Shown here piece after piece: positions 1 through 64,000 of a DNA stretch of 64,000 nucleotides. A model generated the notes under the pieces. That model did not search any database. It was not told where the DNA came from and worked only from the letters and a program-made list of their open reading frames with translations. The stretch lies in the NCBI RefSeq assembly GCF_005502745.1, contig NZ_SCNL01000004.1:62001-126000 (forward strand), read 5' to 3'. Every line of letters begins with the position of its first letter. Positions within the stretch are counted from its first letter, which is position 1. The translations under genes and the position numbers were made by a program. Origin of the DNA: Sphingomonas sp. 3P27F8 (GTDB lineage Bacteria; Pseudomonadota; Alphaproteobacteria; Sphingomonadales; Sphingomonadaceae).

Positions 1-75
1 GCAATTCTGGCAGACGGTAGCGAACCTCTTTAGACAGACCGGGTGCCCTGCACCGCTAAGAGATAGGATTCCACG

Positions 76-1182
76 ATGACCACAACCGGCCTGTTCTCCC
101 CCTTCAGCTACAAGTCGCTGACGCTGAAGAACCGGATCGTGATGGCGCCGATGACGCGGTCGCACTCGCCGGGTGGCGTGCCCACCGCGGAGGTCGCCGC
201 TTATTACCGACGCCGCGCTGCAGCGGACGTGGGCCTCATCGTGTCGGAGGGCACCGGCGTGAACCGGCCGGCGTCGCTCAACGACCCGGACGTGCCCCGC
301 TTTCATGGCGAAGCGGAGCTCGCCGGTTGGCAGCACGTGATCGACGAGGTGCATGCGGTCGGCGGCGTGATGGCGCCGCAGCTCTGGCACGTCGGCGCGG
401 TGAAGACCCACCACGAAAGCTGGTCGCCGGCGGGCGCCTATGACAGCCCGTCGGGCCTCTCCCGTCCCGGCAAAAAGTTTGGCGATGCGATGGCCGATCA
501 CGAGATCGCCGACGCGATCGCCGCCTTTGGCCAGGCAGCCGCCGACGCGAAGCGGCTGGGGTTCGAGGCAGTCGAGCTGCACGGCGCGCACGGCTACCTC
601 ATCGACCAATTCTTCTGGGAGGGCACCAACGAGCGCACCGACCCCTACGGCGGCCCGAGCCTCGTAGAGCGATCGCAGTTCGCAGCCGCGATCCTGAAGG
701 CGGTGCGCGCGGCGGTCGGCGCCGACTATCCCATCATCATCCGGCTCTCGCAGTGGAAGCAACAGGACTATGAGGTTCGCATGGCGCGGTCGCCTGACGA
801 AATGCAGACGTGGCTCGGAACGCTCGCGGATGCGGGCGCGGACATCTTCCATTGTTCGCAGCGCCGGTTCTGGGAGCCCGAATTTGCGGATGACGGCTCG
901 GACCTGAATTTCGCGGGCTGGGCAAAGAAGCTGACCGGACGGCCGACGATCACGGTCGGCTCGGTGGGTCTGTCGGGCGAGTTCATCGCGGCGTTCGGCG
1001 GCGAAGGCTCCGAACCCGCATCGCTCGACGAACTGGAGCGCCGCTTCGCGCGCGGCGACTTCGACCTGGTGGGCGTCGGCCGTGCGCTTCTTCAGGATCC
1101 GCTTTGGGCCACCAAGGTGAAGGAGGGGCGCACGGCCGAGTTGCAGCCGTTCCGTCGTGAGGCGCTAGCGACGCTGTCCTGA
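76..1182 (+). CDS. Old Yellow Enzyme family NADH:flavin oxidoreductase
   Basis: FMN-dependent cytosolic reductase of the Old Yellow Enzyme family, expected to reduce activated C=C bonds with NAD(P)H; the physiological substrate cannot be read from sequence. The 368-residue protein has the family N-terminus (LFSPF, then LKNRIVMAPMTR near 17-28), the active-site HGAHGYL at 169-175 followed by FFWEGTNERTDPYGG, and a C-terminal VGVGRALLQDP strand that fits the flavin-phosphate site. The length is normal for the family. The ATG follows AGGA with a 7-nt spacer. It is transcribed alone. Family assignment is sure, substrate unknown. Confidence 0.93.
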   Translation: MTTTGLFSPFSYKSLTLKNRIVMAPMTRSHSPGGVPTAEVAAYYRRRAAADVGLIVSEGTGVNRPASLNDPDVPRFHGEAELAGWQHVIDEVHAVGGVMAPQLWHVGAVKTHHESWSPAGAYDSPSGLSRPGKKFGDAMADHEIADAIAAFGQAAADAKRLGFEAVELHGAHGYLIDQFFWEGTNERTDPYGGPSLVERSQFAAAILKAVRAAVGADYPIIIRLSQWKQQDYEVRMARSPDEMQTWLGTLADAGADIFHCSQRRFWEPEFADDGSDLNFAGWAKKLTGRPTITVGSVGLSGEFIAAFGGEGSEPASLDELERRFARGDFDLVGVGRALLQDPLWATKVKEGRTAELQPFRREALATLS

Positions 1183-1252
1183 ACTCAGCGGTCGGCAAGC
1201 CGGCTTTTGGTTTGGACCGGGAAACTCCGGCGGTCCGAGGCGTTGCAGCAGC

Positions 1253-1528
1253 ATGGTCGAGTCCGCGGAATCGCTTCGTGAGCAGATGGAAGCCGCCGCA
1301 GCGGCGATGGACTTTGAGGAGGCTCGGCGACTGCGGGATATGATCAGCCTGATGCGCGCCGGTGTGACGGCGGAGGACGCCGCGACTGCCGACTTGTCCG
1401 GCATCACGCGGCAGCGACCCGGTGCGATGGGGCTTGGAACAAGCCGGCAGCGCATGGAGCCCCCGCCAGGCTGGACACCGCCGACGAAGCCCGATCCAAT
1501 GACACGAGGACGCAGCAGGCGACGGTAG
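1253..1528 (+). CDS. UVR (UvrB/UvrC) motif-containing small protein
   Basis: A 91-residue protein whose first half is a UVR motif: LREQMEAAAAAMDFEEARRL followed by RDMISLMR. This is the helical hairpin that joins UvrB to UvrC and also occurs in small stand-alone proteins. The second half is Pro/Arg-rich and looks disordered (GTSRQRMEPPPGWTPP, ending RGRSRRR). It lacks any nuclease or helicase domain, so it is not an excision nuclease subunit; it may be an adaptor, but the partner is unknown. The start has no convincing ribosome-binding site. Confidence 0.72.
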   Translation: MVESAESLREQMEAAAAAMDFEEARRLRDMISLMRAGVTAEDAATADLSGITRQRPGAMGLGTSRQRMEPPPGWTPPTKPDPMTRGRSRRR

Positions 1529-1893
1529 AGGATTGATCACAGACCCGCAGTTTCGAGCGCGACAGCCAGCTCCTTTTCGAGTGCTCCGCGGTCGGACTTG
1601 GGCGTGATCGGTTCAAGGCCGAACGGAGGCAGCTTTGCGCAACCTGAAGCGCCTTGCGCTTCGCTCCCCGGATCGCGTTGTTCTCCATGAACTGTTCCGC
1701 GCGAGCGGCGCGGACCATTTCTCCCCCTCCGCTGCGCGCACCGCAAGCCCCAATCTGACGCCGTCGCGCTCTCCGCGTGCATGGTCACTGGAGAGATCTT
1801 CCCGTTTCCTCGGGACAGGAGAAAACGGCGGGGCCGCAACGCCGGTCGGGTATCGAAAAACCGCCAGACTGCGAGGCGGCCACCCCGCCCCGT
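1529..1893. other. Intergenic stretch with a possible broken minus-strand gene
   Basis: No intact gene recognised. On the minus strand a protein-like stretch starting at an ATG at 1688 (MENNAIRGAKRKALQVA) is followed, one frame over, by another protein-like stretch (KLPPFGLEPITPKSDRGALE...) that ends in TGA at 1537-1539. Joining them needs a single frameshift near 1637. This could be a decayed short gene, an uncorrected indel, or chance; no family is recognised. Confidence 0.25.
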
Positions 1894-2925
1894 TCAGGCG
1901 ATGGCGCCGACCGCGCTGACGCGAGGGGTGGCGGAGCCGGCTAGCAGCCTGCCCATCGCCAGCGTGGCGACGATCGCCACTACCGCGCCAAGGATCATGT
2001 CGATCAGATAGTGCGTCCCTTCCACCGGGGTCGCTATCAACATGGCCGCGTTAAGACCCAACAGTGGCGCGCGCAGTTCGCGATGAGGCCATGCCGCGCG
2101 GATATAGAGCACCGCCGCGACGGTGTGGAAGCTCGGCGCGGAGACCAGTCCCCGCAATTGTCCAAGATCGACATAATGCATCTGGTGCGCGCGCAGCGCC
2201 GGGATGAGCGCGGCCTGCCACTCTTCGCTCTCGGGCAGGTAAGGCAGCGGTCCATGCCACAGGAATGACAACGGCCCCACCGCGGTCATCATCGGATACA
2301 GCATCAGGGTGAGCGTCGCGGCCAGACCGAAGGTCATCAGGAAACGATGCGCGGCTGCCTTGTACCCTTTCCAGGCATAGAAGCCGAGCAGGATCGCTGG
2401 CGTCAGGTAGATCGTGCGATACGCGGCAAGCCCCAGCCATTGCAGCATGCGGTGATCGGCGACGAGGCGGTACCAGGCAAGCCAGTCGAACCCCAGCAGC
2501 GCATCGATGCGTTGCAGTGTCGCGTCATGCATTCCGCCAGTAAGCGCCGCGACCGGATAACTCGCCACCGCGCCGATCAGCGAGATCGCGGTAAACAACC
2601 CGAAAAACTCCGCGCAATCGCCGATCGCGCGTCCATGCCCTGGCCACCAGCGTGCGGCGCGCAGCTTTAGGGCAAGCAGGATAATAGCGGCCATGTGAAA
2701 AGGAACCATGCCGCGCGAAAACGGATCGATCCGCAATCCGGCGGCGTGCATCAGCACCGCCAGCGCCGCGACGCCGGCGATCAGGCCGGCAAAGATCGTC
2801 CAGCCGTAGCCACGCGACGCATGGTGCATCGGCCCGATCAGCGCCACGCCTTCGGAATGCGCGGGGAGCAGTGGAACAGCGGCGGAAACGGCAGGCGGCA
2901 ATGGCAAGGCTTTCAAAGAGGCCAT
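1894..2925 (-). CDS. PAP2-superfamily integral membrane protein (PAP2_3-like)
   Basis: Polytopic inner-membrane protein of about 343 residues with the signature of the inositolphosphorylceramide-synthase-like branch of PAP2 phosphatases. Visible are SAPSFHT (Ser and His of the C2 motif) near 263 and EGTHYLIDMILG (His and Asp of C3) near 304. Several hydrophobic segments surround these (GWTIFAGLIAGVAALAVL, MAAIILLALKL, AILLGFYAW). It should act on a lipid or polyprenyl phosphate at the membrane surface. The classical C1 motif is not evident, as in this branch. The chosen ATG has GAGG only 2 nt upstream; a GTG 12 nt further upstream (2937) is the alternative. In sphingolipid-making bacteria such proteins are candidates for head-group transfer, but that is inference. 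Confidence 0.8.
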   Translation of the reverse strand: MASLKALPLPPAVSAAVPLLPAHSEGVALIGPMHHASRGYGWTIFAGLIAGVAALAVLMHAAGLRIDPFSRGMVPFHMAAIILLALKLRAARWWPGHGRAIGDCAEFFGLFTAISLIGAVASYPVAALTGGMHDATLQRIDALLGFDWLAWYRLVADHRMLQWLGLAAYRTIYLTPAILLGFYAWKGYKAAAHRFLMTFGLAATLTLMLYPMMTAVGPLSFLWHGPLPYLPESEEWQAALIPALRAHQMHYVDLGQLRGLVSAPSFHTVAAVLYIRAAWPHRELRAPLLGLNAAMLIATPVEGTHYLIDMILGAVVAIVATLAMGRLLAGSATPRVSAVGAIA

Positions 2926-3680
2926 CGCCTCGACCACACATGCTTTCTCGGGGATGAATGCGGCGACCGCGCGGCGTTGTCACCCACCAAAATCGCGGCG
3001 GCGCGAGAATATATGACAGGTGTGTGAATCATGCATTGGCGGATCACCGAGGTTTCGGCCGAATCGCCATCGCCATCGCCACACCACCGGACGACGCTGC
3101 GCGCGACCGCCATGACCGTCGCGGATCTCAGCGGACAGGGGCGCGCGACATGATCGCGGCGATGTCAGGGAGATATCCGCCGACTTGCTACGGATGGGCC
3201 GCCCCTCATTCGGGAGGCGATCGTGCATCTCGGCTGTTTCCATCGCGCGAGATCGTCGTCTGGCGGCGGTAGCTGCCCGAACCGCATTGTGCCGCGCTAT
3301 ATCGCCCTGCAAGACTGGAACAGCCGGCCGTGCGGACGAGCCAATCGTGGCGGCGGTGCTCGCCCTGCCGAGCGTCCGGCACCGGCCACCGCTTGGGAGC
3401 GTGCCGGATCTAACCGCCATTTCAACGCGGCGATCGATCACCGGATGACCGGAAATGCGCTCCTCCCACGCAGCGCCACGGTTCCCCGTTGACTCCGCCG
3501 CGCGGTCGTCGCAGGGGCGGCGCTGCCGGCGCGTATGTTCGCGCGGGCGATCAGGAAACAACGAACCAAATGCCAAGCGACAGTAGTCGATTGAACGCGC
3601 CATCGGGGGCGCCCGGCCGAGCCTGATCGCATCAGTCTCGCCCACGGGTGTCGCCGATGGCGACCGAGACGGGATGAGAC
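2926..3680. other. Long intergenic region without recognisable gene
   Basis: About 750 bp between the divergent PAP2 gene and the ABC permease gene. Open frames occur on both strands because of high GC, but their translations are Arg/Ser/Pro-rich with no family resemblance. A segment near 3000-3060 is locally AT-richer (agaatatatgacaggtgtgtg) and may hold the PAP2 promoter. No transposon end, tRNA or convincing terminator was seen. It may carry the control region of the transporter. Confidence 0.5.
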
Positions 3681-5429
3681 ATGGACTTCGTACCACAGAC
3701 CGCACGCGGCCTGCTGAGCCTGTCGCGCCAATGGCGCGGACGAGTCGCGCCAAGTTGGGCGGACGCGATCGCGTTCCTGCTGCTGGCGGGGGTCGCCGTG
3801 CTGGTGATCCAGGGCGCGGAAGGCATGGCCGCCCCGCTCGCGCGGCTGAACCTCGCCCCCGTCACGCTCGATCCGGCCAATTTGCCCGGCTATGCGCTGC
3901 GCACCACCCTGCGCATGTTCGCGGCGCTGGGGGCCAGCCTGATCTTCACCTTTCTCGTCGCCACGCTGGCTGCCAAGAGCCGCCGCGCCGAGATGGTGAT
4001 CGTCCCGGCGCTCGATATCCTGCAATCGGTGCCGATCCTGGGTTTCCTGACCTTCACGGTCACTTTCTTCATGGGGCTGTTCCCCGCGCGCCAGTTCGGC
4101 GTGGAGCTGGCCGCGATCTTCGCGATCTTCACCAGCCAGGCGTGGAACATGGCGTTCAGCTTCTATCAGTCGCTGCGCGCGGTGCCGGCCGATCTCGAAG
4201 AGGTGGCGCAGGGCTTCGCGCTGTCGCCGTGGCGACGGTTCATCCGGCTGGAGCTGCCGTTCGCTACCCCCGCGCTGGTGTGGAACGCGATGATGTCCAT
4301 GTCCGGCGGCTGGTTCTTCGTCGTCGCTTCGGAAGCGATCAGCGTAGGTGATACGCGGATCATGCTGCCGGGGATCGGATCGTATCTGGCGCTGGCGATC
4401 GACCAGCAGGATTTCCGCCACGTCGGCTGGGCGGTGGCGGCGATGGCGGCGGTGATCCTGCTGTACGACCAGTTCGTATTCCGCCCGGTGGTCGTCTGGG
4501 CGGACCGGTTCCGCTTCGAACAGACGGCGAGCGCGCACCGGCCGCGTTCATGGGCCTATGATCTGTTCCGCCGCACCCGCCTGCTGCCCGTGGTGTTCGC
4601 GCCGCTCACCGGGCTGGGCCGCGCGCTGATGGCGCTCGATCGCCGGCCCGCTCCGCGCAAGCGGCAGATGGCGAGCAGCGACACCGGCGCCGGCCGCTGG
4701 CTGTGGCTGGCGATCGTGGCGGGCGGCGTCGGCTGGGCGGTATGGCTGATCGCAACCTATGTGTCGCGCCATCTCGCGCTGGGCGACGTGCTGAGCACGT
4801 TCGGGCTGGGGCTCATCACGATGCTGCGCGTGCTGGTGCTGATCGCGCTCGCCAGCGTGATCTGGGTGCCGATCGGCGTGTGGATCGGGTTGCGCCCGCG
4901 ATGGGCCGAGCGGCTACAGCCGGTCGCGCAATTCCTCGCCGCCTTCCCCGCCAACGTGCTTTTCCCGTTCGTCGTGATCGCGATCGTCCACTGGCGGCTC
5001 GACCCCGATATTTGGCTGTCCCCACTGATGGTGCTGGGCACACAATGGTATATTCTGTTCAACGTCATCGCCGGTGCGAGCGCGATCCCGACGGACCTGC
5101 GCGAGGCGGCGGGCATGTTCGGCGTGAAGCGCTGGCAATGGTGGCGTACGCTCGCGATCCCCGGCATCTTCCCTTATTATGTCACCGGCGCGCTCACCGC
5201 CTCGGGCGGATCGTGGAATGCCAGCATCGTCGCGGAACTGGTGACGTGGGGCGATCGAAAGCTGGCGGCAACCGGCCTCGGCGCCTATATCGCGCAGGCC
5301 ACCGCGGCGGGTGATTTCCCGCGCGTAACGCTTGGCATCGCGGTGATGTCGATCTTCGTTATCGGTTTCAACCGGCTGCTGTGGCGGCCACTCTACGCTT
5401 TTGCCGACCGCCGCCTGCGGCTCGGATAA
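3681..5429 (+). CDS. ABC transporter permease, two fused permease domains (NitT/TauT type)
   Basis: Inner-membrane channel subunit of an importer. The 582-residue protein holds two binding-protein-dependent permease modules in tandem. Each ends in a cytoplasmic EAA loop: EVAQGFALSPWRRFIRLELP near 175 and EAAGMFGVKRWQWWRTLAIP near 475. The single polypeptide therefore supplies both transmembrane halves. The ATPase gene follows at once (22-nt gap), so one ATPase homodimer probably drives one fused permease. No periplasmic binding-protein gene lies next to it, so the substrate (nitrate, sulfonate, taurine or another anion) is undetermined. The start ATG follows a GGGATGAG stretch. Confidence 0.88.
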   Translation: MDFVPQTARGLLSLSRQWRGRVAPSWADAIAFLLLAGVAVLVIQGAEGMAAPLARLNLAPVTLDPANLPGYALRTTLRMFAALGASLIFTFLVATLAAKSRRAEMVIVPALDILQSVPILGFLTFTVTFFMGLFPARQFGVELAAIFAIFTSQAWNMAFSFYQSLRAVPADLEEVAQGFALSPWRRFIRLELPFATPALVWNAMMSMSGGWFFVVASEAISVGDTRIMLPGIGSYLALAIDQQDFRHVGWAVAAMAAVILLYDQFVFRPVVVWADRFRFEQTASAHRPRSWAYDLFRRTRLLPVVFAPLTGLGRALMALDRRPAPRKRQMASSDTGAGRWLWLAIVAGGVGWAVWLIATYVSRHLALGDVLSTFGLGLITMLRVLVLIALASVIWVPIGVWIGLRPRWAERLQPVAQFLAAFPANVLFPFVVIAIVHWRLDPDIWLSPLMVLGTQWYILFNVIAGASAIPTDLREAAGMFGVKRWQWWRTLAIPGIFPYYVTGALTASGGSWNASIVAELVTWGDRKLAATGLGAYIAQATAAGDFPRVTLGIAVMSIFVIGFNRLLWRPLYAFADRRLRLG

Positions 5430-5451
5430 TCCGGATACAGGAGACGCAGAC

Positions 5452-6765
5452 ATGGCCACGCTCGCCCGCCTCCCCGCCGCCACGCCGCTCGTCAACGTGG
5501 CGGGCGTCCGCCATCATTACGGCAAGGGTGCCAGCGATCTGCTCGTGCTGGAGAATGTCGATCTGACGCTCTACGAGGGCGAGGTGGTCGGGCTGCTCGG
5601 CCGCTCGGGTTCGGGCAAGTCCACGTTGCTGCGCTCGATCGCCGGGCTGATCGATCCGAGCGACGGCGAGATCCGGTTCGAGCCGCAGCCGGACGGCAGC
5701 GAGCCGACCGTCAGCATGGTGTTTCAGACGTTCGCACTGTTCCCTTGGCTCACCGTTCTCCAGAATGTGGAGCTCGGGCTCGAAGCGCAGCGCGTACCCG
5801 CCGAGGAGCGGCGCACCCGCGCACTGGCCGCAATCGACCTGATCGGCCTCGACGGTTTCGAGAACGCCTTTCCGAAGGAGCTGTCCGGCGGCATGCGCCA
5901 GCGCGTCGGCCTGGCGCGCGCGATCGTGGTCAATCCCTCGCTGCTGCTGATGGACGAACCCTTTTCCGCGCTCGACGTGTTGACGGCGGAGACGCTGCGT
6001 ACCGACCTCCTCGATCTGTGGTCCGAAGGACGGATGCCGATCAAGTCGATCCTGATCGTGACCCACAATATCGAGGAAGCGGTGCTGATGTGCGATCGCA
6101 TCCTCGTCTTCGCCTCCAATCCCGGCCGCATCGCCGCCGAGATCAGGGTGGAGCTGCCGCAACCGCGCGACCGGCTCGATCCTGCTTTCCGTGCGCTGGT
6201 CGAGGATATCTACGCCCGGATGACCGCGCGCACCGCCGCGCAGCCCGCGCGCGACGGCCTGTTCCCCGGCACCGGCATCTCGATGGTCTTGCCGGTCGTC
6301 TCCACCAACGCCCTGGCCGGGCTGATCGAGGAGGTTGACGCCACGCCCTTCGACGGCCGCGCGGCGATGGCCGACCTTTCCGACCAGTTACAGCTGGAGA
6401 TCGATGATCTGTTCCCGATGGCCGAGACACTGCAACTGATGCGCTTCGCCGATCTGTCGGGCGGCGATCTGTTGCTCACCCCTGCCGCGCGCCGCTATGC
6501 ACAGGCCGATACCGATGATCGCAAGGCGATATTCGCGCAGGCGCTGGTCCAGCATGTCCCGCTCGCGCAGCACATCCGGCGCATTCTCGACGAGCGGCCG
6601 AGCCACACCGCCCCGGCGCGCCGGTTCCGGGACGAGCTGGAGGATCATATGTCCCCGGATTACGCCGCCGAAACGCTGCGGTCCGTAACGCACTGGTGTC
6701 GCTATGCCGAGCTGTTCGCCTATGACGAGGACGCGGATGAGTTCAGCCTGGACAATCCCAGCTGA
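5452..6765 (+). CDS. ABC transporter ATP-binding protein with C-terminal AAA-associated domain
   Basis: Cytoplasmic ATPase partner of the upstream fused permease. Walker A GRSGSGKS, Q-loop VFQTFALFPWL, signature LSGGMRQR, Walker B LLLMDEPFSALD and the switch His in VTHNIEEA are all present in the first 230 residues, typical of the nitrate/taurine ATPase class. The remaining ~190 residues form a C-terminal extension (VVSTNALAGLIEEVD... to the end) that resembles the AAA-associated C-terminal domain seen on some of these ATPases, possibly a regulatory module. ATG 5452 is chosen for its GGAGACGCAGAC leader; a TTG at 5401 lies inside the permease gene and is less likely. About 437 residues. Confidence 0.9.
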   Translation: MATLARLPAATPLVNVAGVRHHYGKGASDLLVLENVDLTLYEGEVVGLLGRSGSGKSTLLRSIAGLIDPSDGEIRFEPQPDGSEPTVSMVFQTFALFPWLTVLQNVELGLEAQRVPAEERRTRALAAIDLIGLDGFENAFPKELSGGMRQRVGLARAIVVNPSLLLMDEPFSALDVLTAETLRTDLLDLWSEGRMPIKSILIVTHNIEEAVLMCDRILVFASNPGRIAAEIRVELPQPRDRLDPAFRALVEDIYARMTARTAAQPARDGLFPGTGISMVLPVVSTNALAGLIEEVDATPFDGRAAMADLSDQLQLEIDDLFPMAETLQLMRFADLSGGDLLLTPAARRYAQADTDDRKAIFAQALVQHVPLAQHIRRILDERPSHTAPARRFRDELEDHMSPDYAAETLRSVTHWCRYAELFAYDEDADEFSLDNPS

Positions 6766-7077
6766 TCGCAGCCAATCGCCTATATCGCGTCGCCTGCGCA
6801 CGAACGGACACTAGGGATGGTGTTATCCCCAGAAAAAAGCGGCGAAGCGATCCTTTTTGGCATTGGAGGCTGGCGCTCGCCGGGGTAAGCTCCTCCCCGG
6901 TTGCGGCGGCAAGGGATTCCCCCGCCGTCTGCCGGGGGGCATGCCATCGGGGAGGCGTCGGCATATGCGTACATCCGCTATTCGCGCAGCGCACCACACC
7001 GGATGCTGAAAACCCCGGCCCGCGCCAGGCGAACCGGGGTTTGCGAATCGCCATCGTCGCCGCGGCGACGAATGCGA
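6766..7077. other. Intergenic gap between convergent genes
   Basis: No gene is supported here. The right end carries the minus-strand terminator listed separately. The rest includes GC-rich, C/G-run sequence (near 6890-6950) with small imperfect hairpins but nothing identifiable. Confidence 0.5.
7009..7042 (-). terminator. Rho-independent terminator of the small DUF2171 gene
   Basis: Inverted repeat AAACCCCGG / CCGGGGTTT (9 bp, 15-nt loop). Read on the minus strand it ends in GGTTTTC, a short U tract, 36 bp after the DUF2171 stop codon. The fit to an intrinsic terminator is good. Confidence 0.65.
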
Positions 7078-7329
7078 TCAGTTGGCCTCTTCGAACACGT
7101 CCTGGGCGTTCTGCCCCGTGGCGGAGAGATGCACAGTATCGCCCTCCACCGACGCGACGAGCCCGGCCGGCAGATAATGATGCTTGGCGCCCTCGCCGCC
7201 CGGGCCCTGCGCGCTATCCGCCTTGGTCAGCTTGATACGCTCGCCATCGATATGATCGACCGTGCCGACGTGGACACCATCCGCGCCGACGACCTTCATG
7301 TGCGGTTTGATGTTGGTGTGATCGTGCAT
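7078..7329 (-). CDS. DUF2171 domain protein (PRC-barrel-like), small form
   Basis: An 83-residue soluble protein made almost wholly of one DUF2171 domain: MKVVGADGVHVGTVDHIDGE, then RIKLTKADS, HHYLPAGLVASVEGDTVHL. The pattern (V-GADG-HVGTVD, ligand-like acidic turn, HHYLP) resembles a PRC-barrel fold. The function of the family is unknown; stress or envelope roles have been suggested by context elsewhere. A second, much longer DUF2171 protein lies at 53186-54157. It is monocistronic with its own terminator. Confidence 0.8.
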   Translation of the reverse strand: MHDHTNIKPHMKVVGADGVHVGTVDHIDGERIKLTKADSAQGPGGEGAKHHYLPAGLVASVEGDTVHLSATGQNAQDVFEEAN

Positions 7330-7400
7330 GACGCGTCTCCATTGCTTCGGTTCGCGGGTAGAACGAGCCTGGCGCCATTTGGATGCGCGGAGGCGACCGC

Positions 7401-7718
7401 ATGATTCACGCCACGATCACGCGCTGGCGCGCGCCCGCGCTGTCCGGCCTGATGCTCCTGCTCGCCGCCTGCGCGCGTCAGGTGCCGGCCGCGGTGAGCC
7501 ATGCGCCGGACACACCGGGCTTTCTGCTCGGTTTGTGGCATGGGTTCATCTTTCCGGTCGCGTGGGTACTGTCGCTGTTCATGAGCGACGTCGCGGTCTA
7601 TGCCGTGCCGAACGATGGCGGCTGGTATGATTTCGGCTTTTTCGTCGGCGTGGTGTTCTTCGGTGTCGGCGCGCGCAAGACGCGCACTGTCACGGTCGTT
7701 AAGTGGCGCAACGGATGA
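7401..7718 (+). CDS. Small putative lipoprotein with membrane segment
   Basis: A 105-residue protein beginning with an N-terminal hydrophobic stretch and a lipobox-like LLAAC (Cys near 26), so probably lipidated. It contains a conserved-looking core GFLLGLWHGFIFPVAWVLSL and NDGGWYDFGFFVGVVFFG, which I recognise as a widespread small membrane protein of unknown function. ATG 7401 is preceded by GGAGGCGACCGC. The stop overlaps the next gene as ATGA, so the two are probably translated together. Role unknown. Confidence 0.72.
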   Translation: MIHATITRWRAPALSGLMLLLAACARQVPAAVSHAPDTPGFLLGLWHGFIFPVAWVLSLFMSDVAVYAVPNDGGWYDFGFFVGVVFFGVGARKTRTVTVVKWRNG

Positions 7719-7915
7719 CCTTGGCCGTCATCATCATGTATGCGGTGGCGGCGGTGCTGGCGCTGGTCGGCGCGGGGCTGCTGATTGCGCTGGCGCGGCC
7801 GAGTGGGCCGGCGAAGGTCTATGTGTTTCGGATGACCGGCATCATGGCGCTGGCGGCCGGCGCCGTGCTCGCGATGAGCGCGACGGCGATGTGGCGCGGG
7901 GGGTTGGAGGGGTGA
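7715..7915 (+). CDS. Small two-helix membrane protein, unknown function
   Basis: A 66-residue protein with two predicted transmembrane helices (LAVIIMYAVAAVLALVGAG and GIMALAAGAVLAMSATAM). The ATG lies inside the upstream stop (ATGA), and its own stop overlaps the next GTG start, giving a chain of three coupled reading frames. No family recognised. Coding is supported by the coupling and the clean hydrophobic pattern, not by homology. Confidence 0.6.
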   Translation: MTLAVIIMYAVAAVLALVGAGLLIALARPSGPAKVYVFRMTGIMALAAGAVLAMSATAMWRGGLEG

Positions 7916-8178
7916 AGGATATCGGCCTCGCCCTCCCTCTGACGACTCTCGGCCCGATTTTCATGCTGTCGGGGATCGCCAGCGTACGTAAACAGCATTG
8001 GCGGGACAGCGTACCTCTGGGCGAGTTACTTATCGATCGCATAGCCGGCGTCGAACCGCCCCCGCGTAATCGACTGGATAGAGGTTTCGCGCGTTTTCAA
8101 GCTTGGATGAACATCGTCCTCGGCGCCTTCTTCACTCTCTGCCTCGTGGCAGTCATCATCTCGCTTCTCTCGGAGTAA
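7912..8178 (+). CDS. Small membrane protein upstream of nrdB, unknown function
   Basis: An 88-residue protein starting with GTG that overlaps the previous stop (GTGA). It has an N-terminal hydrophobic segment (IGLALPLTTLGPIFMLSGIA), a charged middle, and a C-terminal helix (WMNIVLGAFFTLCLVAVIISLL). It ends 5 nt before nrdB, so it may be cotranscribed with it. No family recognised. Confidence 0.55.
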   Translation: MKDIGLALPLTTLGPIFMLSGIASVRKQHWRDSVPLGELLIDRIAGVEPPPRNRLDRGFARFQAWMNIVLGAFFTLCLVAVIISLLSE

Positions 8179-8183
8179 CTCCC

Positions 8184-9248
8184 ATGCCCCTTCTCCAAGC
8201 CTCCAAGCAGTACAAGCCTTTCGAATATCCCTGGGCGTTCGAATACTGGAAGCGCCAGCAGCAGCTTCACTGGCTGCCGGAAGAAGTGCCGCTGGGCGAG
8301 GATTGCCGTGACTGGGCGCAGAAGCTCACCGATCACGAGCGCAACCTGCTGACGCAGATCTTCCGCTTCTTCACCCAGGCGGATGTCGAGGTGCAGGATT
8401 GCTACCACGAGAAATACGGCCGCGTATTCAAGCCGACCGAGATCAAGATGATGCTGACGGCGTTCAGCAACATGGAGACGGTGCATATCGCCGCATACAG
8501 CCACCTGCTCGATACCATCGGTATGCCGGAAAGCGAATATGGCGCGTTCCTCGATTATGCGGAGTTGAAGGACAAGCACGATTATCTCCAGCGCTTCGGC
8601 GTCGATAACGACGAGGATATCGCGCGCACGCTGGCGATGTTCGGCGGCTTTACCGAGGGTGTTCAGCTTTTCGCGAGCTTTGCGATGCTGATGAATTTCC
8701 CGCGCTTCAACAAGATGAAGGGCATGGGGCAGATCGTCTCCTGGTCCGTGCGTGACGAGAGCCTGCACTGCGAAGGCATCATCAAGCTGTTCCACACCTT
8801 CACGAAAGAGCGGAACTGCCTCACCAAGGCGGTGAAGGACGATATCGCCGATCAATGCCAGACGACGATCCGGCTTGAAGACAATTTCATCGATCTCGCG
8901 TTCGAGATGGGGCCGGTCAACGGCATGACCGCGAAGGACATCAAGCGCTACATCCGCTACATCGCGGACTGGCGGCTCGGGCAGCTCGGGCTCAAGCCGA
9001 TCTACATGATCGAGGAGCATCCGATCCCCTGGCTCACCCCGTTGCTCAACGGTGTGGAGCACGCCAATTTCTTCGAAACCCGCGCGACGGAATATTCGAA
9101 GGCGGCGACGAAGGGCCAGTGGTCAGACGTGTGGGATTCGTTCGACAAGCGCCAGAAGGCCAAGGCTGGCCCGGCCGCGAACGAGGATGCCGGCAGCCGC
9201 GACAACGAGGGCGACATGTTTTCGGCCGCGGGCGTTGCGGCGGAGTAA
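8184..9248 (+). CDS. nrdB: Ribonucleoside-diphosphate reductase, beta (radical) subunit
   Basis: Small subunit of class I ribonucleotide reductase, which holds the diiron-tyrosyl radical needed to make dNTPs. The 354-residue protein shows metal ligands in family spacing: Asp67, Glu98 and His101 (METVH), then the radical Tyr105 four residues after the His, as in E. coli NrdB. A second helix pair follows (TEGVQLF and DESLHCEG). The acidic C-terminal tail needed to dock on NrdA is present (DNEGDMFS). ATG 8184 is chosen over an upstream in-frame ATG because the protein alignment begins there. nrdA, the usual neighbour, is not next to it in this window. Confidence 0.96.
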   Translation: MPLLQASKQYKPFEYPWAFEYWKRQQQLHWLPEEVPLGEDCRDWAQKLTDHERNLLTQIFRFFTQADVEVQDCYHEKYGRVFKPTEIKMMLTAFSNMETVHIAAYSHLLDTIGMPESEYGAFLDYAELKDKHDYLQRFGVDNDEDIARTLAMFGGFTEGVQLFASFAMLMNFPRFNKMKGMGQIVSWSVRDESLHCEGIIKLFHTFTKERNCLTKAVKDDIADQCQTTIRLEDNFIDLAFEMGPVNGMTAKDIKRYIRYIADWRLGQLGLKPIYMIEEHPIPWLTPLLNGVEHANFFETRATEYSKAATKGQWSDVWDSFDKRQKAKAGPAANEDAGSRDNEGDMFSAAGVAAE

Positions 9249-9559
9249 CCGTTCGATGAGGCGAGATCGGTAAAACGATCTCGCCCATCCCGGGAATGCC
9301 GCTTCCCGCAAAACGGCGCATCGGCGCCAGTTGCGGATCAGAAATGGGGCATCGAACGCCGCGCCATCCGCAGCGCATCGCCTGCCGCTCGACACCTCGA
9401 GCCTGTCGGGGGTGATCGACCTGCTCCGATCGGGCGACGGTCGCGGCCATTTCACCTGCGGTCGTCGGGCAGCGGGCAGGCGCATACGTGAACCCTGCCG
9501 CAGTCGATGGTCGCCCGGCGCGTAAGAGATCTTAATAATGGTTGGCGCATAGGCGCCTG
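9249..9559. other. Intergenic gap after nrdB
   Basis: No gene supported. It contains the nrdB hairpin near its start. The remainder has GC-rich sequence and an AT-richer patch just before the next small gene (gatcttaataatgg, near 9528-9542), which may be its promoter region. Confidence 0.45.
9260..9285 (+). terminator. Hairpin after nrdB
   Basis: Perfect 10-bp inverted repeat GGCGAGATCG / CGATCTCGCC with a 6-nt loop (gtaaaa), 11 bp after the nrdB stop. There is no U tract, so termination may be inefficient or Rho-assisted, or the hairpin may protect the transcript's 3' end. Confidence 0.5.
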
Positions 9560-9766
9560 ATGCTACCCTCGCCACGCATCTTTCGCAGTCGCTGGGCCGC
9601 ACTATTGTGGGCGGGCGGGATCGTCTGGTTCGCGATCGACGTGGCGGACAATGCAAAAAGTGACGCGCCAGCGACCAACACCGCCGCGGTCGCGACCGAT
9701 GCGACCGGCGCGCCCGTGGATCAGCACGATCTTTCCGTGCTCCAGAATGCGATGCCCGCCAACTGA
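9560..9766 (+). CDS. Small single-helix membrane protein, unknown function
   Basis: A 68-residue protein with one membrane helix near the N-terminus (WAALLWAGGIVWFAIDVA) and an Ala/Asp/Thr-rich tail (NAKSDAPATNTAAVATDATG), so probably anchored with a periplasmic tail. No family recognised. ATG 9560 is the first ATG in frame. Coding support is moderate: hydrophobic pattern, GC-rich wobble bases and clean boundaries. Confidence 0.5.
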   Translation: MLPSPRIFRSRWAALLWAGGIVWFAIDVADNAKSDAPATNTAAVATDATGAPVDQHDLSVLQNAMPAN

Positions 9767-9769
9767 CGC

Positions 9770-9803
9770 AAAAAAGGGGCGGAGCCGTCGCCGGCTCCGC
9801 CCC
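9770..9803 (-). terminator. Intrinsic terminator of the outer-membrane protein gene
   Basis: Perfect 11-bp stem GGGGCGGAGCC / GGCTCCGCCCC with a 6-nt loop, directly flanked by a run of A on the plus strand (U tract on the minus strand). It lies 54 bp beyond the stop of the minus-strand barrel gene. A strong candidate. Confidence 0.8.
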
Positions 9804-9856
9804 CCGCCATGCCCGCGCGTTACGCTACACGCGCGGTACTCGCATGACCGCTAAGC

Positions 9857-10465
9857 TCAGAAGTGCGTGATGACGCCCAGCGTCGGGCGGAAGCTGTGGA
9901 AGTCACCAAAGGTGGAAACCTCGCCGCGAAGGCGAAAGCCGCCATTGCCCATCCCAATGTCCTTCGGCCCGACTTCGAAGCCGACGCCATAGGTCCAGTC
10001 GTTATAGTGGCGATCGGTGTTTACGCGCTTGTCGAAATTCACCCACTGATAGCCGACCTTGCCGTAGAACAGGCCGCTGTTACCGGCACGAAGCCCGAAG
10101 CGGCCAGCCGCGCCATATTCCCAGTTGATGTCGCCGGAGATGCCCTTGGCGACGTTACCTTCCGCGCCGACGAACACCGGTCCGAGCGGAACGTTCACGC
10201 CCGCCACGCCCTGAACCAGGCTGCCATTCAGCTTGTTCGAGCGCGACACCTGCGGGATGCCGGCCTTGTTCGGCTCGCTATCGAACTGTTCCCAGCCGCC
10301 CATGACGCCGAAATACGGCTCGATGCCGAAAGCTCGCGTGCCATCCGGTGCGGTGGCGGTGCTGGTGGTGTCGGCCGCGGGCGCAGTGCCCGCATCCTGC
10401 GCGAGCGCGGGCAGCGCGACAAACGTCGCCGCAGCAGCGGCGGCGGACAGCATGATCTTACGCAT
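9857..10465 (-). CDS. Outer-membrane beta-barrel protein (opacity/OmpA-barrel-like)
   Basis: Exported small beta-barrel of 202 residues. It has a clear signal peptide (MRKIMLSAAAAAATFVALPALAQ, cleavage after ALA), an Ala/Thr-rich linker, then amphipathic strands (EPYFGVMGGWEQF, VFVGAEGNVAKG, GLFYGKVGYQWVNF, FRLRGEVSTFG) and a terminal Phe (GVITHF), the usual signal for outer-membrane assembly. The ATG follows AGAGGT. The 5' leader contains a GC hairpin (ggcggctcaccgccc region near 10504). It has its own terminator. Exact role (structural, porin-like) unknown. Confidence 0.85.
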   Translation of the reverse strand: MRKIMLSAAAAAATFVALPALAQDAGTAPAADTTSTATAPDGTRAFGIEPYFGVMGGWEQFDSEPNKAGIPQVSRSNKLNGSLVQGVAGVNVPLGPVFVGAEGNVAKGISGDINWEYGAAGRFGLRAGNSGLFYGKVGYQWVNFDKRVNTDRHYNDWTYGVGFEVGPKDIGMGNGGFRLRGEVSTFGDFHSFRPTLGVITHF

Positions 10466-10670
10466 GATAATACCTCTTTTACTCTCCCCGGCGGAGTTAC
10501 GGGGGCGGCTCACCGCCCGCTGCACGGGAACCAACCGAACCCCCCCTCCCGCGGATTGTTGCAGCGCAAGGAGAAAAAAACGGCATCATTTGCAGACTGT
10601 TGCCACAATGACACGGTTTCTGTCGCTCCGATGAACCAAATGCGGTGTCCCGGGGCAACCGCTGCGACAA

Positions 10671-10997
10671 TCAGTCGCGGGGACGCGTCGGAGCGTGAAA
10701 GTCCGGCGGGCGGCGAACTATCCAGCGCAGGAAACCGCCCAGCGCCGGCTCCATGCGTAGCGCTGCCATGCCGCCGATCCGCGCAAGCTCGGTGTTGCTC
10801 CAGGTCGCGTGGATCGCGCGATGGCAGATCGGATGAAGCGGAACCGTCTCACGTCCGCCCTCGCTGCGCGGTACGACATGGTGCCACTCGATACGCGCAC
10901 CCAGCGGGCGGCGACACAATGCGCAGGTCTCCGCCGCGGGCTTCTCAGCCCCGGTCGCCGCGATCAGCGCCGCCTTTCGCTTCACCCTTCCGCCCAT
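10671..10997 (-). CDS. HNH endonuclease family protein
   Basis: A 108-residue protein with a zinc-ribbon-like HNH fold: CALCRRPLG, then WHHVVPRSEGG (catalytic His pair) and LHPICHRAIH (metal-binding His and Cys). These are the hallmarks of stand-alone HNH nucleases found in many bacterial chromosomes. No restriction, phage or toxin partner is adjacent, so the biological target is unknown. ATG 10997 (MGGRVKRK) is chosen over longer in-frame options because the upstream extension is not protein-like. Confidence 0.82.
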   Translation of the reverse strand: MGGRVKRKAALIAATGAEKPAAETCALCRRPLGARIEWHHVVPRSEGGRETVPLHPICHRAIHATWSNTELARIGGMAALRMEPALGGFLRWIVRRPPDFHAPTRPRD

Positions 10998-11107
10998 GCA
11001 CGAATCATAGCAACGCGCGCGCTTGCTTGCACCTTGGCGAAGAACCCGCATAACAAGTGTTACGGAAAAGCCGATCCAAATCGGCCGACGACGGAGAGGA
11101 AAGCTCG

Positions 11108-11848
11108 ATGCCCCACCCCCTGTTCGATCTCAGCGGCAAGATCGCACTCATCACCGGCGGATCGCGCGGGTTGGGCCGGGAAATGGCACTCGCTTTCGCG
11201 GATGCGGGCGCCGACATCATCATCTCAAGTCGCAAGGCGGAAGCATGTGAAGCCGTGGTGGCGGAGATCGCCGCCAAGGGCCGCCGCGCGCTCGCGCTGC
11301 CCGCCCATGCCGGTAAATGGGATGAGATGGACCGCCTTGCGGCAGATGCCTGGGATGCATTCGGCCGGATCGACATCCTTGTGGCCAATGCCGGGATGGG
11401 GCCGCTCGTTCCCAGCCACGAAGTGTCCGAGTCTCTGTTCGACAGTGTTGTGGGGCTGAACTTCAAGGGGCCGTTCCGCCTGATCGCCAATATCGCGCAC
11501 CGCATGACGCAGAATGATGGCGGAACGATCCTGGCCACCTCCTCGATCGCCTCGCTGCGCCCGACGCCGCAGGTCGTACCCTATGCCGGTGCGAAGGCGG
11601 CGCTCAACGCGATGGTAGCGAGCATGGCGCACGAATACGGGCCGAAGGTACGCATCAATGCGATCGCGGCCGGCCCGTTCCTTACCGACATCGCCAAGGC
11701 ATGGACCGAGGATGCGCGCGAACGCACCGACAGCGCGCTGGGTCGCCCCGGTCGCCCGGAGGAAGTCGTCACCAGCGCACTATTCCTCGCCAGCCCGGCA
11801 TCGAGCTTCGTCACCGGCACCGTGCTCCGCTGCGACGGTGGGTGCTGA
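11108..11848 (+). CDS. Short-chain dehydrogenase/reductase, glucose/3-oxoacyl reductase type
   Basis: NAD(P)-dependent oxidoreductase of 246 residues with the classical SDR layout: dinucleotide motif TGGSRGLG near 14-21, NAGMG, catalytic Ser in ATSSIAS, and YAGAK with the catalytic Tyr and Lys. The C-terminus SFVTGTVLRCDGGC matches the family's final strand. Substrate not determinable. ATG 11108 has GAGAGGAAAG upstream. It converges with the CysQ-like gene, whose stop lies 8 bp away. Confidence 0.9.
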   Translation: MPHPLFDLSGKIALITGGSRGLGREMALAFADAGADIIISSRKAEACEAVVAEIAAKGRRALALPAHAGKWDEMDRLAADAWDAFGRIDILVANAGMGPLVPSHEVSESLFDSVVGLNFKGPFRLIANIAHRMTQNDGGTILATSSIASLRPTPQVVPYAGAKAALNAMVASMAHEYGPKVRINAIAAGPFLTDIAKAWTEDARERTDSALGRPGRPEEVVTSALFLASPASSFVTGTVLRCDGGC

Positions 11849-11856
11849 TCGGGCAA

Positions 11857-12693
11857 TCAACGTGTGACGAAAGGACGGAGCGGCGCCGGATGATAAAGCC
11901 CGCAGGCGACAAAGCCGGTGTTGCGGAACCCGGCCTTGCCATAGCGAAACGGCTGGTTGTCCAGATCGACGGTAGTGCCACCGGCAGCTCGCAGCACGGC
12001 ATCACCGGCGGCGGTATCCCATTCCATCGTCGGGCCGGTGCGGGGATATACGTCCGCCTCCCCGCTCGCGACCAACACGAACTTCAGGCTCGATCCGACA
12101 GACACGCAATCGCAGATTCCGCCGGCATCCAGCCATGCGGCGGTGGCAGGATCGACGTGGCTGCGCGAGGCGACGGCGCACGGCGGAACATGAACCGGGC
12201 GAACCGAGATCGCCGCCGCGGCGCCCCGCGTCGCGAACGGCGTGCGATCGGCGCGCCACGCGGTCCCAGCGGTCGCATCGCCCCAGTAAAGCGCCTGGCG
12301 CGCCGGGGCATAGACCACGCCCATCGTCGGAGCGCCCTGCTCGATCAAGCCGATATTGACCGTGAAATCATCCCCGCGGCGGATGAATTCCTTGGTCCCA
12401 TCGAGCGGATCGACGAGGAAGAACGCGCCATCCACATCCGGCACGCGCCCCGCCGCGGCCTCTTCCTCTGCCACCACCGGGATATGCGGCGCGATTTCAT
12501 AAAGGCCGGCGAGAATTGCCGCCTCGGCCGCCTGATCCGCCGCCGTGACGGGCGATTCGTCGGCCTTGATCGTGACGGCCGCGCCCTCGATGAAGTGCCG
12601 CCACACGATATCGCCGCCAGCTTCCGCCAGCGCCACCAGCGCGTCCATCAATGTCGCGCGGTCCAGCCCGTCCACGCCCGCTTTGCCCGTCAT
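11857..12693 (-). CDS. cysQ: 3'(2'),5'-bisphosphate nucleotidase (CysQ-like, inositol monophosphatase family)
   Basis: Mg-dependent phosphatase of 278 residues, expected to hydrolyse 3'-phosphoadenosine 5'-phosphate released in sulfate assimilation. The family motifs are visible: KADESPVTAAD near the N-terminus, VVAEEEA (metal-binding Glu), VDPLDGTKEFI (Asp, Asp), and EWDTAAGDAVLRAAGG near the C-terminus. The TKEF segment after the DPLDG motif favours CysQ over inositol or histidinol phosphatases. The second of two close ATGs is chosen because AGGGA sits 6 nt before it; the alternative is 6 nt upstream. No sulfur genes are adjacent. Confidence 0.85.
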   Translation of the reverse strand: MTGKAGVDGLDRATLMDALVALAEAGGDIVWRHFIEGAAVTIKADESPVTAADQAAEAAILAGLYEIAPHIPVVAEEEAAAGRVPDVDGAFFLVDPLDGTKEFIRRGDDFTVNIGLIEQGAPTMGVVYAPARQALYWGDATAGTAWRADRTPFATRGAAAAISVRPVHVPPCAVASRSHVDPATAAWLDAGGICDCVSVGSSLKFVLVASGEADVYPRTGPTMEWDTAAGDAVLRAAGGTTVDLDNQPFRYGKAGFRNTGFVACGLYHPAPLRPFVTR

Positions 12694-12826
12694 GTCCATT
12701 CCCTGTCGATAGCGGCAAAGCAGACCGCCATGCCAGCAAGCTTTCCTATCCCGCCAGTTCGCGACTATGCGAAAAAGGCTGGTCGCAACCGCACGACTCA
12801 CACGTTCATTCATAGGAGAGAATGCC

Positions 12827-13210
12827 ATGTTCAGTCACATGATGGTCGGTTCGAACGACATCGATCGTTCGCGCAAGTTCTACGACTCGCTGTTCGGCGC
12901 GATCGGCGGCAAGCCGGGTATCCAGGATCCCAAGGGCCGGTTGATCTACATGCACAACGGCAACATGTTTCTTGTCACCCCGCCAATAGACGGGAAGCCC
13001 GCGACGCACGGGAACGGCAGCACGATCGGCTTCGCGGTCGACGGGCCGGAACAGGCGAATGCGTGGCACAAGGCCGGTGTGGAAGCCGGCGGGACCGCGA
13101 TCGAGGATGCGCCGGGCGTCCGTGAAAATCCCGGCATGAACCTCTATCTCGCGTATCTGCGCGATCCGGACGGCAACAAGCTCTGCGCGCTGCACCGTAT
13201 GCCAGCGTAA
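12827..13210 (+). CDS. VOC (glyoxalase/dioxygenase fold) family protein
   Basis: A 127-residue vicinal-oxygen-chelate protein. The pairs of beta-alpha-beta-beta-beta units are visible (SHMMVGSNDIDRSRKFYDSL; then FAVDGPEQANAWHKAGVEAG and LAYLRDPDGNKLCALH). His4 and Glu-like positions could bind a metal. Members include glyoxalase-like and resistance proteins; the reaction here is unknown. ATG 12827 follows AGGAGAGAATGCC. It converges with the P450 gene across a shared hairpin. Confidence 0.85.
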   Translation: MFSHMMVGSNDIDRSRKFYDSLFGAIGGKPGIQDPKGRLIYMHNGNMFLVTPPIDGKPATHGNGSTIGFAVDGPEQANAWHKAGVEAGGTAIEDAPGVRENPGMNLYLAYLRDPDGNKLCALHRMPA

Positions 13211-13216
13211 CGCCGC

Positions 13217-13248
13217 GGGGCGCCGTGCGCTGCTTGCGCCGGCGCCCC
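13217..13248. terminator. Bidirectional hairpin between VOC and P450 genes
   Basis: GGGGCGCCG / CGGCGCCCC, 9-bp perfect stem, with a GCGC/GCGC pairing inside the loop. It lies 6 bp after the VOC stop and 12 bp after the P450 stop on the opposite strand, so it probably serves both convergent genes. No U tract. Confidence 0.5.
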
Positions 13249-13260
13249 GATGCGAATGCG

Positions 13261-14616
13261 CTAGGCCGCCTGAGCCGCGCGCTCCGGGGTGAACTCCACC
13301 TCCAGCCGGCGTACCGCGTGAACGAAGTTGTTCGGCGCGATATCCATGTCGCCAGTCCAGCGGATATCGGGGAAACGCGTGAAGAGCTGGCGATAGGCCT
13401 CCTCGAGCTGCAGCTGCGCGGTCATGCGCCCGATGCAGATGTGCGGGCCATAGCCAAAGGCGATGTTCTTCTCGGCATTGGCGCGTGCGATATCGAACCT
13501 GTCGGGATCGGGGAACATGGCCGGATCGCGATTCGCCGCCCCGTAATACATGATGACCTTCTCGCCCTCCGCGATCCGCTGCCCGCCGACCTCGGTGTCG
13601 CGCGTCGCCGTGCGGCGCATGTAGATCACCGGCGATACCATTCGGGTAATCTCGTGCACGGCATTGGTGAGAAGCCCGGCGTCCGCCTGCAGCCGCGCCT
13701 TCTGTTCGGGATTCTCGGTGAACAGCTTCATTGCGCCCGACAGCGAGTTGCGCGTCGTGTCGTTGCCCGCGAACACGATCAGCAGCCACGCCCCATCGAG
13801 ATACGGATCGGGCAACGGATCGCCATCCACCACCGCATTGGCGATAGCGCTCATCAGATCCGCTTGCGGGTCCGCCCGCCGCTTCGCCAGCATGAAGCGA
13901 CCATATTCAAACATTTCGGCGACGTTCTTGTTGAACATTTCGATGAAGGCGGCAATCTGCGGGTTCGGCTCGGAAAGCCCGGCGAGCTGATCGATCTGCT
14001 CGGTCGCGACCTGCTGCGCCATTTCCAGGAAATGGATCCAGCCCATGAAGCGCTCGCGATCCTCCGGCGGCACCCCCAGCATCTCGCACAGCGTGAAGAT
14101 CGGCAGCCGCTGGCTGAATTTCTCCACCATGTCGCATTTGCCGAGCGGGGCCATCGTATCGAGCAGCCGCGTCACCTCTCCCGAAACGCGTTCGCGCAGC
14201 GTGCGGATATAACTGGCGGTAAAATACGGCATATGCTCCTTGCGGAGCTGTCGGTGCGGCCGGCCGTCCAGGTTTATCATCGAATTGGTGGAGGCGGAGA
14301 AAAGCGTCGGATGCCGCGTTTCCTCCGGCCCGAGCGCCATCAGGATGCCGCCGGTCTCCGAGCTGAACGTTTCGGGATCGCCATTTACCTGCTTCACCTC
14401 CTCGAACCCGGTGACCGCCCAGAAGCCTACCCCGCCGCGCGGCAATTCGTGCCACATCACCGGAGCCTCGGCGCGCATCCGGGCGAATTCCGCCCAAGGT
14501 TGCCCCTTGGTGAAGGAATAGATGTTCGTCAGGTCCACGTCCGGCAAGGTCGGGTGCACCGGCGGAAAGGTCGGGCCCGGCCGCCCCTCCACGATATGTT
14601 CGCTAACGAGCCGCAT
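13261..14616 (-). CDS. Cytochrome P450, last gene of a five-gene oxidative operon
   Basis: Soluble bacterial P450 monooxygenase of 451 residues. The oxygen-activating I-helix AGNDTTRN, the K-helix and the heme loop FGYGPHICIG (proximal Cys near 394) are intact. Overall it resembles the CYP108/CYP203-like soluble class that oxidises terpenes and similar small lipophiles; the subfamily cannot be fixed by eye. ATG 14616 follows GAGGAGAGAAG. No ferredoxin or ferredoxin reductase gene is adjacent, so electrons must come from elsewhere. It sits 11 bp after the epoxide hydrolase gene. Confidence 0.92.
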   Translation of the reverse strand: MRLVSEHIVEGRPGPTFPPVHPTLPDVDLTNIYSFTKGQPWAEFARMRAEAPVMWHELPRGGVGFWAVTGFEEVKQVNGDPETFSSETGGILMALGPEETRHPTLFSASTNSMINLDGRPHRQLRKEHMPYFTASYIRTLRERVSGEVTRLLDTMAPLGKCDMVEKFSQRLPIFTLCEMLGVPPEDRERFMGWIHFLEMAQQVATEQIDQLAGLSEPNPQIAAFIEMFNKNVAEMFEYGRFMLAKRRADPQADLMSAIANAVVDGDPLPDPYLDGAWLLIVFAGNDTTRNSLSGAMKLFTENPEQKARLQADAGLLTNAVHEITRMVSPVIYMRRTATRDTEVGGQRIAEGEKVIMYYGAANRDPAMFPDPDRFDIARANAEKNIAFGYGPHICIGRMTAQLQLEEAYRQLFTRFPDIRWTGDMDIAPNNFVHAVRRLEVEFTPERAAQAA

Positions 14617-14627
14617 CTCTTCTCTCC

Positions 14628-15608
14628 TCAATCGGGGAAGCGGCGCGCGATCCAGTCAAGGATCACACGGCTCACTTCCTCGGGTTTTTCCTGCTGCGTC
14701 CAATGCCCCGATCCGGCCACCATATGCCGGTCAAGATCGGGCACATATTTCTCCATCCCATCCGCCATCGACGGCGGCAGGACATGATCGCTTTCGGCGG
14801 TAATCATCAGCGCGGGACAATCCACGCGATCAACGATCGCCGACGATCGCTCCCAGTTGCGGGTGAAATTGCGATACCAGTTGATCCCGCCGGTGAAGCC
14901 GGTGCGCGCGAACGTTTCGACGAACGCGCCGCGCTCCTCGTCGTCGAGCAACTGATGCTCGTCGCTCGCCGGATCATAATCCTCCAGCATCAGGCCCAGC
15001 GCGAAATTCTTCTGTTCGGCCGGCAGCGCGGCGAATTCCGCCGGGCTCATCTCGGGACGACGCATGAAGAAGCGAAACGTCTTGTCGACATCCTTCGCCA
15101 GTAATGCATCCGCCTCGCCCGGCTTCTGAAACCAGACGATATACATGTCCTCGCCCATCGCCATCCGCATCAGCGCGATCGGATCGGCCGAAAGGCGCGG
15201 AATGAACGGCGTGTTCAGCCCGATCACTCCCGCCACGCGCGCGGGATGGCGCAGCGCCATCTGCCACACGACGAAGCCGCCCCAGTCATGCCCGCAGAAC
15301 ACCGCCCGCTCGATTCCCTTGGCATCGAGCAGCCCGACCAGATCGGCGCAGAGATGCTCCATGTCATAGCTTTCGACCGCGTCGGGCCGATCGGTCAGGC
15401 CATAGCCGCGCTGGTCCGGCGCCAGCGCACGGTGGCCGGCAGCGCCAAACGCCGCAAGCTGATGCCGCCACGAATAAGCGAGTTCGGGGAAGCCGTGGCA
15501 GAACACCACGGGCATCCCTTCGCCCGCCACGTCATAGCAGGCCATGCGGATGCCGTTCGTCTCGACATGGGTTAGCGGGGGCATCCCTGGAAGTGCGCCC
15601 CCGCTCAT
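14628..15608 (-). CDS. Epoxide hydrolase-type alpha/beta hydrolase
   Basis: A 326-residue alpha/beta hydrolase with the epoxide hydrolase pattern: oxyanion HGFPE at 38-42, nucleophile Asp108 in GHDWGG, lid Tyr in GGINWYRNF, and the catalytic His in GSGHWTQQE. An Asp nucleophile rather than Ser argues for epoxide (or haloalkane) hydrolysis to a diol. The ATG overlaps the stop of the dehydrogenase gene (ATGA); a GTG 21 nt upstream is less likely. In the operon it would open epoxides made by one of the monooxygenases. Confidence 0.9.
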   Translation of the reverse strand: MSGGALPGMPPLTHVETNGIRMACYDVAGEGMPVVFCHGFPELAYSWRHQLAAFGAAGHRALAPDQRGYGLTDRPDAVESYDMEHLCADLVGLLDAKGIERAVFCGHDWGGFVVWQMALRHPARVAGVIGLNTPFIPRLSADPIALMRMAMGEDMYIVWFQKPGEADALLAKDVDKTFRFFMRRPEMSPAEFAALPAEQKNFALGLMLEDYDPASDEHQLLDDEERGAFVETFARTGFTGGINWYRNFTRNWERSSAIVDRVDCPALMITAESDHVLPPSMADGMEKYVPDLDRHMVAGSGHWTQQEKPEEVSRVILDWIARRFPD

Positions 15609-16675
15609 GGCCGCACCACTATCTTGCACTGCGCCTCCGGGTCGCCGAGCGCGCGGAAGGCGGCGGCCACGCCGTCCAGCCCCACCTCGCCAGTGATCGC
15701 TGCACGCACGTCAATCGTTCCCTCCGCGATATGGCGCAGGGTGATCGCGAATTCCTCGGGCGTATAGCCAAGCACGAATTTCAGCTCCAGGCTCTTGTTG
15801 ATGCAAAGGAACGGCTCGATCGCGTCGGTTTGCATACATACGCCGACGACCAGGATCTGCGTCCCCACCGGCACCGCTTCGATCAGCGACTGGATCACGC
15901 CCGGGACGCCGACGCATTCGAACACGACCGCGCGCTTGCCGGCAGCACCACCCATCGCCAGTATGGATCGCTCGGTTCGTGAATGCGGCACGCCCAGCGC
16001 GCCCCAGCGCAGATGCGGGTTCTCCACCGCGGGATCGATCGTGACATCCGCGCCGAACGCCTCGGCGATCCGGCGCCGCGCGGGCGAATAGTCCGAGGCC
16101 ACCACCGGCCCCAGCCCTCGCGCCTTGAGCGCCGCGATCACGGCCAATCCCACAGGGCCACAGCCGATCACCAGGTTAACCGTATCCGGCCCCGCATCGC
16201 TTTCTGCGACGGCATGTTCGCCCACCGCGAAGGGTTCGGTCATCGCCGCCTGCACGTCGGACAGACCATTGGGCACCGGCAACAGCATCTGCTCGGTCAG
16301 CACCATCGCCTCGCTGAAGCCGCCGGGGAAGCGATTGGAATAACCGATCGTCTCGAAACCCTGCGACGAAACAACGACCGGCATCGCCACGACACGCGTG
16401 CCGGCCTTCAGCCGCTTGTCCGTATCCGGCCCGTGATCGACGATCTCGGCGCAGAATTCGTGCCCGAACACGATATCCTGCGCGGGATCGATCAGCCCCG
16501 GCTCCCCGATGCGCCGCCCCAGCTCGACCATCTTCTCCATTGAATGGACCGCGTGAAGATCTGAGCCGCAGATGCCGCAGCACAATGTCCTGACCAGCAC
16601 CTGCCCGGCGCCAGGGGTCGGCTCCCGGAGTGTATCGACGACCAGTTCCGGTCCGCGCCGAACAACCGCGCGCAT
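15605..16675 (-). CDS. Zinc-dependent alcohol dehydrogenase family protein (MDR)
   Basis: Medium-chain dehydrogenase/reductase of 356 residues. Catalytic zinc ligands are present (Cys36 in CGICGSDLH, His72-Glu73 in GHEF), and the Rossmann motif is IGCGPVGLAV. The four-cysteine structural zinc lobe is absent, as in several MDR subgroups. A likely role is oxidation of the diol or alcohol produced by its operon neighbours. It is spaced 1 bp from the GST gene and overlaps the epoxide hydrolase start, so translation is probably coupled. Confidence 0.9.
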   Translation of the reverse strand: MRAVVRRGPELVVDTLREPTPGAGQVLVRTLCCGICGSDLHAVHSMEKMVELGRRIGEPGLIDPAQDIVFGHEFCAEIVDHGPDTDKRLKAGTRVVAMPVVVSSQGFETIGYSNRFPGGFSEAMVLTEQMLLPVPNGLSDVQAAMTEPFAVGEHAVAESDAGPDTVNLVIGCGPVGLAVIAALKARGLGPVVASDYSPARRRIAEAFGADVTIDPAVENPHLRWGALGVPHSRTERSILAMGGAAGKRAVVFECVGVPGVIQSLIEAVPVGTQILVVGVCMQTDAIEPFLCINKSLELKFVLGYTPEEFAITLRHIAEGTIDVRAAITGEVGLDGVAAAFRALGDPEAQCKIVVRP

Positions 16676-16676
16676 C

Positions 16677-17471
16677 TTAGCGCAGATCCGGGGAAAAGCG
16701 GATGTTGCCGCGCGCTATGCCTTGGCTGACCACCTCAAGCCCGCCCGATTTTATCATCCACTCCAGCCGGTGATCGCGATATTCGCGCTTGAACAGTCCC
16801 TGCTCGAGCAGGGCGGCAACATCGCCCATCCCACCGGCGGAAGCGATCTGCATCGCCTCCTCCATGGTGCGCGCGACCGACGGTCGCGCATTCGCACGGG
16901 CGAGCCACTGGCCCAGGCGCGAGCCCGGCATAGGCGAGATACCGTGCCCGACCGATCCATTTACATAGGGAATTACCGAGAGGTCGCCCCAGCCGAAAGT
17001 GTCGCCATTGAACCACGCCCCATCACCCAACGTGCGCTCGGCCCAGGCGAAATAGCCACGAACCTGCTCGATCGCGCGTGCGGTCAACGTTTCGCCCAGT
17101 TCGCCGGATGCGCGACGGAAATGACGTAATTCGGACAGCCCCCAGTTCACCGCTTCCAGATGCGTATCGACCACATCCTCGATCATCCGCGCTCGCGCGC
17201 GATCGATCGCGCGGGCGGGCAGCAGCGGAGGCGTGGGCCATGTATCCTCGATATATTCCAGGATGATCGTCGAATCGAAGATCGCCGCTCCATCATGCTC
17301 CAGCGCCGGCACCTCCGCGCGCGGGCTGGCGGCGATGAAATCGCCGGCCGCCCCACCCACGCCAATGCCCCCCGGCACGCGCGTCTCGAACGCGACATCC
17401 TTTTCGCGGAGCGCGATCTTCACCTTCTGCGCATAGGGCGACAGCGGGTGATCCCAGAGAATGACGGTCAT
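16677..17471 (-). CDS. Glutathione S-transferase family protein
   Basis: A 264-residue GST with a thioredoxin-fold N-terminal domain (LWDHPLSPYAQKVKIALREK, then EVPALEHDGAAIFDSTIILEYI, where the Ser/Thr binds the glutathione glutamyl group) and an all-helical C-terminal domain (FGWGDLSVIPYVNG). The ATG overlaps the stop of the monooxygenase gene (ATGA). Within the operon it could conjugate or isomerise reactive epoxides or detoxify by-products. Confidence 0.9.
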   Translation of the reverse strand: MTVILWDHPLSPYAQKVKIALREKDVAFETRVPGGIGVGGAAGDFIAASPRAEVPALEHDGAAIFDSTIILEYIEDTWPTPPLLPARAIDRARARMIEDVVDTHLEAVNWGLSELRHFRRASGELGETLTARAIEQVRGYFAWAERTLGDGAWFNGDTFGWGDLSVIPYVNGSVGHGISPMPGSRLGQWLARANARPSVARTMEEAMQIASAGGMGDVAALLEQGLFKREYRDHRLEWMIKSGGLEVVSQGIARGNIRFSPDLR

Positions 17472-18679
17472 TCCGCAGCGTCCTGTTTCTTGTCGAGCCC
17501 CATCGCCGCCAGGATTTCGGGCCGGATATTTTCCGTCCCTTTTTCCTGGATATGTTGTGCCAGCCGCGCGCCTACCGCGGCCTGCGCCTCTCCGATGAAG
17601 CGCGGGCGATTGTCCCGCGCCCACGTCAGCGAGGCATCGCGGCTGGGATTGAGATTCTGGAATTCGGGCATGACGTAACGGGCGATCAACTCGTAGGATT
17701 TCTTTTTGTCGTCCCACTCCGCCCAATTGGTATCGAGGGTCAGGAATGCTCCGAACCCTCCGGATTGCTGTTGCAGCCGCGCGATCTGCGCAATCGCGTC
17801 CGCCGGCGTGCCAACCACCGCCATGCCGCTCGCGACCAGCGCGTCGATCGGATCGCCATCGGTCGGGGCAAGCGGGAGCGCGGCGACCTCGCGGAAATAA
17901 TACAGCCAGTCCTCGATACCGAAACGCACCTGCGCCCGCGCCTCCTCGCGCGTGGCGGCGACATGCATCGGGCCGACCAGCCGCCAGGCTTCGCGATTCA
18001 TCCGCTGGCCGCTTTCGGCCGCCTTTTCCTCCGCGATCGCCCAGTTGGAAGCGAGCGCGTTGAAACCGCCGACCTGCGTCGCACCGATCGACAGGACGCC
18101 CACGCCATGCCGCCCGGCCGCCTGCGCGCCGGTCGGGGAGACCTGGCTGGCGACCGCGATCTCCACCGACGGGCGCGTATAGGGCGTCATCTGTAGCCGG
18201 GCCTCAGCCAGCTCGAACCAGTCGGTCTTTTTCGTAACGGTCTCGCCACGCAACAGCGGGACGAGCACATCGAGCGCCTCGTCCATCCGGTCGCGCTGCT
18301 TCGCCACCGGGATACCCATCATGAACGCGTCCGAGGGCAGCGCCCCCGGCCCCACACCAAACATGACGCGCCCGCGCGTCATGTGATCGAGTTGGTTGAT
18401 GCGATCCGCCAGAATCAGCGGATGGTGATAGGGAAGTGACGAAACGCCGGTTCCCAGCCTGATGTTTTTCGTGCGCTCGGCGGCGAAAGCGATGAAGAGT
18501 TCCGGGCTCGCGATCAGCTCGTAGCCGGCGGAATGATGCTCGCCGATCCACGCTTCGTCATAGCCGAGCTTGTCCAGGTGAACGACGAGATCGAGATCGC
18601 GCTCGATCGCCTGCGTGGGATTTTCGCGCAGCGGATGGAACGGTGCGATGAACGTGCCGAATCGCAGCTTCTGCCCCAT
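17468..18679 (-). CDS. LLM-class flavin-dependent monooxygenase (limonene monooxygenase-like)
   Basis: First gene of the operon: a 403-residue luciferase-like (bacterial F420/FMNH2 TIM barrel) monooxygenase. N-terminal RFGTFIAPFHPLRENPT, LGYDEAWIGEHHSAGYE, SLPYHHPLILADR and RGRVMFGVGPGALPSDA match what I recall of the limonene 1,2-monooxygenase LimB group. Such enzymes use reduced FMN supplied by a separate reductase; none is adjacent. ATG 18679 follows AAGGAGAGACGGGATT. It begins 74 bp after the ccmH stop on the same strand, so it could be read through from the ccm genes or have its own promoter there. Confidence 0.9.
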   Translation of the reverse strand: MGQKLRFGTFIAPFHPLRENPTQAIERDLDLVVHLDKLGYDEAWIGEHHSAGYELIASPELFIAFAAERTKNIRLGTGVSSLPYHHPLILADRINQLDHMTRGRVMFGVGPGALPSDAFMMGIPVAKQRDRMDEALDVLVPLLRGETVTKKTDWFELAEARLQMTPYTRPSVEIAVASQVSPTGAQAAGRHGVGVLSIGATQVGGFNALASNWAIAEEKAAESGQRMNREAWRLVGPMHVAATREEARAQVRFGIEDWLYYFREVAALPLAPTDGDPIDALVASGMAVVGTPADAIAQIARLQQQSGGFGAFLTLDTNWAEWDDKKKSYELIARYVMPEFQNLNPSRDASLTWARDNRPRFIGEAQAAVGARLAQHIQEKGTENIRPEILAAMGLDKKQDAAE

Positions 18680-18753
18680 AATCCCGTCTCTCCTTGCAAC
18701 ATAACTTTTGTTCTGCAGCGCAGGCTATGGGAGAGTTGCGGGAGAATCCAGTC

Positions 18754-19179
18754 CTATTCGGTGCTGCGTTTACGTCGACGGAAGCTGCCCCGCGCGATCC
18801 ACGCGCCGAACGCCAGCAGCGCCAGCGGCGCGACCCACAATGGCCATGTCACCGCAGAGAAAGGCGGATCGAAGGTGATATAATCCCCGTATCGCGCGAT
18901 CAGCCAGGTGCGGATCGAGTCGGGCTTTTCGCCCGCGGCGATGCGCTGGCGGATCAGGGCGCGCATGTCGCCGGCCATGTCGGCGTCGCTGTCCGCGACC
19001 GACTGACCCTGACAGACGACGCAACGTATCGTCTCCATCAGCGCCTTGGCCTGCGCCTCCTGCTCCGGATCGTGGAGCTGGGTGTAGGCGAGCGCGGCGG
19101 GCGGCAGCCCCGAATCCGCACTCACTGGCGCGGCGGCTGCCAATAGGAGTGCGAGCCCTATCGCGGCGGCGCTCCTCAT
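18754..19179 (-). CDS. ccmH: Cytochrome c-type biogenesis protein CcmH
   Basis: Periplasmic, membrane-anchored thiol protein that holds apocytochrome c for heme attachment. A signal segment at the N-terminus (ALLLAAAAPVSA), the redox motif IRCVVCQGQS near 51-60 and a C-terminal membrane helix (WPLWVAPLALLAFGAWIA) match short-form CcmH of 141 residues. Its ATG overlaps the ccmG stop. No ccmI-like gene follows; the LLM gene does. Confidence 0.95.
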   Translation of the reverse strand: MRSAAAIGLALLLAAAAPVSADSGLPPAALAYTQLHDPEQEAQAKALMETIRCVVCQGQSVADSDADMAGDMRALIRQRIAAGEKPDSIRTWLIARYGDYITFDPPFSAVTWPLWVAPLALLAFGAWIARGSFRRRKRSTE

Positions 19180-19703
19180 TTCGCATCCCGCCAGGCGCGG
19201 AATATCGCATCGACGTCATCGGCGCGGATATCGCCGACATGCTGCTTGACGATCCTTCCGGCCCCATCGATCACGAAAGTTTCCGGCACGCCCGAGGATC
19301 CGAGCGAAAGCTGCACCTGGCTCGTCCTATCGTCCCCGATCGCGCGATAGGGATCGCCGTATCGCGTCAGAAAGTCGCGCACAGCCGGCCCGGTATCGCG
19401 GATCGCAATCGCGTCGATCGGCACGCCCAGCGCCTTCAGCCGCAATAGTTGCGGCGCCTCTGCGACGCACGGGATGCACCAGCTTGCGAACACGTTGAGC
19501 AGACGCGGCCGGCCGGCACGGAACCCTGCCGCCGCCACGCCCTGCTTCCCCTCCACCAAGGCAGGCAGGACGAAATCGGGCACGGGTTTGCCCACCATCG
19601 CTGAACGCACGGTGCGGTCGGCTGGCTTCATCAGTTCGCGCGCCGCGAAGGCAACCACCACCAGCAGCGCGGCGAGCGGCAGCCACAGCAGCCAGCGCCT
19701 CAT
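19176..19703 (-). CDS. ccmG: Thiol:disulfide interchange protein CcmG/DsbE
   Basis: Membrane-tethered periplasmic thioredoxin-like protein that reduces apocytochrome c or CcmH. An N-terminal anchor (WLLWLPLAALLVVVAFAA) precedes the thioredoxin domain with FASWCIPCVAEAP (active-site Cys pair) and GVPETFVID (the cis-Pro/GVPE insert typical of CcmG). The chosen ATG overlaps the ccmF stop (ATGA); another ATG 6 nt upstream has a GAGG closer to it and is possible. About 175 residues. Confidence 0.95.
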   Translation of the reverse strand: MRRWLLWLPLAALLVVVAFAARELMKPADRTVRSAMVGKPVPDFVLPALVEGKQGVAAAGFRAGRPRLLNVFASWCIPCVAEAPQLLRLKALGVPIDAIAIRDTGPAVRDFLTRYGDPYRAIGDDRTSQVQLSLGSSGVPETFVIDGAGRIVKQHVGDIRADDVDAIFRAWRDAK

Positions 19704-21634
19704 TGCCATGCCGCCTCGTCGGCGCGCCGGCGCGCCCGGCGTTCGCGCAGGACGTGGCCCACCATCGACAGCGCGCCGCCGAGCGCGACGAGCGCGCCGC
19801 CGAACCAGATGAATGTTATCCACGGCTTCCACCACAGGCGAAGCTGTATCCGCCCGGCATCGTCGGGCTGGCCGAGCACCGTGTAGAGCTGCCCGTCGAG
19901 CACCGTTTCGATCGCGCTTTCGCTCGTCGTCGTGACCGGATTGGAGAAGAAGCGCGATTGCGGCCGCAGATAGAATATCTCGCCGTCCTCGCCGCGCTTT
20001 ACCGCCAGCCTCGCCTCCAGGGCCGACCAGTTCGCGCCGATCACCGGGTTAAGCCCCTCGAACGTGACGCTATACGGCCCGACGCGCAGCGGCTCGCCCA
20101 CCCGCGCCGCGACCAGCCGCTCCTGCGTCCACGCGGTCGAGGCTGCCATGCCCGCCAGGCTAACCGCGATGCCGAGATGCGCGATCACCATGCCATAAAG
20201 GAAGAGCGGCGCGCGGCGCAGATCGCGCTTCCAGAGCGGCGCGACACTGGCCACCGCCAGACCCGCCGCCAGCGACAGCCCGGCAAGCTGCATCCACCCG
20301 ATCCCGCCGGACAGTACGAAGACGCCGGCGGCGGTGAAGACGGTCGCCGCGATCGGCCAGGTCAACCGCTCGACCACCGCCTGCGCCTCGTCGCGCCGCC
20401 AGCGCAGCAGCGGGCCCGCCGCCATGACCGCCACCAGCACCAGCGCGATCGGCCCCGCCGTCTTGTCGAAAAACGGCGGCCCCACCGAAAGCTGCGTACC
20501 CATCGCCGCCGCGACGATCGGGTAGAAAGTGCCGATCAGCACGATGCCCAGGATAACCGAAAGCAACAGATTGTTCGCGACCAGCGCGCCTTCGCGGCTC
20601 ACCAGGTCGAAGGTATTGCCCGCGCGCACCGTGCCGATCCGCATTGCGAACAGCGTCAGCGCGCCGCCGATATAGATCGCCAGCAAGGCGAGGATGAACG
20701 CCCCGCGCTCCGGGTCGACCGCGAAAGCATGCACGCTCGTGAGAATCCCCGAGCGCACCAGGAAAGTGCCGATCATCGACATGGAAAAAGCGACAACCGC
20801 CAGCATCACCGTCCACGCCCGAAGGCCGTCGCGAGTCGCCAGCACCGTTACCGAGTGAAGCAGCGCGGTCGCCGCCAGCCATGGCATCAGCGAAGCGTTC
20901 TCCACAGGATCCCAGAACCACCAGCCACCCCATCCCAGTTCGTAATAGGCCCAGTAGCTGCCTGCGGTGATCCCGAGCGTCAGGAATATCCATGCTCCAA
21001 GAACCCACGGCCGCATCGCCCGTGCGAAGGCTGGGCCGACGTCGCGTGTCACCAGCGCGCCGATCGCGAAGGAAAAGGCCACCGACAGCCCGACATAGCC
21101 GATGTAGAGCGTGGGTGGGTGGAAGGCGAGGCCGGGATCCTGCAACAGCGGATTCAGCCCCTGCCCGTCGGCCGGAGCGGGATCGAGCCGCGCGAACGGG
21201 TTCGAGGCGAAGAGCAGAAACGCATAGAAGCCGAGCGCAATCGCCGCCTGCCCGCCAAGCGTCGCGATCAGCGTACGCTCATCCAGACGCCGCTCGATCA
21301 GCGCGACCGCACCGCCTGCAAGCCCCAGGATCGTGACCCACAGCAGCATCGAGCCTTCGTGGTTCCCCCACGCGCCCGCGAACTTATAGAGAAGTGGTTT
21401 GGCGGAGTGGCTGTTCTCCGCGACCAGCGCGACCGACATGTCGGATACGCAGAACTCCGCGATCAGCGCTACCATCGCGAGTGCCGCGAAAAGCCCCTGC
21501 ACGATCGCGACCGGTCGCACTGCCGCGAGCAGCGTCGTGTCCACGCGGCGCACCGCGAGCCCGGCAAGCAGCAGTTGCAGCGCGGCGAGCGCGGCGGCGA
21601 ACCACAAGGCGGCAAGGCCTGCCTCCGCGGTCAT
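19700..21634 (-). CDS. ccmF: Cytochrome c heme lyase subunit CcmF
   Basis: Large polytopic inner-membrane protein (644 residues) that works with CcmH to ligate heme to apocytochrome c. The tryptophan-rich WWFWDPVENAS motif, the preceding AGSYWAYYELGW, and many membrane helices identify CcmF. It leads a ccmF-ccmG-ccmH unit with ATGA overlaps at both junctions. ccmE, which normally lies just upstream, and ccmABCD are not in this window. Confidence 0.97.
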   Translation of the reverse strand: MTAEAGLAALWFAAALAALQLLLAGLAVRRVDTTLLAAVRPVAIVQGLFAALAMVALIAEFCVSDMSVALVAENSHSAKPLLYKFAGAWGNHEGSMLLWVTILGLAGGAVALIERRLDERTLIATLGGQAAIALGFYAFLLFASNPFARLDPAPADGQGLNPLLQDPGLAFHPPTLYIGYVGLSVAFSFAIGALVTRDVGPAFARAMRPWVLGAWIFLTLGITAGSYWAYYELGWGGWWFWDPVENASLMPWLAATALLHSVTVLATRDGLRAWTVMLAVVAFSMSMIGTFLVRSGILTSVHAFAVDPERGAFILALLAIYIGGALTLFAMRIGTVRAGNTFDLVSREGALVANNLLLSVILGIVLIGTFYPIVAAAMGTQLSVGPPFFDKTAGPIALVLVAVMAAGPLLRWRRDEAQAVVERLTWPIAATVFTAAGVFVLSGGIGWMQLAGLSLAAGLAVASVAPLWKRDLRRAPLFLYGMVIAHLGIAVSLAGMAASTAWTQERLVAARVGEPLRVGPYSVTFEGLNPVIGANWSALEARLAVKRGEDGEIFYLRPQSRFFSNPVTTTSESAIETVLDGQLYTVLGQPDDAGRIQLRLWWKPWITFIWFGGALVALGGALSMVGHVLRERRARRRADEAAWQ

Positions 21635-21773
21635 GCCACCGGCTTTCGTGCAGTCTTCTCTATATTCACGCTTATCTCGCTACTGTCCCGAACGTGACGG
21701 CCGCCGGTCCGCGCCGCTCTTGCGGCACGGGGGCACGCGATACAAGGTCAACGACTATCCGATATACGCGCGA

Positions 21774-22253
21774 TCAATCCTGTGGCGGCGGATTGGTGCC
21801 TTCCTGCTGGGCCCGCTTGATCGCCTGCCGCTCCAGATACCATTGGCGCGCGTTCATCTGCGAACAGCCGCTCTGTCCGCCGGTGCCGACCGCCGAGCAG
21901 GTATCGGGCAGTCCGCCGGCGGTACGGCCCACCTCGTCCATGCTTTGCGCCCGATTGACCCAGCTCTGATTCTTCGCCGGCACTTCCGGCGGACGACGCA
22001 ATTCCTTGGGCACGCGGTACTGATCGTTGGGATCAAGCCGGTTACACACCACCACCTCGCTCGAGCTGGAGGCGGGACATTTCTCACTGCCGGTGAGCGT
22101 CACGCTTCGGATTCGCTTGGGTGGCTGGCCGGTTTGCGCCTGCGTTTCCTGATGAACGGTCTCGCCCGAGGCAGCGGCGGGTTGCGCTGCCTGCCCGGCC
22201 AGCGCCGCTGCGGGCAGGAGCGCGAAAGCCGCGATCATCAGGGGGCGGAACAT
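21774..22253 (-). CDS. Secreted hypothetical protein
   Basis: A 159-residue protein with a signal peptide ([19 protein letters not shown]). The mature part contains [17 protein letters not shown] and two Cys in its C-terminal third ([19 protein letters not shown]), compatible with a disulfide. It ends with a charged Gln/Arg/Pro tail. The arrangement is familiar from sphingomonad hypothetical proteins, but no function is known to me. ATG 22253 follows GAGGAGACCAGCCG. Divergent from trpG. Confidence 0.75.
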
Positions 22254-22390
22254 CGGCTGGTCTCCTCGGTATGCAACGTAACGTCGCCTGGCCGGGTTGT
22301 ATCCCGCCTGAACGTCGCGATCCAATTACTTCATGTTTCCCGAGCGCAACAGTCGTTGCGATGGCGGACGAATGGAGTAAGGCGGCCGGG

Positions 22391-22960
22391 ATGATCCTTG
22401 TCGTCGACAATTATGACAGCTTCACCTGGAACCTTGTCCATTATCTGATGGAGCTTGGCGCCGGGGTGAAGGTTGTGCGCAACGACGCGCTGACCGTGGC
22501 GGAGGCGCTGGCCACCAACGCTACCGGCTTTCTGATCTCGCCCGGCCCGCGCACACCTAACGAGGCGGGGATCAGCCTCGATCTGGTCGCGGCCTGCGCG
22601 GCGGCTGGAAAGCCGCTGCTCGGTGTGTGTCTCGGGCACCAGTCGATCGGCCAGCATTTCGGCGGCAGGGTCGTGCGTGGCGGCCTGATGCACGGCAAGA
22701 CCTCTCCGGTGACGCATGACGGGACGGGCGTGTTCGCGGGCCTGCCCTCCCCCTTCACCGCCACGCGTTATCACTCGCTGATCGTAGAGGGTGTGCCCGA
22801 TGTGCTCGCGGTCAACGCCACCGCGCCGGACGGGTCGGTGATGGGGCTGCGCCATCGCGTGCTGCCGATCCACGGCGTTCAGTTCCACCCGGAGAGCATC
22901 GCGACCGAGCATGGCCACGCCCTGCTCGCCAATTTCGTGAAGCTGACCGACGCGGCATGA
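22391..22960 (+). CDS. trpG: Anthranilate/aminodeoxychorismate synthase glutamine amidotransferase subunit
   Basis: Class I glutamine amidotransferase (189 residues) that supplies ammonia to the anthranilate synthase chorismate subunit. [19 protein letters not shown] opens it; [10 protein letters not shown], the nucleophile Cys in [10 protein letters not shown], and HPES with the catalytic His/Glu pair are present. It leads a trpG-trpD-trpC-moaC run with ATGA overlaps. trpE is not adjacent. PabA-type use in folate synthesis is possible as the same subunit often serves both. An in-frame ATG 30 nt upstream is less likely. Confidence 0.94.
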
Positions 22961-23946
22961 GCATTTTCGCGCCGCTGCCCGATCCCGCGGCCCCGCTTGG
23001 CCGGGCGGATGCGGCGCGGGCATTTGCCGATATCCTCGATGCGCGCGCCAGCGAGGAAGCGATCGCCGCATTCCTGATCGCGCTCAGCGACCGGGGCGAA
23101 ACCGCTACCGAAATCGCCGAAGCCGCGCGCGCGCTTCGTGACCGGCTGATCCCGATCGGCGCTCCGCCGCATGCGATCGACGTATGCGGCACGGGCGGCG
23201 ACGGGCACAATACGCTCAATGTCTCCACTGCGGTAAGTCTGGTGGTCGCCGCTTGCGGCGTGCCGGTGGCCAAGCACGGCAACCGCGCGGCCTCGTCCAA
23301 GGCGGGTGCGGCCGATACGCTGGAGGCGCTTGGCCTGAACATGGAGCGCGCAGGCGCAAAGGCCGAGGAAACGCTGGCCGAGCTTGGCATCTGTTTCCTG
23401 TTCGCGGCAAACCATCATCCCGCGATGGCGCGGATCACCCCGATCCGCCGCCACATCGGCAGGCGCACGATCTTCAACCTGATGGGGCCGCTCGCCAATC
23501 CGGCGCGCGTGACCCGTCAGTTGATCGGCATCGCTCGTCCTGATTACGCGCCGGTATATGCCGCTGCGCTGGCCGAACTGGGTGCCGAGGCGGCGCTGGT
23601 GGTTTCGGGCGAAGAGGGTTTGGACGAGGTTTCGGGAGCCGGCCCAACGATCGCGGTATCGATCGGCGCCGTCGTGCTGCCCGATCGTATCGCGCCGGAA
23701 GATGCTGGATTGCCGCGTCATCCGATCGCGGCGATCCACGGCGGCGATCCGGGCTATAACGCCGCCGCGCTACGCCGCCTGCTGCGCGGCGAGCGGGGCG
23801 CGTATCGCGACGCCGTGCTCCTCAACGCCGCCGCCGCGCTCGCTCTCGATGGCGAGACATTGCCGGGCGGCGCCACCCGCGCCGCCGAGGCGATCGACTC
23901 GGGTGCGGCGGAGGCTTTGCTCGAACGCTGGATCGCCTGGGCATGA
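22957..23946 (+). CDS. trpD: Anthranilate phosphoribosyltransferase
   Basis: Transfers the phosphoribosyl group of PRPP to anthranilate, the second step of tryptophan synthesis. The 329-residue protein has the PRPP/Mg motif [36 protein letters not shown] and [12 protein letters not shown], all typical. Its ATG overlaps the trpG stop and its stop overlaps trpC, implying coupled translation. Confidence 0.97.
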
Positions 23947-24722
23947 CGAACATACTCGACCGGATTCTCGCCACCAAGCGCGGGGAGGTGCGCGATCGCA
24001 GCGCGCGCGCTTCGATCGCCGACCTCGACGCAAGGGCCAGTGCGCAGAGCGCGCCGCGCGGCTTCCGCGCCGCGCTCGATCGCGCGTCGGGTTATGGCCT
24101 GGTCGCGGAAATCAAGAAGGCCAGTCCATCAAAGGGTCTGATCCGCGCCGATTTCGATCCCGCCGCCCATGCCCGCGCCTATCAGGCCGGCGGCGCGGCG
24201 TGTCTTTCGGTGCTGACTGACGAGCAATACTTCCAGGGGGCGGACGCTTATTTGGTCGCCGCCCGTGCCGCTTGCGACCTGCCGGTGCTGCGCAAGGATT
24301 TCATGGTCGATCCGTGGCAGGCGGCAGAGGCACGCGCGATCGGCGCCGATGCGATCCTGCTCATCATGGCCGCGCTGGACGATGTGGCGCTCGCCGAAAT
24401 CGAGGCGGCCGCGATCGAGCGCGGGATGGATGTGCTGGTCGAGGTGCATGACACGTACGAACTGGAGCGCGCGTTGAAGCTCAGATCGCGCCTGATCGGA
24501 GTGAACAACCGCGACCTGCGGGATTTCTCGGTCGATTTCGCGCGCACTTACGAACTGGTGGAGCATGCGCCCGCCGGCTGCACCTTCGTCGCGGAGAGCG
24601 GCCTCAACTCGCGGCGTGATCTGGACGAAATGGCGGCGCGCGGCGTGCGTTGCTTCCTCATCGGGGAGTCGCTGATGCGCCAGGCTGACGTCGAGGCGGC
24701 GACGCGCGCGCTACTCGGATGA
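23943..24722 (+). CDS. trpC: Indole-3-glycerol phosphate synthase
   Basis: TIM-barrel enzyme that closes the indole ring (carboxyphenylaminodeoxyribulose phosphate to indole-3-glycerol phosphate). The 259-residue protein shows [32 protein letters not shown] (catalytic Lys), [11 protein letters not shown] and ESGLNSR, in family order. It is monofunctional; no TrpF domain is fused. ATGA overlaps with both trpD and moaC. Confidence 0.97.
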
Positions 24723-25189
24723 AGGGCCTTACCCATATCGACGAGGCGGGCGCCGCGCGGATGGTCGATGTCGGCGACAAGGCAGTGACGCGGCGCGAGG
24801 CGGTGGCGACGGGCCGAATCGTCATGCAGCCGGAAACCGCGTCCGCGATCCGCGAGGGCGCGATAGCGAAGGGCGATGTGCTCGCCGTCGCGCGGATCGC
24901 CGGCATAATGGCGGCCAAGCGCACGAGCGACCTTATCCCGCTCTGCCATCCCCTGTCGCTCACTCGCGTCACGCTGGACCTGACCGTCGCCGGCGATCAT
25001 GTCGCCGCCACCGCCACTGTCGCCACGGATGGCAAGACGGGGGTCGAGATGGAAGCGCTCACCGCCGTCTCCGCCGCTCTCCTCACCGTGTACGACATGG
25101 CCAAGGCCCGCGACCGAAGCATGCGCATCGAGGATCTGCGGCTGATCGCCAAACGTGGGGGTCGCTCGGGAGACTGGCAGGCAGAATAA
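24719..25189 (+). CDS. moaC: Cyclic pyranopterin monophosphate synthase MoaC
   Basis: Second enzyme of molybdenum cofactor synthesis, converting 3',8-cyclo-7,8-dihydroguanosine triphosphate to cyclic pyranopterin monophosphate. The 156-residue protein carries [29 protein letters not shown] and the [17 protein letters not shown] segment with the catalytic region of the family. It starts inside the trpC stop, so it belongs to the trp operon. moeA, a common next gene, is missing here. Confidence 0.96.
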
Positions 25190-25249
25190 GCAGTTACGAG
25201 CGATCGTTGGGACCGCGGCTTTCTTCCGCCGCGGTCATCTGGCGAGGTT

Positions 25250-25738
25250 TCAGATCCGGCAGCCCTTCCCCCGTGCAACCCCGCGCAGGAAGCCGCGCCG
25301 AGCGAGCCCCGCGTAAGTCGCCGCCTGCATCCGGCGCTGCGCCGCTGCCGCACCACTCACTTCGCGGACCAACCCGCGAAACGGGATGATGGTGTCGACA
25401 ACCGTTTCGCCCGCAATCTTGGCGATCTGCCCGGCCTTTGAGCCTGATACCGCCGCCTTCTCGCCGAAATCCGGCCCGAGCGCCGAATTGAGCGATGCGA
25501 TGCCGCTCGAAAGCTGCCCGCACGAAGCAGTTCCCTGCAGGCTGTAAGGCGCAGCGGCGGCGCGTTGCAGCACAGGGGGAACCTTCTTGTTCGCGATCCC
25601 TACGTCATGCGCCGGCCGCGCTGCGATCTTGCCAGCCTCGGACAGCGTGGAATCATTACCCTGCTTTTTTTCCTGGGCAGAGATCGCCGCCGGCAACGAA
25701 ACAGCGGCCATCACGCAGATGACATGAGCGATACGCAT
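25250..25738 (-). CDS. Secreted hypothetical protein
   Basis: A 162-residue protein with a signal peptide (MRIAHVICVMAAVSLPAAISA). The mature part has one internal Cys (TASCGQLSSGI), hydrophobic and Ala-rich helices (AGETVVDTIIPFRGLVREVSG, AAAAQRRMQAATYAGLARR) and a C-terminal GKGCRI, so two Cys might pair. Resembles a conserved sphingomonad periplasmic protein of unknown function. It converges with moaC and is divergent from creD. Confidence 0.7.
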   Translation of the reverse strand: MRIAHVICVMAAVSLPAAISAQEKKQGNDSTLSEAGKIAARPAHDVGIANKKVPPVLQRAAAAPYSLQGTASCGQLSSGIASLNSALGPDFGEKAAVSGSKAGQIAKIAGETVVDTIIPFRGLVREVSGAAAAQRRMQAATYAGLARRGFLRGVARGKGCRI

Positions 25739-25893
25739 CTATTCTCTTCCCCTTTTACCAAACGGCAAGGTCCGTTGAACGCAGCAAAGCACCGCTTGAT
25801 CCATCGGCGTTTTGCAACAGCACAACCGGCGAGGATTGTCGCTCCATCGTTTCGGCGCTAATTCGGCGCTGTCCGTCGCAGGGAGCGCGTAAA

Positions 25894-27279
25894 ATGTCAG
25901 TAGATGAACGGACGCCCGGCCGAAAATTGCTGTTCGTCGTGCTGATCGCGGCCCTGCTCACTATCCCGCTCTTCACCGTCTACATGCTGGTGTACGATCG
26001 CCAGTCCCAGTCGCAGGTAGCGCGCGTCTCGATCGCCGAAGGATGGGGTGGTCCGCAGACGATGGCGGGGCCCGTGCTCGTGCTCCCATACCAGGAACAG
26101 GTGAGCGAAACGGTCAACGAAGGCGGCCGGCAGGTCGCCAGGACGACAATGGTGTGGCGCGAATTGACGCTGGCACCCGAGCAGGCAGACCTGAGGACGG
26201 AGCTCACCCCGGAGCGCCGCCGCCGCTCGATCTACGAAGCAGTGCTGTTCGAAGCGACCGCCAGCGGCAGCGCGCGTTTCTCTTTGCCGGCCGATCTCGC
26301 CCGCTTTGGCATAACGCGGGATCGCCTGTTCTTCGACCGTGCCGAACTCCGCTTCGGGCTACGCGATGCGCGCGGCCTGTTCGGCACGCCGCCTGTCGTC
26401 GCGGTCGACGGACGCAAGCTGATGCTGCAACCCGGTAAGGGCTCGCCCGCGACAGGCGGGGCGGGGTTCTTCACGTGGCTAGACGCCTCTGCGCTGCGCG
26501 ATCGCTCGATGAGCGCGCGCTTCGCCTTCACCTTTCGCGGCAACGGCTGGCTCTCGCTGGCCCCGCAGGCCGGGGATACGCGCTGGACAGTTGTATCCAA
26601 ATGGCCGCACCCGAGCTTCCAGGGCGGCTTTCTGCCGACCGCGCAACAGGTCACGAAAGGCGGTTTCAGCGCGACCTGGCGCGTCGGGAACCTGGCACTG
26701 GGTCGCGCGCTCGTCTCCGCCGGCGAGCAAACGCCGGACCGCGCGCCCGATGCGCTTCCCGATCGCTATGACACTGCACAGGCTGCCGGCAGCTACGAGG
26801 CGCGGGTTGACCTGATTTCCCCGGTCGATCTCTACAGTCAGGTCAACCGTTCGGTGAAGTACGGCTTCCTCTTCATCGGCTTCACCTTCATGGCGTTTCT
26901 GATGTTCGATGTGATCGCGGGCGTGCGCGTGGCTGCGGCGGAATATCTGCTGGTGGGCGCGGGGCTGGTGCTGTTCTTCGTGATGCTGCTCGCCTTTGCG
27001 GAAGTGATCGGCTTTGCTGCGGCCTATATCCTGGCGGCGGGAGCGATTATCGGGCTGCTCACGACGTATTCCGCGGCAGTACTGAAAAGCTGGCGCCGCG
27101 CCGGTTATATCGCCGCCCTGCTCACCGCGCTTTACGCGATTCTCTACGTGTTGCTCAGCCTTGAGGCATATTCATTGTTGATTGGCGCGATTCTCCTGTT
27201 TGCGGCGTTGGCCGGCATCATGTACCTGACGCGCAATCTCGACTGGAGCGGCCTCCGCTCCGCGACCGCAACCGACTGA
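25894..27279 (+). CDS. creD: Cell envelope integrity protein CreD-like inner-membrane protein
   Basis: A 461-residue inner-membrane protein of the CreD family. One N-terminal helix ([21 protein letters not shown]) precedes a large extracytoplasmic domain opening with [17 protein letters not shown], the family hallmark, and about six helices follow from near residue 325 ([21 protein letters not shown] onward). In enterobacteria creD is controlled by CreBC and affects envelope stability; no creBC genes are adjacent here. It ends 13 bp before sdhB. Confidence 0.93.
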
Positions 27280-27292
27280 ATCGGGAAGAACG

Positions 27293-28075
27293 ATGGCCGA
27301 ATTCACCTTGCCCGCGAACAGCAAGATCAAAGGCGGACGGAAAATCCCGTCGCCGCAACCCGGCGGCAAGATGCGGAATTTCAAAATCTATCGCTACGAT
27401 CCCGATTCGGGCGAAAACCCGCGCTACGACACATTCGAGGTAAACCTCGACGAATGTGGCCCGATGGTTCTCGATGCGCTCATCAAGATCAAGAGCGAGC
27501 AAGATTCTTCACTCACGTTCCGCCGCTCGTGCCGGGAAGGCATCTGTGGCTCCTGCTCGATGAACATCGACGGCAAGAACGGTCTCGCCTGCACTACCGC
27601 CATTGAGGACATGAAGGGTGAGGTGAAGATCACGCCGCTGCCGGCGATGGATGTTATCAAGGATCTCGTCCCTGATTTCACCCATTTCTATGCGCAATAT
27701 GCGTCGATCACGCCGTGGCTGCAGACGGTTACGCCCCCGCCGGCCGGCAAGGAACGGCTCCAGTCGCCCGAGGATCGCGCCAAGCTTGATGGCATGTATG
27801 AGTGCATCCTGTGCGCCTGCTGCTCCACGTCGTGCCCGAGCTATTGGTGGAACAGTGACAAGTTCCTCGGCCCGGCGATCCTGTTGCAGGCGTATCGCTG
27901 GCTTGCCGACAGCCGCGACGAGATGACCGGCGAGCGCCTCGACGCGCTGGAAGATCCTTTCCGCCTCTATCGCTGCCACACGATCATGAATTGCGCCAAC
28001 GCGTGCCCGAAGGGGCTGTCTCCGGCGCGGGCGATAGCAGAGATCAAGAAGATGGAAGCCGAACGGATCGTCTGA
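27293..28075 (+). CDS. sdhB: Succinate dehydrogenase iron-sulfur subunit
   Basis: Electron-transfer subunit of succinate:quinone oxidoreductase (TCA cycle and respiratory complex II) at the inner face of the membrane. The 260-residue protein has the [2Fe-2S] cysteines in [15 protein letters not shown] and a later Cys (GLACTTA), and the 4Fe-4S/3Fe-4S cysteines in [13 protein letters not shown] and [14 protein letters not shown]. sdhC, sdhD and sdhA are not next to it; creD lies immediately upstream, which is unusual. Confidence 0.97.
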
Positions 28076-28093
28076 TCCGGTTAGCGAATGGCG

Positions 28094-28115
28094 GGCCCCG
28101 ACGCGTCCCGGGGCC
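28094..28115 (+). terminator. GC hairpin after sdhB
   Basis: GGCCCCG / CGGGGCC, 7-bp stem with an 8-nt loop, 18 bp after the sdhB stop. No U tract, so only a weak candidate for termination. Confidence 0.35.
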
Positions 28116-28163
28116 GCCCCACTGGCCGGCTCGGGGCGATCCGGTCCCTGCCGGAATGACTCC

Positions 28164-28625
28164 ATGACCGAACCCAAAACCGAATTTCTCTATGAGGAAC
28201 ATCCCGATCATCCAGGATGGATGCGCTGGGGGTTCAGGGATTCGACCCGATACAACGCTTTTCTCGGCGAAATGATCGTGCGGGTGGAGGATGGTCTGGC
28301 GCGCGTGCGGATGACGCCGGAGCGGCAGCATTCCAATCTTGCCGATGTCGTCCACGGCGGCGCGCTTTTGGGCTTTATCGACGTATCACTGTTCGCCGCC
28401 GCGCGCAGCTTCGGGCTGGTCGCTGCGGGCACGGCTGTAACGCTCGATCTCAACACGCACTTCATCGGTGCCGGCCGGATCGGCGAACCGCTGGAGGCCC
28501 GGGTCGAGCTGCTCCGCGAAACCCGGCGGCTGCTATTTCTCCGCGGGCTAGTGGTGCAGGGGGGCGCGGGAGAGGAAATAGCGGCCGAGTTCTCCGGTAC
28601 GATCCGCAAGCCGAGCGCGCGCTGA
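28164..28625 (+). CDS. PaaI-type hotdog-fold thioesterase
   Basis: Acyl-CoA thioesterase-like hotdog protein of 153 residues. The family segment VVHGGALLGFIDVSLFAAA places an Asp in the long helix as expected for PaaI-type thioesterases, followed by AVTLDLNTHFIGAGRIG. Substrate unknown; phenylacetyl- or hydroxybenzoyl-type thioesters are typical. The gene ends 5 nt before a 48-bp tandem repeat array that is out of frame with it. Confidence 0.9.
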   Translation: MTEPKTEFLYEEHPDHPGWMRWGFRDSTRYNAFLGEMIVRVEDGLARVRMTPERQHSNLADVVHGGALLGFIDVSLFAAARSFGLVAAGTAVTLDLNTHFIGAGRIGEPLEARVELLRETRRLLFLRGLVVQGGAGEEIAAEFSGTIRKPSAR

Positions 28626-28630
28626 TCGCT

Positions 28631-28920
28631 CATCCGCCCCTGGCCGCGAAGCTCGCCGCGATGACTGGAGCAGAGGCGCATCCGTCGCTTGCCGCGCAGC
28701 TCGCCGCGACGATTGGCGCAGAGGCGCATCCGTCGCTTGCCGTGCAGGTCGCCGCGACGATTGGAGCAGAGGCTCACCAGCCCCTGGCCGCGCAGTTCGC
28801 CGCGATGACTGGAGCAGAGGCGCATCCGCCGCTTGCCGCGCAGCTTCCCGTTACGACTGGAGCGGAAGGCTCATCCGCACCCCCTGGCCGCGCAGCTCGC
28901 GGCGATGACTGGAGCAGACG
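28631..28920 (+). repeat. Tandem repeat array, six copies of a ~48-bp unit
   Basis: Six head-to-tail units start at 28631, 28679, 28727, 28775, 28823 and 28871. Five are 48 bp; the last is 50 bp owing to a 2-nt insertion. Each unit contains a core close to catccgcccctggccgcg and a second core cgatgactggagcagaggcg, with scattered substitutions. The unit length is a multiple of three and one plus-strand frame stays open through five copies (16-residue unit HPPLAAQLAAMTGAEA), but that frame is not the frame of either flanking gene. The last unit ends exactly at the zapE start codon and supplies its ribosome-binding site. Confidence 0.95.
28911..28914 (+). promoter_or_regulatory. zapE ribosome-binding site inside the last repeat copy
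   Basis: GGAG within the repeat core (ctggagcagacg) lies 6 nt before the TTG start of zapE. The same GGAG occurs in most upstream copies. This position, together with the next in-frame ATG lying far inside the ATPase domain, decides the TTG start. Confidence 0.7.
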
Positions 28921-30012
28921 TTGACTAAGGTTCTTTCCGCCTACGAAGCGCTCGTCGCCGCCGGTGAGCTGCGGCCGGACGCCCAGCAGGCCGCTGCCGC
29001 GCGCCGCCTCGACTCACTCGCCGCCGAACTTGAACATCCCAAGACGAAGGGCATTTTCCGTCGTCGCCCGATCGCACCGCGCGGCATATACATGTGGGGC
29101 GATGTCGGCCGCGGCAAATCCATGCTGATGGACCTGTTCTTCGCCAATGTGGCGGTTGAGCCAAAGCGTCGCGTTCATTTCGCCGAATTCATGCTGGAGG
29201 TGCACGGCCGCATCGCGATCGAGCGTCGCAAGGAACAGGGCGATCCGATCCTGCCGGTCGCACAGGCGCTCGCCGCGGAGGCCCGATTGCTGGCGTTCGA
29301 CGAAATGATGGTGACCAATTCCCCGGATGCGATGATCCTTTCGCGGCTGTTCACCGCGTTGATCGAGGCGGGCGTCACGGTCGTCACCACCTCGAACCGC
29401 GCGCCGCGCGACCTCTACCGGGACGGCCTCAACCGCGAGCATTTCCTGCCCTTCATCGCGCTGATCGAACAGCGGCTCGACGTGCTTACCCTGAACGGGC
29501 CGATAGACTATCGCCGCGATCGGCTGGGCCAGCAGGATACGTGGCTCGTCCCCAACGGCGCCAAGGCGACCACCGAACTTTCCGCCGCCTTCTTCCGCCT
29601 GACCGACTATCCCCCCGAAGACAGCGGCCATGTGCCGAGCGAGGACATGGTGGTCCAGGGCCGGACGCTGCACGTTCCGAAATCGCTGAAGGGCGTCGCG
29701 GTGTTCAGCTTCAAGCGGCTGTGCGCGGAAGCGCGGGGCAGCGCCGATTACCTGGCGATCGCACGACGCTATCACACCGTCATCCTGGTCGGCATCCCGA
29801 TCCTCGGCCCCGAAAACCGCAACGAGGCGGCGCGCTTCGTCAGCCTGATCGACGCGCTCTACGAGCACAAGGTGAAGCTGCTCGCCGCAGCCGATGCCGA
29901 GCCGGATCACCTCTACCCCGCAGGGGATGGTCGCTTCGAGTTCCAGCGCACCGTCAGCCGGCTGGAGGAGATGCGATCGGAGGAATATCTCGCCGCCGGG
30001 CACGGAAACTAG
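28921..30012 (+). CDS. zapE: Cell division/AFG1-like ATPase ZapE
   Basis: P-loop ATPase of the AFG1/ZapE family, 363 residues, associated with division under stress in bacteria. Walker A GDVGRGKSMLMD near 60 and the Walker B-type LLAFDEMMVTNSPDA are clear, then sensor TTSNRAPRDLY and a FSFKRLCAEARGSADYL segment diagnostic of the family. The TTG start is supported by the repeat-borne GGAG and by the family-typical opening VLSAYEALVAAGEL. Confidence 0.94.
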   Translation: MTKVLSAYEALVAAGELRPDAQQAAAARRLDSLAAELEHPKTKGIFRRRPIAPRGIYMWGDVGRGKSMLMDLFFANVAVEPKRRVHFAEFMLEVHGRIAIERRKEQGDPILPVAQALAAEARLLAFDEMMVTNSPDAMILSRLFTALIEAGVTVVTTSNRAPRDLYRDGLNREHFLPFIALIEQRLDVLTLNGPIDYRRDRLGQQDTWLVPNGAKATTELSAAFFRLTDYPPEDSGHVPSEDMVVQGRTLHVPKSLKGVAVFSFKRLCAEARGSADYLAIARRYHTVILVGIPILGPENRNEAARFVSLIDALYEHKVKLLAAADAEPDHLYPAGDGRFEFQRTVSRLEEMRSEEYLAAGHGN

Positions 30013-30072
30013 CCTTCGCAATGCCTGTTCCGTGCCGTGCCTGAGTTCAGGAGCGCCTGCCCGGGCGCTCTA

Positions 30073-30101
30073 TTGATATTGCGAACTCTTTGCAGTAAAT
30101 T
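30073..30101 (+). promoter_or_regulatory. Candidate housekeeping promoter upstream of mdh
   Basis: TTGATA, 17-nt spacer, TAAATT in an AT-rich patch 97 bp upstream of the mdh ATG. The match to -35/-10 consensus is good for a GC-rich genome. Seen in sequence only. Confidence 0.5.
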
Positions 30102-30182
30102 CCTTAACCACCCGCCGTTATCGGGTTGCCCCAGGCTTCGGATGGGCGTAGGCGACCTTTCCATTCACGCCGCAACCCCTGA

Positions 30183-31160
<978 letters not shown>

Positions 31161-31200
31161 TTTGCGCCCCCGCTACGGCGAGGAGGCATGGTTTTGAGAT

Positions 31201-31221
31201 CCGGCCCGAACATCGGGCCGG
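31201..31221 (+). terminator. Terminator-like hairpin between mdh and sucD
   Basis: CCGGCCCGA / TCGGGCCGG, 9-bp perfect stem with a 3-nt loop, followed by TTT. It lies 24 bp before the sucD ATG, where it could attenuate or process the mdh-sucD transcript. Confidence 0.5.
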
Positions 31222-31245
31222 TTTAAGGGTTTGATCGGAGAGCCA

Positions 31246-32136
31246 ATGAGCATTCTCGTCGACAAGAACACGAAGGTCATCACGCAGGGGATGACCGGCA
31301 AGACCGGCACTTTCCATACGAAGGCGGCGCTTGATTACGGCACGCAGATGGTCGGCGGCGTCACCCCCGGCAAGGGCGGAACGACGCATGAGGAACTCGG
31401 CCTGCCGAACTTCGATACCGTGGCCGAAGCCGTCGCCAAGACCGGCGCGACGGCCAGCGTGATCTACGTGCCGCCGCCCTTCGCGGCGGATTCGATCCTG
31501 GAGGCGATCGACGCCGAAGTGCCGCTGATCGTCACGATCACCGAAGGCATTCCGGTGCTCGACATGGTGAAGGTGAAGCGCGCGCTTTCCGGCAGCAAAT
31601 CCCGCCTGATCGGCCCGAACTGCCCCGGCGTGCTGACGCCCGGCGAGTGCAAGATCGGCATCATGCCGGGCAACATCTTCCGCAAGGGATCCGTCGGCGT
31701 CGTCTCGCGCTCCGGCACGCTCACCTACGAGGCGGTGTTCCAGACGTCGAACGCGGGCCTCGGGCAGACCACGGCTGTCGGCATCGGCGGCGATCCGGTG
31801 AACGGCACCAACTTCATCGACGTGCTCGAACTGTTCCTGGCGGACGACGCGACCGAATCGATCATCATGATCGGCGAGATCGGCGGATCTGCCGAAGAGG
31901 AAGCGGCGCAGTTCCTGCGCGACGAGGCGAAGCGCGGCCGCAAGAAGCCGATGGCCGGCTTCATCGCGGGCCGCACGGCGCCCCCGGGCCGCCGCATGGG
32001 CCATGCCGGCGCGATCGTCTCGGGCGGCCAGGGCGGCGCGGAAGACAAGATCGCGGCAATGGAAGCCGCCGGGATCAAGGTGGCGGCGAGCCCGAGCGAA
32101 CTCGGCTCGACCCTGCTGGAAGTGTTGAAGGGCTGA
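31246..32136 (+). CDS. sucD: Succinyl-CoA synthetase (ADP-forming) alpha subunit
   Basis: Makes succinate and ATP/GTP from succinyl-CoA with SucC. The 296-residue protein has the CoA-binding start ([27 protein letters not shown]), [14 protein letters not shown] and the phosphohistidine region [21 protein letters not shown] 31246 is preceded by GGAGAGCCA; an upstream TTG is less likely. sucC, normally just upstream, is absent here, so the beta subunit is encoded elsewhere. Confidence 0.97.
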
Positions 32137-32146
32137 ATTGACATGG

Positions 32147-32189
32147 CAGGCCGCCTTCCCCGGCACGGTGCGGGGGAATCGGCGGCCTG
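32147..32189 (+). other. Large stem-loop between sucD and sucA
   Basis: CAGGCCGCC / GGCGGCCTG outer stem (9 bp) enclosing TTCCCC / GGGGAA, i.e. a long, slightly interrupted hairpin in the 95-bp gap. Without a U tract it looks more like a processing or stability element than a terminator. Confidence 0.5.
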
Positions 32190-32231
32190 GGGCTTCGGCA
32201 GCACCTGCCGGGCCGGCGGAGTGAAGTTGAA

Positions 32232-35198
32232 ATGGGCTACGAAGGCCAGGATTTCTCGGATATCGCGGGCGGCGTATCGCCGGCGTTCATCGATGCGCTC
32301 TACGCGCGCTACAAGGTATCTCCTGACAGCGTGGAGCCGGGCTGGCGCTCATTCTTCGAGGGCCTCGAAGGCGCTGCTTCCGGCCCGTCGTGGGAAAGCG
32401 ATCGCTGGCCGCTGAGCAGCACCGACGATCTGACCGCCGCGCTCGATCCGACCCAGATGGAGCCGGCGGCCAGGCCGGCCAAGGGCAAGCCCGCGGCCCC
32501 CGCCGAGGCTCCCGCCCCCAGCCAGGACGCGATCGTGAAGGCCGCCGCCGACGCGATCCGGGCGCAGATGCTGATCCGCACCTATCGCGTGCGTGGGCAT
32601 CTGGCGTCGAACCTCGATCCGCTCGCCCTCTCCGGCCTGCGCGAGCTGCCGGCCGATCTCACCACTGAATATCACGGCTTCTCGAACGCCGATCTCGACC
32701 GGCCGGTCTATCTTGGCGGCACGCTGGGCCTGCAATGGGCGACGGTGCGCGAGATCGTCGACACGCTGCGCGCGAATTATTGCGGCAACGTCGGCCTCGA
32801 ATATATGCACATCGCCGATGTGGACGAGCGCCGCTTCCTCCAGGAGCGCATGGAGGGCAAGGACAAGGCGATCCAGTTCACCCCCGACGGCAAGAAGGCG
32901 ATCCTCAACAAGGTGATCGAGGCCGAGCAGTGGGAGCGCTTTCTCGGCAAGAAATATGTCGGCACCAAGCGCTTCGGCCTCGATGGCGGCGAGAGCATGA
33001 TCCCGGCGCTGGAAAGCGTCATCAAATATGGCGGCCAGATGGGCGTCAACGAGATCGTGTTCGGCATGGCCCATCGCGGCCGCCTCAACGTGCTCGCCAA
33101 TGTGCTTGGCAAGCCGCTGCGCGTGATCTTCCACGAATTCGCCGGCGGATCGGCCAACCCCGATGACATCGGCGGATCGGGCGACGTGAAATACCACCTC
33201 GGCACCTCCACCGATCGCGAATTCGACGGCATCAAGGTGCACATGTCGCTCGTCGCCAATCCGTCTCACCTCGAGGCGGCGGACCCGGTGGTGCTGGGCA
33301 AGACACGCGCGATCCAGACCATCGCGAAGGATCTCGACGAGCATTCCCGATCACTTCCGGTGCTGATCCACGGCGACGCCGCGTTCGCGGGCCAGGGCAT
33401 CGTGTGGGAGTGCCTCGGCTTCTCCGGCATCCGCGGCTACAATACCGGCGGCTGCATCCATTTCGTCATCAACAACCAGATCGGCTTCACGACGAGCCCG
33501 CAGTTCGCGCGCTCCTCGCCCTATCCCTCGGATGTGGCGAAGGGCGTGCAGGCACCGATCTTCCATGTGAACGGCGACGATCCCGAAGCCGTCACCTTCG
33601 CGTGCAAGATGGCGATCGAATACCGCCAGACATTCCACCGCGACGTGGTGATCGACATGTGGTGCTATCGCCGCTTCGGCCACAACGAGGGCGACGAGCC
33701 GAGCTTCACGCAGCCGCTGATGTACAAGGCGATCCGCAGCCACGCGCCGGTGAGCGAGATATACGGCCGGCGCCTGATCGCCGAGAAGGTGGTCGATCAG
33801 GCATGGGTCGACGAGAACGTCAAGCAGTTCACCACCCTGCTCGAAGGCGAGTTCGAGGCGGGGGCGAGCTACAAGCCGAACAAGGCGGACTGGTTCGCCG
33901 GCCGCTGGTCAGGCCTGTCCGCGCCCGCCGATCCCGAAACCGCGCGACGCATCGCCGACACCGCGATCGAACCCAAGCTGTTCGACGCGATCGGCCGGCT
34001 GCTGACCACCGTTCCCGACACGATCGCGATCCACAAGACGCTCGCCCGCGTGCTTGACGCCAAGCGCGAGATGTTCCGATCGGGCGAGAATTTCGACTGG
34101 GCGACCGGCGAGGCGCTGGCCTATGGTTCGCTGCTCTCCGAAGGCTATGGCGTGCGCCTTTCCGGGCAGGATTCCGGGCGCGGCACCTTCTCGCAGCGCC
34201 ATGCGGTGTGGGTCGATCAGAACGACGAGCACAAATACGTCCCGCTCGCGCAGGTCGAGCATGGCGATTTCGAGGTGCTGGACAGCCCGCTGTCCGAATA
34301 TGGCGTGCTTGGCTTCGAATATGGCTATGCGCTCGCCGATCCCAAGACGCTGGTGCTGTGGGAGGCGCAGTTCGGCGATTTCGTCAACGGCGCCCAGATC
34401 ATGATCGACCAGTTCATCGCATCGGGCGAGGCGAAATGGCTGCGCGCCAACGGCCTCGTGATGCTGTTGCCGCACGGCTATGAAGGCCAGGGGCCGGAGC
34501 ACAGCTCCGCGCGCCCCGAACGCTTCCTCCAGCTTTGCGCGGGCGACAACATGCAGGTCGCCAATTGCACCACGCCGGCGAATTATTTCCACCTGCTCCG
34601 GCGGCAGATGCATCGCCCGTTCCGCAAGCCGCTGATCGTGTTCACGCCGAAATCGCTGCTGCGTCACAAGATGGCGGTATCGAGCGCCGCGGATTTCCAG
34701 GGCGACAGCCACTTCCGCCGCATTCTTTCCGATCCGTCGGCGCCGGCGGACGCGGAAACGACCCGGCTGGTGCTGTGCACCGGCAAGGTGGCCTATGACC
34801 TGATCGAGGCGCGCGATGCGGAGGGCGACCAGCACACCCAGATCGTGCGCGTGGAGCAACTCTACCCCTTCCCCGGAGACGCGCTGGCGGCACGCATCGC
34901 ACGGATGCCGAACCTGAAAGAGGTGATCTGGGCACAGGAGGAGCCGCGCAACAACGGTTACTGGTTCTTCGTCGAGCCGTATATCGAACAGGCGCTCATC
35001 AAGGCCGACGCGCCCGTGAAGCGTCCGCGCTACGCAGGCCGCACCGCCGCCGCTTCCCCGGCGACCGGCCTCATGAAGCGCCACCAGGCCGAACAGGGCG
35101 CGCTGGTCGCCGATGCGCTCGGCCACAATGTTCGCGAAGAAATCCGCCGTACCCGCGAGGGCGATTCGGCGAAGAAAGCCGGCAAATCCGGCGCGTGA
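32232..35198 (+). CDS. sucA: 2-oxoglutarate dehydrogenase E1 component
   Basis: Thiamine-diphosphate decarboxylase of the 2-oxoglutarate dehydrogenase complex; 988 residues, the usual size. Starts with GYEGQDFSDIAGGVSPAFID and the FFEGL linker. Cofactor and active-site segments are visible: VFGMAHRGRLNVLANVLGKP, GDAAFAGQGIVWE, RRFGHNEGDEPSFTQP, and SQRHAVWVDQN later. It works with SucB and a dihydrolipoamide dehydrogenase. The last (lpd) is not encoded in this block. Confidence 0.98.
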   Translation: MGYEGQDFSDIAGGVSPAFIDALYARYKVSPDSVEPGWRSFFEGLEGAASGPSWESDRWPLSSTDDLTAALDPTQMEPAARPAKGKPAAPAEAPAPSQDAIVKAAADAIRAQMLIRTYRVRGHLASNLDPLALSGLRELPADLTTEYHGFSNADLDRPVYLGGTLGLQWATVREIVDTLRANYCGNVGLEYMHIADVDERRFLQERMEGKDKAIQFTPDGKKAILNKVIEAEQWERFLGKKYVGTKRFGLDGGESMIPALESVIKYGGQMGVNEIVFGMAHRGRLNVLANVLGKPLRVIFHEFAGGSANPDDIGGSGDVKYHLGTSTDREFDGIKVHMSLVANPSHLEAADPVVLGKTRAIQTIAKDLDEHSRSLPVLIHGDAAFAGQGIVWECLGFSGIRGYNTGGCIHFVINNQIGFTTSPQFARSSPYPSDVAKGVQAPIFHVNGDDPEAVTFACKMAIEYRQTFHRDVVIDMWCYRRFGHNEGDEPSFTQPLMYKAIRSHAPVSEIYGRRLIAEKVVDQAWVDENVKQFTTLLEGEFEAGASYKPNKADWFAGRWSGLSAPADPETARRIADTAIEPKLFDAIGRLLTTVPDTIAIHKTLARVLDAKREMFRSGENFDWATGEALAYGSLLSEGYGVRLSGQDSGRGTFSQRHAVWVDQNDEHKYVPLAQVEHGDFEVLDSPLSEYGVLGFEYGYALADPKTLVLWEAQFGDFVNGAQIMIDQFIASGEAKWLRANGLVMLLPHGYEGQGPEHSSARPERFLQLCAGDNMQVANCTTPANYFHLLRRQMHRPFRKPLIVFTPKSLLRHKMAVSSAADFQGDSHFRRILSDPSAPADAETTRLVLCTGKVAYDLIEARDAEGDQHTQIVRVEQLYPFPGDALAARIARMPNLKEVIWAQEEPRNNGYWFFVEPYIEQALIKADAPVKRPRYAGRTAAASPATGLMKRHQAEQGALVADALGHNVREEIRRTREGDSAKKAGKSGA

Positions 35199-35206
35199 TG
35201 TTCGTT

Positions 35207-35229
35207 GCTCCGGCGCTTGCCGCCGGAGC
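35207..35229 (+). other. Hairpin between sucA and sucB
   Basis: GCTCCGGCG / CGCCGGAGC perfect 9-bp stem, 5-nt loop, 9 bp after the sucA stop and 50 bp before sucB. No U tract; probably adjusts the ratio or stability of the two messages. Confidence 0.45.
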
Positions 35230-35278
35230 CTCACAGTGACAGCAAGATTCCTGCTCAGGCAGGGATGACGAGGTAGAG

Positions 35279-36490
35279 ATGGCAACCGAAGTTCTGGTCC
35301 CCACGCTGGGCGAATCGATCACCGAAGCGACGCTGGGCGAATGGCTCAAGCAACCCGGCGACAAGGTGGCGGTGGACGAGCCGATCGCCAGCCTGGAAAC
35401 CGACAAGGTTTCGGTCGAGGTGCCCTCGCCCGTCGCCGGCATCCTCGGCCAGCATGCCGTGCAGGTCGGCGATACCGTGCAGGTCGGCGCGATGATCGCG
35501 ACGGTCGAGGCCGGCGGCGGCGCTGCGGCTGCACCAGCCGCGCCCGCTGCGACACCGGCTGCCCCGGCCCCGGCCCCGAGCACCGCCGAGCCGGGCAATA
35601 CGCCCGCGGCCCTCTCCCCGTCCGTGCGCCGCGCGGTGCTGGAACATGGCGTCGATCCCGCGACGATCCGCGGCACCGGCAAGGACGGCCGCCTGACGAA
35701 GGAAGACGTCGCCGCCGCCGCCACCGCCAAGGCGCCGACCCCGGCCGTGGCCGAGGCGCCCGTCACCCCGTCGGTCGCCGCCTCCGCGGGCCGCAAGGAA
35801 GAGCGCGTGCGCATGACGCGCTTGCGCCAGACGATCGCGAAGCGCCTGAAGGAAGCGCAGAACACCGCCGCGATGCTGACGACGTTCAACGATGTCGATA
35901 TGACCGCGGTGATCGAGGCGCGCGCCAGGTACAAGGATCTGTTCGAGAAAAAGCATGGCGTCCGCCTGGGCTTCATGGGCTTCTTCGTGAAGGCCGCGAC
36001 GATGGCCCTGAAGGACATTCCGTCGGTCAATGCCTCGATCGAGGGCGACGAGATCGTCTATCACGATTATGCCGATATTTCGGTGGCGGTGAGCGCGCCA
36101 AACGGCCTCGTCGTGCCGGTGATCCGCGATGCCGACCAGCTATCGGTGGCCGGCATCGAAAAGACGATCGGCGATTTCGGGCGCCGCGCCAAGGACGGCA
36201 CGCTCAAGATGGACGAGATGAAGGGCGGCACCTTCACGATCTCGAACGGCGGCGTGTTCGGCTCGCTGATGTCCACCCCGATCATCAATCCGCCGCAGTC
36301 CGCCGTGCTGGGCCTGCACCGGATCGAGGATCGCCCCGTGGTGCGCGACGGCCAGGTCGTGGTACGTCCGATGATGTACCTCGCGCTCAGCTACGATCAT
36401 CGCCTGATCGACGGCCGGGAGGCGGTGACCTTCCTCGTCGCGCTCAAGAACGCGATGGAAGACCCGACGCGGATTCTGATCGACCTGTGA
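35279..36490 (+). CDS. sucB: Dihydrolipoyllysine-residue succinyltransferase (E2)
   Basis: Core subunit of the 2-oxoglutarate dehydrogenase complex, 403 residues. One N-terminal lipoyl domain (lipoylated Lys in [13 protein letters not shown]), an Ala/Pro linker, the peripheral subunit-binding domain ([19 protein letters not shown]), and the catalytic acyltransferase domain ending in [15 protein letters not shown] with the catalytic His and Asp. ATG has AGGTAGAG upstream. The gene after it is a minus-strand pilin gene, not lpd. Confidence 0.97.
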
Positions 36491-36536
36491 TCCGTAAGTC
36501 GCCGGCGCTGCGAGGGGCCGGCGGCTTATACGCAGC

Positions 36537-36707
36537 CTAGGTTGCCTTCATGTTCGACGAGACGTTGTTGAACGTCACGGAAAGCTGGTTGCCGAGTGCC
36601 TGCATCCCGGCGATCCCGGCGACCGCAATGAGCGCCGCGATCAGGCCATATTCTATCGCAGTGGCTCCACGAACGTTTCCGGCCAATTTGCGCACGTGCA
36701 ACTCCAT
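36537..36707 (-). CDS. Flp/Fap-type (type IVb) pilin, 56 residues
   Basis: A short gene. The peptide has a basic leader (MELHVRKLAGNVRG), then GATAIEYGLIAALIAVAGIAG, the classic class IVb pilin motif in which prepilin peptidase cuts after the Gly before ATAIEYG; Glu at +5 relative to cleavage is present. A short polar tail follows (NQLSVTFNNVSSNMKAT). Such proteins form tight-adherence pili or pseudopili. No tad/cpa assembly genes are adjacent, so export depends on genes elsewhere. The upstream Shine-Dalgarno is weak. Confidence 0.9.
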   Translation of the reverse strand: MELHVRKLAGNVRGATAIEYGLIAALIAVAGIAGMQALGNQLSVTFNNVSSNMKAT

Positions 36708-36800
36708 CTGTCTGCCGCCCCGATGGAGCGGTAGCGCCCGCGCGATTGTTCAACTTTTAAGATCACCATCAGTAAAAATACTGCGCGGAAGACGGCGGCC

Positions 36801-37367
36801 TTATCTCGCGGAGGAAGCGATCTGGCGGGGGGACAGGCGTTCTCGACCTGTTTCGCTGAGCGGCTTGAGCGACGTACCGCTCAGATACATCATCGTCACC
36901 GAAATCTCGGTGACGCCCTGCCCCACCCTCACCACCGTCTGCTTGGGCGACGGCTTGCGGCCGAAGATAAAGTCCCAGATCGTCACGCGCGGGTTGCCGG
37001 AGGCACCGCCGCCGTCCGCGCGATCGGTCTGATTGTTGGCATTGGCATCATGGCGCACGTCGATCGCGTAATTGCCGGGCGCGGCGACCGGCATGCAGAC
37101 ACGGATCGGCTCCACGCGGGGGGTGGGGATTTCAACCTTGGTCTGCCACTTGGTCTTGTCGAACCAGGTGGACGTCGCGCCACCGAAGGTACGCACCCGC
37201 ACGGTGCCGAGCCTGTTCTTCAAACCGGTGATATCGACGAGGATCGCCGGACCGCCGCCCGGCGCGCAATGCGCGGCATCCGGGCCAAGGATCGGTGTTT
37301 CCGCCGCCGCCGGTGTCGCGGAAGCCAGTATTGCGGCGCACACCGCCGCTGAACGATAGACCATCAT
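36801..37367 (-). CDS. DUF2141 domain-containing secreted protein
   Basis: A 188-residue secreted protein: signal peptide MMVYRSAAVCAAILASATPAAA, then ILVDITGLKNRLGTVRVRTFG, CMPVAAPGNYAIDVRHDAN and NPRVTIWDFIFGRKPS, matching the DUF2141 beta-sandwich that often occurs in exported or surface proteins. It carries an extra Asn/Asp-rich turn (NANNQTDRADGG). It lies between the glycosyltransferase cluster and the Flp pilin on the same strand. Function unknown. Confidence 0.82.
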   Translation of the reverse strand: MMVYRSAAVCAAILASATPAAAETPILGPDAAHCAPGGGPAILVDITGLKNRLGTVRVRTFGGATSTWFDKTKWQTKVEIPTPRVEPIRVCMPVAAPGNYAIDVRHDANANNQTDRADGGGASGNPRVTIWDFIFGRKPSPKQTVVRVGQGVTEISVTMMYLSGTSLKPLSETGRERLSPRQIASSAR

Positions 37368-37426
37368 GCCGCCGTAAATGACAGTTGCGACGGTTTTGAG
37401 GCAATATGCGGCGTAATCGCGAGTTG

Positions 37427-38098
37427 TCAGTTCGCCGCCAGCTTGCGTAGCGCGCCAAGCGTATCGTCCAGCCCCTGCCCGCCAGACCGCGCCATCGCGC
37501 GCCGGCTTGCGCCGCGCTCCAGCCGCTCCAGCAACGTGGCGATCGAGGCGGCGGGCTGAGCGACGACCTCGCTCGCGCCGGGCAATGGGAAGGTTTCGAA
37601 CCAATCCTCGCGCGCCGCCTTGGTGGACCGGGCAGACGCCTCCGCCAGCGGGGCGACCGGCCGCACCGGCACGCGCGGCACCGCCGGCAACGCATCAGGA
37701 TCGAACGCGGCGAGCGGCTGATCGAGATCGGCCGGCAATGGCGCGCCAAGCTCGCTGCGCGCCGCGATCGGGCGGCAAGCCGGCGCATCGGGGTGGGCAT
37801 CCGCACGGCGCACCGGCGGTGTCATGCCCAGCCGGGTCGCCCGGCGTGGTCCGCGCGCAGACAGCGCAGGCGCAAGAAGCGGCGCAAGCCCGAGGATCGC
37901 GATCACCCCGCCCGCCGCCAGCGCAAGCAACGTCCGCCCGGTCACGCCGATCGGCGGGGCAGCGGCAGGCACCAGCACCGCCAGACGCAGCCGACCGATC
38001 GCCATATCCAGCATCCATGCCGGCGCGGCGGCGATCAGGCCAGCCGCCACCAATCCCAGCGCGAGAAACAAAAACGGGACAATCTTGCGCACATTCAT
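37427..38098 (-). CDS. Two-helix membrane protein coupled to the exosortase-associated glycosyltransferase
   Basis: A 223-residue protein with two membrane helices near the N-terminus (VPFLFLALGLVAAGLIAAAPAW; TLLALAAGGVIAILGLAPLL), followed by a Pro/Ala/Arg-rich soluble tail with an alternating DDTLGALRKL C-terminus. Its ATG sits in the stop of the glycosyltransferase gene (ATGA), arguing for coupled expression. No family recognised; a structural or assembly partner in the glycan pathway is a guess. Confidence 0.6.
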   Translation of the reverse strand: MNVRKIVPFLFLALGLVAAGLIAAAPAWMLDMAIGRLRLAVLVPAAAPPIGVTGRTLLALAAGGVIAILGLAPLLAPALSARGPRRATRLGMTPPVRRADAHPDAPACRPIAARSELGAPLPADLDQPLAAFDPDALPAVPRVPVRPVAPLAEASARSTKAAREDWFETFPLPGASEVVAQPAASIATLLERLERGASRRAMARSGGQGLDDTLGALRKLAAN

Positions 38099-39333
38099 GT
38101 GCTTAGGGGGGAGGTTTGCGACCATGACTCGTCCATACACGCGGCTTTGACCAGCCGTTGGTAAACCGGTTCGTAACGCGAAACATTTGACAACCAGTTA
38201 CGCTCCGCCGCCACAAACTCGCGCGCGCGCTTGCGCCGGACATCCCATTCGCTCCGCTCCGCGAGCAGCCCGGCAAGCGCCGCTGCGATCGCCGCCGGAT
38301 CGTCCGCGGCGAACAGGGTGCCGGTCTCGCCGTCGCGAATCAACTCACGGTGGCCGCCGACATCGGACGCGGCCACCAGCCGCCCCTGCGCCATCGCCTC
38401 AAGCGGTTTGAGCGGCGTGACGAGATCGGTGAGCCGCATCTTCTTGCGTGGATAGGCGAGCACCTCGACAATGCCATAGTAACGCTCGACCTGATCGTGC
38501 GGCACACGCCCGACGAAGCGGATGCGCCCGGCTGCCGGAGAGGCTGCCGCCTGCGCGCGCAATTGCGCCTCCATCGGCCCGCCGCCGACCAGCAGCAGCT
38601 GCGCCCGCGGCCGCGCCGCCAGGAGCATCGGCATCGCGGCGATCAGATCATCCAGCCCCTCGTAATCGTAGAAGCTGCCGATGAAGCCGATCGTGTCTCC
38701 TTCCAGCCCCAGTTCAGCCGCGAGCGCATCATCACGCGGCCCCGGCGCGCCGAACAGCCCGAGATCGACGCCGTTGGGAGACACCAGGATCTTTCCCGGA
38801 TCGATCCCGCGCGCGATCAGATCGCCGCGCAGCCCCTCGCAGATTACCGCCACCGCATCGGCGCGCCGCACCGCCCACGTCTCCAGCGCGCGCGTGGCCC
38901 GGTAACGTGCCGAACCCTCACGCCCGGTGCCGTTGCCGACGGCCGCATCTTCCCAGAACGCCCGGATCTCATACACCAGCGGCAACCGGCGGCGGCGCGC
39001 GACGTGCCACGCCGCCAGCGCGCCAAGCACCGGCGAATGGGCGTGAAGCACATCCGGCCTGAACTGTTCGACCACGGCATCGATGCGCCGCGCGAAGGCG
39101 GCGATTTCCGACAATTCCCCGATCGGCGCGGGCAGCGCGCGTGGCGGCACGGTGCGATGAAAATCGATGCCGTCGATGTGCTCGAACGGCGCGTCCGTCG
39201 CGCCCTGCCGCGGCCCCGTGACCGCCGCCACTTCCCAGCCGCGCCCGATCTGCGCGGTGAGGATCGCCCGCGTACGAAATGTATAGCCGCTGTGCAGCGG
39301 CAGCCCATGATCGAGAACGTGAAGGATGCGCAT
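38095..39333 (-). CDS. Exosortase A-associated glycosyltransferase (GT4-like, TIGR04063 type)
   Basis: A 412-residue GT-B glycosyltransferase. The opening MRILHVLDHGLPLHSGYTFR and later ILVSPNGVDL, IGFIGSFYDYEGL and DLVTPLKPLEAMAQGRLV match the exosortase-A-associated group I recall as TIGR04063. It probably builds an exopolysaccharide or a protein-linked glycan at the cytoplasmic face of the inner membrane. It is divergent from the ligase gene, sharing a 94-bp upstream region plus a 46-residue reading frame. Other exosortase, PEP-CTERM or polysaccharide genes are not in the window. Confidence 0.88.
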   Translation of the reverse strand: MRILHVLDHGLPLHSGYTFRTRAILTAQIGRGWEVAAVTGPRQGATDAPFEHIDGIDFHRTVPPRALPAPIGELSEIAAFARRIDAVVEQFRPDVLHAHSPVLGALAAWHVARRRRLPLVYEIRAFWEDAAVGNGTGREGSARYRATRALETWAVRRADAVAVICEGLRGDLIARGIDPGKILVSPNGVDLGLFGAPGPRDDALAAELGLEGDTIGFIGSFYDYEGLDDLIAAMPMLLAARPRAQLLLVGGGPMEAQLRAQAAASPAAGRIRFVGRVPHDQVERYYGIVEVLAYPRKKMRLTDLVTPLKPLEAMAQGRLVAASDVGGHRELIRDGETGTLFAADDPAAIAAALAGLLAERSEWDVRRKRAREFVAAERNWLSNVSRYEPVYQRLVKAACMDESWSQTSPLST

Positions 39334-39427
39334 TGCGCGCCGCACTGCCACACGATCGCTTAACGCCGCGTCAACCGCATCCGCGCTAGGGCTCCACGAT
39401 ACGGGCAATGATGCGGGGCATGCGCCG

Positions 39428-39568
39428 ATGATCGACAATTTCGCGCTGGGCCTGACGCATGGGCTGATGCTGCTGGCAGCGTTTCTGCTGCTGCGCCGCC
39501 CCGAGCTCGATCGCGAGCCGTCGCCGCGTGATGACGCGCCGCGCAAGGGGCGTCGCCCGCGTGCGTGA
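39428..39568 (+). CDS. 46-residue single-helix membrane protein before the O-glycosylation ligase
   Basis: Short gene: MIDNFALGLTHGLMLLAAFLL, then a charged basic tail (RRPELDREPSPRDDAPRKGRRPRA). One membrane helix. Its stop overlaps the GTG start of the ligase by 8 nt, so it may be a leader protein coupled to the ligase. It sits in the intergenic region divergent from the glycosyltransferase. No family recognised. Confidence 0.5.
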   Translation: MIDNFALGLTHGLMLLAAFLLLRRPELDREPSPRDDAPRKGRRPRA

Positions 39569-40922
39569 TCTGGCGTTCATCGGGTTTCTCGTCGCGCTGC
39601 TCGGCATGGGGCTGCGCAAGCCGTTCCTGTTCGTGCTCGCCTATGTCTATATCGATATCGTCTCGCCGCAGCGGTTGACGTACATGCTGCTCAACAGCGT
39701 GCCGATCTCATTGATCGCCGTGGCGCTGGCGGTCGGCGGGTGGCTGATCTTCGATGACAAGCGCGATTCCCGGTTCGCCCCGCGCCAGGCGCTGATCCTG
39801 TTGCTGATGCTCTATTGCGGGATCACCACGCGCACCGCAGATTTCCCGGCCGAGGCGCTGGAGAAATGGGATTGGGTGTGGAAAGCGCTGATCTTCGCCG
39901 CTTTCTTGCCGCTCACACTGCGCACGCGGCTGCGGATCGAAGCGCTTCTGCTGTTCATGACCCTCTCCGCCGCATCGATCATCATCGTCGGCGGGATTAA
40001 AACGCTGGCGTCGGGCGGCGGCTATGGCGAGCTGAACCTGATGGTCGCCAACAATTCCGGGCTGTATGAGGGCAGCATCATATCGGCGGTGGCGATCTGC
40101 CTGATACCGATCGTCCTGTGGCTGGCGCGATACGGCACGCTGTTCGGCACCGATTGGCGGGTGAAGGCCTTCGCCGCCGGCCTCGCCTTCGCCTGCCTGC
40201 TGATACCGGTCGGCACGTCGGCGCGCACGGGCCTGTTGTGCATCGCGCTGCTCGCCGTGCTGACGTTGCGCGAGGTGAAGCGGCGGATGCTCTACCTTGC
40301 CGCGCTGGGGCTGGCCGCGGTAATCGCGGTGCCGTTCCTGCCCTCGGCGTTCAGCGACCGGATGGCGACGATCAAGACCTACCAGGCGGACGAATCCGCC
40401 TCGACGCGCCTAGCGGTATGGCAATGGACATGGGACTATGCGAAGACGCACCCGTTCGGCGGCGGCTTCAACGCCTATATCCAGAACCGCATCCGTTATG
40501 ACACCGTGGCAGTGAAGGGATCGGGCGCTTCGACCACGCTCCAGCGCAATCTGACGGTGGACAAGAGCCGCGCCTATCACTCCAGCTATTTCGAGATGCT
40601 CGGCGAACAGGGCTATCCCGGCCTTGCGCTGTGGCTGCTCATCAGCGTGATCGGCATCGTGCGGATGGAAGTGTTGCGGCGTCGGTTCCGCGACGGCGAG
40701 CTGGCGTGGGGCGGCGCGCTCGCGGGGGCGTTGCAGCACGCGCATCTGATCTATCTGCTCGGGGGCGCTTTCGTCGGGATCGCGTTCCAACCGTTCATCT
40801 ACATGCTGATCGGCGCGCAGATCGGGCTGGACTCCTATCTGGCGCGCCGGCGTGCCGAAACGAACTGGCGGCCGGCGTTCCGCAAAACGGAAGCACCGGC
40901 CGCCTTGTTCATGGCGGGCTGA
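39561..40922 (+). CDS. Putative O-glycosylation ligase, exosortase A-associated (Wzy/O-antigen ligase-like)
   Basis: A 453-residue inner-membrane ligase/polymerase with about 11 helices. Opening VRDLAFIGFLVALLGMGLRKPFLFVLAY and the early YVYIDIVSPQR match the exosortase-A-associated TIGR03097-type ligases. A large periplasmic loop between helices (YDTVAVKGSGASTTLQ, DKSRAYHSSYFEMLGEQG) carries the Arg/His/Tyr cluster typical of O-antigen ligases. GTG 39561 is chosen because family members start MRDL-like. It ends 6 bp before the convergent PfpI-type gene. Confidence 0.85.
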   Translation: MRDLAFIGFLVALLGMGLRKPFLFVLAYVYIDIVSPQRLTYMLLNSVPISLIAVALAVGGWLIFDDKRDSRFAPRQALILLLMLYCGITTRTADFPAEALEKWDWVWKALIFAAFLPLTLRTRLRIEALLLFMTLSAASIIIVGGIKTLASGGGYGELNLMVANNSGLYEGSIISAVAICLIPIVLWLARYGTLFGTDWRVKAFAAGLAFACLLIPVGTSARTGLLCIALLAVLTLREVKRRMLYLAALGLAAVIAVPFLPSAFSDRMATIKTYQADESASTRLAVWQWTWDYAKTHPFGGGFNAYIQNRIRYDTVAVKGSGASTTLQRNLTVDKSRAYHSSYFEMLGEQGYPGLALWLLISVIGIVRMEVLRRRFRDGELAWGGALAGALQHAHLIYLLGGAFVGIAFQPFIYMLIGAQIGLDSYLARRRAETNWRPAFRKTEAPAALFMAG

Positions 40923-40928
40923 TCGCGC

Positions 40929-41486
40929 TCAATCGGCGCTTTCCAGCTCATCGGTCAACGCCTTGAGGATCGCGCGATTGAACGCGGGGATATCGTCGGG
41001 CTTGCGGCTGGTGATGAGATTGCGGTCAACCACCACCTCCTCATCGACCACCTGCCCGCCGGCGTTGGTGAGGTCGGTGCGAACCGAAGGCCAGCTCGTC
41101 ACCCGGCGCCCGTCAACGACATCCGCTTCCACGAGCAACCACGGGCCGTGGCAGATCGCCGCGACGATCTTGTCATCATCCATGAATTCCCCGACGATCT
41201 CGATCGCGCGCTCCTGCAGGCGCATCTTGTCCGGATTGGCAAGGCCGCCCGGCAGCACCAGCGCATCGTAATCCTCGCTGTCGACATCCTCCAGCGTCAG
41301 ATCCGGGGTGATCGTGCGCGTTGCCTTCTCGTCGTTCTTCACGCCCTGGATCGGATCGGTCTTTATCGACGCGAGCGTAACCTTGACGCCTGCGTCGAGC
41401 AGCGCCTGGCGCGGATCAAACAGCTCGGAATCCTCGAAACCGTCGGTCGCGAGCATCAGAACATGGGTATCGGAAAGTTCGGTCAT
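40929..41486 (-). CDS. DJ-1/PfpI family protein (type 1 glutamine amidotransferase-like)
   Basis: A 185-residue PfpI/YhbO-like protein with the nucleophile Cys in AICHGPWLLVEA (nucleophile elbow), preceded by YDALVLPGGLANPDKMR. Family members act as glyoxalases, deglycases or proteases/chaperones under stress. The start ATG lies 110 bp from the divergent topoisomerase IB gene. No strong ribosome-binding site was seen. Confidence 0.92.
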   Translation of the reverse strand: MTELSDTHVLMLATDGFEDSELFDPRQALLDAGVKVTLASIKTDPIQGVKNDEKATRTITPDLTLEDVDSEDYDALVLPGGLANPDKMRLQERAIEIVGEFMDDDKIVAAICHGPWLLVEADVVDGRRVTSWPSVRTDLTNAGGQVVDEEVVVDRNLITSRKPDDIPAFNRAILKALTDELESAD

Positions 41487-41596
41487 CGCGGCACTCCGTT
41501 GGCGTTGCTTCGCCTCCCAAACCCCCGCCCTCACCCTATCGTTCCGGAACCCCGCGACGAACCGCGCATTGGATCGGTCATTGCGAAAGAGGACCG

Positions 41597-42601
41597 ATGG
41601 CCGCCAAGAAAATCGTCTATTGCGATGACAGTGCTCCCGGGATCACCCGGCGTCTGATACGCGGTCGCTGGGGATATTGGACGGCGAAAGGCGAGCGGAT
41701 CACCGATCGGGACGAGATCGACCGGCTGAACGCCATCGCGCTGCCGCCCGCCTATACCAACGCCTGGTTCTGCCCACGGCCAAATGGCCATATCCAGGCG
41801 ATCGGCTGGGACGAGAAGGGCCGCAAGCAATATCGCTACCACACCGATTTTCGTGAGGCGCAGGATGCCGCGAAATATGAGCGCTGCGCGGAATTCGGCC
41901 TGGCTCTCCCCCTGCTGCGCAAACGCGTCGCAGCGGACCTGCGCAAACGCGCGATGTCGCGCGAGCGCGCCGTGGCAGCAGTGGTTCGGCTGCTGGATCA
42001 GACGCATATCCGCGTCGGCAACGAAGCCTATGCCAAGGCCAACCGCAGCTTCGGCGCGACCACGCTGCGCAAGCGCCACGTGCGGGTGAAGGGCGCCACC
42101 GTGCGGCTGCGCTTTCGCGGCAAGGGCGGCGTGGAGCGCGAATGCTCTCTCACCGATCGTGCGCTCGCGCGTTTCGTGCGCGCCTGTCAGGATCTGAGCG
42201 GCCAGCAACTGTTCACCTGGCTCGACGAGGCCGGTGAGGCGCATCCCGTCACCTCGTCGGACGTCAATGCCTATATCCGCGCGGCGACGGGCGAGGATTT
42301 CACCGCCAAGCATTTCCGCACCTGGGGCGCGAGCGTCGTCGCTTTCGAGGCGCTGGCCACCGCCGAGCGCGACCTCAGCCTCAAATCCATGCTAGAGCCG
42401 GTGACGCGCCAGCTTGGCAACACGCCCGCGATAGCGCGCAAATCCTATGTTCACCCCGCGCTGATCGGCCTGGTGCGCAATGGGCAGGCCGCGTTCCGCA
42501 AGGCCTTGCGCATGCCCCGCAAGACACGCCACTTGAGCCGCATCGAGCGCGGCCTCATTGCGTTCCTCGAAACCGGAGCGCCGGCCGCGATCGCGGCCTG
42601 A
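41597..42601 (+). CDS. DNA topoisomerase IB (poxvirus/bacterial small type)
   Basis: Relaxes supercoils by a 3'-phosphotyrosine intermediate. The 334-residue protein has the N-terminal DNA-clamp region (RWGYWTAKGERITDRDEID, YTNAWFCPRPNGHIQAIG), the catalytic core with VGNEAYAKANRSFGATTLRKRHV, KHFRTWGAS (Arg/His/Trp) and the nucleophile Tyr in IARKSYVHPALIG. Bacterial IB enzymes are known in Alphaproteobacteria and Deinococcus. ATG 41597 begins MAAKKIVYCDDSAPG. A mechanosensitive channel gene follows 13 bp downstream. Confidence 0.93.
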   Translation: MAAKKIVYCDDSAPGITRRLIRGRWGYWTAKGERITDRDEIDRLNAIALPPAYTNAWFCPRPNGHIQAIGWDEKGRKQYRYHTDFREAQDAAKYERCAEFGLALPLLRKRVAADLRKRAMSRERAVAAVVRLLDQTHIRVGNEAYAKANRSFGATTLRKRHVRVKGATVRLRFRGKGGVERECSLTDRALARFVRACQDLSGQQLFTWLDEAGEAHPVTSSDVNAYIRAATGEDFTAKHFRTWGASVVAFEALATAERDLSLKSMLEPVTRQLGNTPAIARKSYVHPALIGLVRNGQAAFRKALRMPRKTRHLSRIERGLIAFLETGAPAAIAA

Positions 42602-42614
42602 TAAAGGAAGACGG

Positions 42615-43787
42615 ATGAGTAGTAACAGCAGCGCGGCGAAAGCGCCCGTCCTGCCCCGGCATAATCTGGATGCGCAGCTGCGCGCGCTCTACGAATCCAG
42701 CGCGGAGTGGATCGCGACCAACTGGCTCCAGATCGCGATCGCGATCGCGATCGGCCTTGCCATTGCCGCCTTCCTGATGTGGGTACGCAAATTCGGCCCG
42801 AAGCTTGCGACGCGCAGCAAATCCGGAAAGGGCTGGCCGGCAGTGTTCGGGCGCGCCATTCAGCGCACCGGCAACCTCTTCATCGCTTTGCTCGCCGCCA
42901 AGCTCGTCTCGGGCTATGCGGACGCACCCCGCCCAGTCGCCTCGACGATCAACTTCCTGTTCACCATCGTCGCGGTTTTCCAGAGCGCCGTCTGGGCACG
43001 CGAGGTTATTATCGGCGCGATCGAGCGGCGCGCGCGCTCGGATCATTATTCCGGCGAGGCGCTGGTCAGCGCGATGGGACTGATCCGAGTGCTCGTCAGC
43101 TTCGCGGTGTTCGCGATCGCGCTGATCGTGGTGCTGGACAATCTCGGCGTGAATGTCACCGGCCTCGTCGCCGGCCTCGGCGTCGGCGGCATCGCGATCG
43201 GTTTGGCCGCGCAGGGCATTTTCGCCGACCTGTTTGCCGCGCTCGCGATCATCTTCGACAGGCCGTTCCGGCGCGGCGATGCGATCGCCTATGACCAGTC
43301 GACCGGCACCGTCGAAGAGATCGGCCTCAAATCCACCCGTATCCGCGGCACCAGCGGCGAAGAGCGGATCATCTCCAACCGCAAGCTGCTCGACAAGGAA
43401 ATCCTCAACAACACGCGCCGCTCGTTCCGGCGCACAACCTTCACCCTGGGTGTCGCCTATGAGACGCCCGTGGAAAAGCTCCGGCAGTTCCCCGACCTCG
43501 CGAAGGGCGTGGTCGAGGCGAGCGGCCTCGTCTTCGTCCGTTGCGGCTTCAAGAGTTTCGGCGCGTCGAGCCTCGATTTCGATATCGAGTTCGACAGCGA
43601 ATCGGCCGATTTCGGCGCAGCCTTCCAGGGACGCCACGATGTCGGCGTCGGCTTGCTGAAAATGTGCGCGGAACAGGGCATATCGATTCCCTATCCGACT
43701 CAGACCACGCTTACCGCCGCGCCGGATGGCACGCTCATCATGCCCTATCCGCCCGAACCGGATGCCGCGCGACCGGCGACCGGTTGA
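42615..43787 (+). CDS. MscS-type mechanosensitive ion channel
   Basis: Inner-membrane stretch-activated channel, 390 residues. Helices at LQIAIAIAIGLAIAAFLMWV, FIALLAAKLV, SFAVFAIALIVVL; the pore-lining Gly/Ala-rich helix is GLVAGLGVGGIAIGLAAQG, and IFDRPFRRGDAI begins the beta domain typical of MscS. A C-terminal alpha/beta vestibule follows. Probably cotranscribed with topoisomerase IB; ATG has AAAGGAAGACGG upstream. The long N-terminal helix-rich segment (first 90 residues) is typical of the MscM-like subgroup. Confidence 0.9.
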   Translation: MSSNSSAAKAPVLPRHNLDAQLRALYESSAEWIATNWLQIAIAIAIGLAIAAFLMWVRKFGPKLATRSKSGKGWPAVFGRAIQRTGNLFIALLAAKLVSGYADAPRPVASTINFLFTIVAVFQSAVWAREVIIGAIERRARSDHYSGEALVSAMGLIRVLVSFAVFAIALIVVLDNLGVNVTGLVAGLGVGGIAIGLAAQGIFADLFAALAIIFDRPFRRGDAIAYDQSTGTVEEIGLKSTRIRGTSGEERIISNRKLLDKEILNNTRRSFRRTTFTLGVAYETPVEKLRQFPDLAKGVVEASGLVFVRCGFKSFGASSLDFDIEFDSESADFGAAFQGRHDVGVGLLKMCAEQGISIPYPTQTTLTAAPDGTLIMPYPPEPDAARPATG

Positions 43788-43966
43788 GCGCGCGAAGCCA
43801 TGCTTACGCTACGGATTTCGAATGTCGGGTTCGTAAATCACATGCGGAAACGCGGGATCGCCCGAGTATCTTCATGCTTGCGGTTCGCGGGCCTTGCGGC
43901 GGTGGCGGTTACGCGCCTAGAGGGAACCGATCGCGCCTCGGCGCAGGTGAACCTTACGGAGGGACC

Positions 43967-44416
43967 GTGAACGCGGACGAAATGAAAGCCAGCATCGGCA
44001 AGGAAACCGTGTCCGACTGGATCGAGGTTTCGCAGGACATGATAAACAAGTTCGCCGACGCGACCGGCGATCACCAGTTCATCCATGTCGACCCGGAACG
44101 CGCCAAGCAGACGCCGTTCGGCACGACGATCGCGCACGGCTTCCTCACGCTGTCGCTGCTGCCGCTGATCGCCGCGAAGAATGCCGACGCTCCACGCCTC
44201 GACGGGGTGAAGATGGGCGTCAACTACGGCGGCAACAAAGTACGCTTCCTCGCGCCCGTGCCTTCCGGCTCGCGCGTTCGCGGCCGATCCAAGATCACCG
44301 AGTTCGATGAAAAGCGCCCGGGCCAGTTCCAGTATACCACCGAAACGACGGTGGAGATCGAGGGTTCGGAGAAGCCGGCGATGATCGCCGAGTGGATCAC
44401 GCAGATTTTCGTCTGA
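43967..44416 (+). CDS. MaoC-like (R)-specific enoyl-CoA hydratase
   Basis: Hotdog-fold hydratase of 149 residues: SQDMINKFADATGDHQFIHVD, with Asp-x4-His (D..DHQFIH) as the active-site dyad, then TIAHGFLTLSL. (R)-specific hydratases link beta-oxidation to polyhydroxyalkanoate or fatty acid synthesis. GTG 43967 has GGAGG 4 nt upstream; an ATG 15 nt later is possible. Close to a thiolase gene downstream. Confidence 0.9.
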   Translation: MNADEMKASIGKETVSDWIEVSQDMINKFADATGDHQFIHVDPERAKQTPFGTTIAHGFLTLSLLPLIAAKNADAPRLDGVKMGVNYGGNKVRFLAPVPSGSRVRGRSKITEFDEKRPGQFQYTTETTVEIEGSEKPAMIAEWITQIFV

Positions 44417-44500
44417 TCCCCATGCCCGGAGATGGCCCGGCTCCGGCCGGCCGCTGAGAATGCCCTCCCCAGGCACGTCGATACTTCAGGAGAACAAGCC

Positions 44501-45679
44501 ATGCGTTCCGCCGTCATCGTTTCCACCGCCCGCACCCCGATCGGCCGTGCCTATCGCGGGGCGTTCAACAACACCGTATCCCCGACGCTCGCCAGCCACG
44601 CGATCAAGGCGGCCGTCGAGCGCGCCGGGATCGAGGGCGCCGAAGTGCAGGACGTGGTGTTCGGCTCCGCGCTTCAGCAGGGCGCGCAGGCTGGCAATAT
44701 TGCCCGCACGTCGCTGTTGCGCGCCGGCCTGCCGGTCACCGTGTCCGGGATGTCGCTCGATCGCCAGTGCGCCTCGGGCCTGATGGCGATCGCCACCGCG
44801 GCGAAGGAGATCATCGTCGATAACATGGACGTCGCGATCGGCGGCGGCGTGGAGTCGATCAGCCTTGTCCAGACCCCGCAGATGCGCGTGCAGCCCGATC
44901 CCGAACTGGTGGCGATGCACAAGGACATCTACATGCCGATGCTGCAGACCGCCGAGGTGGTCGCCAAGCGTTACGGCATCAGCCGCGATGCGCAGGACGA
45001 ATACGGCTTCCAGTCCCAGCAGCGCACGTCCGCCGCGCAGGCCGCCGGCAAGTTCGATCAGGAGATCGTTCCCGTCACCGCCACCATGGCGATCGTGAAC
45101 AAGGAAACGAAGGAAGTATCCCACAAGGAAGTCACGCTCGCCAAGGATGAGGGCAATCGCCCGGAGACGACGCTGGAGGGCCTGAAGGCGCTGGCCCCGG
45201 TGCTCGGCCCCGATCTCAACATAACCGCCGGCAACGCCTCACAGCTGTCGGACGGCGCATCGGCCAGCGTATTGATGGAAGAAAAGCTCGCCGAGAAGCG
45301 CGGGCTTACCCCGCTTGGCCGCTATGTCGGCATGGCCGTCGCCGGCACCGAGCCGGATGAGATGGGCATCGGTCCGGTCTTCGCGATCCCGAAGCTGCTT
45401 GAGCGCTTCAATCTCAAGATGAACGATATCGGCCTGTGGGAGCTCAACGAGGCGTTCGCGGTGCAGGTGCTTTACTGCCGCGACAAGCTGGGCATTCCCA
45501 ACGAGCTGCTGAACGTCAACGGCGGCGCGATCTCGATCGGCCACCCCTATGGCATGTCCGGCGCGCGCATGACCGGCCACGCGCTGATCGAAGGCAAGCG
45601 GCGCGGCGCGAAATATGTCGTGGTCACGATGTGCATCGGCGGCGGCATGGGCGCGGCCGGATTGTTCGAAGTGCTTTAA
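44501..45679 (+). CDS. Acetyl-CoA acyltransferase (thiolase)
   Basis: Thiolase of 392 residues that cleaves 3-ketoacyl-CoA. The catalytic Cys is in LDRQCASG (near 90), the second Cys in [13 protein letters not shown], and the active-site His in [13 protein letters not shown]. The AFNNTVSP opening and the length are standard. ATG 44501 follows AGGAGAACAAGCC. Substrate length cannot be read. With the MaoC hydratase it may take part in fatty acid or alicyclic acid degradation. Confidence 0.95.
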
Positions 45680-45716
45680 ACGCCGGCGCAACGGCGCATC
45701 AGGCGCCTTTGCCGGG

Positions 45717-45748
45717 AACCCCGGTCGCGATCAGCGGCCGGGGTTTTT
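45717..45748 (+). terminator. Intrinsic terminator after the thiolase gene
   Basis: AACCCCGGTCGC / GCGGCCGGGGTT forms a 12-bp stem (one G-T wobble) with a 5-nt loop, directly followed by TTTTT. The best-formed terminator in the window, 38 bp past the thiolase stop. Confidence 0.88.
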
Positions 45749-45800
45749 GTTGGTGTTCCCGGCCTGTTCCTCAAGCGGATATTGTGGCATCAGGCACGGC

Positions 45801-46880
45801 GTGTCGGACGCCGCTTCCCCGCGCAAGATCATCCATGTCGACATGGACGCCTTCTACGCGTCGGTCGAGCAGCGCGACGATCCCGCGCTGCGCGGCCGCC
45901 CGGTCGCGGTGGGCAGCGCGCAGGCGCGCGGGGTGGTCGCGGCGGCAAGCTATGAGGCGCGCGCTTTCGGTGTCCGCAGCGCGCTCCCCTCCGCAACCGC
46001 GCTGCGGCGCTGCCCCGATCTGGTTTTCGTACGCCCGCGCTTCGACGTCTATCGCGCGATCAGCCAGCAGATCCGCGCGATCTTCGCGGATTATACCGCG
46101 CTGATCGAACCGCTCTCGCTCGACGAAGCCTATCTCGACGTTACCGAGGACACCCGCCAGCTCGGCTCCGCGCGCGCGATCGCCGAGCAGATACGCGGCC
46201 GGATCCGCGCCGACACCGGGCTGACCGCGTCCGCCGGCGTCAGCTACAACAAGTTCATCGCCAAGCTCGCCTCGGACCAGAACAAGCCCGACGGCCTGTG
46301 CGTGATCCCGCCGGCGAAAGGCGCGACGTTCGTGGCGACGCTGCCGGTTTCACGCTTCCACGGCGTCGGGCCGGTGACGGCGCGGCGCATGGCGGCGCTC
46401 GGGATCGAGACCGGAGAGGATCTGCGCGGGCAAAGCCGCGAGTTCCTGCGCGCGCATTTCGGCAGCTACGCCGATTATCTTTACAATGCGGCGCGCGGGA
46501 TCGACGAGCGCCCGGTGCGCGCGGACCGCCCCACCAAATCGATCGGGGCGGAGCGCACCTTCGATCGCAACCTGACCGATGCCGCCGAAACCATCGCGGC
46601 GCTCGATCGCGTCGCGGAGGCGGCGTGGGAGCGGATCGCGCGCAGCGGCGAGCGCGGGCGGACCGTGACGCTGAAATTCCGCCGTGCCGATTTCCGCACT
46701 TTCACCCGCTCGCGATCGCTCGCCGATCCAGTGACGGATCGGGCACAATTGGTCGCCATCGGCCAGACGCTGCTCGCGCGCGAATTTCCCGTCGCCGGCG
46801 GCATACGCCTGCTCGGGCTGACGCTTTCAGGGATTTTGGACGCACATGAAGGGGCGCAGCCGGCGTTGCCGCTCGGCTGA
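45801..46880 (+). CDS. dinB: DNA polymerase IV
   Basis: Y-family translesion polymerase of 359 residues. Palm motifs HVDMDAFYASVEQ (catalytic Asp) and PLSLDEAYLDVTED (Asp, Glu), little-finger region HGVGPVTARRMAALGIETG, and NKFIAKLASDQNKPDG are diagnostic. GTG 45801 gives the standard start; there is no ATG before the catalytic Asp. No SOS box could be picked out by eye. A beta-clamp motif-like QPALPLG closes the protein. Confidence 0.95.
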   Translation: MSDAASPRKIIHVDMDAFYASVEQRDDPALRGRPVAVGSAQARGVVAAASYEARAFGVRSALPSATALRRCPDLVFVRPRFDVYRAISQQIRAIFADYTALIEPLSLDEAYLDVTEDTRQLGSARAIAEQIRGRIRADTGLTASAGVSYNKFIAKLASDQNKPDGLCVIPPAKGATFVATLPVSRFHGVGPVTARRMAALGIETGEDLRGQSREFLRAHFGSYADYLYNAARGIDERPVRADRPTKSIGAERTFDRNLTDAAETIAALDRVAEAAWERIARSGERGRTVTLKFRRADFRTFTRSRSLADPVTDRAQLVAIGQTLLAREFPVAGGIRLLGLTLSGILDAHEGAQPALPLG

Positions 46881-46883
46881 GCC

Positions 46884-47783
46884 TCAGCAGTCCGCCTGCT
46901 CCAGCGCCAGTTCGCCGAGCACGATCGCGCCCAGCGGCCCGGCATCCGCGCCAAGCCCGGCGCCCACGACGAACGTCTCGATCTCCTCCACCTCGGGCAG
47001 CGCGACATAGCCGCCCAGGGAGCGCCGCAGGCCCGCCCGGATCACCGGCAGCAGGAACGGGTTGCCCACCATCACGCCGCCACCCATCACGATGCGGCGC
47101 GGCACCCCCGTCATCACCAGCGTATGGAGCAATTGTGCCAGCGCATGCGTCACCGATTCCCACACGGGATGATCGGGCGACAGGCTCTGCCCCTCCACAC
47201 CCGTCCGCGCACCGATCGCGGTGCCGGAGGCAAGCCCCTCCGCACAGGCGCCATGGAACGGGCATGATCCGGGCCAGTCATCACCCGCGAGGCGAACCGG
47301 GCGCACATGGCCCAGTTCGCCGTGGGTCATCCCGTCCACAGGTCGCCCGCCGGCCACCAGCCCGACGCCGATCCCCGTCCCCACCGTCACATAGGCCAGA
47401 TCGCCCAGCCCTCGCGCCGCGCCCCAGCGCGCCTCGCCAAGCGCCGCGCCGGCCACATCGGTGTGGAAGCCCACCGGCACGCCATAGCGCGCGCCCAACC
47501 GCTTCGCGATGTCAGTGTGCGACCAGTGCGGCTTGGTGGTGATCGTGATGCTGCCGAAATCCGGCGAGCGCCGATCGATCGAGATCGGCCCGAAGCTGGC
47601 GATCCCGAGCGCGGCGAAATCGCGCCATCCGTCGATCGCCGCTTCCAGCGCGGGCAGCGTTTCTTCCGGTCGCGTGGTGGGCACGCGAACGCGCTCCAAT
47701 ATCTCGTCGGGCCCGCGCGCCAGGATCGCGACGCACTTCGTGCCGCCAAGTTCGATCCCCGCGACAAGCGGAGCCTGCGACAT
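46884..47783 (-). CDS. ROK family sugar kinase (fructokinase-like)
   Basis: A 299-residue ROK kinase. The phosphate motif GIELGGTKCVAILA opens it, TVGTGIGVGLV is the second ATP-binding segment, and the zinc-binding His/Cys cluster is GHVRPVRLAGDDWPGSCPFHG then ACAEGLASG. This matches bacterial fructokinases (fructose to fructose 6-phosphate). Its start overlaps the stop of the marR-like gene (TGATG, 1-nt overlap), so the two form one unit. Confidence 0.92.
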   Translation of the reverse strand: MSQAPLVAGIELGGTKCVAILARGPDEILERVRVPTTRPEETLPALEAAIDGWRDFAALGIASFGPISIDRRSPDFGSITITTKPHWSHTDIAKRLGARYGVPVGFHTDVAGAALGEARWGAARGLGDLAYVTVGTGIGVGLVAGGRPVDGMTHGELGHVRPVRLAGDDWPGSCPFHGACAEGLASGTAIGARTGVEGQSLSPDHPVWESVTHALAQLLHTLVMTGVPRRIVMGGGVMVGNPFLLPVIRAGLRRSLGGYVALPEVEEIETFVVGAGLGADAGPLGAIVLGELALEQADC

Positions 47784-48226
47784 CAGACGGTTTCCAGGAC
47801 CGCCGCGTCGATCCGCCGCAGCATTGCCATGAAACCCTCAAGCTCCGCCGGATCAAAGCTCGCGAAGATGCGCCGTTCCAGCTCCAGCGCCTTGGGCGCG
47901 ATCAGCGCGTATAGTTCCCGGCCCGAATCGGTGAGCGACAGCAGATGCGAGCGCTTGTCGGCGGTATTGGGGGCGCGTTGCAGCAGCCCGCGCTCCACCA
48001 GCGCGATCGCGGCGCGGCTGACGGTCACCTTGTCCATGCGGGTCCGCTCGCCGATGTCCGCCTGATTGATCCCATCACCCTCCGCGATCACCGCAACCAG
48101 CCGCCATTCCGGGATGGTCAGCCCGAACATCGACTCATACGCTCGGGCGATCCGGTCACTCACCAGATTGGAGGTGATCGACAGGCGATACGGCAGGAAC
48201 CGATCGAGTTGCAGGCGCTTGGTCAT
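47783..48226 (-). CDS. MarR family transcriptional regulator
   Basis: A 147-residue winged-helix regulator: dimer helices at both ends, recognition region QADIGERTRMDKVTVSRAAIALVERGLL with wing TADKRSHLLSLTDSGREL. Likely binds the 18-bp palindrome between it and hpd. MarR proteins usually answer to phenolic ligands, fitting control of homogentisate or hydroxyphenylpyruvate metabolism. ATG 48226 begins MTKRLQLDRF. The ROK kinase gene follows with a 1-nt overlap. Confidence 0.93.
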   Translation of the reverse strand: MTKRLQLDRFLPYRLSITSNLVSDRIARAYESMFGLTIPEWRLVAVIAEGDGINQADIGERTRMDKVTVSRAAIALVERGLLQRAPNTADKRSHLLSLTDSGRELYALIAPKALELERRIFASFDPAELEGFMAMLRRIDAAVLETV

Positions 48227-48234
48227 CGTGGATA

Positions 48235-48252
48235 GCGTAGCATTTGACACCA
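48235..48252. promoter_or_regulatory. Degenerate second copy of the palindrome near marR
   Basis: The right half TTGACACCA matches the half-site TTGATACCA of the main palindrome with one change; the left half matches only four of eight defined positions. It starts 9 bp before the marR start codon, a suitable site for autorepression. Its centre is 37 bp from that of the main site. Confidence 0.3.
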
Positions 48253-48271
48253 CAGGCTCAACACGCGATAT

Positions 48272-48289
48272 TGGTTTCAATTGATACCA
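48272..48289. promoter_or_regulatory. 18-bp palindrome, candidate MarR operator between marR and hpd
   Basis: TGGTTTCAATTGATACCA: both arms match (TGGTnTCAA / TTGAnACCA) except at one central-arm pair. It lies 20 bp upstream of hpd and 46 bp from marR in an 82-bp divergent intergenic region. Size and symmetry suit a MarR dimer. Binding is inferred. Confidence 0.7.
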
Positions 48290-48308
48290 TATCACGGAAA
48301 GAATCGCC

Positions 48309-49346
48309 ATGACCGCCGACAATCCGCTTGGCCTGAACGGGTTTGAATTCGTCGAGTTCACCTCGCCCGATCCGGAAGGGATGGGCAGGCAGTTCGAGCA
48401 GCTTGGTTTCACGGCGACGCATCGCCATCCGACCAAGAACATCACCCGCTACAAGCAAGGCCGCATCAACCTGATGCTCAACCGCGACGAGGCGGGGCGC
48501 GTCGCCTCTTTCCGGGGCGAGCACGGGCCGTCGGCAAGCGCGATGGCGTTCCGCGTCGCCGACCCGGTGGCGGCGATGAAATGGGCGCTGGAGCATGGCG
48601 CGAAGCCCACCGACGAAGACGACACGGTGATCCAGGGTATCGGCGGCAGCTACCTCTATTTCATCGCGGACGGCATCGACCTTTATGCCGACTGGGCGGA
48701 AATGCCCGGCTGGCGCGAGGCGGAGGCGAAGAACAACGTCGGGCTGGATCTCCTCGACCACCTTACCCACAATGTGCGGCGCGGGCAGATGCGGGTGTGG
48801 TCGGAATTCTACCGCACGCTCTTCGGCTTCGAGGAGCAGAAGTATTTCGACATCAAGGGCAAGGCCACCGGCCTGTTCAGCCAGGCGATGATCGCGCCCG
48901 ACAAGGCGATCCGCATCCCGCTCAACGAAAGCCAGGACGACAATTCGCAGATCGAGGAATTCATCCGCGAATATCAGGGCGAAGGCATCCAGCATCTCGC
49001 GCTCACCACGCCGGACATTTACGACACGGTGGAGCGCCTGCGCGCGCGTGGCGTGAAGCTGCAGGACACGATCGAAACCTATTACGAGCTGGTCGACAAG
49101 CGCGTTCCGGGCCACGGCGAGGATCTGGAGCGGCTGCGCAGGAACCGCATCCTGATCGACGGCTCGGTCGAAAATGACGAGGGTATCCTGCTGCAAATCT
49201 TTACCGAGAACATGTTTGGCCCGATCTTCTTCGAGATCATCCAGCGCAAAGGCAATGAGGGCTTCGGCAACGGCAATTTCCAGGCGCTGTTCGAGAGCAT
49301 CGAACTGGATCAGATCCGGCGTGGCGTCATCAAGGTCGATGCCTGA
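48309..49346 (+). CDS. hpd: 4-hydroxyphenylpyruvate dioxygenase
   Basis: Non-heme Fe(II) enzyme converting 4-hydroxyphenylpyruvate to homogentisate in tyrosine breakdown. The 345-residue, two-VOC-module protein carries the iron ligands His in LLDHLTHNVRRG (near 150), His in GIQHLALTTPD (near 230) and Glu in PIFFEIIQRKGNEGFG (near 310). The length is typical of bacterial enzymes. It is divergent from marR and followed by hmgA. Confidence 0.97.
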   Translation: MTADNPLGLNGFEFVEFTSPDPEGMGRQFEQLGFTATHRHPTKNITRYKQGRINLMLNRDEAGRVASFRGEHGPSASAMAFRVADPVAAMKWALEHGAKPTDEDDTVIQGIGGSYLYFIADGIDLYADWAEMPGWREAEAKNNVGLDLLDHLTHNVRRGQMRVWSEFYRTLFGFEEQKYFDIKGKATGLFSQAMIAPDKAIRIPLNESQDDNSQIEEFIREYQGEGIQHLALTTPDIYDTVERLRARGVKLQDTIETYYELVDKRVPGHGEDLERLRRNRILIDGSVENDEGILLQIFTENMFGPIFFEIIQRKGNEGFGNGNFQALFESIELDQIRRGVIKVDA

Positions 49347-49431
49347 CCGGTGACGGAGGTGTAGGCTTGCGCGCTATGCGGCGCGATTGCGCGGCCATCG
49401 ACCGCCTGGCTGTGAACTAGAGAGGCACAGG

Positions 49432-50745
49432 ATGAACGACCATTCCCGCATCGACGCGCAGGCGGCCGCCGCCGCCTACACACCCGGCTTCGGCAATCAT
49501 ATCGCGACCGAGGCGGTGGCCGGCGCGCTTCCGATCGGCCGCAATTCGCCGCAGAAGCCGCCTTTCGGCCTGTATGCCGAGCAGCTTTCCGGCACTGCCT
49601 TCACCGCCCCGCGCCATGAGAACCGCCGCTCCTGGCTTTATCGGCTGCGTCCCTCCGCCGAGCATCCCGCGTTCACCGCCTATGACGGCGCGCCGCGCTT
49701 TTCGCCCGCGACGCCGCCGGAGCCGCTGGCACCGAACCGGCTACGCTGGGATCCGGTTGCCGGGTTCCCCGCCGGCGCCGATCTGATCGACGGCATGACG
49801 ACGATGCTCGCCAACGGCGATCCGGCGCATCTGGAAGGCGTCGCGCTCCATCTCTACGCCGCCGATCGGGACATGATCGACCGCGTGTTCGTGAATGCCG
49901 ACGGGGAATTGCTGTTCGTGCCCCAGGAAGGGCGGCTTGAGCTGCTGACAGAAATGGGCCGCATCGCGATCGCGCCGGGGCAGATCGCGCTGGTTCCGCG
50001 CGGCGTGCGTTTCCGTGCGCTCCTGCCGGACGGCGCGGCGCGCGGCTATGTCTGCGAGAATTACGGCAGCATGTTTCGCCTGCCCGATCTCGGCCCGATC
50101 GGCGCCAACGGTCTCGCCAATCCGCGCGATTTCGAAACGCCGGTGGCGTGGTTCGAGGATCGCGACGAGCGCATCGAGGTGATCCAGAAATATCTCGGCC
50201 ATTTGTGGCATGCCGAACTCAGCCACTCACCGTTGGACGTGGTGGCATGGCACGGCAATCTAGCCCCGTATCGCTATGATCTTGCGCGGTTCAATACGAT
50301 CAACACCGTCAGCTTCGATCATCCGGATCCCTCGATCTTCACGGTGCTTACCTCGCCCAGCGATGTGGCTGGGCGCGCCAACGCCGATTTCGTGATCTTC
50401 CCGCCGCGCTGGATGGTGGCCGAGGATACATTCCGGCCGCCGTGGTTCCACCGCAACGTGATGTCGGAGGCGATGGGGCTCATCACCGGCGCCTATGATG
50501 CGAAGGCGGAAGGGTTTCGCCCCGGCGGGCTTTCGCTCCACAATCTGCTTTCCGGCCACGGGCCGGACAAGGCGACGTGGGACGCGGCCTCGAACACTGC
50601 GTTGCAGCCGCACCGGATCGGCGGCACGATGGCGTTCATGCTCGAAAGCTGCTGGCCCTATCGCCCCACCCGCTTCGCGCTGGCGCATGCCCAGCCCGAT
50701 TACGATGCGTGCTGGGCCGATTTCCCCAAGGCGACCCTGCCCTGA
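49432..50745 (+). CDS. hmgA: Homogentisate 1,2-dioxygenase
   Basis: Opens the ring of homogentisate to maleylacetoacetate. The 437-residue protein has the family opening [31 protein letters not shown], and the iron-binding His/Glu in [14 protein letters not shown] with a later His in [16 protein letters not shown] follows AGAGGCACAGG. The next steps (maleylacetoacetate isomerase, fumarylacetoacetase) are not encoded beside it in this window. Confidence 0.98.
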
Positions 50746-51092
50746 CCGAACGCCTGACCGCCACCCCGCCCGGCATCGCTCTCGGCCCGCTGGAGCAGAT
50801 CGCCGACGGCGCGGCGCGTGGCTTCGTGATCGAGATGCGCGCAGGGCGTTTCCACGGCTTCGTCGTGCGGCGCGGGGCAGGCGCGTTCGGCTATGTCGAT
50901 CGCTGCCCGCATATGGGCCTGCCGCTCGCCCAGAAGCTTGACGATTATGTCGCGGGCGGAATAATCGCCTGCGGCTGGCACGGCGCGGTTTTCGACATCG
51001 CAAGCGGCAAATGCCGTGGCGGCCCCTGCCCCGGCACGAGCCTCACGCCCTGGCCGGTGACGGTGCTTGACGGAACCATCCATACCGCCTGA
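50709..51092 (+). CDS. Small Rieske-type [2Fe-2S] protein after hmgA
   Basis: Rieske iron-sulfur protein with ligands in CPHMGL and CGWHGAVFD, i.e. C-x-H and C-x2-H, the standard spacing. Such small Rieske proteins act as electron carriers or as parts of larger oxygenases. No ATG fits; GTG 50709 overlaps hmgA, and CTG 50742 (AAGG upstream) would give a protein starting with LTERL. The position right after hmgA suggests a link with aromatic metabolism, but no partner oxygenase is near. Confidence 0.75.
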
Positions 51093-51157
51093 GCCTTTAT
51101 GTTGCGATTTCGTGACAGACGGGGCATGGTCCCCGGTTTGAAGGAGGCGCGGGCGCG

Positions 51158-52057
51158 ATGGCACGGGTTGCCGCCAACGGCATTGAGATCGAATATGATG
51201 AATTCGGCGCGCCGGACGCCCCGGCGGTGCTGATGATCATGGGGCTGGGCGCGCAGCTCGTACGCTGGCCGATGAACCTGGTCGAGGCGCTGGTGGCGCG
51301 CGGCTATCGCGTGATCCGGTACGACAATCGCGATGTCGGGCTTTCCACCAAGTTCGATGCGATGGGCACGCCAAGCTTCGCGCTGATGGCGGTTTCACAC
51401 ATTTTGCGTCGCCCGGTTCGCGCGCCATATTCGCTCACCGACATGGCCGCCGACGCGGTCGGGCTGCTCGACGCGCTCGGCATCGAGCGGGCGCATATCG
51501 TCGGCGCATCGATGGGCGGCATGATCGCCCAGCTTTTCGCCGCGCACTGGCCGGAACGCACGCTGTCGCTCACGTCGATCATGTCCACCACGGGCAACCC
51601 TGCCCTCCCGGGCGCGTCGCTTCAGGCGATGGGCATCCTGTTGCGTCGCCCGCGCAGCGCTGACGTGGAGGCGATCGTGGCACATGGCGTGCGCGCGTCG
51701 AAGGTGGTGGCCGCCCGGTTGCAGGAAGACGAGGCCTTCATGATGGAGCGCTATCGCGAGGAAGTGACGCGCAATCACCATCCGGCTGGCTTCGTGCGTC
51801 AGATGGCCGCGATCCTCGCAGACGGCGATCGGCGCGCGCGGCTGAAGGCGATCACCGCCCCGGCCGTCGTCGTGCACGGCACGGAAGATCCGCTCGTGCC
51901 TGTCGAGGGGGGCCGCGATACCGCGGCCCACGTGCCTGGCGCGCGCTTGGTCGAAATACCCGGCATGGGCCACACGTTGCCGCCGGACGTGATCCCGGCG
52001 GTGGTGGCTGCGTTCGAAAGCGTCGCCAACCCGCAGCGGATGTCCCGCGCCGCCTGA
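51158..52057 (+). CDS. Alpha/beta hydrolase
   Basis: A 299-residue serine hydrolase: nucleophile Ser118 in GASMGG, acid in VVHGTEDPLVP, His in GMGHTLPPDV, all in family order. The oxyanion loop MIMGLGAQLVRW is of the 'GLG' type seen in bacterial esterases of the TesA/aclacinomycin-esterase-like group. Its link with the adjacent tyrosine genes is unproven. ATG 51158 is preceded by AAGGAGGCGCGGGCGCG, a slightly distant Shine-Dalgarno. It converges with the alkenal reductase gene. Confidence 0.85.
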   Translation: MARVAANGIEIEYDEFGAPDAPAVLMIMGLGAQLVRWPMNLVEALVARGYRVIRYDNRDVGLSTKFDAMGTPSFALMAVSHILRRPVRAPYSLTDMAADAVGLLDALGIERAHIVGASMGGMIAQLFAAHWPERTLSLTSIMSTTGNPALPGASLQAMGILLRRPRSADVEAIVAHGVRASKVVAARLQEDEAFMMERYREEVTRNHHPAGFVRQMAAILADGDRRARLKAITAPAVVVHGTEDPLVPVEGGRDTAAHVPGARLVEIPGMGHTLPPDVIPAVVAAFESVANPQRMSRAA

Positions 52058-52076
52058 GGGTTGGCGACGCGATCCA

Positions 52077-53063
52077 TCAGACGCGAACGAGCATCTTGCC
52101 GGTATTCCCGCCGGTGAACAGCCCGCGGAACGCCGCCGGCATTGTCTCCAGCCCCTCGTGCACCGTTTCGTGGCGCTTGAGCTTCCCCTCTTTCAGCCAC
52201 GCGCCCATATCGCCGTAGAATTCATCGACACGCGTAAAGAAATCGCTGACGATGAAGCCGCGGATATTGATCCTCGCGCCGATCACCTTGGCGAGATAAC
52301 GCAGTTCCTGAGCCTTCCCGTCATTGTAGATGTCGATCATGCCGCAGATCGCAAAGCGCGCATTCATCCGCGCAGCGAGCAGCGCAGCGTCCAGATGCTC
52401 GCCGCCGACATTGTCGAAATAGACGTCTATCCCTTCCGGCGCAGCCTCCATCAGCCCGCGCGTCACCGAGCCCGCCTTGTAATCGACGACGTGATCCGCG
52501 CCGATCTGCTTCACCCAGGCGCACTTTTCCGCCCCGCCGGCCGAACCGATGACCGTCATGCCCTTGGCCTTGGCGATCTGCACCACCGTCGAGCCCACCG
52601 CGCCCGCTGCCGCAGATACGAATACCACATCGCCCGGCTTCGCGGACGCGATGCTCAACAATCCGAAATACGCCGTCATACCGGGCATGCCGAGTTGCCC
52701 CAGATAGGCCTGATCGTCGACGCCCAGATCCGGCAGCTTCTGCGCCTCGGCAGCGTTCAGCACCGCCTCCTCGCGCCAGCCGAGCATGTGCTGCACACGC
52801 GTACCGACCGGCAGATCCGGGCTGTTGCTTTCGACGACTTCGCCAATCGCGCCACCCTCCATCGGCTCGCCCAGGACGAACGGCGGGACGTAACTCTTCA
52901 CGTCATTCATCCGCCCGCGCATATATGGATCGACCGAAAGCCACCGGTTCGCCACCCGCACCTGCCCGGCGCCGAGAGATGCGGAAGGCACGTCGATGAG
53001 CGCGAAATTTTCATCGGCAGGGACACCCGAGGGGCGTGATTTCAAACTCCAGGCACGCGGCAT
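52077..53063 (-). CDS. NADP-dependent MDR oxidoreductase (CurA/2-alkenal reductase-like)
   Basis: Zinc-free medium-chain reductase of 328 residues. MPRAWSLKSRPSGVP, LSVDPYMRGRMND, GEPMEGGAIGEVV and the dinucleotide region VFVSAAAGAVGSTVVQIAKAKG identify the leukotriene B4 12-hydroxydehydrogenase / curcumin reductase group. It should reduce alkenals or enones with NADPH, a detoxifying role. Convergent with the alpha/beta hydrolase gene. Confidence 0.92.
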   Translation of the reverse strand: MPRAWSLKSRPSGVPADENFALIDVPSASLGAGQVRVANRWLSVDPYMRGRMNDVKSYVPPFVLGEPMEGGAIGEVVESNSPDLPVGTRVQHMLGWREEAVLNAAEAQKLPDLGVDDQAYLGQLGMPGMTAYFGLLSIASAKPGDVVFVSAAAGAVGSTVVQIAKAKGMTVIGSAGGAEKCAWVKQIGADHVVDYKAGSVTRGLMEAAPEGIDVYFDNVGGEHLDAALLAARMNARFAICGMIDIYNDGKAQELRYLAKVIGARINIRGFIVSDFFTRVDEFYGDMGAWLKEGKLKRHETVHEGLETMPAAFRGLFTGGNTGKMLVRV

Positions 53064-53185
53064 CGCTCTACTCCTTGATGGTTCGATTCGAGCATGCGGT
53101 ATGGCGAAGCATCACATAAATGCAAGGGGGCCGGACGTTGCCGCCCGGCCCCCCGCTTGCCCGCTCGAAAGCGCGCGACTGACCG

Positions 53186-54157
53186 TCAGCGGGAGAAGAA
53201 TCCGCCGCTTGTCGCGTTGTTCGCGTTGTCGCGCGTCGTCGCATTGGCCGAGCTGGTCGTGCTGCGATCATTGTCGCCGAAGAACGCCTGGTTGCGCTCT
53301 TCGTCGCGCCAATGCTTCTTCGCCTCGTCGGCCGTCTTGCGCAACGTCACGTTGCCATCGACCTTCTCGATCCAGCTCGACGGGATCGAGTGATGACGGC
53401 CACCGGCATCCTGATCGCTTTTCGTCAACAGGATACGATCACCGCGTACCTTATCCACCGTGCCGACATGGGACCCGTCCGAGCCGAGCACTTCCATATG
53501 CTCTTCAACGCGGTTCAGCGAGTCGCGCTGAGTCTGCCGGCCGGCACGCCAGGCGCCGAACTCGTTCTGGAATTTGGCGTGATGCTCGCGCCGATATTCG
53601 TCGTAATCACGATCGAGCGCGGCGATCTGGCCGCGGCGCCAGTTGCCGTAATCGGAGTCGCGCTCGTTGCTCCAACGATCACTATAGCGTTCATCATTCC
53701 ACATGTCGGCCTGGCGCCGGCGCTCCGCCTCGTCATCGCCGAACCACGAGCGAACTTCGTCACCGGCGCGCGCGAAAAAGCCGCGCTCGTCATAATCATA
53801 GTCCGGCGTATTGCGCGCGAAACGTCCGCCCTGATCGCGGTAGCGGCCGGTATTACGGTCATCGTCGTCCCAGTGGCGCCGCTGACCTACGTCCTCGAAA
53901 CGGCGACCATCAGAGGAGTAGCTGCCATGATAGTCCCGCGACTGATCGGTACGATCATAGCGCGTACGATCCGCGTAGCCGGAGCGCCCGTAGTCCCGCT
54001 GGCCGTAACGCCCGCTATCCTGACGAGCGCGATCGGCCCCGTAATTGCCGGCCGCCAGATAATCGCGCCCGCTCGAATAGGTATAGTCCCGGCCCGAGCC
54101 ATAATCCCGCCCATAATCAGCCGGATCGCCGCTGCGTGGATAGCGTTCGTAAGCCAT
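53186..54157 (-). CDS. DUF2171 protein with a Tyr/Arg/Asp-rich N-terminal domain
   Basis: A 323-residue hydrophilic protein. The first ~150 residues are low-complexity, dominated by RDY, GRDY and RYD repeats (predicted disordered), followed by a helical charged stretch (DEVRSWFGDDEAERRRQ) and a DUF2171 domain (MEVLGSDGSHVGTVDKV ... GRHHSIPSSWIEKVDGNVTL). The C-terminus is Asn/Ala/Thr-rich. Its domain resembles the small DUF2171 protein at 7078-7329. Probably a stress- or envelope-linked protein; function unknown. Confidence 0.8.
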   Translation of the reverse strand: MAYERYPRSGDPADYGRDYGSGRDYTYSSGRDYLAAGNYGADRARQDSGRYGQRDYGRSGYADRTRYDRTDQSRDYHGSYSSDGRRFEDVGQRRHWDDDDRNTGRYRDQGGRFARNTPDYDYDERGFFARAGDEVRSWFGDDEAERRRQADMWNDERYSDRWSNERDSDYGNWRRGQIAALDRDYDEYRREHHAKFQNEFGAWRAGRQTQRDSLNRVEEHMEVLGSDGSHVGTVDKVRGDRILLTKSDQDAGGRHHSIPSSWIEKVDGNVTLRKTADEAKKHWRDEERNQAFFGDNDRSTTSSANATTRDNANNATSGGFFSR

Positions 54158-54401
54158 CGCTTCTCTCCAAAATCGTTGCCGTCACGATGCCCGAATGCGT
54201 CTGTGCGAGCGGGCATCGATAGCCAGAAGAAGCCGCGAAAACCGTTATCGTTCCAATCGTTACGGGGATGTACCGGGCAACTGCCGCACCACGAAAGCGT
54301 CCTGTCGCAGGGTAAAGTTTTGTGCCTGTTCGCGGGAGGCGTTGCATCCCCGAAAAGAGGAAGCTATGGGCGTCGCTCCCCGGCTGCGCCGGGCACCGGG
54401 C

Positions 54402-54477
54402 GGGGCCGTAGCTCAGATGGGAGAGCGCTGCAATCGCACTGCAGAGGTCAGGGGTTCGATTCCCCTCGGCTCCACCA
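54402..54477 (+). tRNA. tRNA-Ala (CGC anticodon)
   Basis: 76-nt cloverleaf with encoded CCA: 7-bp acceptor stem GGGGCCG/CGGCTCC, D-arm GCTC...GAGC, anticodon stem CTGCA/TGCAG with a 7-nt loop ATCGCAC (anticodon CGC, reading GCG alanine), and T-arm with GGTTCGATTCC. All conserved features are present. No integrase or mobile element is next to it. Confidence 0.97.
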
Positions 54478-54679
54478 GCCCAATCCAAAACATCTAGCGA
54501 ACAGTCAATTACCGGTGTTTGCCGATCTGGCGTGCGCGGCGAATGCGGCGCTCTGGAATTGAGGAACGGCCACCTGGCACGGCTCGCTTTTCTTGACCGC
54601 GACCGCGCCTTTTCGGCTATCGCATCTTCCGACCTGAGCACGATGCGTTGCGCTTAGCCAAATATACGGGAGATGATCG

Positions 54680-55477
54680 ATGCGTGTCCTTGCCCTCGCG
54701 CCACTCGCCCTCGCGCTTTTACCTGTCGCCGTGACAGCGAAAGACGCCGTGCCGTCTGCGGCGCTGGTCGCTTCGGTGAAGGCGGACAGCCGCACCCCTG
54801 CGAACGTGGCCCGCGACCGGTATCGCCACCCCGCCGAGACGCTCGCCTTCTTCGGGGTGAAGCCTACCGATACCGTTGTCGAGATCTGGCCGGGCGGCGG
54901 CTGGTATACCGAGGTGCTTGCGCCATATCTGGCGAAAAGCGGCAAGCTGTATGCCGCCGGACCGAGCGAACGCGGGCTAGGCGCGGTACGCGCGCTCGCC
55001 ACTGCCAGACCGGATATCTACGGCGGCCTGCACTACGCGATCTTCCCCGCTGCGGACGGCCAGGCCCGTGTGCCTGCCGGCACGGCCGATGTCGTGCTTA
55101 CCTTTCGCAATATCCACAACTGGCGCTTCGGCGCTTCGGACCAGACCCAGGCGGCGTTCGACCAGATGTTCGCAATGCTGAAACCTGGCGGGATACTCGG
55201 CATCGAGGAGCATCGCCTCCCCGAGGATCAGGCGGGCGTGGAGGAGGGCAAAAGCGGCTACATGAAGCGCTCTTCCGTGATCGCCTATGCCACGAAAGCG
55301 GGCTTCCGGCTGGTGGCGGAAAGCCAGATCAACGCGAACGCGAAGGACACGCATGACTATCCGGGCGGCGTCTGGACGTTGCCCCCCACCTTCGCCGAAA
55401 AGGACAAGGATCGCGCACGCTATGCCGCGATCGGCGAAAGCGATCGCATGACGCTAAGGTTCGTCAAACCACGCTGA
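54680..55477 (+). CDS. Predicted methyltransferase with signal peptide (COG4798-like)
   Basis: A 265-residue protein whose N-terminus is a signal peptide (MRVLALAPLALALLPVAVTA), followed by a SAM-methyltransferase-like fold: DTVVEIWPGGGWYTEVLAPYL near 62, then PAGTADVVLTFRNIHNW and MLKPGGILGIEEHRLPE. A secreted SAM-dependent methyltransferase is odd because the periplasm lacks SAM; the protein may bind another ligand. The same layout occurs in many proteobacteria. ATG 54680 (MRVLALAP) follows GGGAGATGATCG. Confidence 0.82.
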   Translation: MRVLALAPLALALLPVAVTAKDAVPSAALVASVKADSRTPANVARDRYRHPAETLAFFGVKPTDTVVEIWPGGGWYTEVLAPYLAKSGKLYAAGPSERGLGAVRALATARPDIYGGLHYAIFPAADGQARVPAGTADVVLTFRNIHNWRFGASDQTQAAFDQMFAMLKPGGILGIEEHRLPEDQAGVEEGKSGYMKRSSVIAYATKAGFRLVAESQINANAKDTHDYPGGVWTLPPTFAEKDKDRARYAAIGESDRMTLRFVKPR

Positions 55478-55488
55478 GCAAGGCTGCC

Positions 55489-55526
55489 ACCGCCGGGATC
55501 GGGAGGCCTTCCCCGATCCCGGCGGT
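55489..55526. terminator. 15-bp perfect hairpin between convergent genes
   Basis: ACCGCCGGGATCGGG / CCCGATCCCGGCGGT with an 8-nt loop, lying between the methyltransferase stop and the end of the histidine kinase gene. No U tract. The extremely stable stem could stop transcription from either side. Confidence 0.5.
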
Positions 55527-55564
55527 AGCGGGCGCAAACGCCTCTTCACGCGCGCCGCTCAACC

Positions 55565-58180
55565 CTAATTGGCGGCGCCGAGAAGCGCGCGAACACGCGA
55601 TGCGAATGCCTCCATCGCAAATGGCTTGGTGATGACATGCATGCCCGGCTCGAGATGGCCGTGATTGAGGACGGCATTTTCGGCGTAGCCGGTGATGAAC
55701 AGCACCTTGAGCCGCGGCCGGTTCACACGAACCGCATCGGCAAGCTGCCGGCCGTTCATCCCGGGCAACCCGACATCCGTAACCAGCAGATCGATATGGC
55801 GATCGGGCGTCAGCATCTTTAGCGCGGCGGGGCCATCGGCTGCCTCCAGCGTTTTGTAGCCAAGCCCCGCAAGCGTCTCGGTGACGAGCATTCTGATCGA
55901 TTCCTCGTCATCCACCACCAGCACCGTTTCAGTCCCCGCCGCGCGCGGCACGGTGGACAGCGTGGCGGCTTCCGGCTCCACGAACGCCGGCTGTCCATCG
56001 ACCGGCAGATATATGGTGACCGTCGTCCCCGACCCCGGGGTCGAGTGGATGCGAACCTGCCCGCCGGATTGCCGGGCGAAGCCATAGACCATCGACAGGC
56101 CCAGTCCCGTTCCGCTCCCGATCGGCTTGGTGGTGAAAAACGGCTCGAACGCCCTCGATATGGTTTCCGGCGCCATGCCCGTGCCCACGTCGCTGACCGA
56201 CACGCAGACGTAATCGCCCGGTTCGATATCCCGCTCGCGGCCGGCGCGCGCATCGACATGGCGCGCCTGAGTGCCGATCATGATCCGCCCGCCATCCGGC
56301 ATCGCGTCGCGGGCGTTGATGCACAGGTTAAGCAGCGCATTCTCAAGCTGGCTCGGATCGACCAGCGTGGAAGTAAGCCCGTCCTCCAGCGAGGTCTCAA
56401 CGATCACCGATGGCCCGACCGTGCGCTGGATCAATTCCTCCATCCCCGAAATCAGGGCATTCGGGTCGGTCGGGCGCGGATCCAGCGTCTGTCGGCGGCT
56501 GAAAGCAAGCAACCGATGCGTGAGGGCGGCGGCGCGCTTGGCGGCTGCCTTTGCCGCCTCGACATAGCGGTCCACGTCTGCGCCGCGACCCTGTGTGAAG
56601 CGCAACTGGATCATTTCCAGGCTGCCGCTGATCGCGGTGAGCAGGTTGTTGAAATCGTGCGCCAACCCGCCAGTCAACTGCCCGACGGCCTCCATCTTCT
56701 GGGACTGACGCAATGCCTCTTCGGCGGTCACAAGATCGGCGGTGCGCTCTGCGACCTGCCGCTCAAGCGAGGCGGCGAGATCAGCCAGATCACGCTCCGC
56801 CCGCCGCCGTTCGACCGCGTCGCGCGTGCGCTCTGCGACTTCGCGCACGAAATCCAGATCATCGTCCGACCACTGCCGCGGCTCCGCGTGGTTCAAGAAC
56901 AGCAGCGCCACCAGGCCGCCCTGTTCGGTCAGCGGCATGTTGATGAACGAACGCGCGCTGATTGCCTCAAGCACCGCCGAGGTTTCGGCCGTGCGGGGAT
57001 CGAGCCGGGAATCCTCGACGATAGCCGTTTCGCCGCGTTTCAGCTCCTCTATGTAGCTGCCGTGGTCGCGAAAATTCAGCGTGCCCGCAATGGTCGAGAC
57101 CCCCGGTGCGTTCCAGTCCCGCTCGATCGTGATGGTTTCGGCGGCGCGATCGACCAGGCCATAACCGGCGCGGGATACACCAAGCGTCTCGGCCAGTATC
57201 TGGGCAGCCGCAAAGGAAATGTCGGCAGGATCATCGAGCCTGCGAAACGCATCGTTGAGATGGAACAGTGCCTGCCGCTTGAGTTCCCGCCGCTTGGCGG
57301 TCGTAATGTCCATCGACACGCCAGCAATCCGCACGGGATTGCCCTCCGCATCAAAGAACGGCTGCCCGCGCGATGACAGCCAATGGGTAGACCCGTCCGG
57401 CCACAAGACCCGATATTCTTCGCTATATTCGCCGCGGAGCGCGCCCGCTTTCGCCATGCCTTCGACCGCGCGCGCACGATCGTCGGGGTGGATCGCGGCG
57501 ATCCGATCGTCATAGCTGAACGGAACGTTCGGTGGCCGACCGAACAGCGCCTTGCACTCCTCGGACGCCGTGAGCACCTCGGTCGAGAGTTCGAGGCTCC
57601 ACGTGCCGAAGCCACCGGCCTTCAGCGCGAGCGCCAGTTCCCGCTCGCGCTCCTGCTGGGTGCGCAGGCGGCTGGTGAGTTCCGCCATCAACGCGGCGTT
57701 GTCGCGCTCCAGCCCGGTGAGACGCTCGCGCTCGATCGTCACGTCCACCTGGCTGGCAAAGAAATAGGCAAGACGCTGATCGGCATCGAATACCGGCGCC
57801 ATCAACAAACGGTTCCAGAACGGCTCCCCGTCCTTCCGGTAATTCCGGATGTCGACTTCGATCGGCTGCATGCGCTCGACCGCATCGTGCAGCGCGCGGA
57901 TCGTTTTCGGGTCGCTGTCAGGGCCCTGAAGGAAGCGGCAATTGCGGCCGATTATCTCTTCCTTGGGATATCCGGTGAGGCGCACGAACGATTCGTTGAC
58001 GAACACGACCGGGTTGTCCGGCAGACGCGGGTTCGTTATGATCATCGGCATTCGCGTGGCATGAACGGCCGCCACGAACGGATCGGTGTGCCGATCCAGC
58101 CCGGCCAGTTCGCCCGCGATTCGCTCGTCGTCGGCGATGCTGCGCCCCGACCGGCCCTTATTATCTTCCCGTTCCGTCAA
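55565..58180 (-). CDS. LOV-domain hybrid histidine kinase
   Basis: Cytoplasmic blue-light-type sensor kinase of about 871 residues. Domains in order: LOV/PAS with the photoactive Cys in GRNCRFLQG (residue 81), a second PAS_3-like module (near 180-300), a GAF domain (near 310-460), a HisKA dimerisation helix with His508 in AHDFNNLLTA, an ATPase domain with DVGTGMAPE and SGTGLGLSMVYG, and a C-terminal receiver with phospho-Asp802 in TDVGLPGMNG. The hybrid design suggests phosphorelay. TTG 58180 is chosen for its GAAGGAAGG at 6 nt; an upstream TTG at 58222 is possible. No cognate regulator gene is adjacent. Confidence 0.9.
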   Translation of the reverse strand: MTEREDNKGRSGRSIADDERIAGELAGLDRHTDPFVAAVHATRMPMIITNPRLPDNPVVFVNESFVRLTGYPKEEIIGRNCRFLQGPDSDPKTIRALHDAVERMQPIEVDIRNYRKDGEPFWNRLLMAPVFDADQRLAYFFASQVDVTIERERLTGLERDNAALMAELTSRLRTQQERERELALALKAGGFGTWSLELSTEVLTASEECKALFGRPPNVPFSYDDRIAAIHPDDRARAVEGMAKAGALRGEYSEEYRVLWPDGSTHWLSSRGQPFFDAEGNPVRIAGVSMDITTAKRRELKRQALFHLNDAFRRLDDPADISFAAAQILAETLGVSRAGYGLVDRAAETITIERDWNAPGVSTIAGTLNFRDHGSYIEELKRGETAIVEDSRLDPRTAETSAVLEAISARSFINMPLTEQGGLVALLFLNHAEPRQWSDDDLDFVREVAERTRDAVERRRAERDLADLAASLERQVAERTADLVTAEEALRQSQKMEAVGQLTGGLAHDFNNLLTAISGSLEMIQLRFTQGRGADVDRYVEAAKAAAKRAAALTHRLLAFSRRQTLDPRPTDPNALISGMEELIQRTVGPSVIVETSLEDGLTSTLVDPSQLENALLNLCINARDAMPDGGRIMIGTQARHVDARAGRERDIEPGDYVCVSVSDVGTGMAPETISRAFEPFFTTKPIGSGTGLGLSMVYGFARQSGGQVRIHSTPGSGTTVTIYLPVDGQPAFVEPEAATLSTVPRAAGTETVLVVDDEESIRMLVTETLAGLGYKTLEAADGPAALKMLTPDRHIDLLVTDVGLPGMNGRQLADAVRVNRPRLKVLFITGYAENAVLNHGHLEPGMHVITKPFAMEAFASRVRALLGAAN

Positions 58181-58186
58181 CGATTG

Positions 58187-58195
58187 CCTTCCTTC
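58187..58195 (-). promoter_or_regulatory. Ribosome-binding site for the TTG start of the LOV kinase
   Basis: On the minus strand GAAGGAAGG lies 6 nt before TTG, an excellent Shine-Dalgarno that supports the non-ATG start. Confidence 0.65.
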
Positions 58196-58237
58196 GGCAA
58201 GCGGCGAGCAACCCTGCCGCAAGCTTCCTGCTTGTCG

Positions 58238-58266
58238 GATTTAGCTTTGCAAATGTTGATTTTCAA
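58238..58266 (-). promoter_or_regulatory. Candidate promoter of the LOV kinase gene
   Basis: Minus-strand TTGAAA, 17-nt spacer, TAAATC, 58 bp upstream of the chosen TTG start. A good match to the housekeeping consensus. Confidence 0.5.
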
Positions 58267-58321
58267 ACCAACGCGCCCGCGACCGGCCAGGAAATCCCGA
58301 TCGACCGCGAGCGCGCTCCTG

Positions 58322-59848
58322 TCATTCCGCGGCTTGTGCCTCGCGAACGGCTTCGGCGGAAGCTAAACCGGGCGCCTTGGATTCACCGCCCAGTTTTTCG
58401 CGGACGCCGGCTTCGATGCGCTTACCGGTTTGCTCATCGATGTTCCGCCAATATTCAAATGCCCGTTGCAGGATCTTCTCGCTTACCCCGTCAGACAGAT
58501 GGCCGACGACATTGTCCACCAGCCGCGACCGTGCCGCATCGTCCATCACATCGCGCACCAATGTGCCGGCCTGGCTCCAGTCATCGTCATCCGCGCGCAA
58601 CGTATAGGCCTCGCGCACCATCTCGCCGTCAGCGTGCCACAGCCCCGCCTCGTAGGGATCGTGTTGCGCTGCGGGGCCGCCGTAGCTGTTTGGCGCGTAG
58701 ACCGGGTCGGACGCCTTCTCGACCCGCATCGCGCCATCCTTCGAGTAATTGTTCACCGGCGCGACGGGCCGGTTCACGGGTATCTGCTTGTAATTGACGC
58801 CAAGACGGGCCCGATGCGCGTCGGCGTAGGAAAAGCCGCGTGCCAACAGCATCTTGTCAGGCGAGAGCCCGACCCCCGGCACGATATTGTTGGGCTCGAA
58901 CGCGAGCTGCTCGATCTCCGTATGGAAATCGGTCGGGTTCCGCGTCAGCGTCAACCGGCCGACCTCGATCAGCGGATAATCGGCATGCGGCCAGATTTTC
59001 GTGAGATCGAATGGATTGATGCGATAGGTCTTGGCATCCTCATACGGCATGATCTGCCAATATAGCGTCCAGCTCGGATGGTTCCCCCCCGCGATCGCGT
59101 TGAACAGATCCCGACGATGGAAATCGCCGTCCTTGCCCGCCAGCTCGTCAGCCTCCGCCTGCGACAGATAGGCATTGCCATCACCCTGATCCGTGCGGAA
59201 ATGGAATTTGACCCAGAATTTCTCGCCCTGCGCGTTCACCAGCGAATAGGTGTGGCTCGAATAGCCGTTCATCTCGCGCCACGTCTTGGGGATGCCGCGA
59301 TCGCCCATGAGATAGGCGACCTGATGCGCGCTCTCGGGCGACAGCGTCCAAAAGTCCCACTGCATGTCATGATCGCGCAGATCGTTGTCGGCCCGGCGCT
59401 TCTGCGAGCGGATGAAGTTCTGGAACTTGATCGGATCGCGAATGAAGAAGATCGGCGTATTGTTGCCGACCATGTCGAAATTGCCTTCTTCGGTGTAGAA
59501 CTTGACCGAAAACCCACGTGGATCACGCCACGTATCGGGGCTGCCGCGTTCCCCCGCGACGGTGGAGAAGCGCATCGCCACATCCGCCTTCGCGCCCGGC
59601 TGGAAAACGCGGGCCTTGGTGTATCGAGCGACATCTCCCGTCACCTCGAAATGCCCGAATGCTCCGCCGCCCTTGGCGTGCGGCTGCCGCTCGGGGATTC
59701 GCTCGCGATTGAAGTTCGCCATCTGCTCGAGCAGATAATGATCGTGGAGAACGATCGGACCATCCCGTCCGACCGTGAGCGAATGTTCCTGGCTCTGCAC
59801 CGGTGCGCCGGCATCATTGGTAGTGCGGCGTGTGGATTGCTCTGACAT
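58322..59848 (-). CDS. Catalase (small-subunit, heme type)
   Basis: Heme catalase of 508 residues, dismutating H2O2. The catalytic His lies in [16 protein letters not shown], the distal Asn in [14 protein letters not shown], and the heme-ligand Tyr region is [15 protein letters not shown] with QIPVNRP following. The length and the lack of a C-terminal flavodoxin-like domain place it in the small-subunit clades. ATG 59848 has AGGGCACCG upstream. It may be under general-stress control (see the GGAAC promoter). Confidence 0.96.
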
Positions 59849-59885
59849 CGGTGCCCTCATCATCTGGATTATCTGCTCCGATTGG

Positions 59886-59910
59886 TACGGGTGAGCACGC
59901 GTGAAGTTCC
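59886..59910 (-). promoter_or_regulatory. Candidate EcfG-type (general stress) promoter of the catalase gene
   Basis: On the minus strand GGAAC, a 16-nt spacer, then CGTA, 38 bp upstream of the catalase ATG. The published EcfG consensus is close to GGAAC-N16/17-CGTT, so the -35 fits exactly and the -10 has one mismatch. Confidence 0.4.
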
Positions 59911-60080
59911 ATGCGGTGCCACGGCAGGTGAATAAGTCGCGCCGAGCCGGCGTCTATCTTAACCCACGGCAAGAAAACGCCGTTGGATTACGAAAATCGG
60001 CGTTCCGACTTGCCGATCGGCGTGAGCACGGTAAGCAAATGAGCTACGCGTTGGTCGCGGTGTGGAGCGGGGGGAATAGT

Positions 60081-60830
60081 ATGAGCCATTCTCACGACGC
60101 CGCGGCCCGGTTTCGCACGCTGCACGAGCGCGGCTTCTTCATCCTGCCGAATGCCTGGGATCGCGGCAGCGCGGTGCGGCTTGCCGCGCTGGGATTCAAG
60201 GCGATCGCCTCCACCAGTTCGGGCGCGGCCTGGGCGATGGGCAAAAGCGACGGCGAACTTACGCGCGACGAGGTGCTGCGCCATTTGCGGATGCTGGTCT
60301 CCGCGACCGACCTTCCCGTGAATGCCGATTTCGAAAACGGCTTTGCGGACAGCCCTGCAGATCTCGCGGCCAATGTTACGCTGGCGCTGGAGACGGGTGT
60401 AGCCGGACTATCGATCGAGGACTGGTCCGGAAGCGCGATGTATGATCGCGGCCACGCGGTTGAAAGGCTGGCGGCCGCCCGCGCGGCGATCGACGCGCTC
60501 AATCCCGATGTGATGCTGATCGGGCGAAACGAGAATTTCCGCATCCCAGACATGACCGCCTCATCCAGTATCGCGCGCGCGGTCGCTTATGCTGCGGCGG
60601 GGGCGGATTGTCTGTTCGTCCCGATGATCGCGGATCATGGCGCGGTTGCCGAACTGGTCGCGGCGGTCGCGCCGAAGCCGGTCAACGTCCTCGTTCACGA
60701 CTATGACGAACGGATCGCGGGTTTCGCCGCACTTGGCGTCCGGCGTTGCAGCATCGGCGGCAGCCTGGCCAGGATTTGCTGGGACGCTTTCGATCACGCG
60801 GCGCTGCGGCTGAAGGCGTGTGCACCCTGA
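60081..60830 (+). CDS. Isocitrate lyase/PEP mutase family protein
   Basis: A 249-residue TIM-barrel protein of the ICL/PEPM family: FFILPNAWDRGSAVRLAALGFKA, then NADFENGFADSPADL, GLSIEDWSG and IGRNENF. The family includes 2-methylisocitrate lyase, oxaloacetate hydrolase and carboxyPEP mutase; the typical KKCGH lyase loop is not visible, so the reaction is uncertain. ATG 60081 has GGGGGGAATAGT upstream. Its end overlaps the start of the MFS gene by 13 nt, so the pair is probably one operon. Confidence 0.85.
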   Translation: MSHSHDAAARFRTLHERGFFILPNAWDRGSAVRLAALGFKAIASTSSGAAWAMGKSDGELTRDEVLRHLRMLVSATDLPVNADFENGFADSPADLAANVTLALETGVAGLSIEDWSGSAMYDRGHAVERLAAARAAIDALNPDVMLIGRNENFRIPDMTASSSIARAVAYAAAGADCLFVPMIADHGAVAELVAAVAPKPVNVLVHDYDERIAGFAALGVRRCSIGGSLARICWDAFDHAALRLKACAP

Positions 60831-62170
60831 CCTACGGGGCATCAAACGCCGCATCCGGGCGCGGCCCGGGGGAGCACGCGCCGGCTGTCACGCCGCGCCT
60901 TTCCACCCGTTCGATCGTGATCGCCGGCTGTTCGACCGTGATCGAATGGTATGATTTCACCCTCTACCTGTATCTCGCGACCGTTCTGTCCCGCACCTTC
61001 TTCGGTGGTGGCTCGGCTGGGTTGAGCGAGGCGCTGGCCGGATTTGCCATCGCCTATCTGATGCGGCCGATCGGCGCGATCGCCTTTGGCCATATCGGTG
61101 ATCGCTACGGGCGCAGACCGGCGATGCTGCTGTCGATGGCGATGATGACGCTGGCGATGCTCGCGACGGCACTGCTCCCCACTTACGCGCAGATCGGATC
61201 ATGGGCGGGCGGGCTATTACTGCTCCTGCGCTGCATAATGGCCTTCTCGGTCGGCGGAGAATATACCGGCGTCGTCGCCTATCTGCTCGAGGCCGCGGCT
61301 CCCGCGCGCCGGGGGCTCATCACCTCGCTGGCTTCTGCGGCGAGCGAAATCGGCGGCCTGCTCGCGGTGGGCCTTTCGGCACTGACGGTCGGCATGCTTG
61401 ACGGCACAAGTCTGGATAGCTGGGGCTGGCGCATCCCGTTCCTGTTCGGTGCGGCGCTCGCTGGGCTGGTGTTGATAGCGCGCGCCGCGATCGAGGAGTC
61501 CCCCGATTTCCTGCGACAACAGGCCGAGCAGCGAGTGCCGAAGCAGCCCTTGCGACTGAGCCTTACGCATCACCGGGTGGCGATCGCGCGCGGCTTCGCG
61601 ATCTCCGCGCTGGGATCCATCACTTATTACGTCGGGATCACATACGTCCCGAGTTTCCTCACCAGCGCGGGCGCGATGAGCGAAGCGAATGCGCTGTGGC
61701 TGTCCACGCTCGCGGCCGTAGCGGTGATCGCGGTGACCCCGCCGACGGGCATGCTCGCCGACCGGATCGGGCGGAGGCCGGTGCTGATCGCGCTTGGCAT
61801 CGCAGCGATCCTGCTGCCGATCGTGACATTCATGTTGATGATGCAGGGCATTTTCTGGATGGCGCTGACCGGGGCGATCGCCCTCGCCTGCCTCGGCGGT
61901 GCGGTCAGCGCAATCGGCGCGGTCACCACCGCGGAGCAGTTTCCCGGTGAGGGTCGGCTCAGCGGTCTTGCATTCGGTGCGACCACGGCGACGGCTCTGT
62001 TCGGCGGCCTCACGCCCTATCTCTCGCACCTGCTGATCACGCGGACCGGCTGGCCGGTGATGCCGGGCGTCATGATCGCGATCGTCGCCGTGTGCGTGTT
62101 GCCCGTGCTGCTGAAGCTGCCGGAGACGGCATGGGCGCGGATCCGGCCGGGCAGCGGACCGCAGCGGTAA
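60818..62170 (+). CDS. MFS transporter, metabolite:H+ symporter (MHS) family
   Basis: A 450-residue twelve-helix major-facilitator protein. CSTVIEWYDFTLYLYLATVLS is the MHS opening, GHIGDRYGRRPAMLLSM the loop 2-3 motif, RRGLITSLASAASEIGGLL and GMLADRIGRRPVL follow. MHS proteins carry organic acids (citrate, proline/betaine, dicarboxylates). GTG 60818 overlaps the upstream gene; with the isocitrate-lyase-family enzyme it suggests uptake and use of a carboxylic acid. Confidence 0.9.
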   Translation: MCTLTYGASNAASGRGPGEHAPAVTPRLSTRSIVIAGCSTVIEWYDFTLYLYLATVLSRTFFGGGSAGLSEALAGFAIAYLMRPIGAIAFGHIGDRYGRRPAMLLSMAMMTLAMLATALLPTYAQIGSWAGGLLLLLRCIMAFSVGGEYTGVVAYLLEAAAPARRGLITSLASAASEIGGLLAVGLSALTVGMLDGTSLDSWGWRIPFLFGAALAGLVLIARAAIEESPDFLRQQAEQRVPKQPLRLSLTHHRVAIARGFAISALGSITYYVGITYVPSFLTSAGAMSEANALWLSTLAAVAVIAVTPPTGMLADRIGRRPVLIALGIAAILLPIVTFMLMMQGIFWMALTGAIALACLGGAVSAIGAVTTAEQFPGEGRLSGLAFGATTATALFGGLTPYLSHLLITRTGWPVMPGVMIAIVAVCVLPVLLKLPETAWARIRPGSGPQR

Positions 62171-62215
62171 TAACTATTGCTGACAAGCCGCGTATAAAGT
62201 GCGAGAAAGCATCGC

Positions 62216-62920
62216 GTGACCGAGGTTCCACAACGCTGCCTCGATTGTCTCGTGCGCGACACCTCATTGTGCGCCAGCATGAGCGATTGCGAGCTTGCCA
62301 CGCTTAGCACCTTCGGCCGCCGGCGCGAGGTTGGGGCTGGTCAGGTCATCACCTGGGCTGGTGATCAGAACAGCGGCTGCGCCAACGTCGTGTCAGGCGC
62401 GCTCAAGGTTTCCGCCTCTACCGCCGACGGCCGGGAACAGATCGTGGGGCTGCTCTTTCCGGGTGATTTCGTCGGCCAGCTATTCGTCACCGAGGCATCG
62501 CTGACCGTCACCGCATTGACCGACACCGATCTGTGCACCTTTCCCCGCGCGAGCTTCGAGAAGGCGCTGCACACCTACCCGCGGATGGAACGCTTGCTGC
62601 TCGAACGAACGATGGCGTCGCTCGATGAAGCGCGGGAGCGGATGCTGGCGCTGGGCCGCAAGGATGCGCGCGAACGGGTAGCCGGCTTCCTGCTGGAACT
62701 GGCGGAGCGCACCGGATCGCTCGACCCGACGGGGCATGTACGGGTGCAGATCCCGATAAGCCGGGGCGAAATGGCCGGTTTCCTTGGATTGACCATCGAA
62801 ACCGTCAGCCGTCACCTCACACGATTGAAAACCGCCGGAATCATCGAATTCGCCAAAGGTGAACGCGACTGCACGATCGTTAATCGCCGGTCGCTGGAAG
62901 CTATAGCTAACCCGGGCTGA
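62216..62920 (+). CDS. FNR/FnrL-type oxygen-responsive Crp family regulator
   Basis: A 234-residue Crp/Fnr regulator. N-terminal cysteines C8, C11 and C19 (CLDCLVRDTSLC) plus C107 (TDTDLCTF) suit a [4Fe-4S] cluster that senses oxygen. A cyclic-nucleotide-binding-like barrel (VSASTADGREQIVGLLFPGDF) leads to the recognition helix TVSRHLTRLK with the FNR signature E-x2-S-R, predicting TTGAt-N4-aTCAA sites. GTG 62216 is the start. Its C-terminus overlaps the convergent hemerythrin-like gene by 14 bp. Confidence 0.92.
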   Translation: MTEVPQRCLDCLVRDTSLCASMSDCELATLSTFGRRREVGAGQVITWAGDQNSGCANVVSGALKVSASTADGREQIVGLLFPGDFVGQLFVTEASLTVTALTDTDLCTFPRASFEKALHTYPRMERLLLERTMASLDEARERMLALGRKDARERVAGFLLELAERTGSLDPTGHVRVQIPISRGEMAGFLGLTIETVSRHLTRLKTAGIIEFAKGERDCTIVNRRSLEAIANPG

Positions 62921-63374
62921 TGTCCGCGCGCCGCGCCGCGGCGATCCAGCTCTCCTTGAGCGCGATCGCGCGGCGACAACCATCGAAAAAGCATCGCAGC
63001 ATATAGGATAGCTGCCCGACATGGGCACTTGGCTCCCGCCCGACATGCTCCCACAGCGCCGCCACCAGATCGTCGCTGTGTGTTGCATCCAGCGCATGCA
63101 TCTCGCGCAACATTTCCAGTTCGGGGTCGCTCGGCCGCCGACCGGCTGGCAACCGTTCCAGCACCAGCTCCGCGCGGACGAGATGCGTGCCTCCCACCCG
63201 CATCACGCAATCGCACAGGCGACGCACCTCCGGCAGCGGCGGCAGCTTCGGCAGGCCATCGGCCAGCGCCTCCAGATCCCGGCACAATGCGCGCTGGATG
63301 GCATGATCCTCCTCGATCGTATCGAGCGTCGGTTCGATGGCTTCATGGCCTGACGGATCGGCAAGCTCGGTCAT
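62907..63374 (-). CDS. Hemerythrin-like domain protein
   Basis: A 155-residue all-helical protein with spaced His and acidic residues (EEDHAIQRALCRDLEAL, GGTHLVRAELVLERL, EMHALDATHSDDLVAALWEHV), the pattern of hemerythrin HHE domains that bind a di-iron centre and sense or carry O2 or NO. It is convergent with the FNR gene and shares an FNR-like palindrome with the GNAT gene. An alternative ATG 21 nt upstream (MPLGCVA) exists. Moderately sure of the domain. Confidence 0.75.
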   Translation of the reverse strand: MTELADPSGHEAIEPTLDTIEEDHAIQRALCRDLEALADGLPKLPPLPEVRRLCDCVMRVGGTHLVRAELVLERLPAGRRPSDPELEMLREMHALDATHSDDLVAALWEHVGREPSAHVGQLSYMLRCFFDGCRRAIALKESWIAAARRADISPG

Positions 63375-63429
63375 CGCAACACATCCCAGGGGCATCGACG
63401 CGGAGACTGCGCGCCCGTGCGCGGGTGCG

Positions 63430-63447
63430 CTTTGACGATGGTCAAAG
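63430..63447. promoter_or_regulatory. FNR/FixK-like palindrome between the hemerythrin-like and GNAT genes
   Basis: CTTTGACGATGGTCAAAG: 7-bp arms are perfect complements around a GATG core. It fits TTGA-[C/T]-N4-[G/A]-TCAA, the box of FNR-type regulators. Its centre is 64 bp from the hemerythrin-like start and 75 bp from the GNAT start, in the divergent intergenic region. The adjacent FNR regulator is the obvious candidate to bind it. Confidence 0.7.
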
Positions 63448-63513
63448 GCGGACGAGGAGCATAGGTTCAGTGCGGCCAGCATCATCCGTCGTCCGGCATC
63501 GAAAGGTCAAGAC

Positions 63514-64000
63514 ATGCAGCAGCCTACGAGCAAACTGACCACGCGCGCCGGCACCGAACTGGACATACGGCTCGCCCAGCCGGGCGACGAGTTTCTCATC
63601 GACCAGTTCTTCGATCAGCTTTCCCCCGAAGATCGTCGTTTCCGCTTTCTGGCCACGTCAAGCCGGGTCGGCCGCTCGCTGATCGAGGCGATGACGCGTA
63701 ACGACGGGCGTGACCGCACATTCCTGGCGACAGATGCCGGTAACGGCCGCCTGCTCGCGCTCGCGATGTTATGCTTCGATCCGGGCGGCGAGCGCGCCGA
63801 GGTGGCGGTCGCGGTGCGCACGGATCACAAGGCGCACGGCATCGGCTGGGAATTGATGCGCTTCGCGATGGATCAGGCGCGCGCGCAGGGCGCCCATTGG
63901 GTGGAGGCGATCGAGTCACGAGACAATGTCGCCGCGGTCAGTCTGGAGCGCGAACTGGGACTTAGCGTCGCGCCGCTGGAAGGCGACCCGACGCTCGTCA
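63514..64000 (+). CDS. GNAT family N-acetyltransferase, truncated by the window end
   Basis: Only the first 162 codons are visible; no stop codon is reached. ATG 63514 follows AAAGGTCAAGAC. A GNAT fold is recognisable: DEFLIDQFFDQLSPEDRRFRF, then VAVRTDHKAHGIGWELMRFA (acetyl-CoA-binding motif A with the R-x2-x-G-x-G/A pattern) and ALELGLSV-like terminal strand. The opening resembles protein lysine acetyltransferases of the Pat type. It shares its upstream region with the hemerythrin-like gene and the FNR-like box. Confidence 0.8.
   Translation, partial: MQQPTSKLTTRAGTELDIRLAQPGDEFLIDQFFDQLSPEDRRFRFLATSSRVGRSLIEAMTRNDGRDRTFLATDAGNGRLLALAMLCFDPGGERAEVAVAVRTDHKAHGIGWELMRFAMDQARAQGAHWVEAIESRDNVAAVSLERELGLSVAPLEGDPTLV

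Follow-up and report, generated by a model that had tools for sequence, protein, structure and literature searches.

The five minus-strand genes at positions 13261-18679 of the window, the 64,000-nucleotide stretch of Sphingomonas sp. 3P27F8 analysed here, lie behind a 16-bp near-palindrome (consensus CATAAC-N4-GTTATG), and because this site also precedes genes of methyl-branched fatty acid breakdown, the operon probably aids the use of branched, terpene-derived lipids. Taken jointly, we regard as slightly better than an even bet that the five genes form one transcription unit, that they belong to a small regulon under a putative repressor, and that their likely job is to lead methyl-branched isoprenoid lipids into beta-oxidation. 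The unit and its surroundings comprise the following features:

17468-18679, minus strand, LLM (bacterial luciferase-like) flavin monooxygenase, first gene (Pfam PF00296, Bac_luciferase, E 1e-43)
16677-17471, minus strand, glutathione S-transferase, GST (Pfam GST_N/GST_C)
15605-16675, minus strand, zinc-dependent medium-chain alcohol dehydrogenase, ADH, (R,R)-butanediol dehydrogenase-like (Pfam ADH_N/ADH_zinc_N)
14628-15608, minus strand, alpha/beta-fold epoxide hydrolase, EH, of the EphA / soluble EH (sEH) type (Pfam Abhydrolase_1; EphA 5cw2, E 6e-73)
13261-14616, minus strand, cytochrome P450 (Pfam p450; PDB comparison)
13216-13249, minus strand, hairpin found by folding, terminator-like without a T run, 3' of the P450 at the end of the unit
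18700-18715, no strand assigned, operator-like near-palindrome CATAACTTTTGTTCTG, 20 bp before the LLM start
18724-18751, minus strand, promoter-like pair CTGGAT - 16 nt - CATAGC, recognised by eye just upstream of the operator
18754-21634, minus strand, ccmF-ccmG-ccmH (cytochrome c maturation), conserved neighbours in relatives

The tight packing into one unit described by the first-pass annotation is borne out by the reading frames, whose likely ATG starts are at 18679 (LLM), 17471 (GST), 16675 (ADH), 15608 (EH) and 14616 (P450) and whose junctions measure -4 bp (LLM/GST, an ATGA overlap), +1 bp (GST/ADH), -4 bp (ADH/EH, again ATGA) and +11 bp (EH/P450). At the P450 end, a 61-nt stretch containing the hairpin reaches a folding energy of -40.6 kcal/mol (z -4.2), a stability matched by none of 200 shuffles, and the gene beyond it is convergent. 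A sigma-70 scan of positions 12700-22500 gave no promoter-like sites (mean 1.9 in shuffles), so that internal promoters are neither shown nor excluded by it; the scan also misses the CTGGAT/CATAGC pair, which is conserved in an alignment of seven relatives and in a list of 28 upstream regions. Rfam gave no matches in 12000-22500. A CTCTCC/GGAGAG anti-Shine-Dalgarno hairpin 5' of the LLM gene was considered and rejected on folding (z -0.76; 46 of 200 shuffles equally stable). The upstream genes, putatively ccmF, ccmG and ccmH by their sequence, mark the location of the unit and are outside the pathway. It had also been noted that no FMN reductase or ferredoxin is encoded nearby, and indeed neither a flavin reductase nor a ferredoxin adjoins the unit; matches to Fer2, Flavin_Reduct and FMN_red are present elsewhere in the genome, away from the unit.

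The residues compared in the five proteins are all invariant save a single one in LLM, which is kept in 24 of 26 rows. They include Cys394 and the ExxR residues of the P450 (26/26 rows), Cys33, His72, Glu73 and Glu147 of the ADH (20/20), Ser11 of the GST (kept in 9/9) and Asp108, Tyr156, Tyr245, Asp274 and His302 of the EH (12/12), the last set comprising the Asp nucleophile, the Asp-His pair and two lid tyrosines. The predicted hydrolase thereby carries the alpha/beta-fold (EphA/sEH) signature and, together with its Abhydrolase_1 and EphA matches, upholds the earlier view that such an enzyme stands here instead of the small LimA type. LimA is a small epoxide hydrolase with a fold of its own.

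Sphingomonas relatives share the synteny, in most cases directly behind ccmF-G-H, and the window unit is the fullest form observed; since orthologous blocks recur in relatives, the neighbourhood is not a chance one. Shorter forms include LLM-GST-ADH-P450 in Leaf412 and LLM-ADH-P450 in S. ginsenosidimutans. LLM orthologs (at least 83%) are found in 12 of 151 genus genomes and GST orthologs (at least 76%) in 6 of 151. Co-occurrence counts ignore kinship and leave out LLM matches of 63% or less, ADH matches of 55-61% (G040, G065, G089, G131) and GST matches of 50-56% (seven genomes); search cut-offs were E 1e-100 for EH and ADH and 1e-70 for GST. The Fisher values likewise take no account of kinship and serve as description only. 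Several of the linkage and site loci are repeats of one place, and counts are by distinct genomes unless stated. EH and GST are absent from many relatives and are the parts most often missing, and LLM is missing in G001; none of the three is therefore essential. Promoter and site stay constant while the gene set varies, and each enzyme type is individually common, as would be expected if a conserved promoter beside ccmH had picked up genes for unrelated enzymes with no common pathway. We consider this quite improbable, as LLM and ADH are kept jointly at a second locus in four genomes (G006, G021, G080, G088) with GST-P450 still behind the ccm genes, ADH-EH are retained together at a second locus in G001, and LLM-ADH and LLM-GST linkage recurs in other families, in Caulobacter-like and Parvibaculum-like loci. 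Two separated clades (that of the window and Leaf412) have the order LLM-GST-ADH, which speaks for an ancestral complete operon from which genes were later lost; the arrangement at the second locus in Polymorphobacter speaks for the reverse direction of evolution, and the trees settle neither. In G160, the P450 (70%) is located among two acyl-CoA dehydrogenase genes and an acyl-CoA ligase gene.

The near-palindrome was identified 5' of the first gene in 22 of the 23 P450/LLM units tested. With a matrix built from racemase sites alone, it begins 28-60 nt before the start codon of a first gene that may be LLM, GST or P450, and it is also present at P450 copies not directly behind ccm (G119, G044). 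More distant P450 genes are without it, as are G160 and the four g75 relatives read, and in five relatives none was seen at the second locus, where LLM, ADH and EH are found. A pattern search of seven genomes with at most one mismatch yielded 13 matches, seven at the unit, five at the racemase and one before an acyl-CoA dehydrogenase gene, against two for the reversed-pattern control. A LexA-like reading of AGAACAAAAGTTA was set aside, given that an inverted repeat in front of lipid genes is seen here. No conserved regulator stood out when the list of genes beside the racemase sites was read by eye.

Among the 18 genomes whose alpha-methylacyl-CoA racemase is closest, 17 carry the site upstream of that gene, 12 without mismatch and five with two or three (30 racemase upstream regions were taken; G047 and G033 were left out as unparsed). 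The site of the window genome, CATAACAAATGTCATG, departs from the search word at three positions and rests on position and symmetry, because unrelated three-mismatch words also occur further upstream in G013 and G014. By its matches, the partner is assigned as a racemase close to MCR and not to the CoA-transferases: the G036 copy, to which that of the window genome is 81% identical, scores 390 bits against MCR in the PDB (E 2e-115), 339 against Far racemase and 124 against the next non-racemase. G044 has the site at the P450 and none at the racemase. Of 10 parsed genomes that lack the P450, 3 have it before the racemase, so it is not specific to the five-gene operon. Nitronate-monooxygenase-like genes recognised within 22 racemase regions have it upstream in 8 of 8 cases, and in one genome it precedes an acyl-CoA dehydrogenase gene followed by two acyl-CoA ligase genes; a genome-wide search of the window genome with the one-mismatch word found neither kind of gene with a site. 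The window contains a second site:

11049-11064, no strand assigned, operator-like site CATAACAAGTGTTACG, scoring 21.3 bits, before the SDR gene
11108-11848, plus strand, SDR family dehydrogenase (Pfam adh_short, E 1e-50), site 43 bp upstream

In two relatives, the SDR position holds the perfect palindrome CATAACAACTGTTATG, and the SDR is a predicted member of the same regulon as the P450 unit. The occurrence of the same site upstream of members in several genomes argues for a single regulon, with the five-gene unit, the SDR and the racemase as predicted members in the window genome; relatives would add the nitronate-monooxygenase-like flavoprotein and, in one genome, the acyl-CoA dehydrogenase. 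GST, EH and P450 are also a classic set for xenobiotic or electrophile detoxification, in which they would clear reactive compounds while the regulator senses an electrophile, and the nitronate-monooxygenase-like gene fits this as well. However, the racemase and acyl-CoA dehydrogenase serve carbon catabolism rather than protection, and GST and EH are the very parts most often missing, which leaves detoxification an unlikely explanation.

The substrate class is further addressed by the P450. A CYP108-like enzyme, named for comparison in the annotation, is not supported, as CYP108 (P450terp) scores 173 bits (8eul) and 172 bits (1cpt), well below the nearest solved relatives CYP125MRCA (287 bits), CYP268A2 (203) and CYP126 (201). 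The best nine of 454 distinct PDB sequences were CYP125MRCA (twice), CYP268A2, CYP126, the unnamed 6hqw, CYP142 (twice) and CYP124 (twice), which places the P450, judged by sequence, closest to the CYP124/125/126/142/268 group among solved structures. According to a review, CYP124, CYP125 and CYP142 have methyl-branched lipids or sterol side chains as substrates, and these named relatives would agree with methyl-branched lipid oxidation. In a plasmid search, all P450 matches were below 60%, the best among those listed reaching about 36%.

The annotation had proposed oxidation of a terpene-like alkene or alicyclic compound through epoxide and diol to a ketone; a terpene-like substrate, broadly understood, is retained, but a pathway of the limonene type that uses a CYP108-like P450 is not supported. 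There, LLM would epoxidise a cyclic terpene, the hydrolase form the diol, ADH the ketone, and the P450 hydroxylate further. The clustering of LLM, EH and ADH, the adjacency of ADH and EH in relatives and the presence of 3,6-diketocamphane 1,6-monooxygenase among the best PDB matches of LLM are in its favour. Among the 30 plasmid rows listed, only one match bears the name Limonene 1,2-monooxygenase, by annotation alone and at 30.7% identity. We judge such a pathway very improbable: the hydrolase is of the EphA/sEH and not the LimA type, the unit is without a reductase partner, CYP125/268/126 resemble the P450 more closely than CYP108 does, and 5 of the 12 LLM genomes are without a close EH (one, G007, being interrupted by a contig end). 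Moreover, the operator that the unit has in common with racemase and acyl-CoA dehydrogenase genes makes methyl-branched acyl-CoA catabolism likelier than cyclic-alkene diol-to-ketone oxidation.

The evidence thus far points to methyl-branched, probably unsaturated isoprenoid lipids as substrates of oxidation and beta-oxidation. Sequence shows the gene identities, the signature residues, the conserved order and the common site. In the scheme that we infer, for the repression and substrate class as for every chemical step, a putative repressor would bind CATAAC-N4-GTTATG and hold the regulon off. The P450 would hydroxylate the chain at the omega end or an allylic position, ADH and SDR would oxidise the alcohol, ligases encoded elsewhere would form the acyl-CoA, and the racemase would turn the 2-methyl group into an orientation that acyl-CoA dehydrogenases accept. 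LLM may oxidise a double bond or ketone, EH may open an epoxide, and GST may take up reactive by-products. A GST is unexpected in plain branched-lipid oxidation and counts against the explanation. A wider formulation, on which we are evenly divided, is a sphingomonad regulon for unsaturated isoprenoid lipids in which a CATAAC-N4-GTTATG repressor would control the racemase, the nitronate-monooxygenase-like enzyme, the SDR and the P450 operon. GST, LLM, ADH and EH would be gained and lost while the promoter stays in place, and the window operon would place oxygenation, epoxide opening and branched-chain beta-oxidation under one switch. Full-text searches of open-licence papers returned no such operon or regulon in the titles and abstract openings listed. 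On the present reading, an unexplained mixed-enzyme operon would become a pathway open to testing, whose named partners are encoded elsewhere in the genome, and methyl-branched, isoprenoid lipids are predicted as substrate class for part of a widespread genus. The natural series from P450 alone to the five-gene operon may further illustrate how a gene set grows or shrinks behind a single promoter with its operator kept constant.

Among known systems, Rhodococcus limBACD joins an LLM-type monooxygenase, an epoxide hydrolase and a dehydrogenase, whereas here the hydrolase belongs to another family, the LLM enzyme is probably distant, the P450 is of another group and there is a link to the racemase. 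The KstR site has a 2-bp spacing, in contrast to the 16-bp site with 4-bp spacing described here. The polyene epoxidases MonCI and Lsd18, which are paired with an epoxide hydrolase and are biosynthetic enzymes of polyether producers (PMC10560226), have a distantly related counterpart in an FAD protein that adjoins ADH in five relatives (and EH in four). The window genome has no match to this FAD protein at E 1e-30. The pristane pathway of Alcanivorax borkumensis belongs to a different host, and luciferase, glutathione and racemase have no occurrences in the main text of the paper; it resembles the unit in combining a P450, expressed only on the methyl-branched alkane, with an alcohol dehydrogenase that is raised or exclusive there (PMC6850023). 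Lipid side-chain oxidation by mycobacterial CYP124, CYP125 and CYP142 involves the nearest P450 group and is likewise followed by an acyl-CoA route, although the present system is alphaproteobacterial and its P450 gene shares an operon with those for LLM, GST and epoxide hydrolase. An alpha-methylacyl-CoA racemase takes part in the mycobacterial oxidation as well.

The minus-strand unit (13261-18679) consists of five ORFs, with ATGA overlaps at two junctions and spacers of 1 and 11 bp at the other two, and its Pfam assignments are Bac_luciferase (the luciferase-like flavin monooxygenase, LLM), GST, zinc alcohol dehydrogenase (ADH), alpha/beta hydrolase (the epoxide hydrolase, EH) and P450. It ends with a strong hairpin, and the gene 74 bp upstream is presumably ccmH. 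The nearest species-collection records are Sphingomonas (for the LLM, 94% in an uncultured Sphingomonas). An ortholog survey of 151 genus genomes, window genome included, identified the LLM (at least 83%) in 12, ADH (at least 69%) in 13, P450 (at least 71%) in 17, EH (at least 62%) in eight and GST (at least 76%) in six genomes. ADH accompanies the LLM in all 12 cases and P450 in 11, the remaining genome being G007, whose contig stops inside ADH; all eight EH genomes carry both ADH and P450, and all six GST genomes carry P450. The packing of five genes described in the first-pass annotation was confirmed, and the conserved synteny to which it had looked is present as blocks behind ccmF-G-H in relatives; the operon is real and conserved.

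Gene blocks located behind ccmF-G-H (G, genomes of the genus set; L, fetched loci)
LLM-GST-ADH-EH-P450: window only
LLM-ADH-EH-P450: G115, G049, G048, L007
LLM-ADH-P450: L008, L011, G035, G005, G075
LLM-GST-ADH-P450: L010, Leaf412
GST-P450: G021, G080, G088, G006, G001
P450 alone: G036, G013, G014

The distance between ccm genes and unit is about 0.1 kb in most cases. It widens to 0.7 kb in G080 and G088; in G021 it is 2.5 kb, and other ORFs occupy the gap. The P450 of G119 lies about 7 kb from ccmF, and those of G044 and G160 are located elsewhere. Trees of ccmF and P450 have most small groups in common, for example the five GST-P450 genomes, and disagree on the position of G119 and on the grouping of the window with the LLM-ADH-EH-P450 set. 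In fetched flanks of up to 10 kb around 80 LLM loci, GST (at least 56%) was found at 20, mostly Parvibaculum-like, and ADH (at least 56%) at 16, Caulobacter among them. One contig labelled Verrucomicrobiales (L023; LLM 81% to that of the window) has its LLM neighbourhood in common with the Caulobacter loci and is probably mis-binned. On Sphingopyxis sp. FD7 plasmid pSFD01 (L210), the genes behind an LLM relative (47.5%) encode enoyl-CoA hydratase, 3-hydroxyacyl-CoA dehydrogenase, acyl-CoA dehydrogenase and a CoA ligase, again an acyl-CoA setting, with ribB further on.

Regardless of which gene comes first, CAGAACAAAAGTTAYG or a near-copy precedes the first gene of the unit. A search of seven genomes with the 15-letter core of this candidate operator (consensus CATAAC-N4-GTTATG), one mismatch allowed, returned 13 matches, compared with two for the reversed control word. 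Seven of the 13 belong to the unit, five stand immediately in front of a racemase gene and one lies elsewhere; the window genome and G049 yielded the unit site only. The gene behind the five matches encodes an alpha-methylacyl-CoA racemase (G036 copy: PDB MCR, E 2e-115), and the remaining match, in G005, is 69 bp upstream of an acyl-CoA dehydrogenase gene, behind which come two acyl-CoA ligases. With the G036 racemase as reference, the 18 best racemase genomes of 151 are the 17 P450 genomes and G007. The site precedes the racemase in 17 of these 18, in 12 without mismatch and in five (G115, G007, G048, G049 and the window genome, G000) with two to three; it was not found before the racemase of G044. 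Because three-mismatch words also arise by chance, as near -240 in G013 and in G014, these five sites rest on their shared position (-79 to -83) and symmetry. Among 12 further racemase genomes without P450, three carry the site with one or two mismatches, seven do not and two were not parsed. Such racemase sites in genomes without a P450 ortholog, namely G146, G097 and G008 (L284, L285 and L286, respectively), indicate that the regulon may predate the operon.

A matrix built from the 17 racemase sites alone was used to scan the 120 bp before 23 P450/LLM units and recovered a site before 22 of them (13.0-28.7 bits, G036 lowest), with none in this interval in G160. Separate copies accompany the P450 genes of G119 (CATAACGAAAGTTATG) and G044 (CGTAACTAAAGTTATG). 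Across the fetched loci (2.78 Mb), all matches of at least 20 bits precede the unit or an unlinked P450, the racemase, the SDR gene, a nitronate monooxygenase (NMO)-like gene or the single acyl-CoA dehydrogenase; many of the loci had been fetched for those very genes. Below this group, the highest match reaches 16.4 bits. Across 22 racemase regions, the site lies 17-38 bp before all eight NMO-like genes, which were recognised by a sequence word, one being confirmed as Pfam NMO. Only two positions in the window exceed 20 bits, and none does in ten mononucleotide shuffles:

18700-18715, site before the unit
11049-11064, site 43 bp before the SDR gene (11108-11848, plus strand)

The same SDR is preceded in G115 and G049 by the perfect palindrome CATAACAACTGTTATG. 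Since the matrix for the window, fetched-locus and NMO scans drew partly on unit sites and the G119 site, matches at those sites do not count as independent. The matches at the SDR, NMO-like genes and G044 P450 do, as does the entire racemase-only test. Unit and NMO genes have the site near their start codon, and at the racemase it lies 58-83 nt upstream of the start, a placement that fits a repressor as regulator. The site was not found at the four P450s (50-52%) read from another genus. Just upstream of such relatives, L198 and L200 carry a different palindrome, CCTTAACGTGAACGTAAGG, with near-copies in L197 and L199; downstream of the P450 comes a polyprenyl-synthetase-type gene (verified by Pfam in L199), and in three of the four loci a TauD-type gene lies ahead of the P450.

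The P450 cysteine and ExxR residues are invariant in 26 of 26 rows. Its top PDB match is a reconstructed CYP125 ancestor (287 bits); CYP268A2 (203), CYP126 (201), CYP142 (189) and CYP124 (187 bits) also score above CYP108 (173 bits), a comparison suggested in the first-pass annotation, and the entry named CYP153A7 (164 bits). Passages of a mycobacterial review describe a preference of CYP124 for methyl-branched lipids, oxidation of the cholesterol side chain by CYP124, 125 and 142, and preferred binding of aromatics by CYP126 (PMC6469627). By sequence, the unit's enzyme is a relative of P450s that act on branched lipids. The alpha/beta-fold assignment of the EH was borne out, as EphA and mammalian soluble EH are its best PDB matches. 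Asp108, Asp274, His302 and tyrosines 156 and 245, to which roles in EH are ascribed, are kept in 12 of 12 rows. The closest solved relative of the ADH is (R,R)-butanediol dehydrogenase, and the LLM is far from every solved member (best 7bip, an unnamed LLM, 79 bits; 3,6-diketocamphane 1,6-monooxygenase, 78 bits). Redox partners may be supplied in trans, the window genome containing ten Fer2 and one Flavin_Reduct match. On another contig (G000:C39:36479-37663; L146:9386-10675), an FMN_red (NADPH-dependent FMN reductase) gene lies just upstream of a 63% LLM paralog and could possibly serve both LLM enzymes.

The five GST-P450 genomes carry ADH at a separate second locus with an adjoining FAD protein. 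Four of the five also have EH there, the exception at E 1e-100 being G006, and four have the LLM, the exception being G001. Gene calls add an SDR in G001, G080 and G088; a TetR-like gene was called in G001, G006 and G080, Pfam having been run on the G080 copies. The FAD protein (L152:11240-12763; matches in G001, G006, G021 and G088) occurs in exactly these five of the 151 genomes at E 1e-30, and at E 0.001 it matches nothing in the PDB but the distantly related polyene epoxidases MonCI and Lsd18/LasC. The shared site was not found at this locus (none of at least 11 bits). A different conserved word, CATAACRYGTT, lies upstream of the second-locus LLM in L012, L013, L014, L152, L207 and L208; in L012, L014 and L152 a TetR-like gene diverges from the LLM at this word, which may be the operator of that regulator itself.

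The informative element here is the regulatory tie between unit and racemase. Racemase and acyl-CoA dehydrogenase families belong to methyl-branched acyl-CoA breakdown, which would place the regulon there. In G160 (L196, 6191-13921), the P450 ortholog (70%) belongs to a cluster that also encodes two acyl-CoA dehydrogenases, a FadD4-like ligase, an Rv3169-family protein and an APH-type kinase paired with a 135-aa protein; the same kinase pair adjoins the P450 of G044. The EH and the epoxidase-like FAD protein of relatives suggest an unsaturated chain as substrate. For the window genome, which yielded no FAD protein at E 1e-30, the LLM and the P450 are the two candidates for making the epoxide. 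Given the P450 kinship and the racemase-linked site, the limonene-like pathway proposed earlier is not the best fit. The enzyme set was not found in the open-licence literature searched. Together with the regulon partners, P450 kinship, G160 cluster and EH/FAD protein, a comparison with Alcanivorax makes isoprenoid lipids (phytol, farnesol, squalene or pristane-like chains, for example) the best single guess: passages of the Alcanivorax paper report one P450 detected on pristane only and an alcohol dehydrogenase exclusive to, or raised on, pristane (PMC6850023).
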